DNA from: Thermodesulfobacteriota bacterium | GTDB taxonomy: Bacteria > Desulfobacterota > BSN033 > WVXP01 > G020346125 | DNA: 32,579 bases | Direction of reading: 5' to 3' | NCBI GenBank assembly: GCA_030145085.1 | Contig: JAQYWG010000011.1 | Span: forward strand, 1 to 32,579 | Shown here: positions 1-32,579 of the stretch, piece by piece | Numbering within the stretch: the stretch's first letter is position 1 | Layout of the letters: every line of letters begins with the position of its first letter | The notes under the pieces: model-generated | What the model was told of the DNA's origin: nothing | Database searches by the model: none | The model's input: only the letters and a program-made list of their open reading frames with translations | Position numbers and translations under genes: made by a program

Positions 1-81
1 GTGAGCTGCTGCCATGCTCGCGCGCAGTGTCCCGATACGACCCGAACCCACCACCGCAAGCCCGAGCTCCTTGTGATCCAT
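1..81 (-). CDS. Gfo/Idh/MocA-like NAD(P)-binding oxidoreductase, N-terminus only (runs off left edge)
   Basis: Reverse strand from ATG at 81 reads MDHKELGLAVVGSGRIGTLRASMAAAH, a Rossmann-type GxGRIG start; GGAGGAG ribosome-binding site upstream. Confidence 0.6.
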   Translation of the reverse strand, partial: MDHKELGLAVVGSGRIGTLRASMAAAH

Positions 82-170
82 GGGTTTCTCCTCCTTATTG
101 CCTAATTTGATAACTCACGAACGGCCCTACCCAACTCACAGATGGTTTGGCTTTGTCGGAGAATAAAATT

Positions 171-199
171 CTTTTATCAAATTTGGAGAATCTTGTCAA
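171..199 (-). promoter_or_regulatory. Putative sigma70 promoter for the left-edge oxidoreductase
   Basis: Reverse strand TTGACA - 17 nt - TAAAAG. Confidence 0.4.
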
Positions 200-355
200 A
201 AGAAAACTAAATATGTTTTGCAGAATAAAACAGGTTTAGCAGGCCTCTAAAAGGTATCAAGCGTGGGAATCAAATAGTACTTCTAAGAACCTGCCGACCC
301 AATCTCGGGGTTTTGAATGAATTCGTATCCCAGGAGCCACACTCAACACCATTGC

Positions 356-402
356 AAAAAATAAATGGCTGTAACATATTGAGATTACAGCCATTTTATT
401 TA
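356..402 (-). terminator. Intrinsic terminator downstream of tRNA-Leu
   Basis: Perfect 12-bp stem aaatggctgtaa / ttacagccattt followed on the reverse strand by TTTATTTTTT. Confidence 0.8.
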
Positions 403-405
403 ATT

Positions 406-492
406 TGGTGCCGAAGGCGGGACTCGAACCCGCACGGGTATTCCCCACCACCCCCTCAAGATGGCGTGTCTACCAAATTCCACCACTTCGGC
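406..492 (-). tRNA. tRNA-Leu (anticodon GAG), CCA encoded
   Basis: Reverse strand GCCGAAGTGGTGGAATTTGGTAGACACGCCATCTTGAGGGGGTGG...CGGGTTCGAGTCCCGCCTTCGGCACCA; paired acceptor and T-arm, anticodon loop TTGAGGG, long variable arm. Confidence 0.95.
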
Positions 493-724
493 ATTCTCGC
501 GAATATATTCTCATTTCCTCCATACGGGATGTCAAATCTCCACTCCGAGATCTCTGAAACACTGGAAAAGGATCCTCTGAACACGAATATAACACCTAGT
601 TCAATCAAAATGTTCACCGCCCTAACCGCATGACTGCACCACTGCAACACCGCAATCTTTCAGCAGCGAAGAGCAACTTTTTTCAAAGATCTCATTTCTC
701 CGACTATTTCCCATATGCCCTACG

Positions 725-1087
725 TTATTTCTGCCCCGGTTTCTCGGACGGCAATTGGGCTTCCGGCCTCCGTTCCTCCGCTCCAGGAGTTGGCAGGGCT
801 TCTTTCGACGGGAGGGTTTCCGTCACCTCTGTCCTGGTTTCTTCCAAAACCGCAGATGGCCTTTGAGCCGAGAACATGGTGAGAAAGATGGAGGTCATCA
901 TGAAGAGTATTGCAGCCACTGTGGTAATTTTGGTTAAAAAGCCCGCTGCGCCTGGACTGCCAAAGATGGTTTGACTGGCCCCGCCGAAGGCAGCACCCAC
1001 AGACGCCCCCTTTCCGGCCTGAAGAAGCACGATGAGAATCAGGGCTACACAAACAAAGATATGTAAGAGGGAAAGTCCGTTAATCAT
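725..1087 (-). CDS. secG: Preprotein translocase subunit SecG
   Basis: Two hydrophobic segments with LLQAGKGASVGAAFGGASQTIFGSPGAAGFLTK. Confidence 0.93.
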   Translation of the reverse strand: MINGLSLLHIFVCVALILIVLLQAGKGASVGAAFGGASQTIFGSPGAAGFLTKITTVAAILFMMTSIFLTMFSAQRPSAVLEETRTEVTETLPSKEALPTPGAEERRPEAQLPSEKPGQK

Positions 1088-1125
1088 TTTGAGAACCTCA
1101 ATAGAGTAATAGTAGTATTATTTTA

Positions 1126-1884
1126 TCACGATCCCTTGAACTTGACAATTCTCGAAAAGGCATCCGCCTTTAGGCTCGCCCCTCCTACCAGGGCCCCGTC
1201 GATGTTCGGTTGAAGCATGAGATCGGAGATATTATCCGGATTCACGCTCCCCCCATATTGAATTCTCACCCTTTCGGATATTTGCCGATGGGTCATTTGT
1301 CCCATTTGTTCCCGAATGAATGCATGAACCTCTTCGGCCTGTTGGAGGGTAGCTGTCTTCCCCGTTCCAATGGCCCAAATGGGCTCGTATGCAATGGTTA
1401 TCTTTTCCATCTCTTCCCGGGAAAATCCTTCCAGACATTGAGTAACTTGGATTTTGACCACATCAAAGGTTTTCCCAGCCTCTCTTTCCTCAAGGGCCTC
1501 CCCTACACATACGATGGGATATAAACCCATGGCCAGGGATGCTTTAATCTTTTTATGTACCGATTCATTGGTCTCACCGAAGTACTGTCTCCGTTCGGAG
1601 TGTCCAATGATCACGTATCGACATCCAACATCCTTCAACATGCTGGGGGATATTTCCCCGGTATAGGCACCCCTCGACTCCCAAAAAACATTCTGAGCAG
1701 CCAGCTCGATATTGCCTCCCTCAATCTCCCGAGATACCGCCCGCAATGCCGTAAAGGTTGGAGCAACAACGATATCAATGTTCCTTACATCGGCCACCAA
1801 GGCTTTTAATTGGCGGACGAAATCGATGGCCTCGGAAACAGTCTTGTTCATCTTCCAGTTGCCCGCTATAATTGGTCTACGCAT
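1126..1884 (-). CDS. tpiA: Triosephosphate isomerase
   Basis: AGNWKMNKT, GHSERR, AYEPIWAIGTGKTA, YGGSVNPDN motifs. Confidence 0.98.
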   Translation of the reverse strand: MRRPIIAGNWKMNKTVSEAIDFVRQLKALVADVRNIDIVVAPTFTALRAVSREIEGGNIELAAQNVFWESRGAYTGEISPSMLKDVGCRYVIIGHSERRQYFGETNESVHKKIKASLAMGLYPIVCVGEALEEREAGKTFDVVKIQVTQCLEGFSREEMEKITIAYEPIWAIGTGKTATLQQAEEVHAFIREQMGQMTHRQISERVRIQYGGSVNPDNISDLMLQPNIDGALVGGASLKADAFSRIVKFKGS

Positions 1885-1899
1885 ATCCCATCCTCATCT

Positions 1900-3099
1900 C
1901 TAACGGTCTTCCGCTATCCGTCTGAGTGCCTCAATTCCCGGGAGACTCTTCCCCTCCAGGAATTCCAAAATGGCTCCTCCCCCCGTGGAAATGTGGGAAA
2001 TGTTATCGGCCACTCCTGCCATCTTGACCGCTGCAACCGTATCCCCGCCCCCCACAATGCTAAAGGCTTTCGATTGAACGATTGCCTTTGCAATGGAAAT
2101 GGTTCCTTTGGCAAAGGCCTCCATCTCGAAGACCCCCATGGGACCGTTCCACACGATGGTCTTGGCCTCCTTGATCTCATCCGAAAATATCCTTGCCGTC
2201 TTCGGACCGATATCCATCGCCACCCATTCCGAGGGTATCCCTCCATTGGGAACGATTTTTTTCGTGGCCTTGGGGTCAAAACGATCCCCCACGACATGAT
2301 CAATGGGAAGGAGAAACTTTACCCCTTTCCGATTTGCCTCTGAGACGGTCCTCAGGGCCTGATCTACCTGATCTGCCTCGACCATGGATTTTCCCACCTC
2401 GACCCCTTCAGCCACCAGAAACGTATAAGCCATTCCTCCCCCTATGAGTAAGGTATTTACCTCATTCAGCAAGTGACCGATGATCCCGATTTTGTCGGAA
2501 ACCTTAGCTCCCCCCAATATCATTATGGAAGGCCGCTCCGGGTTTGCAGTAAACCTTTCGAGAGAGTCGATCTCCCTCTTCATCAGAAAACCAACCCCTA
2601 CGGCATCCATATACCTTGTAATCCCCTCGGTAGATGCATGGGCCCGATGGGCCGCCCCGAAGGCATCATTGATATATACGTCGACCATGGATGCAAGCTC
2701 CATCGAGAAAGATGCATCGTTGGCCTCTTCTCCTGGATGAAATCGAAGGTTCTCCAAAAGTAAGATATCACCTTCCTTCATTCCGTCAATCTTTTCAGCC
2801 ACCTTTGGCCCGATGCAATTCTCCGCCATTGCAACAGGTTTTCCCAGAATCCCCGTCAACTGCCTCGCCACAGGCGAAAGGCTGTATCTTTGATCGACCT
2901 TCCCCTTGGGTCTCCCCAGATGTGAGGCAATAATGACTTTTGCCCCCCGTTGCGCTGCATAGGTAATCGTTGGAGCGGCATTTTCTATCCGGGTCGTATC
3001 GGTTATGGTGCCGTATTCATCCATGGGGACGTTGAAATCGACGCGTATGAACACCCGCTTGCCTTCTAACGGGATTCGTTCAATGGTTCTCAAGACCAC
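1900..3099 (-). CDS. pgk: Phosphoglycerate kinase
   Basis: RVDFNVPMD, SHLGRPKG, LLENLRFHPGEE, VSTGGGA-like (ISTGGGAILEFLEG) motifs. Confidence 0.98.
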   Translation of the reverse strand: MVLRTIERIPLEGKRVFIRVDFNVPMDEYGTITDTTRIENAAPTITYAAQRGAKVIIASHLGRPKGKVDQRYSLSPVARQLTGILGKPVAMAENCIGPKVAEKIDGMKEGDILLLENLRFHPGEEANDASFSMELASMVDVYINDAFGAAHRAHASTEGITRYMDAVGVGFLMKREIDSLERFTANPERPSIMILGGAKVSDKIGIIGHLLNEVNTLLIGGGMAYTFLVAEGVEVGKSMVEADQVDQALRTVSEANRKGVKFLLPIDHVVGDRFDPKATKKIVPNGGIPSEWVAMDIGPKTARIFSDEIKEAKTIVWNGPMGVFEMEAFAKGTISIAKAIVQSKAFSIVGGGDTVAAVKMAGVADNISHISTGGGAILEFLEGKSLPGIEALRRIAEDR

Positions 3100-3113
3100 T
3101 CAAAACCCTCATG

Positions 3114-4112
3114 CTATTTCGAGATAAAAACAAGTAATTCTCCAACTCTTTTAGAGAAACCCCACTCATTATCATACCAAGAAATTACCTTAACCATCTT
3201 TCCGCCGGTGACCTTGGTGGAAAGTCCATCCACCGTTGAGGAATGGGGATCCCCGTTATAGTCGATTGAAACGAGGGGTTCTTCGGAATAGTTTAATATT
3301 CCCTTCATCTCTCCTCGGGCATATCGTTGAAAGGTTGCATTCAACTCATCAACGGCTGTCTCCTTCTTTAACCAGGCAACCAAATCGACGACGGAGACAT
3401 TTGCTGTCGGGACACGAATGGCCATACCATCCATTTTCCCCCTCAATTTTGGGATAACGAAGGATAAGGCTGTTGCGGCTCCCGTGGTGGTTGGGATCAT
3501 GGACATGGCCGCTGCACGGGCTCGCCTGAGATCCGAATGCGGGAAATCTAGGATCACCTGGTCATTGGTGTATGCGTGGATTGTCGTCATCAGGCCATAT
3601 TCTATGCCGAATTCGTCGGAAAGGATTTTGGCAATGGGTGCCAAGCAATTGGTCGTGCAAGACCCCATGGAGAGAATCTGATGTTTTCCCGGTTCATAAT
3701 CGCCTTCGTTTACCCCCAAGACTAAAGTAACATCTGGATCCTTGGCCGGGGCAGAAATGACAACCCTTTTCGCCCCTGCCTCCAAGTGCTTGGATGCGCT
3801 TGCCCTATCTCGGAATCGTCCGGTACTTTCCACAACGACCTGTACCCCAAGCTCTTTCCAGGGTAGTTGGCCTGGATCCCGGATGGCCGTGATTCCGATT
3901 CTATTCCCGTTGACGGTGATAAAATGCTCCCCTGCCTCAACCTCGGTGTCGAACCTTCCATGAACGGAGTCGTATTTCAGGAGATGAGCAAGGGTCCTTG
4001 CATCAGTGAGATCGTTGACCGCGACAAATTCCAACTCCTTTTTATCGAGGGACGCCCTCAAGACATTCCTTCCGATTCTTCCAAAACCGTTTATCCCTAC
4101 CCTAATCGCCAT
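3114..4112 (-). CDS. gap: Glyceraldehyde-3-phosphate dehydrogenase
   Basis: GINGFGRIGRNVLRA, catalytic SMGSCTTNCLAPI, SWYDNEWGFSKRV. Confidence 0.98.
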   Translation of the reverse strand: MAIRVGINGFGRIGRNVLRASLDKKELEFVAVNDLTDARTLAHLLKYDSVHGRFDTEVEAGEHFITVNGNRIGITAIRDPGQLPWKELGVQVVVESTGRFRDRASASKHLEAGAKRVVISAPAKDPDVTLVLGVNEGDYEPGKHQILSMGSCTTNCLAPIAKILSDEFGIEYGLMTTIHAYTNDQVILDFPHSDLRRARAAAMSMIPTTTGAATALSFVIPKLRGKMDGMAIRVPTANVSVVDLVAWLKKETAVDELNATFQRYARGEMKGILNYSEEPLVSIDYNGDPHSSTVDGLSTKVTGGKMVKVISWYDNEWGFSKRVGELLVFISK

Positions 4113-4161
4113 ATTTTCTCCCTCCTCTGATGGAGATAGGTCGATCTATAGCCGAACACCT

Positions 4162-4193
4162 ATTATATATAATTTTTCTGCTTTCCCCGTCAA
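4162..4193 (-). promoter_or_regulatory. Putative sigma70 promoter for gap-pgk-tpiA-secG
   Basis: Reverse strand TTGACG then AT-rich TATATAAT in the divergent region upstream of gap; exact -10 register ambiguous (TATATA at 16-18 nt or TATAAT at 20 nt spacing). Confidence 0.5.
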
Positions 4194-4251
4194 CCCCTTT
4201 TGGGACGCATTCTCCTTATCAATGGATACGGTTACCTGGGCCCTTTAGGGG

Positions 4252-5322
4252 GTGTCTGCTTCCCCCCCTTCATTGACAACGGGAGATGCAGCAATTATAA
4301 TAAAACTAATTGCTTTTGGAACCGCACCATCAGAGAAGGAATTTTCGGGCGTGGCTTCGAGAATGAAAGACTTGGGAATCGTGGAGATCGTAAAGGGGTT
4401 TCTGAAATTTGCGCTCATTTTTGCCGATATGGTGACAGGATACCATCAGGGAAATCTGAAGTTCTCCAAATTGGAGGAATTGGTCGATGTCACAGGATCC
4501 AGCCCCCTCTTTAACTTGAAGGAGAGGTGCCACTCTCGTTTTCGATATCATGAGGGTGAACCATGCAATGAGAAGGAGAAACTTTTTGACCTGACAGTCG
4601 GCTCCATTTTCCATGAAGCCACGAAACTCAAGGAAAATCTTTACCAATTGGAGGTTTACGGCCCCAGATATCAAGAGCTCGAAGAAAGGCTCGGTAAACC
4701 CCTTCCGGAGAGTGAATTCGATCGTTTTAGGAAAATCATATTGCGGGCCGAACAAGGCTTAAAGGAGGGCATGGAGGATCTGAAAGAACTGTTCAGCGAC
4801 GTAAGGGAACAACTGGGGGAATTGCTCGGAGAATATTCCAAAAACCAGGTATTGACCAGGTTTCTTTTGGAGAACAGGGCCTTGCTTCAGAAGGTTTATG
4901 GAAGGAGAGGCCTTGAGAAAATCTTTGCTTCCATGTTCAAGGGGGGGATTGACCAGGCCTATTGGGCTGCTGGGAACAGTTATCTGGAAAGCCAGTATTT
5001 CGATATGGCATACCCCGTTTTTAAGAAAGCATTGCGCAGGCATCCGGAAAATACAATGCTAAAATTCATCTGCCAATTTGCGAGTGGAGCCAGTTCATAC
5101 TACGCCAACGATTACCAAAAAGCTCTGCAAAAGTTCGAGGGACTTTTCCAATTTAAGAACCATATAAGGGGAAAGGGAAAGCATTTGAAAAAAGCCGAGG
5201 AGATCTGTCGCAAAATGGGAAGGGAATATCAGGTCGAACAGGATTGGCGAAGGGCCCAAAGGGCCGATGAGATAGCCAAAGAGCTGAGGAAAATGCGAAC
5301 CCATGCCTCCCATGGGAAATAG
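4252..5322 (+). CDS. Uncharacterised helical protein with a TPR-like segment
   Basis: Long ORF; AYWAAGNSYLESQYFDMAYPVFKKALRRHPENTML resembles TPR; start codon uncertain. Confidence 0.65.
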   Translation: MSASPPSLTTGDAAIIIKLIAFGTAPSEKEFSGVASRMKDLGIVEIVKGFLKFALIFADMVTGYHQGNLKFSKLEELVDVTGSSPLFNLKERCHSRFRYHEGEPCNEKEKLFDLTVGSIFHEATKLKENLYQLEVYGPRYQELEERLGKPLPESEFDRFRKIILRAEQGLKEGMEDLKELFSDVREQLGELLGEYSKNQVLTRFLLENRALLQKVYGRRGLEKIFASMFKGGIDQAYWAAGNSYLESQYFDMAYPVFKKALRRHPENTMLKFICQFASGASSYYANDYQKALQKFEGLFQFKNHIRGKGKHLKKAEEICRKMGREYQVEQDWRRAQRADEIAKELRKMRTHASHGK

Positions 5323-5331
5323 GGAACGACC

Positions 5332-5553
5332 ATGCCAATATACGAATATGAATGCCAGAAATGTGGCAATTGCTTTGAAAAGCTCGTGCTTAGGGGAAAC
5401 GAATCCATAGAATGCCCCCAATGCCACACGAGCGGGGTGAAGAAAATGATGTCGGTATGCGGATTTTCCGTTGAAGGGAGGTTTAAATCCTCGTCGGATT
5501 CCAGCTGCACAGGATGTAGCGCAACATCTTGCACCACCTGTAAACCCGGCTAA
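5332..5553 (+). CDS. FmdB-family zinc ribbon protein
   Basis: MPIYEYECQKCGNCFEKL...ECPQCHTSGVKKMMS, two CxxC knuckles. Confidence 0.9.
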   Translation: MPIYEYECQKCGNCFEKLVLRGNESIECPQCHTSGVKKMMSVCGFSVEGRFKSSSDSSCTGCSATSCTTCKPG

Positions 5554-5684
5554 ATCTTCCCTCCCATTATGGCATCGTTCCCCGTAAGGGAGAGACTCGA
5601 AAGAAAACTGCGAAAAAAGTTGAAAAGCAGGCAATTTTCTGCTAATAATGAAGGGTAAGGCGGGAATTTTAATGGGGGAAAACG

Positions 5685-6008
5685 ATGATATTCATGAAGA
5701 AATTAGTTTGTGTTTTGGCCGGGATAACGCTCCTGGTATCCATATCGGCGACGCCCCTTTGGGCCACGGAACAATCGGAGCCCTCGCCGGATGAAGTTGC
5801 GGCGGATCTTCTCTTTGTGAGACCAGTTGCCTTATGTTCCATCGTCGTCGGGTCGACAATTTTCGTTGTCTTCCTACCCTTTACAATCCCCACTGGAAAC
5901 CTCAGTCTGACAGGGAGGAAGTTGGTCGTCGATCCCGTCAAATTTACCTTCCTAAAGCCGTTAGGGGAATTGGATACACCCTTTCGGTTATCCGATACCG
6001 ATAATTAG
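5685..6008 (+). CDS. Small secreted or membrane protein of unknown function
   Basis: Signal-peptide-like MKKLVCVLAGITLLVSISATPLWA and a hydrophobic segment; GGGGGA upstream of ATG. Confidence 0.65.
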   Translation: MIFMKKLVCVLAGITLLVSISATPLWATEQSEPSPDEVAADLLFVRPVALCSIVVGSTIFVVFLPFTIPTGNLSLTGRKLVVDPVKFTFLKPLGELDTPFRLSDTDN

Positions 6009-6079
6009 GCCGTTTTCCGCTACACTCATGCCATAAGGTCCCTTTTGGGCCCCACAATCTCCCGGTCTTCCTCGACTCG

Positions 6080-7468
6080 TTACCCAAAGTCCTTCTGAAT
6101 CTCCCTGAGCAGCGCAATATTGTCGCTATGGCCTGTCATGTTGGCAGTAATCCAGCCCTTAATAGGCTGATTAAAGAGGTAAAAATCACCAATGATATCC
6201 AGGATCTTATGCCGCACGAACTCGTCGGGAAACCTGAGGGTAGTGTTCATAACTCTCCCCTCATCCAGGAGGATAACGTTGTGCAATCTTCCCCCTTCTA
6301 CCAAGCCCATCTTAGCCAACGATTTGATATCCTTGATGAAACCAAAGGTCCGGGCAGGGGCGATCTCCTCCTTGAAGGCCCCCTCATCCCCCATGATGAA
6401 GGTATATTCCTGCCGTCCGATGGGGGGTGGAGAATTGAGCAGATACCGTACCCCAAAATAGTCCGAGGGTTCGATAGAAATATACTTCTTATCTGGATCA
6501 ATCTCCCCTACCGTATATTGACGGTCGATGACCAATTCCCCTGATACCTCGTCTTGCTCCTCAATTCCGGCTTCCTCAATGATCTTGCAGAAATCCAATG
6601 CCGAACCATCCATAATGGGGATCTCTTCATTCATCTTCACCAAGAGATTATTGATACCGTAGGCATGGAGTACGGCCATGAAATGCTCTATGGTCTTGGC
6701 CGTGATCCGCCCCTTTCGCAGAGAGGTTGCGTGATCCGTCCCCTCCACATACATCAATTTTCCCGGGACCGTTTGTTCATCATAAATGTTGCCGAAAAGG
6801 ACCCCGCTATGGGAAGGAAGGGGCAGGAGCATAAGACCTGTTTTCAGGCCTGAATGGAGGCCGGTCCCATAGAGTATCATACTCTGTTTCAAGGTTCTTT
6901 GACGGACTCCTCTCCCTTGCGGAAAGCTCCGCGAACCAACGGGAGGAGAAGAAATTTCCGCGGCTTTTTTTGGTGGAAGGATGTGGGCCTCTGTCTTAGC
7001 TACCTCCATTGCAGGAAAAAGGTAAGGCTGTGTCTCGCGATCTTTTTTCCGGACGATTTCGCGAAGCCGGTGGTGTTCCAAGAGAAAGTTCCGATGTTCC
7101 ATTGCCTTTTCCAATGAGAGGAGAATTTCATTCATGTTGAGCGGCTTTTCGATAAAATCGAAAGCCCCCGATTTCACCGCTTTCACCGCTGAGGCAATCG
7201 TCCCATGTCCGGATATCATGATAATAACCCCATCGGGGTCCTGAGCCTTCAACCTCCTCAAGACTTCCAGGCCATCCATATCAGCCATCCAGATGTCCAA
7301 GAAAGTGACATCCGGAAATTCCCTGCCAGATATCTTCAGGGCCTCAATGCCATTGCTGACGGTAATCGTCTGATATCCCTCGTCCTCGAGAACCCCACTG
7401 AGGGATTTCAAGATACTCTCCTCATCATCAACAATGAGGACTTTTCCCTTAGCCATCGAATGCCTCAA
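6080..7468 (-). CDS. lpxC: Fusion protein: response-regulator receiver domain + UDP-3-O-acyl-GlcNAc deacetylase (LpxC)
   Basis: N-term REC: IVDDEES, FLDIWMADMDGLE, MISGHG, IEKPL. C-term LpxC: LYGTGLHSG, TIEHFMAVLHAYGI, MDGSALDF, PARTFGFIKDI, RHKILDIIGDFYLF, MTGHSDN. One uninterrupted 462-aa ORF. Confidence 0.93.
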   Translation of the reverse strand: MRHSMAKGKVLIVDDEESILKSLSGVLEDEGYQTITVSNGIEALKISGREFPDVTFLDIWMADMDGLEVLRRLKAQDPDGVIIMISGHGTIASAVKAVKSGAFDFIEKPLNMNEILLSLEKAMEHRNFLLEHHRLREIVRKKDRETQPYLFPAMEVAKTEAHILPPKKAAEISSPPVGSRSFPQGRGVRQRTLKQSMILYGTGLHSGLKTGLMLLPLPSHSGVLFGNIYDEQTVPGKLMYVEGTDHATSLRKGRITAKTIEHFMAVLHAYGINNLLVKMNEEIPIMDGSALDFCKIIEEAGIEEQDEVSGELVIDRQYTVGEIDPDKKYISIEPSDYFGVRYLLNSPPPIGRQEYTFIMGDEGAFKEEIAPARTFGFIKDIKSLAKMGLVEGGRLHNVILLDEGRVMNTTLRFPDEFVRHKILDIIGDFYLFNQPIKGWITANMTGHSDNIALLREIQKDFG

Positions 7469-7537
7469 ACTGACCGGGTTTTCACATCTTTCAATATAGG
7501 CTATATATGGAATTCAAGTCAAGGAAGGGAATCTCCA

Positions 7538-8236
7538 CTATTTCGACCTTCCCCCGGAAGGCGGGGGAATTCCGGGTTTTTGGGCCAACCCTAATTGCCG
7601 CTTCAAATCTTGGATAATGAGATCTTTCTCCTGATTCTGGGCCTCGGCCTTCGCCAGATCTTTCTCGAAATGAATCAGCTCTTTTTTTAGATCCTGAATC
7701 ACCTGGTCCCTGTTCTCTATACGCATTTGTATCAACTTCTTTTCCTGCCGGTCCTTCTCCACAGTTTGGGTCAACTCAGCTATCTTCTGACCTTTAGCCT
7801 CACCCTTCTCCCTCAAATCTTGAATTGCCTTGTGGAGTTCTTCCACCTGTTTTTTTACGTTAGACAAAACCTGGGATTTTATCTCTTCGCGGGTAGTAAG
7901 TTCTTTCACTTTTCCCTCTTTCAGCTCAACCTTTTTTTTGAGGGCGGTCAATTTCCCCTGATATAACTGGGTCTCCTTTTTGAGCTTCTTGAGGCTGGCT
8001 TCTTTTTTCTTGATCTGTGCCATCATAGCACTAATCTTCCGCTGGAGCGCTTTCTTCTCCTCCCCGATCTTCTCAGCCGTTATCTTCCCCGCCTTTTTGA
8101 GCGACTCAATGTCCGCCTTCAACTGGATGGTCTCCTCCTTCAGGCTCTTGATCGGGCGCTTATAAAGAGAATAGATCCAAAAAAAACTCACCACAAGTAA
8201 AATCAAAAGAAATATAATCCAGTGTGCGCTTTTCAT
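7538..8236 (-). CDS. Coiled-coil protein with N-terminal membrane anchor
   Basis: MKSAHWIIFLLILLVVSFFWIYSLYKRP followed by about 180 aa of K/E/Q-rich heptad-like sequence. Confidence 0.8.
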   Translation of the reverse strand: MKSAHWIIFLLILLVVSFFWIYSLYKRPIKSLKEETIQLKADIESLKKAGKITAEKIGEEKKALQRKISAMMAQIKKKEASLKKLKKETQLYQGKLTALKKKVELKEGKVKELTTREEIKSQVLSNVKKQVEELHKAIQDLREKGEAKGQKIAELTQTVEKDRQEKKLIQMRIENRDQVIQDLKKELIHFEKDLAKAEAQNQEKDLIIQDLKRQLGLAQKPGIPPPSGGRSK

Positions 8237-8269
8237 ATCAGCTCCCTCATTGCGTAAAGAGAATCAATA

Positions 8270-8458
8270 TCAGCCTTGCGGCTTACCCTCTTTTTCCCTA
8301 GTAAACAGTAAAAAAGCCATTGATGGCCGCCTTGATGACTCTCGAATGACGAAGTGAATACCATCAAATGACCATCCACTCCCCACCCATTCGTTAATGA
8401 TCCCCTCCAGCTGATCGTCGGTTACGATGCTGGTTTCCGCTACCTTATATTCAATCAT
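8270..8458 (-). CDS. Small DUF4177-like protein
   Basis: MIEYKVAETSIVTDDQLEGIINEWVGSGWSFDGIHFVIRE, resembling the EYKV...L...GW pattern of DUF4177. Confidence 0.6.
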   Translation of the reverse strand: MIEYKVAETSIVTDDQLEGIINEWVGSGWSFDGIHFVIRESSRRPSMAFLLFTREKEGKPQG

Positions 8459-8538
8459 ACTATTCTATCATGCCCTGGGGGCTTCCCTCTGTGAATCTAT
8501 CTAGCCCAGCCCACTGATATGCCCCAATCCCTGTGGAG

Positions 8539-8781
8539 TCATCCCTGGCTCACATGGTTATTGAAAACGCCTCGCCAGCGGTAGATTATCCTGATAATGA
8601 AACCCACGATTAAACTCCCGCTGATCAGTATCATCATGGATGAACCGAAAAAGGCAATAAAGAAATTGACGGGATATTGCATCGCGTAGGCTCCTCGGAG
8701 CATATTGATCCCCAAGATGAGAAAACCCGTACAGATTAAGAGGACAAGAATGTGGAAAATCCACCAAAAAATATGCCTCAT
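8539..8781 (-). CDS. Small membrane protein (two predicted TM segments)
   Basis: MRHIFWWIFHILVLLICTGFLILGIN...FFIAFFGSSMMILISGSLIVGFIIRIIYRWR. Confidence 0.65.
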   Translation of the reverse strand: MRHIFWWIFHILVLLICTGFLILGINMLRGAYAMQYPVNFFIAFFGSSMMILISGSLIVGFIIRIIYRWRGVFNNHVSQG

Positions 8782-8803
8782 ATCTCTCCAGCCGTTACCT
8801 GTC

Positions 8804-9043
8804 CTATTTCAGACGTTCAGTCGGGAAATACCGTTCGATAATGAGATTTTTGAACTCCGAGACCTCTGCGCTGAGGGTAGTCACCCAAAAGTACGTCCCG
8901 AAAAGGACCAATGCGAGGAGAAACAATCTGAAAAGCAGGGATTTGAATCGAGCCAGGAGCAACACGCAGATAGTGATGGCGGCGATAGCAAAGGCAATCT
9001 TATTTTGATCGTAATACTCTAAAATCGTCGTCAACCATTCCAT
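8804..9043 (-). CDS. Small membrane protein
   Basis: Two hydrophobic stretches (IAFAIAAITICVLLLARF; LLFRLFLLALVLFGTYFW), codirectional with neighbours. Confidence 0.6.
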   Translation of the reverse strand: MEWLTTILEYYDQNKIAFAIAAITICVLLLARFKSLLFRLFLLALVLFGTYFWVTTLSAEVSEFKNLIIERYFPTERLK

Positions 9044-9113
9044 CTTTGAAATCCATCTCCTTTCGGTTTCTCGTTTCCTGCTTCATCGCAGGGATTCTCC
9101 CAATTAAACAAAT

Positions 9114-9143
9114 ATTATAATAGAAACCATTGAGGATTTGCAA
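9114..9143 (-). promoter_or_regulatory. Putative sigma70 promoter for the 9043-to-6080 minus-strand gene run
   Basis: Reverse strand TTGCAA - 18 nt - TATAAT. Confidence 0.5.
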
Positions 9144-9413
9144 CAATGAAAATCCTGGCGCTTCCTGAAATTTATAGACGAACCCCGTTATCCATCAGGA
9201 AAATCCCCTTGAAAACTAACACTCCGGAACGGGTCGTTCCATCGTCATCTGGAGCGAACAGTGAGTTCTTGGTAGTCATTCTTGGCATTCGGAAAAGAAG
9301 GGGAATTTCCGCTGTTTGAGCCAGAAGGACGACTTTGGATACGAAGTGGCGCCTGAACGCTCAGTTGCCATGAGTGGGCCTTAGAAGTCCAGGAGGCTCC
9401 GGAAAAAAATAGA

Positions 9414-9441
9414 TTTACACTTCAGGAAAAGATGCTAAAAT
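9414..9441 (+). promoter_or_regulatory. Putative sigma70 promoter for the cis-prenyltransferase gene
   Basis: TTTACA - 16 nt - TAAAAT, 14 bp before the ATG. Confidence 0.5.
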
Positions 9442-9455
9442 AGGTACGAGGGAAA

Positions 9456-10238
9456 ATGCAGCCTATCAAAGATTTAATCTACCGCTTTTACGAAAATAAG
9501 CTCCTCTCGGAGGTGAAGGGGAAAAAACCCCCACGTCACGTCGGGCTCATTTTAGATGGGAATCGAAGATTTGCCATTGAAAGGGGATTAAAGACCATCA
9601 CCGAAGGCCACAGAAAGGGTGCTGACAAACTCGATGAGGTCCTATCTTGGTGCGAAGAGTTGAAAATTCGCAATATCACCGTTTGGGTATTTTCCACGGA
9701 AAATCTGTCCAGATCGCAGAAAGAGGTGAAGGAACTACTGCAGGTTATCGAGGGTAAGATTCAACAACTGTCACAAGATCCCCTTACCCATAAGAGGGCA
9801 ATGAAGATCAAGGCCATCGGTAAAATGGAGCTTCTCCCTGAAACAACCCGAAGGGTGATTAGGGAAGCCGAAGAAGCTACAGGGAATTATGATAACTTTT
9901 CCCTCAATATCGCGGTGGGCTATGGTGGGCGAGAGGAGATAGCTGACGCCCTCAAAGACCTAATAAGGGAAAAATTCAGCAAGGGTGAATCCTTGGAGGA
10001 TATCATACGCCAGGTAACCCCTGACGAAATAAGCAGGCATTTATATACCCTAGATCTCCCCGACCCCGATCTCATCATAAGGACAAGCGGTGAAATCAGG
10101 ATGAGCGGGTTCTTATTATGGCAGAGCGCCTATAGCGAATTTTACTTCTGCGATGTCAATTGGCCCGCCTTTCGAAAGATCGATTTCTTGAGGGCCATAA
10201 GAAGCTATCAACAGAGGGAGAGGAGGTTCGGCAGGTAG
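9456..10238 (+). CDS. uppS: Cis-prenyltransferase (UppS-family isoprenyl transferase)
   Basis: HVGLILDGNRRFAIERGL, WVFSTENLSRS, NIAVGYGGREEI, DLIIRTSGEIRMSGFLLWQSAYSEFYF. Confidence 0.93.
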   Translation: MQPIKDLIYRFYENKLLSEVKGKKPPRHVGLILDGNRRFAIERGLKTITEGHRKGADKLDEVLSWCEELKIRNITVWVFSTENLSRSQKEVKELLQVIEGKIQQLSQDPLTHKRAMKIKAIGKMELLPETTRRVIREAEEATGNYDNFSLNIAVGYGGREEIADALKDLIREKFSKGESLEDIIRQVTPDEISRHLYTLDLPDPDLIIRTSGEIRMSGFLLWQSAYSEFYFCDVNWPAFRKIDFLRAIRSYQQRERRFGR

Positions 10239-10402
10239 GAATTCATTCAATGCTTTGGTTGAAAGGGGTTAAAAGGGGAAAATGGTATAGATTATTGCCG
10301 TCTCCTTTTTTTGTTTACTTCGAAGCCGTATTCAGGTATATTTAACTTCCTTCGGATATGGAAGCGCTCATGACCTCAATAGGCGTGTGATACCATGGGA
10401 AG

Positions 10403-11254
10403 ATGACAAGAGAGGTAAGGGGAATGAGAAGAACCGTTGTGATTCTCTGCTGCATGTTCGCATTTGGGATTGCTCTGACGTTCATCATCGGTCTGCCGGA
10501 GGCCCCGCAGAAGAGGGAAGATATGCGCAAGTTTGGGGCGAGCCCTGTCGTAAGCACGGAAAAGCAGAAGGTCGTCCAAGAGGTGGCAGAGCCGGAGACG
10601 GAACCCCCTGATACGGTCTACTATGCGGAGAAAAGTTGGTGGGGGAAGGTAACCTTTACCCACACCGAACACAGCGAGGATTTCGGCTTCGATTGCGATG
10701 CGTGTCATCACGTGGACATGGAAGGTGGGTACAACAAATGCTCGTCCTGTCATGATGACCTGAAGGATACGTTCCATAAGAACTGTTTTAAGGGATGCCA
10801 TCGAAAACTCAAGGCCGAGGCGAAGAAAACGGGACCAACCACCTGCAGGGGATGTCATGTCAAAGGGGAGTTGCCAGGGGCCCCACGGGAGAAGGAAATA
10901 GCCCGGAAGGTCGAGACGAGCCCAGTTGTGACGAAGGAGGAGCAGAAGGTTGCCAAGAAAGAGGTGGCAGAGCCGGAGACCGAACCCCCCGAGACGGTCT
11001 ACTATGCGGAGAAAAGCACGTGGGGAAAGGTAACCTTTACCCACATGAAACATACAGAGGATTACGGCTTCGATTGCGATGCGTGCCATCACGTGGACAT
11101 GGAAGGTGGGTACAATAAGTGCTCATCCTGTCATGATGACCTGAAGGATACGTTCCATAAGAACTGTTATAAGGGATGCCATCGAAAGCTCAAGGCCGAG
11201 GGGAAGAAAACGGGACCTACTACCTGCAAAAAATGTCATGTCAAAGGAGGATAG
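10403..11254 (+). CDS. Multiheme cytochrome c, two tandem tetraheme-like modules
   Basis: N-terminal hydrophobic leader (possible alternative start 10424). Each module has CDACHH, CSSCH, C(F/Y)KGCH and C(RG/KK)CH. Confidence 0.88.
   Translation: MTREVRGMRRTVVILCCMFAFGIALTFIIGLPEAPQKREDMRKFGASPVVSTEKQKVVQEVAEPETEPPDTVYYAEKSWWGKVTFTHTEHSEDFGFDCDACHHVDMEGGYNKCSSCHDDLKDTFHKNCFKGCHRKLKAEAKKTGPTTCRGCHVKGELPGAPREKEIARKVETSPVVTKEEQKVAKKEVAEPETEPPETVYYAEKSTWGKVTFTHMKHTEDYGFDCDACHHVDMEGGYNKCSSCHDDLKDTFHKNCYKGCHRKLKAEGKKTGPTTCKKCHVKGG
10580..10866 (+). repeat. Direct repeat copy 1 within the cytochrome gene
   Basis: 287 nt aligning without gaps to 10961-11247, about 90% identical by eye. Confidence 0.9.
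10961..11247 (+). repeat. Direct repeat copy 2 within the cytochrome gene
   Basis: Offset 381 nt from copy 1, in frame. Confidence 0.9.
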
Positions 11255-11320
11255 ACTGGGCTTCTGGCTGCGATCTCCAAGCGGGATTGAAGGAGTAAAG
11301 AGAAGCAGCGTTGACTGCTG

Positions 11321-11665
11321 CTATGAGGTGTAGGGCTCTAGATCAACCTCATTGCCGAACCTCTCAAGGAGCTCTCTCTGAAGCTCCTTATAAGCCTTCT
11401 CATGCTCCAGCTCGACCACCAAATACCGATCGTCCAATACCTTGAGCCTCCCATACGCACCAATCACTTCGATCAAGTGGGAAGGATCCACGGTAATCCA
11501 CCCCTTCATCCTCTTCACCAATTCTTCACCGGTGAATGCCCTTTCGATCTGGAGGTCCACTCTCCTCTCCTTGGCGTCCCACCCGATGATGGCCGGTTTG
11601 ACCACGATCGGACTGACCGGATCGTGCATAGCAGCACACCTGAACCACACCCTACACCGTACCAT
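11321..11665 (-). CDS. Hypothetical protein (start may be internal, at MHDPVSP)
   Basis: ORF with coherent protein-like composition; no family recognised. Confidence 0.5.
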   Translation of the reverse strand: MVRCRVWFRCAAMHDPVSPIVVKPAIIGWDAKERRVDLQIERAFTGEELVKRMKGWITVDPSHLIEVIGAYGRLKVLDDRYLVVELEHEKAYKELQRELLERFGNEVDLEPYTS

Positions 11666-11913
11666 GCCTCACTCCCTCGATTTAGAATTGCGGGAGGAAT
11701 CCCCGGTTGAACCAGTGACTCCCCTTTGGGATGGAAGATGCCCTGATACTATACTATAATTTTAAAATGAGAACGCTCGCCTTTGTCAAGGAGGGTTTTG
11801 CTCCCTTTTTCCTTTTGCTCCAATGCGGGTGACCCATCCGAGCCCAGCGAGGGTTGCCAACCCGGGTGTAAGTGTATACATTACTGTCGGGATCAAGAAG
11901 CGGAGGTGGAAAT

Positions 11914-12567
11914 ATGGAGTTATTCGAGACTATCGAGGGAAGGAAGAGTATACGGGCCTTCAAACCGGATCCAGTTCCCAGGGAAATGATAGAAAAAATT
12001 TTACTACTGGCCACAAAAGCCCCTTCCGCCATTAACCTTCAACCGTGGGAATTTGCGGTAGTTGGTGGGAAGGAAAAGCAGAGGCTTTGCCGTCGTCTTC
12101 TGAAGGCCTACGGCGAAAAAAGGGTCTCCTGTAGTCCGAGAACTACGAGGCCTCTCCCTCCGGAGATAGTCCGGAGGCGGAAAGAACTCTTCCAGGAGAT
12201 GAAGCCCTATGTTGACCAACTGGGGGTTTCCTTTGAGGATTACATAAACGAGGGAAGCTTCAACTTCTACGGAGCCCCGACGGCGATCATTATCAGTATG
12301 GATCGAGCCTTCCCTAAAACTCGTTTGGTATGTATCGGCGCTACCCTGGGACACTTGGTTCTCACAGCCCACGCCCTTGGCCTTGGAACCTGTCCCATCG
12401 GCATCATCACAGCCTTCGAGGATGAGATCAAGGATCAGCTCAATATTCCGGAGGCGAAGGAGGTAATCCTTGGAGTAGCCCTTGGGTATCCGGATTGGGA
12501 AAGCCCGGTCAATCGGTTTAAATCATCCAGGGAGAATTTCCCCAATATCACGCGATGGTTCCCCTGA
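11914..12567 (+). CDS. Nitroreductase family protein
   Basis: MELFETIEGRKSIRAFKPDPVPREMIEKILLLATKAPSAINLQPWEFAVV, typical FMN-binding nitroreductase N-term; GGAGGTGG upstream of this ATG, so preferred over the 11872 start. Confidence 0.92.
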   Translation: MELFETIEGRKSIRAFKPDPVPREMIEKILLLATKAPSAINLQPWEFAVVGGKEKQRLCRRLLKAYGEKRVSCSPRTTRPLPPEIVRRRKELFQEMKPYVDQLGVSFEDYINEGSFNFYGAPTAIIISMDRAFPKTRLVCIGATLGHLVLTAHALGLGTCPIGIITAFEDEIKDQLNIPEAKEVILGVALGYPDWESPVNRFKSSRENFPNITRWFP

Positions 12568-12577
12568 AACGACTGCC

Positions 12578-12997
12578 CTATTCCCTCCCAAAAGGCATCC
12601 TGATGGGGACCTCCTTCAGCAAGGAGAGATCCATCTCAATATCGTAGAGCTGGTGAATCTTGTTCAGCTTTAAGATGACCGAATTGAACTCCTCATAAAA
12701 AGCATCGATTATTTTTCGTGTGTTTTGGCTTTTCGCGGACAGGGCCTCCAGCCTATCCACCAGGTCCTTCAGCATGATCACATTTCTCTTACAGATCTCC
12801 CTTTTCCCCATCAGGAGCGGAGCCATAAAAGTAAGGATAAAAAGGGTTTGGAAGGCATAGTTGGGTTCTTTGCTCAGCAGAGAAAAGGTGTGGGAGAGAT
12901 TGGTGTATTCCTTTTTCAAGGTCGGCTTGATCTTTTCCTCGATATACTCCTCGATAACCTTTTCCTCTCTCTTCTTTCTCATGCCAATCCCCTTCAT
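12578..12997 (-). CDS. Hypothetical helical protein
   Basis: 139-aa ORF convergent with the nitroreductase; charged ends around one hydrophobic segment. Confidence 0.55.
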   Translation of the reverse strand: MKGIGMRKKREEKVIEEYIEEKIKPTLKKEYTNLSHTFSLLSKEPNYAFQTLFILTFMAPLLMGKREICKRNVIMLKDLVDRLEALSAKSQNTRKIIDAFYEEFNSVILKLNKIHQLYDIEMDLSLLKEVPIRMPFGRE

Positions 12998-13036
12998 GAG
13001 CGGGTTTTTTAGACTGGCCTTCCCTCAAGATCCCCG

Positions 13037-13567
13037 TTACTCCCCCGTCTGTCTTTTCAACTCATCCGCGAACGTCGAAAAACTCCCTTCCCCGTACAGA
13101 CAGAAGACCACTCGGCGCAACCCAGTCTCCCCCTTGAGGTATTCGAGGCCTGTTGAAAGCATAATCTGCGCACATCGCTCCACCGGATATCCGAATATCC
13201 CCGTGCTGATGGCCGGGAAACTGATGCTCTCAAGGTGATTCTCGTCGGCAATCTTAAGGCTGTTCAGGGTGGCCTCTCTCAATTTTCTGTCCTCATCTCC
13301 CTCCCCCATGCGAGGGCCGACGGCATGAATGACGTGTTTTGCCTTAAGATTCCCCCCCGTGGTGATTACCGCGCCGCCCACATGGGTTCCCCCGATCCGC
13401 TTGCACTCCTCCTGAATAGCAGGTCCCCCCTTATTCCTTATCGCCCCTGCTACACCACCACCCAATATCAGCTGAGCATTTGCTGCGTTGACAATGGCGT
13501 CGGTCTCCATCTCGGTAATATCGCCCTGGACTAGTTCGAGCATAGATTGACTGATTCCTCTTTCCAT
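13037..13567 (-). CDS. Macrodomain protein (ADP-ribose-binding or deacylating type)
   Basis: VQGDITEMETDAIVNAANAQLILGGGVAGAIRNKGG...HAVGPR...SISFPAISTGIFGYPVE. Confidence 0.95.
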   Translation of the reverse strand: MERGISQSMLELVQGDITEMETDAIVNAANAQLILGGGVAGAIRNKGGPAIQEECKRIGGTHVGGAVITTGGNLKAKHVIHAVGPRMGEGDEDRKLREATLNSLKIADENHLESISFPAISTGIFGYPVERCAQIMLSTGLEYLKGETGLRRVVFCLYGEGSFSTFADELKRQTGE

Positions 13568-13832
13568 GGAATTCTCCCTTATCGATATTTCGGGCTGACG
13601 ACTTCCCGAATGTCCAAAGAGATAGCACTATTCCCCTTAATACAGGAACCCGCGGGATCTTGTCAATAAGAGAATTTCGTGAGGGTTTTGTCTTGTTGGA
13701 GAACTCCGTTCTCTTTGGTGGTAAACCTTTTGCCTGGATACCAACTTGCCTTTTATAAACTTCTCTGATACATAAATCCTGGAGCCAAATCGAGGTATGG
13801 GACAAAAGGGTACGGGGAAAAGGGCTGGAGAA

Positions 13833-14492
13833 ATGAATCAGGGGATCATCTGGGATCTGGATGGGGTTATTGTCGACTCGGCCCCTTATCATTTCAAAGC
13901 CTGGCGGGAATTTACCGCTGCCAAGGGAAAAGTATTCACCCATGAGGATTTCAGAAAGACCTTTGGGATGAGAAACGAAGATATCTTGGTTCACATCTTC
14001 GGGGAGAAATTGAAACGTGGACTTCTAAGAACAAGGTCGGATGAAAAGGAGGAACGGTTTCGCCAATTAATTCAGGGCAAGGTGAAGCCTTTTCCAGGAG
14101 TATTCAAGTTAATTCGAAACCTGCATGCCCTGGGTTACAAACAGGCCGTTGCCTCTTCAACCTCCTTGAAAAACATCCATCTTATCCTGAACGCCCTTAC
14201 AATCCTTGCTTTTTTTCATGCCATCATTTCCGGGGAAGAGGTTGCAAGGGGAAAGCCGGATCCGGAGGTTTTTTTGAGGGCGGCAAAGGGCATGTCCCTC
14301 GCCCCCGCCAGATGTCTGGTAATTGAGGACGCACCCGCGGGGATCGCAGCGGCCAAGAAGGCAGGAATGAAGGCAATCGGTATAACAAACACCGTGCCGG
14401 AGGGAAAACTAGCATCGGCAGACCGGGTGGTCCGAAGCCTTGAGGAGGTGGATCTGAAGACAATCGCCCAACTTCTCCTCCAGTCACGATGA
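13833..14492 (+). CDS. HAD-superfamily hydrolase, beta-phosphoglucomutase-like
   Basis: IWDLDGVIVDSAPYHFKAW, VASSTS, GKPDPEVFLRAAK, VIEDAPAGIAAAKKAGM. Confidence 0.93.
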   Translation: MNQGIIWDLDGVIVDSAPYHFKAWREFTAAKGKVFTHEDFRKTFGMRNEDILVHIFGEKLKRGLLRTRSDEKEERFRQLIQGKVKPFPGVFKLIRNLHALGYKQAVASSTSLKNIHLILNALTILAFFHAIISGEEVARGKPDPEVFLRAAKGMSLAPARCLVIEDAPAGIAAAKKAGMKAIGITNTVPEGKLASADRVVRSLEEVDLKTIAQLLLQSR

Positions 14493-14575
14493 GTTAGATA
14501 CCGTGGAAAATCTTATACGAACAGCTTAATGGACATTATTCGACCCCCGTGGGGCGAACATAATGCATCTTTGCC

Positions 14576-14986
14576 TTACGAGTTCACCTTTCGAACCTTC
14601 AAAGCCAAACCATCGACCCTCGTGACCTCGATGGCATCTCCCTCCTGAATTTCCTCCTCACTTGTTGCCTTCCATATCTCGCCATGGACGAAGACCTCTC
14701 CCAGGCCATAGATGGCCGAGAGGGCCTTTCCCTTCTCTCCTAATAAACCCTCTCTTCCCGTAGTTGGCCTTCTCCGGAGGGCCCTATAAACAACCCAGGC
14801 CAGGAGAAAGGAAAGTATCCCCACCACCGCAATAATTATTGTAAGGAAAGAAGGGGATAAGGCTTCTGGAAAGGTTTCTTTTAGGATGAAAATGACGAAT
14901 AGTTCATCCAAAAGGAATAGCAGACCGAGTCCGCCTATGATTAAAACAATTTTCGTCCACTGCCGTATCAATGAAACTCTTTCCAA
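14576..14986 (-). CDS. NfeD-like membrane protein
   Basis: Two TM segments plus OB-fold-like GKALSAIYGLGEVFVHGEIWKATSEEEIQEGDAIEVTRVDGLALKVRK. Confidence 0.85.
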   Translation of the reverse strand: MERVSLIRQWTKIVLIIGGLGLLFLLDELFVIFILKETFPEALSPSFLTIIIAVVGILSFLLAWVVYRALRRRPTTGREGLLGEKGKALSAIYGLGEVFVHGEIWKATSEEEIQEGDAIEVTRVDGLALKVRKVNS

Positions 14987-14988
14987 CC

Positions 14989-15957
14989 TTACTCTCGTTG
15001 GCCTATATTCCGGACTTTACATTCTGCCAACCTCTCCGCAAGGGAGAGAATGTAGTCCCTTCCTTTTCCCTCATTCTCCAAAGGCATTAACCATTCCCGT
15101 GGGATTTGGGAATAGCCGTAGTAAGCACCGGCTATGGCCCCCGACATCGCGCCTATGGTATCGGTATCGCCCCCGCAATTTACGGCCACAACGACGCTCT
15201 CCTTAAATCCCCTGGTCGACAGGAAGGAGGCTATGGCCGGGGGAACAGCACCGATAGCACTTACATCGCAATAAAAATGCGAGCCTATGGCATTGATAGT
15301 TGTTCGAAGATCCCCACCTTTGATCCCCTTTATCCTTTCCAATTGATGGGCCATCTCCTGGTCGATCTCGACCACACTCTCGATAATGAGATTGGTAAAT
15401 CTCTCGATCTCAATAGACTTTCCTCTCAGTCCCTTTCGAGTGGCAATCCCAATAGCTGTCGCCTGAGCTACAGCCCCGGCTATCCCCTTTGGGTGCTTAT
15501 GGGTAATCAGACTCGACTGAATGGCCGCATCCCTCAGTTTATCAGGATTGTCGTGGAAAAAAAAACCGATGGGAGCAATTCTCATGGCGCTGCCATTACC
15601 CCAGCTATCCGTTCCTACCTGATCCCATGGGATTCCCCTTCGCAACCGATCCATAACTCCGTAGATCCTTCCCCCATACCCCCGGTTAGGGTTAAAGTTA
15701 TGGAGGAATTTCTCGGCAGTCAGACCAGGATCGAACAGGCCATCCTCACACAGACTTTCCATAATCCCCACCATCATCTCCGTATCATCGGTATAGATCC
15801 CCTCGACCATATCTTCGAGAATCCCGAAGGCCCTCCGTATGGCCGAGGCCGGCCACCCTTCTACGGCTCTGCCCATGGCATCTCCTATGAAAGTTCCGAT
15901 GGCTGAGCCTTTAAACCTATCCCTTAGCCCGTCCAAATCCATGCTCTTGCTCTCCAC
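14989..15957 (-). CDS. ADP-ribosylglycohydrolase family protein (DraG/ARH-like)
   Basis: GSAIGTFIGDAMGRAVEG, YTDDTEMMVGIMESL, NCGGDTDTIGAMSGAIAGAYYG. Confidence 0.93.
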   Translation of the reverse strand: MESKSMDLDGLRDRFKGSAIGTFIGDAMGRAVEGWPASAIRRAFGILEDMVEGIYTDDTEMMVGIMESLCEDGLFDPGLTAEKFLHNFNPNRGYGGRIYGVMDRLRRGIPWDQVGTDSWGNGSAMRIAPIGFFFHDNPDKLRDAAIQSSLITHKHPKGIAGAVAQATAIGIATRKGLRGKSIEIERFTNLIIESVVEIDQEMAHQLERIKGIKGGDLRTTINAIGSHFYCDVSAIGAVPPAIASFLSTRGFKESVVVAVNCGGDTDTIGAMSGAIAGAYYGYSQIPREWLMPLENEGKGRDYILSLAERLAECKVRNIGQRE

Positions 15958-16104
15958 TATGCTCCCTTATCCGTTACCTCCATGAGTCCTTGGCATCCCT
16001 TGGACTGTAACGAAAACCCCTTTACAAGTCAACTACGGTACCCAAACTCAGCTGTCGAGGGCTACTCATTTGCCTTTCGGGCGAAAAGCTGCTACCTTGG
16101 TTAG

Positions 16105-17436
16105 GTGGAAGTGGGAACCTTAACCAAGATAAAAATCGATCGTTTGGCCCATCTCGGTCCGGGGGTAGGGCGAGTCGATAACCGCGTCATCTTTATCCCC
16201 TTCACCGCCCCCGGAGATACGGTCATCGCCCGCATTATTCATAAGAAGAAGCAATACCTCCATGGGGAAATCAAGGAGATCGTATCCCAGTCCCCTCTCC
16301 GAAATCCGCCTCCATGCGATATATTCGGGACCTGCGGGGGATGTCATTGGCAGCACCTGGTTTATGCAACTCAGCTGGAATTGAAAGAGAAAACCTTCAC
16401 GGATCTCCTACACCGTATCGGAAAAGTTGAATCTCTAGAACAACTTCCTATTGTCCCCTCCCCTCGGGAATACTCCTATCGGTGCCGCGTACAGCTTCAC
16501 GCGGATTATAGAGGGCCCGAATATGCACTGGGTTTTTTTAAGGAGGCCAGCCACGAAATTATTCAATTCCAGTACTGCCACATTTCAGACCCATTGATCA
16601 ACTCCGTCCTCCAAGAGCTCAGGCCATTTCTGAACCTTTGGGTTCCGAAGCCAACCATAAAGCGGATCCATCTCAATGTCTCCGTGGATGATGAGAAGGT
16701 AATCGCAATCCTCCACGTATCCCCTCATTTCATTCGGGAAGGCAGAGCTATTTTCCGCAATCCTCAAGCCATTCATACACAGCTCATGGGTGTTGTCCTG
16801 ATAGGCGAAAGAAGGGAAAAGAGCCCGGTTGAAATCGGGGAGACAGTGGCCAAATATTCATGGAACTCCCCCAGGGGGATAAAGATCCGATATCGCGTTG
16901 GAGCACTCAGTTTTTCCCAGGTTAATCCCCAACAAAATCACCATCTCATTCATGCTGTCTTGGAAATGGCCGAGATGCGGGGGAACGAGAAGGTGCTTGA
17001 CCTTTACTGTGGGGTAGGCAACTTTACCTTTCCCCTTTCCCTGAAGGCCCAATATGCCGTCGGGATTGACGAAAATCCTTGGGCCATAAAGGATGCCCGA
17101 TATATTCAAAAACTGAATCCCATCAGGGATTTGGAATTTTTGTGTATGAGCGTTGAAAGGGCATTGCATGAGAAGCCCAAAAAAATCCTCAGGCCCGACA
17201 TCGTCGTCATCGATCCCCCAAGAGCTGGTTGTAGACAAATCATTAAGGGAATTGTAGAACTCGGGGCTCCAAAGATAATTTACATCTCATGCGATCCTGG
17301 AACCTTGGCCAGGGATTTAAGGATCTTTCGATTGGGGGGCTATATCCCCGTGAAAACCCAACCCATGGATATGGTTCCCCAAACCTATCACATCGAGAGC
17401 GTAACCCTATTACGCAAGATATCCCCGGGGAGGTAA
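16105..17436 (+). CDS. rlmD: 23S rRNA (uracil-5)-methyltransferase, RlmD/RumA-like
   Basis: CDIFGTCGGCHWQHL Fe-S motif, VLDLYCGVGNFTFPLS, VIDPPRAGC, YISCDPGTLARDL; GTG start. Confidence 0.9.
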   Translation: MEVGTLTKIKIDRLAHLGPGVGRVDNRVIFIPFTAPGDTVIARIIHKKKQYLHGEIKEIVSQSPLRNPPPCDIFGTCGGCHWQHLVYATQLELKEKTFTDLLHRIGKVESLEQLPIVPSPREYSYRCRVQLHADYRGPEYALGFFKEASHEIIQFQYCHISDPLINSVLQELRPFLNLWVPKPTIKRIHLNVSVDDEKVIAILHVSPHFIREGRAIFRNPQAIHTQLMGVVLIGERREKSPVEIGETVAKYSWNSPRGIKIRYRVGALSFSQVNPQQNHHLIHAVLEMAEMRGNEKVLDLYCGVGNFTFPLSLKAQYAVGIDENPWAIKDARYIQKLNPIRDLEFLCMSVERALHEKPKKILRPDIVVIDPPRAGCRQIIKGIVELGAPKIIYISCDPGTLARDLRIFRLGGYIPVKTQPMDMVPQTYHIESVTLLRKISPGR

Positions 17437-17437
17437 A

Positions 17438-17911
17438 TTGGTGATTGAGGAAACACATCTATCGGCCAGAAAAAGGGGCATACCCAAGGGGGATCTCATC
17501 TTCGATATCTCCGGGTTCGGGAAGGGCAAACCAACCATAAGCCCATTGGCTCCAAGCCGCGTGCTGTTGGAGGATTGGAATAACGATCGGATTCGGTGGA
17601 AGGAATACGTCGAGAGGTATTTTCTTCAGCTGTACCACGACCAGAGGGCAGGCAGTCTTTTGGACGAGATCATCTCCCTTTCCATGGAAAGGAACGTCTG
17701 GCTCGTTGGCCTCGAGAAAGACTATCCCTGCCATCGTTTCCTGCTAAAGCAGATCATTGAGAAGGTCCTCTATGAGAAAAAGGTTATTGCCTCCATGAAT
17801 GACTATTCGGAACAGTACCGCACGTTTAAGAACATGACCAAGTCTCAGGCCATCAAGATGAAAAAGGACGGCTCCCCTTCTTTAATTCCCGCCTCTCGCT
17901 TACCTGGGTAA
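17438..17911 (+). CDS. DUF488-like protein
   Basis: LAPSRVLLEDWNNDRIRWKEYVERY...VWLVGLEKDYPCHRFLLKQIIEKVL; GTG start adjacent to the upstream stop. Confidence 0.65.
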   Translation: MVIEETHLSARKRGIPKGDLIFDISGFGKGKPTISPLAPSRVLLEDWNNDRIRWKEYVERYFLQLYHDQRAGSLLDEIISLSMERNVWLVGLEKDYPCHRFLLKQIIEKVLYEKKVIASMNDYSEQYRTFKNMTKSQAIKMKKDGSPSLIPASRLPG

Positions 17912-17926
17912 TACCCTTTTCCCACA

Positions 17927-18784
17927 TCAAACTCTTCTCGTCACTCCCATGCCCAGGAATGTGTTTTTCCCGGTGCCGCAATAATAGGCATAATCGGCTA
18001 GGGTGTTGAACTCCCGGATATGTCTCTCATGGTGTCGTCCCACCAACAGGAAACGACACCACCCCGTAAAGCCATGCTGTTTTCCGTAATCTATCTCATG
18101 GGAGACGGGAGAGATATTGAAGTCCGCCAAGAAAATAGATTGTTCGATTACCTCTGTAAAGTCCGAGGAGAAGGGAACAAAGGAAAACCACCTCCAATGA
18201 TCGAGGTATCCATTGAAAACCAACAGGGGATCGGGCAAGGGGAGGCTTCCACCACTTCGTTCAAAAGCCGTGGCCGTGGCGAACTGGAGGGTTATATTCC
18301 TCATGGAGGGGGAGGCATCATCGTAAAGTTCCTTATAGCTCTTGCGGTTAACCCAAGGATCTGCGCTTTCGTTAATAAAAACCGTTTCCGTTATCCTTAA
18401 AGGGATGTCGTCTATGGAAAGAAATATTCCCTCGCCCGATTCCCGTAAAATCCCCTCCACCCTTTTCCCGACCGCATCCTCCAAGAGGCTGATCCTCAGG
18501 CGACATGGGGTTCCCGCCCTTATTAAGCCTTCATCGCCAAAATCCCTTTCGCGGACCAATTTCTCAATCCCGCGCCTCTCCTTGGCCCTCGCTCCCCTGC
18601 TTACCTTGCCGAAAAGGGGGGAAAGGGTGAAGGGAATTGTCCTGGACCCCGAGATCCTCTGGACCACCTGGCTATCCAAACCAGCCAAAAAGGCCATAAA
18701 CCCATCGTGGAGGCCCTTCCCAATAGAGGCCCTCTTTGATAAATCGGCCTCCGGGTGGCAATACATGACAAAAGAGGAGGGCAT
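17927..18784 (-). CDS. cas6: CRISPR-associated endoribonuclease Cas6-like (RAMP)
   Basis: N-term LHDGFMAFLAGLDSQVVQRISGSRTIPFTLSPLFG; C-term GFTGWCRFLLVGRHHERHIREFNTLADYAYYCGTGKNTFLGMGVTRRV, matching the Cas6 C-terminal G-rich loop pattern. Confidence 0.82.
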   Translation of the reverse strand: MPSSFVMYCHPEADLSKRASIGKGLHDGFMAFLAGLDSQVVQRISGSRTIPFTLSPLFGKVSRGARAKERRGIEKLVRERDFGDEGLIRAGTPCRLRISLLEDAVGKRVEGILRESGEGIFLSIDDIPLRITETVFINESADPWVNRKSYKELYDDASPSMRNITLQFATATAFERSGGSLPLPDPLLVFNGYLDHWRWFSFVPFSSDFTEVIEQSIFLADFNISPVSHEIDYGKQHGFTGWCRFLLVGRHHERHIREFNTLADYAYYCGTGKNTFLGMGVTRRV

Positions 18785-18806
18785 ATGTCTTTCTCCTTAG
18801 GTCATC

Positions 18807-19121
18807 TTACAACCTCTCAATCTTGAAGAACACGGGCCGCGCCCCATCGCTGCAACAGGAGTAAATCAATCCTTCTTTTTTGATCCAAGGGTAGTTTCCT
18901 CCAAATCGCAGCCCCGTCACCGCCGGATAGATGTCGTGCCAGGCCCAGGTGCAAAAGCCGGAGGGCATCGCCCCTGACTCTTCAACAATAAACTCTTGCC
19001 CCACTTCCAGCCGATCGCAATACGGGGACATATCCTCCGCCACTTCCGGGAGGGGTTGGCCGTAAACCTCCTTCGAGCTCAACTTTTTCAACACCGTGAC
19101 CTTCAGCCGCTGTTTTGCCAT
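18807..19121 (-). CDS. TIGR04076-like small protein
   Basis: LKVTVLKKL...FIVEESGAMPSGFCTWAWHDIYPAVTGLRFGGNYPWIKKEGLIYSCCSDGARPVFFKIERL. Confidence 0.75.
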   Translation of the reverse strand: MAKQRLKVTVLKKLSSKEVYGQPLPEVAEDMSPYCDRLEVGQEFIVEESGAMPSGFCTWAWHDIYPAVTGLRFGGNYPWIKKEGLIYSCCSDGARPVFFKIERL

Positions 19122-19220
19122 TTCTTCCTCCCTTCAAGATTTTTATTGAAGTACATCCTGAATTGGTTCTCATTAACTTTTGCAATCTCGCATACCCTAT
19201 CTTCGTATCGCCCGTTGGGT

Positions 19221-19577
19221 TCACTTGGGTGGTTCTATCTTCACTGGTGGTGAAAATGCGCAGAGTAGCTTCATTTCACCTTTCCTCTCATTGAGTATCC
19301 GGTGATTTGACTCCGCCTCTATGGCGAGGACCGTCCCACGATGGATAGCCTTTGTCTCGGTGTCCGAGTAAGCGAACCCAGTTCCTTGGACCACATAGAT
19401 GGTTTCTTCGCCTTCTTTGTGTACGTGCCAAGGAAGGCTGCTCCCTTCAGGAATCTCAGCCAATCCGAAGGTAATGTGCTTGCTTCCGATACTGTCCGGA
19501 TCGCCCAATACCCTAAAGCTTCTTCCGGGCAATTGAATCATTTTCGTTTCTTTCTCGTCCGTAACCCTCATGGACAC
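19221..19577 (-). CDS. Cupin-domain protein
   Basis: GSSLPWHVHKEGEETIYVVQGTG...GTVLAIEAESNHRILN. Confidence 0.85.
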   Translation of the reverse strand: MSMRVTDEKETKMIQLPGRSFRVLGDPDSIGSKHITFGLAEIPEGSSLPWHVHKEGEETIYVVQGTGFAYSDTETKAIHRGTVLAIEAESNHRILNERKGEMKLLCAFSPPVKIEPPK

Positions 19578-19581
19578 CTCT

Positions 19582-19863
19582 TTATTCCATTTTGGCCTTC
19601 AAGATCTTCCGTGTCTCGATCCCTCCAGGCCTGTCAAGGAAGATATTCTTCCCCGTTCTTTCGACATTTTGATGCAGTTTTTTGGATTCATGGACTTCTG
19701 GTGTATCAATCCCGATAAGTCCCACCCTTTGGCCATTGGCGAGGAAAAACATATCGCCGTCAACAATCTGTGTGACTCGATAGAATCTTCCCTTTGAATG
19801 TGAGGGAACGGATAGGACCAGTGCAATCAAATGGGGTACGAGAATTAGCTTCCAGACTTCCAT
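19582..19863 (-). pseudogene. Truncated SNase/thermonuclease-like protein
   Basis: RFYRVTQIVDGDMFFLANGQRVGLIGIDTPEVHESKKL matches the N-terminal half of SNase domains; ORF stops at 93 aa and the usual R in VRLIGIDTPE is G. Confidence 0.55.
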
Positions 19864-19895
19864 GGGTGCCCTCAGACAGAACTTTTAAAAGAGGG

Positions 19896-20327
19896 CTACT
19901 TGATGACCATTATATAGATGCGTTCAGCCAGATGGAAGACTTTGTGGGAAACGCTCCCAAGAAGAAACCCCTTCATCCCAGTCAACCCCCTACTTCCTAT
20001 GACAATCATATCGACGCCTTCTGCCTTTGCAAATTCGATGATCCTACTCGCAGGCTCTCCTTGAACCATGGCTGACTGAACATCTTTCACACCGCATTTC
20101 TTGGTTTCCCTTTCGGCTTCCTCAATGATTTTCTTACCGTCCTCTTCCAGAACCCTTAGTATCCCTTCCATAGCGGGGAAGGCCCCTTCATGGAATATCG
20201 CAGGGGAGGAAACCACATGAAGGAGATAAATCGGGGCAGCATATTTCAAGGCAATGTCACAGGCAATTTCAATGGCCTTTTTGGCATAGTCAGAGCCATC
20301 TGTTGGAACAAGGATTTTTTTAATCAT
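19896..20327 (-). CDS. Universal stress protein UspA family
   Basis: KKILVPTDGSDYAKKAIEIACDIA...DMIVIGSRGLTGMKGFLLGSVSHKVFHLA. Confidence 0.95.
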   Translation of the reverse strand: MIKKILVPTDGSDYAKKAIEIACDIALKYAAPIYLLHVVSSPAIFHEGAFPAMEGILRVLEEDGKKIIEEAERETKKCGVKDVQSAMVQGEPASRIIEFAKAEGVDMIVIGSRGLTGMKGFLLGSVSHKVFHLAERIYIMVIK

Positions 20328-20430
20328 GAGCTTACATCCCCCTTTCGTGAAATTTCTATTTACCAGTAGTATGAGTCTTCAGAGGCTCATATTCGCCCTC
20401 AGAGAGGAATTCTCTGCCCATCAAAGGATT

Positions 20431-20556
20431 TTACTCCCCGTCAACGATCCGCTTGATCCAGGCGTTTTGGGAATCAGCGGCTTGACAAAAGAGGGGGATA
20501 GACAGCAATAAAAGGACAAATAAGAGTGGGATAATCTTCTGGCCAAGCCGCCTCAT
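20431..20556 (-). pseudogene. Signal-peptide plus nuclease-like N-terminal remnant (41 codons)
   Basis: Reverse strand MRRLGQKIIPLLFVLLLLSIPLFCQAADSQNAWIKRIVDGE*; the VDG(D) position is where SNase domains usually start. Confidence 0.35.
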
Positions 20557-20638
20557 GGGCCAATAGTATCAGAGTAAAATAATATTTACAAGAAAGAAAA
20601 AATCAGGGCCAACCGACCTTGATTTAATGTTGGTGGGC

Positions 20639-20755
20639 TGTTGCCCAAATCTCCTGGAGCGAACATTAAAGAATTTTTACTAACCATTCTTAGTGAAGCG
20701 AACTTTAGAGTGGTCAAAAATTCTTTTCAGAGAGCGAAAGGGAGTTTGGGCAACA
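20639..20755. repeat. Imperfect ~115-bp palindromic repeat element
   Basis: Terminal TGTTGCCCAAA / TTTGGGCAACA plus inner imperfect arms AAAGAATTTTTACTAACCATTCTTAG / CTTTAGAGTGGTCAAAAATTCTTT. Confidence 0.75.
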
Positions 20756-20922
20756 AGTCCTTGAAATATGACCCTTTTATCTTCTCTTAATTGTGAATCG
20801 AGTTAGGTATTGTACTTGATGTTGTTGAAAGATGAAGCGAGAGAAGACCGGACCCCTTGCTCCGATCATCCCAAATTTGATGAAGGTTCCGGATTATTTG
20901 GGGAATTCCGTTATCCCTGAGC

Positions 20923-21075
20923 GGTTTGTCTGGTTTGTTTGGTCTACCTGGTTTGTTTGGTCAATCTGGTCTATCTGGTTTAGATCGTTGAAATGGTTTG
21001 GATCGTTTATTGGGTTTATTTGGTTTATCTCGTTTGTCTCGTTTTTCTGGTCTATTCGGTTTACTCGGTTTTTCT
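20923..21075. repeat. Degenerate 9-bp tandem repeat, 17 units, approximate consensus GGTTTRTYT
   Basis: GGTTTGTCT GGTTTGTTT GGTCTACCT GGTTTGTTT GGTCAATCT GGTCTATCT ... GGTTTACTC GGTTTTTCT, strict 9-nt register without indels. Confidence 0.9.
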
Positions 21076-21086
21076 GGATGGAATAT

Positions 21087-21319
21087 TGATGGTCTCGTAG
21101 AAAGTCATAATTCAGACGGCACAGTAAAAAGATCCAGATGCAAGGCGCGCAAATCCTGAGGAATGAGGCGTACAGAGAAGTACGCTGCAATGACGAAGGA
21201 TGCAGCGCAACGCAGCCCTTCGGCTTTGCTCAGGGCCGTGAGTCCTTCGACCTTGCTCAGGACCGTGAGCTTGTCGAACGGCCTGTCGAATGGCAGATGG
21301 ACTTTTTACGAAGCCGTCA
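21087..21319. mobile_element. MITE-like non-coding element with ~20-bp terminal inverted repeats
   Basis: Left TGATGGTCTCGTAGAAAGTC; right GACTTTTTACGAAGCCGTCA (reverse complement TGACGGCTTCGTAAAAAGTC), 16/20 matching; no transposase inside. Confidence 0.7.
21216..21290. repeat. Internal repeat inside the MITE-like element
   Basis: CCCTTCGGCTTTGCTCAGGGCCGTGAGT followed by CCTTCGACCTTGCTCAGGACCGTGAGC, then TTGTCGAACGGCCTGTCGAA. Confidence 0.7.
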
Positions 21320-21331
21320 AAGGGTTGGAGG

Positions 21332-21754
21332 ATGGCGAAAAAAGTGATTGGTGTGGTTAAACTGCAGGTTCCGGCAGGGCAGGCAAATCCTTCCCCTCCT
21401 GTTGGTCCCGCCCTGGGACAACACGGGGTTAACATCATGGAATTCTGCAAGGCATTTAACAGCAAAACACAGGGACAAGAAGGGATGGTTATCCCGGTGG
21501 TGATCACCATCTACGCGGATCGGTCCTTCAGTTTCATAACCAAAACCCCACCCGCAGCCATCCTCTTAAAGAGGGCGGCGAAGATCGCTAAGGGATCCGG
21601 CGAGCCCAATAGGGAAAAGGTGGGTGAGGTGACAAAGGATCAAATAAGGGAGATTGCCCAGATTAAGCTTAGGGACTTGAACGCCCTCGATATAGAGGGA
21701 GCAATGAAGATCATTGAGGGGACTGCCAGAAGCATGGGTATAGAGATCATTTAA
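21332..21754 (+). CDS. rplK: 50S ribosomal protein L11 (start corrected from the ORF track's 21290)
   Basis: [43 protein letters not shown]. Confidence 0.97.
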
Positions 21755-21764
21755 GGGGCTCTTT

Positions 21765-22475
21765 ATGGTGAAAACGGGCAAGAAGTATATGCAAGCAAAG
21801 GCACTCTTAGATCGGAGTACAAGGTATGATCTCGGGGAAGGGTTAAGGCTGATCACCGAATCCTCTTATGCCCATTTCGATGAAAGCGTGGATGTGGCTA
21901 TCAGGTTGAGCGTCGACCCGAGAAAGGCTGATCAGATGGTGAGAGGGACGGTTCTCCTTCCCCATGGAACGGGGAAAACGATTCGAGTGTTGGTATTTGC
22001 TAAGGGTCAGAAGGAGAAGGAAGCAAGCGATGCTGGAGCCGACTATGCAGGTGGTGATGAGTTGATAGAGAAGATTTCGGGTGGATGGCTGGATTTTGAT
22101 AAGGCCGTCGCCACCCCTGATATGATGGGCTCCGTTGGAAAACTCGGAAAGATCCTGGGGCCAAGGGGCCTCATGCCCAATCCAAAAGTGGGAACAGTAA
22201 CTTTCGATATTGAGAAATCGGTCAAGGAGATCAAGTCGGGGAAGGTAGAATTTAAAGTAGAAAAGGCTGGCATCGTACACGTGGCCGTGGGAAGGGTTTC
22301 GTTTGGGGTTGAGAAGCTCCTGGAGAACATAAAGGCCTTATTGGATGTCATCATTAGGGCAAAACCCCCCACGAGTAAGGGCATCTATCTGAAGAGTATC
22401 GCTCTATCGACAACGATGGGCCCTGGGGTCAAGATTGATCCCATGTCCGTTCGCACCGTGAGTAAAGTGAGCTGA
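21765..22475 (+). CDS. rplA: 50S ribosomal protein L1
   Basis: [48 protein letters not shown]. Confidence 0.98.
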
Positions 22476-22497
22476 TACCGAACAGGAGATTAGAGAG

Positions 22498-23157
22498 GTG
22501 AACAGGAGGGAAAAGGAGCAGGTTGTTTCGGAGCTACACCGGAAGCTGCAAGAATTGAGGGCTGTGATTCTAACGGATTATCGTGGATTGAACGTGGAAG
22601 AGATCACCCGCTTGAGGAGGCAGTTGCAGGAGGTTTCCGTTGAATACCGGGTGGTGAAAAATACCTTGATGCGCCTCGCGTCGAAGGAGACAAGCTTGGA
22701 GCAACTTTCAGACCTCCTTGTTGGTCCAACGGCAATGGCCTTCTCGAATGACGATCCCCTTGCTCCGGCGAGGGTGCTTTTAGAATTCAGCAAGGAGATG
22801 CCTGCCCTTGAGATAAAGGGAGGCCTCGTTGAGGGACGGGTGGTCGGACCCCACGAGATTGAAGCTATGGCTAAGCTCCCGGGACGAGAGGTTTTACTGG
22901 GCAATCTTTTACGATTGCTCAAGGGAGGGCAGTTCCATCTGGTAAACGTTTTTTCCGCTCATATCAGAAAGTTGGTCCAGGTATTAGAGGCGATTCGCAT
23001 TACTCGCCAGGGCGAGGAAGAGGCTAAGGCTGAGGTTGAGGTTAAGGAAGAGGCAGAGGAAGAGGCTAAGGCTGAGGCTAAGGAAGAGGCAAAGGAAGAG
23101 GCTAAGGAAGAGGTTAAAAAAGAGGTTAAAAAAGAGGTTAAAAAAGAACCTAAGTAA
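22498..23157 (+). CDS. rplJ: 50S ribosomal protein L10 with long charged C-terminal tail
   Basis: L10 core (AVILTDYRGLNVEEITRLRRQLQE...YRVVKNTLMRLA); GTG start; Lys/Glu/Ala tail. Confidence 0.95.
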   Translation: MNRREKEQVVSELHRKLQELRAVILTDYRGLNVEEITRLRRQLQEVSVEYRVVKNTLMRLASKETSLEQLSDLLVGPTAMAFSNDDPLAPARVLLEFSKEMPALEIKGGLVEGRVVGPHEIEAMAKLPGREVLLGNLLRLLKGGQFHLVNVFSAHIRKLVQVLEAIRITRQGEEEAKAEVEVKEEAEEEAKAEAKEEAKEEAKEEVKKEVKKEVKKEPK

Positions 23158-23221
23158 GGAAGAGGCATAGGAAAGCCAATGGAAAGAGCCGGCGAGAATT
23201 CCATGATAGGAGGATGATACG

Positions 23222-23608
23222 ATGGCAGGGGTGAACAAGAAGGACGTTGTCAAATTCATCGAAAATATGACCGTTTTGGAGCTCTCGGAATTCGTCAAGG
23301 AATTAGAGGAGAAGTTTGGGGTGAGCGCTGCCGCTCCGGTTGGTATGCCCATGGGTCCTATTCCGGGCGCTGCCGAAGCTGCACCAGAGACGGAGAAGAC
23401 GGAGTTCGACATAATCTTGACGGGTTTTGGAGACAAGAAGATTCAGGTGATTAAGGCCGTTCGTGAGCTGACCAATTTGGGCTTAAAGGAAGCCAAAGAT
23501 CTGGTGGAAGGGTTTCCCAAACCCGTTAAGGAGGGTGTTCCCAAGGAGGAGGCTGAGTCAGCAAAGAAAAAGATCGAGGAAGCGGGGGGGACGGCAGAGA
23601 TTAAATAA
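23222..23608 (+). CDS. rplL: 50S ribosomal protein L7/L12
   Basis: [66 protein letters not shown]. Confidence 0.98.
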
Positions 23609-23672
23609 GCCCTTGTGATTCTGCCAATTATGAAAGGGAAGACTTCTCACTCAAAGGACTTGGGGAATATTT

Positions 23673-26600
23673 ATGAGTTCTCAAATATCTAATAGCAGAC
23701 GTTTCAGGAAAAATTTTGCGAAACTCCATGAAATCATCGGTGTCTCCAATCTAATCAACATCCAGGTCAAATCTTACAATAGATTCTTACAGATAAAGGT
23801 AGATCCCGATAGAAGGGAGAACATCGGCCTCCAAACGGTCTTCAAGACCGTCTTTCCTATCAGGGACTTTTACGAGACGGCATCCCTGGAGTTTGTGAGT
23901 TACCGATTGGGAGAGCCTAAATACGATGTAGAGGAGTGTCTGTTGAGGGGGATGACCTATGGGGCCCCTATCAAGGTGACCTTACGGTTTGTGGTCTGGG
24001 ATGTCCACGAGGAGACGAGAGCGAGAAACATCAAAGCCGTGAAGGAACAAGAGGTGTATTTTGGGGAAATTCCCCTGATGACCGAAAATGGTACATTCAT
24101 CATCAACGGGACGGAAAGGGTCATCGTGAGCCAGCTACACCGTTCCCCAGGGGTCTTCTTCGATCGGGATCAGGGAAAATTGACCGGGGGGAAAAACTTC
24201 TACTATGCCCGAATTATACCGTATCGTGGTTCTTGGATCGATTTTGAATTTGACAACAAGGATATTCTCTCTGTACGCATTGACCGGCGGAGGAAGTTGC
24301 CGGTCACTGTTCTCTTGAAGGCTCTGGGGTATACGACCCAGGAGTTGCTGGATTATTTCTATGATAAAGAGGAGATTTTTATCGAGAAAGGGAAATTCTA
24401 TAAAAGGGTTTCCTATGATCTCCTCACGGGTCAAAAGGCTACCGAGGACATCATCGACCCCAAGACCAAGGAGATCCTCATCAGAAAGAATCGTAAAATT
24501 ACCAAGGCCATTGTGAAAAAGCTGGAGGCGGCGAAGATCCGTTCCATCCCCATCGACCCCAGCGATCTCTTAGATCGATATCTGGCCACCGATCTGGTGG
24601 ACGGGGAGACCGGAGAGGTCTTCGCTGAGTGCAATGAGCCCATCGAGGAGAGGACCCTGGTGGAGATTGAGAAGAGGAAAACCAAAAACTTCAACATCCT
24701 TTTCATCGATCATATCAACGTGAGTTCCTCCCTCAGGGACACCTTGATGGTTGACAAGCTCGGAATGAGCCGGGAAGAGAAGGAGAAATTAGCCAGCAAG
24801 GAACCGGGGAAGTCTCCGGAAGAAAAGGAAACGGAAAAGGCTATCGTAGAAATTTACCGAAGGTTGAGGCCGGGTGATCCCCCCACCTTGGAGACGGCCA
24901 GGAACCTTTTCTATAACCTCTTCTTCAACCCAGACCGATATGATCTTTCCAAGGTGGGGAGGATGAAGTTAAACCTTAAGCTGCGATTGGATGTGCCCTT
25001 GGAGGTAACTGTCCTGAGAAGAGAGGATGTCCTCGAAGTGGTCAAGTATTTGATCAATTTGAAGGATGGACGGGGGGCGGTAGACGACATTGACCATTTG
25101 GGGAATCGCAGGGTGAGGACAGTGGGTGAACTTTTGGAAAATCAGTACCATATTGGGCTCATCAGGATCGAAAAGGCCATTAGGGAAAGGATGAGCCTGC
25201 AAGAAGTTGAAACGCTCATGCCCCACGACCTGATCAATTCCAAGCCTCTTTCAGCTGTTATCAAGGAGTTTTTTGGCAGCAGCCAGCTATCCCAATTTAT
25301 GGATCAAACCAATCCCCTTTCGGAGATTACCCATAAACGGAGGCTGAGCGCCCTTGGGCCTGGGGGATTGACGCGGGAGCGTGCTGGATTTGAGGTGAGG
25401 GATGTTCATCCAACCCATTATGGACGGATCTGCCCCATTGAAACCCCTGAAGGGCCGAATATAGGATTGATTACTTCCCTAAGTACGTATGCCCGGGTAA
25501 ACGATTACGGGTTCATAGAGACCCCCTATCGGAAAGTGGTCAACGGAAAGGTAACCGATACCATACAGTATCTCTTTGCCCTCGAGGAAGAGGATGCCGT
25601 TATTGCCCAGGCCAATGCACCCATCGATAGGTATGGCAGGTTCATGGCCCCCCTCGTATCCGCGAGGAAAGGTGGGGAGTTTATTATGGTGGGGGCTGAG
25701 GAAGTGGATTATATGGATGTTTCGCCGAAACAACTGGTCAGCGTTGGTACTTCTCTTATTCCTTTTCTGGAAAACGATGATGCAAATCGGGCTTTGATGG
25801 GCTCTAATATGCAGCGGCAGGCCGTTCCCCTCATGCGTACAGATGCTCCATTGATTGGAACGGGAATGGAGGGGATTGTGGCAAAGGATTCAGGAGTTAC
25901 AATCATCGCAAAAAGGGATGGGGTGGTCGAGGACGTTGATGCCTCCAGAATCGTGATTCGTTGCGAGCATCCTTCAAAGGGGGATAACGATACGGGCGTG
26001 GATATCTATAATCTCATTAAATATCAACGGTCAAACCAGAATACGTGTATTAATCAGAAGCCCATCGTCCATAGAGCCCAGAAAGTTAAGAAGGCCGATG
26101 TTATCGCCGATGGTCCTGCGACGGATGGAGGAGAGCTGGCCCTTGGGCAGAACGTCCTGGTCGCCTTCATGCCTTGGTGCGGATATAATTTCGAGGACTC
26201 TATTCTCATCAGCGAGAAGATTCTGAAGGAGGAGGCATACACATCGATTCACATCGAGGAACTCGAGTGCATCTCCCGGGATACTAAATTGGGGAGAGAG
26301 GAGATTACCCGGGATATTCCGAACGTGGGGGAAGAGGCATTGAAAGATCTCGATGAGAGTGGAATTATCCGAATTGGGGCGGAGGTAAAACCGGGGGATA
26401 TTCTGGTAGGTAAGGTAACCCCTAAGGGTGAAACTCAGCTTTCCCCGGAGGAGAAGTTATTAAGGGCTATCTTTGGCGAAAAGGCTGGGGATGTCAGGGA
26501 TACCTCCCTCACGGTTCCCCACGGAATAGAGGGTATCGTCATCGACGCGAAAGTCTTCGCAAGAAAGGGCGTGGATAAGGACGAGAGAAGCAAGGCCATC

Positions 26601-27860
26601 GAAGCCCAGGAGAAGGCGAGGATCTTGAAGAATCAGGCAGATGAGATACGCATCATCAGAGACAATATCAGAAAGAGAGTGGGAGACCTCTTGGTGGGGA
26701 AGAGATCCATAGGTACAATAACCGACGGCAAGAAGAAGGTTTTGCTGAACGAGGGCGATACGATAACGGTAGAAACCCTCTTCCAGATCCCTTATGAAAA
26801 GCTGGCAGAAATATCCGTGAAGGGAGACGCAGGGGTTCAAATGGAGGTTCAGGAGGCTCTCAATAGCGGAGATGCCCAAATCGATTTGGTAAAGACCATC
26901 TTCGATGAGAAGATTGCTAAGCTTAAGAGGGGTGATGAACTGCCCCCGGGGGTCATCAAACAGGTGAAGGTTTATGTGACAATGAAGAGAAAGTTGGCCG
27001 TTGGTGATAAGATGTCGGGAAGACATGGAAACAAGGGTATCATTTCCCGGATCCTGCCGGAAGAGGACATGCCTTTCTTGGAGGATGGAACATCCTGCGA
27101 TATTGTCCTGAATCCCCTGGGAGTTCCCTCCAGGATGAATGTCGGTCAAATTTTGGAAACCCATTTGGGCTGGGCCGCAAAAGGCTTGGGCTGGAAGATT
27201 CAAGAGTTGCTCGAGAAGCACCCCAGTAAGAAAATCTTGAGATCGAAAATTAAGGCCATTTATTCATCAAAGGAGGTCAACGCATTCATCGATACGGCGA
27301 CGGACGAGGAGATTTTGGAGATCGCTAAAGGGTTGGGCAAGGGGGTTCATATGGCTGTTCCCGTCTTCGACGGTGCTTCGGAGACTGAGATAAAGGAACA
27401 TTTGGAAGAGGCGGGACTTCCCCTAACAGGTCAAATTACCCTGTACGATGGGCGGACCGGGGAGCCATTCGACCAGAAGATAACCGTTGGATATATGTAC
27501 CTTCTTAAACTCCATCACTTAGTAGATGATAAAATCCATGCCCGATCTATCGGCCCTTATTCATTGGTTACCCAGCAACCTCTCGGTGGAAAAGCGCAAT
27601 TCGGCGGCCAACGACTTGGAGAGATGGAGGTATGGGCCTTGGAGGCTTATGGAGCTGGGCATTCGCTCCAGGAGTTTCTCACAGTAAAGTCCGATGATGT
27701 GGCCGGAAGAACGAGAACATATGAGGCCATCGTAAAAGGCGAGAACATCATAGAACCCGGACTTCCCGAATCCTTCAATGTCCTGGTGAAGGAATTGCAA
27801 AGCCTTGGCCTGGACGTGGAACTCATAGAGGACAAGGGAAAGATGAAGTTAGGAGGGTAA
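23673..27860 (+). CDS. rpoB: RNA polymerase beta subunit
   Basis: [65 protein letters not shown]. Confidence 0.99.
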
Positions 27861-27861
27861 C

Positions 27862-30800
27862 TTGGAAGATTATCTCAATTTTTTCGAAAAACCGAAAAGC
27901 CCCTTGAGTTTCAATGCAATCCGGATTTCTATCGCTTCACCGGAAAAGATAAAATCATGGTCTTATGGTGAGGTGAAAAAACCGGAAACGATTAACTACA
28001 GAACCTTCAAACCGGAAAAAGACGGCCTCTTTTGTGCCAAGATATTCGGGCCTGTTAAGGACTATGAGTGTAATTGTGGGAAGTATAAGCGGATGAAACA
28101 CCGGGGAATCGTTTGCGAGAAATGCGGGGTTGAGGTCATTCAGTCGAAGGTGAGAAGGGAACGGATGGGACATATCAAGTTGGCCAGCCCGGTAGCCCAC
28201 ATTTGGTTCTTAAAGAGCATTCCCAGCAAAATTGGACTTCTCTTGGATCTTACTCTCAAGGAGTTGGAGCGGGTCTTGTATTTCGAGGCTTACATCGTCA
28301 TTGACCCAAAGGATACTCCGTTGAAGCAGGGCGAACTCCTCACCGAGGAGAAATATCGAGAGGCAAGGGAGAAGTATGGGGATGCCTTCAAGGCCGGTCA
28401 GGGGGCTGAGGCCATCAGAGAGATGCTGCAGAATATCGACGTTAATGAGCTTTCCGTGAAACTTCGTTTCGAAATGAAGGAGACCTCATCCGAGGCCAAG
28501 AGGAGAAAATCGGGGAAAATGCTCAGGGTCGTCGAGGCGTTCAGAGATTCCAAGAACAAGCCCGAATGGATGATCCAGGAGCTCATACCGGTAATTCCTC
28601 CGGACCTGAGACCCCTCGTTCCTTTGGATGGTGGGAGATTTGCGACGTCAGACCTCAATGACCTTTACAGAAGGGTTATCAATCGAAATAACCGGCTCAA
28701 GAGGCTCTTGGAATTGAGTGCCCCTGAGATCATCATTCGAAATGAAAAACGGATGTTACAGGAGGCCGTTGATGCCTTATTCGACAACGGCAAGAGGGGG
28801 CGGACGATCATAGGCCCTAATAGGAAGCCATTGAAATCATTGAGCGATATGCTGAGGGGTAAGCAGGGGCGATTCCGTCAAAACCTCCTGGGCAAAAGGG
28901 TCGATTACTCCGGGAGGTCAGTCATTGTAGTAGGACCGGAGTTGAAACTCCATCAGTGTGGGATCCCCAAGAAGATGGCCCTGGAGCTCTTCAAACCCTT
29001 TATCTATAACAGGTTGGAGCACCAGGGGTATGTGACCACGATCAAAAGCGCCAAGAAAATGGTGGAAAAGGAGAGACCGGAGGTATGGGATATCCTGGAT
29101 GAGGTGATTCGGGAGCATCCGGTGATGCTGAACCGGGCACCGACACTGCATCGGCTGGGAATTCAAGCCTTCGAACCCGTGCTGATTGAGGGAAAGGCCA
29201 TTCAACTCCATCCATTGGTCTGCGCGGCCTTTAACGCCGACTTCGATGGGGATCAGATGGCCGTCCATATTCCCCTCTCCGTTGAATCCCAGACGGAGGC
29301 CCGGATCTTAATGATGTCAACCAATAACATCCTCTCTCCGGCCAATGGGAAACCCATTATTGTTCCGACTCAGGATATCGTACTGGGGATTTATTATATG
29401 ACCCGAGAAGCGTCAATGGCGAAGGGGAAGGGAAAGATTTTCTCCAATTTTGAGGAGGTCAGGATTGCCCATGATGCCAATGCAGTAGACCTCCATGCTC
29501 CGATCAAAGTAAGGATGGATGGACAATTGGTTGAGACCACCGTTGGCCGCGTAATTCTCAGGGAGATTATTCCAGAGGAAATTCCCTTTGAATTAGTCAA
29601 TAAAGTAATGGAGAAAGGTGAATTAGCCGACTTAATCGATTACTCATACCGACACGCCGGGGAAAAGAAGACGGTGATCCTCGCTGATCGGTTGAAGAAT
29701 TTGGGGTATCAGTATGCGACTTCGGCGGGAATTTCCATCTGTATAGATGACATGCTGATTCCCTCCAATAAGGAGAAACTCTTAGCCGAGGCTAACGAGG
29801 AGATCCAGGAAATCAGAGATCAATATACTGATGGGCTGATCACCGATGGTGAACGCTACAATAAGGTCATCGATATATGGGCCCAGAAGACGGAGAGAAT
29901 CGCCGATGAAATGCTCACGGAGTTGGGAACGCGGAGGGCCGTGGATCAGGGCGGAGGGGAAGGGACGGGTGAAAGCTTCAACCCCATCTTCATGATGTCC
30001 GATTCCGGGGCAAGGGGAAGCGCACAACAGATTCGCCAGCTTGCGGGAATGAGGGGACTGATGGCCAAACCATCGGGGGAGATCATCGAGACTCCCATTA
30101 CGGCGAACTTCCGCGAGGGATTGACCGTCCTCCAATACTTTATCTCCACCCACGGCGCCAGAAAGGGGCTGGCAGATACCGCGTTGAAGACGGCCAATTC
30201 TGGTTACCTTACCAGGAGACTGGTGGATGTCGCCCAGGATGTGGTGATCATCGAGCAGGATTGCGGGACCTTAGACGGGATAAGTATGACTTCCCTGGTT
30301 GAGGGAGGGGAGATCATAGAGCCGATGGGGGAAAGGATTTTGGGCAGGGTGGCCCTGGAAGATATTAAGCACCCCTTTGAGGAAAGGATCATTGTCAAAG
30401 CAAATCAGGAGATCGATGAAGAGGCCTGTAAAGAGATCGTCGATGCGGGTATCGATAGGGTGAAGATTCGGTCAGTGCTCACCTGTAAATCCAAAAGGGG
30501 CATCTGTGTGCTTTGCTACGGAAGAGACCTGGCCAAGGGAAGATTGGTCAGTATTGGGGAGGCGATTGGAATCATCGCAGCCCAATCCATCGGGGAACCG
30601 GGGACCCAATTGACCATGAGAACGTTTCACATTGGAGGCACCGCTAGCCGAAGGGCGGAGCAGACGACCTTGGAATCGAGGATTGACGGAACCGCTCGGT
30701 TCATTAACATCAAAACCATACGGAACAAGGATGGGGATTTAATCGCGATGAATCGAAACGGTGAGATCGCCATCCTCGATAAAGAGGGCCGGGAGAGAGC

Positions 30801-31968
30801 GCGATATTTAGTCATTTATGGTGCCAGGCTCAAGGTAGAAGATGGCCGGAAGGTGAAGGAAGGGGATTTATTGGCCGAATGGGATCCCTATGCCATCCCC
30901 GTACTTACGGAGGTTACGGGAAGGGTAAAGTTCGGCGATATCACCGAGGGCGTGACCATGCAGGAGCAGGTAGATGAGTTCACCGGTCTCTCCAGAAAGG
31001 TCATCGTTGAGTCAAAGGACCCCGAATTGAGGCCTCGAATTTCCATCAAGGATGAAAAGGGGAGAACGTTGAATCTGCCCGAATCAAGCGGCCAGGGCCG
31101 CTATCTCCTACCCGTTGGAGCGAATATCTTCGTCTCGGAAGGGGATATGGTCGAGGCAGGGGATATTATGGTCAAAATTCCGAGGGAAACGACGAAAACT
31201 AAGGATATAACGGGTGGCCTACCAAGGGTGGCGGAATTATTCGAGGCAAGAAAACCCAAAGAATTCGCCATGATCAGTGAGATCGATGGGACCGTTTCCT
31301 TTGGAAGAGATACCAAGGGGAAGAGAAAGGTCATCATCACCCCGGAGGTGGGTGAACCGAAAGAGTACAGCTTCCTCCGAGCCAAGCATATCAGTGTACA
31401 TGAAGGTGACTTCGTGAAAGCGGGTGAGGCGTTGATGGATGGGCCATCAAATCCTCATGATATATTGAGGGTCCTTGGCACTGAGGAGTTGGCGAAATAC
31501 CTTGTGGATGAAATTCAAGAGGTATACAAGCTCCAAGGGGTAAAAATCAATGATAAACACATTGAAGTCATCGTCCGTCAGATGCTCAAACGGGTTCGAG
31601 TTCGGGAAACCGGGGATACCACCTTCTTGGTGGATGATCAAGTGGAAAAATATGTTTTTGAGGAGGAGAATGAAAGGGTCTTGAGGGAGGGTGGCAAGCC
31701 AGCAATTGCAGAACCCCTCTTTCTCGGTATCACCAAGGCCTCCCTGATTACCGATAGTTTCATCTCCGCCGCCTCTTTCCAAGAAACCACAAAGGTTCTC
31801 ACCCAGGCGGCCATAGAGGGTAAGGTTGACCATCTCTTGGGGTTGAAAGAGAACGTTATCATGGGAAGACTCATTCCTGCGGGCACTGGGCTCCCCCAAT
31901 TCAAAAAGATGCAGCTCCATGTCGAATATCCGGAGGATGAGGAGGAGTTTGTCCAAGAGGGATATTAG
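27862..31968 (+). CDS. rpoC: RNA polymerase beta' subunit
   Basis: [23 protein letters not shown] zinc site and catalytic [15 protein letters not shown] start 1 nt after the rpoB stop. Confidence 0.99.
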
Positions 31969-31974
31969 CCAGCG

Positions 31975-32579
31975 CTATCGAATCCCTTTTAGCTTTTCCT
32001 TTGCGATCTTTGCCTGTTGCGTGCGTGGGTGTTCCTTTATCACCCTTTTCAAAAGGGATTGTGCGAAGGTTTTGTCCCCCAATTCTTGCCAGCATAGGGC
32101 CTGTTTGAGCAGGGCCGAAGGAACCTTATCACCTTTCGGGAACTTCTTGAGCACATCGTCATAAGCAATGATAGCCTTCTCGTACTCCTTTTCCGAATAA
32201 TAACATTCTCCGATCCAAAATTGGGCATTATCAGAAAGTTCGCCCTTGGGATACACGGCCAAGAAGGCCCTAAATTTTTCCCTGGCAGCGGCAAAATCCT
32301 TCCTCTCGTAGGTTTGCTTGGCATTTTTATAGAGAGCCTCCATGGCTTCCCCGGTTGAGGCTTCTCCTTTCGGGGGGGGTTCTTTTTTGGGCTGAGCTCT
32401 GGAAGCCTTGGAAACTTCGTTGAGCTTTGCCTCCATTTCCTTACGGGCCTTATCGATCTTTTCCTCCAACCCATTCAGCCGGATCTCAAAATCCCTTCTG
32501 AATGTCGTCAATTCATTCTGGGGTCTCTGGGCAAATTCCCTGTTCTCCTCGACGGCATTTTTCAGAATTTGGATTTCCC
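31975..32579 (-). CDS. CpoB/YbgF-like protein (coiled coil + TPR), 5' end beyond window
   Basis: YKNAKQTYERKDFAAAREKFRAFLAVYPKGELSDNAQFWIGECYYSEKEYEKAIIAYDDVLKKFPKGDKVPSALLKQALC; frame stays open to the right edge (EIQILKNAVEENREFAQRPQNELTTF). Confidence 0.88.
   Translation of the reverse strand, partial: EIQILKNAVEENREFAQRPQNELTTFRRDFEIRLNGLEEKIDKARKEMEAKLNEVSKASRAQPKKEPPPKGEASTGEAMEALYKNAKQTYERKDFAAAREKFRAFLAVYPKGELSDNAQFWIGECYYSEKEYEKAIIAYDDVLKKFPKGDKVPSALLKQALCWQELGDKTFAQSLLKRVIKEHPRTQQAKIAKEKLKGIR

What the first reader, a model, noticed from the sequence alone, without database searches (positions are those of the whole stretch)
6080..7468. Response-regulator receiver domain fused to LpxC
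Seen: one uninterrupted ORF with a complete receiver domain (acidic pair DD, acceptor D in FLDIWM, S in MISGHG, K in EKPL) joined by a ~60-aa linker to a full LpxC with the expected EH, HKxLDxxGD and GH zinc/catalytic motifs. Established: LpxC catalyses the committed step of lipid A synthesis and is controlled by FtsH proteolysis in E. coli. Inference: the receiver may allow a two-component phosphorelay to control lipid A synthesis directly. I cannot exclude that similar fusions already sit in databases.
Basis: partly seen in the sequence, partly recalled or inferred. Interest (0 to 1): 0.8.

Follow-up and report, generated by a model that had tools for sequence, protein, structure and literature searches.

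The report
NtrX signal receiver fused to LpxC
In a large group of uncultured bacteria related to sulfate reducers, the signal-receiving half of a gene regulator (NtrX) has been welded onto LpxC, the enzyme that commits the cell to making its outer-membrane endotoxin, while the free regulator is gone and its sensor kinase is kept, so a sensor probably controls this enzyme directly rather than through gene expression.

Summary
It is not a one-off. A divergent LpxC clade in 89 of 361 lpxC-bearing genomes of the phylum (25 families) carries an N-terminal receiver; 89 of the 90 fetched members score as one, and the acceptor Asp is kept in 88 of 89. The clade is monophyletic (100/100) and also occurs in 10 of 246 genomes of a second phylum. 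The receiver is NtrX-type. Twenty members still carry NtrX's AAA+ domain without the sigma54-contact motif GAFTGA, most with a relic of its HTH, so whole NtrX was fused and then pared down. Free NtrX is missing from 51 of 52 fusion genomes but present in 21 of 22 with ordinary LpxC. NtrY, its kinase, remains in 39 of 40 fusion genomes, including this one, and directly precedes the fused gene in 28 of 78 loci. In ordinary-LpxC relatives lpxC-ntrY-ntrX is often a cluster. Best reading: NtrY phosphorylates the receiver and so controls LpxC directly. That phosphorylation changes LpxC activity or stability is inferred, not shown; the direction is unknown. No paper found describes it.

The parts
6080..7456 (-). 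Fused receiver-LpxC gene, 458 aa, ATG start at 7456
7463..7468 (-). Shine-Dalgarno-like TTGAGG, 6 bases before the ATG; makes the TTG at 7468 the less likely start
   Evidence: sequence read; inference
7115..7441 (-). NtrX-type receiver domain (residues 6-114)
   Evidence: Pfam PF00072; NCBIfam NtrX NF051870 best receiver match E 3.8e-36; PDB 4d6x and 1zit; tree
7295..7297 (-). Predicted phospho-acceptor Asp54 (FLDIWM)
   Evidence: conserved in 88 of 89 scorable fusions
7145..7147 (-). Receiver Lys104 (EKPL)
   Evidence: 90 of 90 fusions
6902..7114 (-). Linker, residues 115-185: continues the receiver's last helix, then Pro/Ser-rich; length and sequence vary widely among relatives
6095..6901 (-). 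LpxC catalytic domain (residues 186-454)
   Evidence: Pfam PF03331 E 1.3e-76; TIGR00325 above its cut-off
6683..6688 (-). LpxC catalytic Glu257 and zinc-ligand His258
   Evidence: 90 of 90 fusions; alignment to PDB 6moo
6197..6211 (-). LpxC H416-K417-I-L-D420 zinc-ligand motif
   Evidence: 90 of 90 fusions
6128..6130 (-). LpxC catalytic His443 (TGH)
   Evidence: 90 of 90 fusions
7538..8236 (-). Upstream gene: single-pass membrane coiled-coil protein, possibly co-transcribed; a 3-kb block spanning this gene and the fusion is duplicated in genome G001
   Evidence: role unknown

Best explanation
The protein is an LpxC deacetylase with an NtrX-derived receiver as built-in control domain. An ancestor fused the whole response regulator NtrX to the N-terminus of lpxC; in daughter lineages the AAA+ and DNA-binding parts decayed or were deleted, leaving receiver-linker-LpxC as here. 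NtrX no longer exists as a separate transcription factor in these genomes, but its kinase NtrY does. The model: the membrane-bound sensor kinase NtrY phosphorylates Asp54 of the receiver, which alters the state of the tethered LpxC (contact between domains or receiver-driven dimerisation, less likely stability) and so sets the flux into lipid A. Shown: the fusion, its conservation, its NtrX ancestry, loss of free NtrX, retention of NtrY. Inferred: phosphotransfer from NtrY, and any effect on LpxC. Direction unknown; by analogy with Rhodobacter, where NtrYX restrains lpxC, phosphorylation more likely lowers output.
For: Receiver with all phosphorylation residues and LpxC with all catalytic residues, both conserved across about 50% divergence. 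Only lpxC in the genome; lpxB present. Fused clade monophyletic, 100/100. NtrX ancestry: best NCBIfam receiver match; fused and NtrX receivers fall on one side of a 99% branch from generic NtrC-type receivers; Trp at D+2 in 88/88 fused and 12/12 NtrX but 0/13 generic, and helix alpha1 (kinase-recognition region) 67% identical to NtrX versus 38% to generic; L084 matches the NtrX model 3-450 of 452 before its LpxC. The AAA+ versions lack GAFTGA and most keep a Fis-HTH relic. Free NtrX in 21/22 ordinary but 1/52 fusion genomes, Fisher p 3e-16. One NtrY in 39 of 40 fusion genomes, own copy at G000:C65 with PF19312 NtrY_N; phospho-acceptor His present in 47/47. NtrY directly upstream in 28 of 78 fused loci. 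lpxC-ntrY-ntrX cluster in ordinary relatives. Independent link: Rhodobacter ntrYX deletion raises lpxC mRNA 8.8-fold and LPS about 2-fold (PMC7240162).
Against: No biochemical or expression data. In the window's own genome ntrY is on another contig, not beside the fusion. Linker length (about 41-82 residues in the receiver-LpxC forms) and sequence vary, which does not suggest one rigid allosteric coupling. Genomes of one clade are not independent, so the Fisher p overstates. One relative (L100) has lost the acceptor half of its receiver yet keeps LpxC. Some NtrX absences may be incomplete MAGs or limits of the search (only 22 candidates scored per genome). The structure model was unusable.
Confidence: 0.65

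Rival explanations
1. NtrY phosphorylates the receiver, but the effect is on LpxC stability or location (exposure to a protease, or docking at NtrY in the membrane) rather than on catalysis. The receiver would replace the C-terminal degron logic of E. coli.
For: The fused proteins end 11-20 residues after the last conserved LpxC Asn, with no E. coli-type LAXXXXXAVLA tail. E. coli controls LpxC by FtsH/LapB proteolysis, and a Neisseria LapB homologue is proposed to act through LpxC localisation (PMC12444477). Variable linkers suit a tether.
Against: Many LpxC proteins that are not fused also lack the degron (PMC12444477), so its absence proves little. No degron was identified in the linker.
Confidence: 0.22
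2. The receiver is a passive relic or folding/dimerisation module; it no longer signals.
For: The AAA+ and HTH parts have decayed in the family; one member (L100) lacks the acceptor half of the receiver.
Against: D10, D11, D54, S/T82 and K104 are kept about as strictly as LpxC catalytic residues; the kinase-facing helix stays NtrX-like; NtrY is retained and intact although free NtrX is gone.
Confidence: 0.08
3. The receiver is read by a kinase other than NtrY, or by small phosphodonors; the NtrY link is historical.
For: ntrY is unlinked in the window genome and absent from the incomplete MAG G001, which has two fused copies.
Against: NtrY directly precedes the fused gene in 28 loci; it is otherwise an orphan kinase with no NtrX beside it.
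Confidence: 0.1
4. Gene-prediction or assembly artefact, or a silenced second copy.
For: Metagenome assembly in 480 contigs.
Against: Uninterrupted ORF; the same join in 89 genomes of one phylum and 10 of another; no second lpxC here.
Confidence: 0.01

Closest known systems
NtrY-NtrX two-component system (sigma54-type response regulator NtrX; Rhodobacter, Caulobacter, Brucella)
   Same: Same receiver type and same kinase family; NtrYX already influences lpxC transcription in Rhodobacter and Caulobacter (PMC7240162, PMC12444477).
   Different: There NtrX is a DNA-binding protein. Here its output is LpxC itself; AAA+ and HTH are missing or decayed and free NtrX is gone.
LpxC (PF03331, TIGR00325), UDP-3-O-acyl-N-acetylglucosamine deacetylase
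   Same: Complete catalytic domain with all zinc and catalytic residues; scores above TIGR00325 cut-off.
   Different: Separate, monophyletic clade with an N-terminal receiver, 36-42% identical to ordinary LpxC of the same phylum.
LpxC-FabZ bifunctional protein of Bacteroidota and others (PRK13188, NF009667)
   Same: A known LpxC gene fusion (PMC3087551); an LpxC-FabZ-like protein was seen here in L202.
   Different: FabZ is at the C-terminus and is a second enzyme, not a regulatory receiver.
Response regulators with enzymatic output domains (CheB, PleD, PDE- or HD-GYP-type)
   Same: Receiver joined to an enzyme, activity expected to follow phosphorylation (general knowledge).
   Different: To my knowledge none of these has a committed-step envelope biosynthesis enzyme as output; LpxC as output domain was not found in the papers searched.
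Direct LpxC regulators: LapB-FtsH-YejM in E. coli, MurA in Pseudomonas aeruginosa
   Same: Post-translational control of the committed lipid A step (PMC12444477).
   Different: Those are separate partner proteins; here the control domain is covalent and of the two-component type.
Desulfovibrio vulgaris response regulator DVU2934
   Same: A response regulator whose only mapped target is lpxC; in Syntrophobacter fumaroxidans lpxC lies directly upstream of the orthologous operon (PMC3333781).
   Different: It acts at DNA; whether it is an NtrX orthologue was not tested here.

Membership tests
LpxC deacetylase | Pfam PF03331 / TIGR00325 over curated cut-off | tested here: met
   257.9 bits vs 27; 230.9 vs 187.25
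LpxC deacetylase | Zinc ligands and catalytic residues | tested here: met
   E257, H258, H416, D420, H443 present here and in 90 of 90 fusions
LpxC deacetylase | Deacetylates UDP-3-O-acyl-GlcNAc | not testable with these tools
   needs an enzyme assay
Response regulator receiver | PF00072 with acidic pair, acceptor Asp, Ser/Thr, Lys | tested here: met
Response regulator receiver | Phosphorylated by a cognate kinase | not testable with these tools
   needs phosphotransfer assay
NtrX (sigma54-dependent response regulator) | NtrX-type receiver | tested here: met
NtrX (sigma54-dependent response regulator) | AAA+ domain with GAFTGA | tested here: not met
   absent from the window protein; AAA+ present without GAFTGA in 20 relatives
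NtrX (sigma54-dependent response regulator) | Fis-type HTH | tested here: not met
   absent here; relic only in most AAA+ relatives
NtrX (sigma54-dependent response regulator) | NCBIfam NF051870 cut-off (600 bits) | tested here: not met
   124.9 bits; note that the free NtrX of G004 also falls below it, 520.8 bits
NtrY kinase as partner | Full-length NtrY in the same genome | tested here: met
   G000:C65:1004-3208, E 1.1e-237; PF19312 NtrY_N above cut-off
NtrY kinase as partner | Encoded beside the fused gene | tested here: not met
   not in this genome; met in 28 of 78 related loci

The most novel reading that the evidence does not exclude
A complete two-component system was rewired in evolution from controlling genes to controlling an enzyme: NtrX was captured by lpxC, lost its transcriptional machinery, and NtrY now sets lipid A synthesis by phosphorylating LpxC's own receiver. 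[quoted passage not shown]
Probability: 0.55. Interest if true: 0.9.

Novelty: new variant of a known kind. Interest (0 to 1): 0.8.

Why it matters
How LpxC is controlled outside enterobacteria and Pseudomonas is largely open. Here the genomes themselves link NtrYX to LpxC in three ways (gene cluster, gene fusion, loss of the free regulator), which names the kinase, the site (Asp54) and the enzyme, and makes the control of lipid A synthesis in a whole branch of bacteria directly testable. It also shows a transcription factor turning into an enzyme's control domain, with intermediate forms still present in living lineages.

Tried and rejected
Assembly or frameshift artefact: rejected. Second ordinary lpxC in the genome: none. 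A single oddity of this genome: rejected, wide clade. Generic NtrC-type receiver: rejected. Monophyly of the AAA+-bearing forms: not supported by the tree but not rejected (AU p 0.31), so the order and number of losses is unresolved. G106 was put among the fusion genomes by mistake; it has ordinary LpxC and served as a control with intact ntrYX. Paper searches for LpxC with receiver domain, NtrX, output domain, fusion: no description of this protein; only open-licence papers are held.

Full report
Check of the observation. The ORF at 6080-7468 is real and lies on the minus strand. Pfam finds a complete receiver (10-118, E 4.6e-29) and a complete LpxC (190-458, E 5.5e-76) in one uninterrupted frame. 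The genome, 99% complete, has no other LpxC and carries lpxB. Alignment with solved LpxC structures places the zinc and catalytic residues; the receiver matches solved NtrC-type receivers, among them 4d6x (deposited as a Fis-family regulator; from memory the Brucella NtrX receiver).

It is a family. With the LpxC domain as query, 361 of 395 genomes of the phylum have LpxC; in 89 of them (25 families) it belongs to a divergent type 44-100% identical to the window's, with open frames of about 415-490 or 700-820 aa (a few longer; one cut by a contig end), while ordinary LpxC is 36-42% identical and mostly about 300-350 aa. Of 90 fetched members, all have LpxC and 89 have a scoring receiver. The acceptor Asp is kept in 88 of 89 scorable members, Lys104 in 90, and LpxC residues E257, H258, H416, K417, D420, D424 and H443 in 90 of 90. 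Exceptions: L090, whose receiver is split by a stop, and L100, whose receiver lacks its N-terminal half. The fused LpxC domains form one clade apart from ordinary LpxC of the same phylum (100/100). In a second phylum (that of L005, titled Nitrospirae) 10 of 246 genomes carry the type, four of them beside an ordinary LpxC; the five whose sequence was read have the receiver. The nearest ordinary-LpxC genomes are in the window's own order (G004, G005).

Where the receiver comes from. NtrX is the best NCBIfam match for the receiver. In a receiver tree the fused and NtrX receivers are separated from generic NtrC-type receivers by a 99% branch. The residue two after the acceptor Asp is Trp in all 88 fused and all 12 NtrX receivers and in none of 13 generic ones; helix alpha1, where kinases recognise receivers (general knowledge), is 67% identical between the window and NtrX and 38% between the window and generic receivers. 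Twenty members keep an AAA+ domain between receiver and LpxC, all without GAFTGA. Most AAA+ segments match NtrX better than generic regulators, but three of four in family f58 do not; outside f58 the forms inspected keep a recognisable but decayed Fis-type HTH. L084 matches the NtrX model from 3 to 450 of 452 and then LpxC. So, by inference, whole NtrX was fused to LpxC and later reduced; the number and order of reductions is unresolved (AU p 0.31).

Where the kinase is. Full-length NtrY lies directly upstream of the fused gene, same strand, abutting or overlapping, in 28 of 78 loci. Of 40 fusion genomes searched, 39 have exactly one NtrY; the exception is an incomplete MAG. The window genome's NtrY is on contig C65, between DUF4390 and RseC/MucC genes, with the Pfam NtrY N-terminal domain. 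All 47 NtrY proteins read from fusion genomes keep the phospho-acceptor His motif. Where NtrY is detached it has no NtrX beside it. Genome-wide, a free NtrX (527 bits or more, at least 54% identity) is found in 21 of 22 ordinary-LpxC genomes and in 1 of 52 fusion genomes; the one, G213, also keeps an ordinary LpxC (Fisher p 3e-16, overstated by shared ancestry). In ordinary-LpxC genomes lpxC-ntrY-ntrX stand together on one strand in nine of 22 loci and lpxC-ntrY in four more. The fusion therefore probably arose between genes that were already neighbours.

Function. In Rhodobacter, loss of NtrYX raises lpxC mRNA 8.8-fold and LPS about two-fold, without an NtrX site at lpxC (PMC7240162); a recent review lists NtrYX as repressing lpxC in two alphaproteobacteria and describes FtsH/LapB and MurA control elsewhere, but the passages read mention no fusion (PMC12444477). 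In Desulfovibrio vulgaris the response regulator DVU2934 has lpxC as sole mapped target, and in Syntrophobacter fumaroxidans lpxC lies directly upstream of the orthologous operon (PMC3333781); its relation to NtrX was not tested. I infer that NtrY phosphorylates Asp54 and that this changes LpxC output. The linkers vary in length and sequence; in the window's genus and family f12 the helix after the receiver is long and coiled-coil-like, as in NtrC-type dimers, elsewhere it is short. This argues for a tether, with dimerisation or domain contact as switch, rather than one rigid coupling. Direction of the effect, and activity versus stability, cannot be told from sequence.

Membership and novelty. 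It is an LpxC by every tested feature and contains an NtrX-type receiver, but it is not an NtrX (AAA+ with GAFTGA, HTH and family cut-off not met). Response regulators with enzyme outputs are a known kind; LpxC as the output is a new variant, and none of the papers found describes it. The name of the phylum is not given; titles of the nearest named records are Syntrophobacterales bacterium bin204 and Pseudomonadota bacterium CSMAG_2168.

Limits. Genomes are mostly MAGs; absence counts depend on completeness and on the 22 candidates scored per genome. No structure of usable quality was obtained. Nothing was tested at the bench.

Noticed in passing
L003 and L004 (genome G001, CP070774.1): This single-contig MAG has two receiver-LpxC copies 130 kb apart; only a 3-kb block (coiled-coil gene plus fusion, 78% DNA identity) is shared, so it looks like a paralogous duplication of the pair. 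No NtrY was found in this 75%-complete MAG.
   Followed up: partly
L100:765-2111 and L090:7815-10061: Two family members with damaged receivers: L100 lacks the acceptor half, L090 is split by a stop or frameshift; sequencing error not excluded.
   Followed up: partly
G052, G213, G257, and G408, G427, G456, G461 of the second phylum: Genomes with both a fused and an ordinary LpxC; in G052 and G213 the ordinary lpxC sits beside NtrY without NtrX. Possible transfer or specialisation.
   Followed up: partly
20 AAA+-bearing fusions, e.g. L084, L095, L111: The AAA+ part often keeps a Walker A-like motif (GESGTGKE, GEPGTGKE) although GAFTGA is gone; it may still bind ATP and act as a further regulator of LpxC.
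   Followed up: no
window 13037-13567 (-) and 14989-15957 (-): Macro domain protein and ADP-ribosylglycohydrolase close together on one strand; possible ADP-ribose-processing genes.
   Followed up: partly
window 17927-18784 (-): Cas6 endoribonuclease gene; surrounding region was not searched for a CRISPR array.
   Followed up: no
window 10403-11254 (+): Class III-type multihaem cytochrome c with two repeated halves.
   Followed up: no
L180 (G000:C65) and L181 (G002:C244): NtrY sits between DUF4390 and RseC/MucC genes in both genomes, with the NtrX slot empty.
   Followed up: partly
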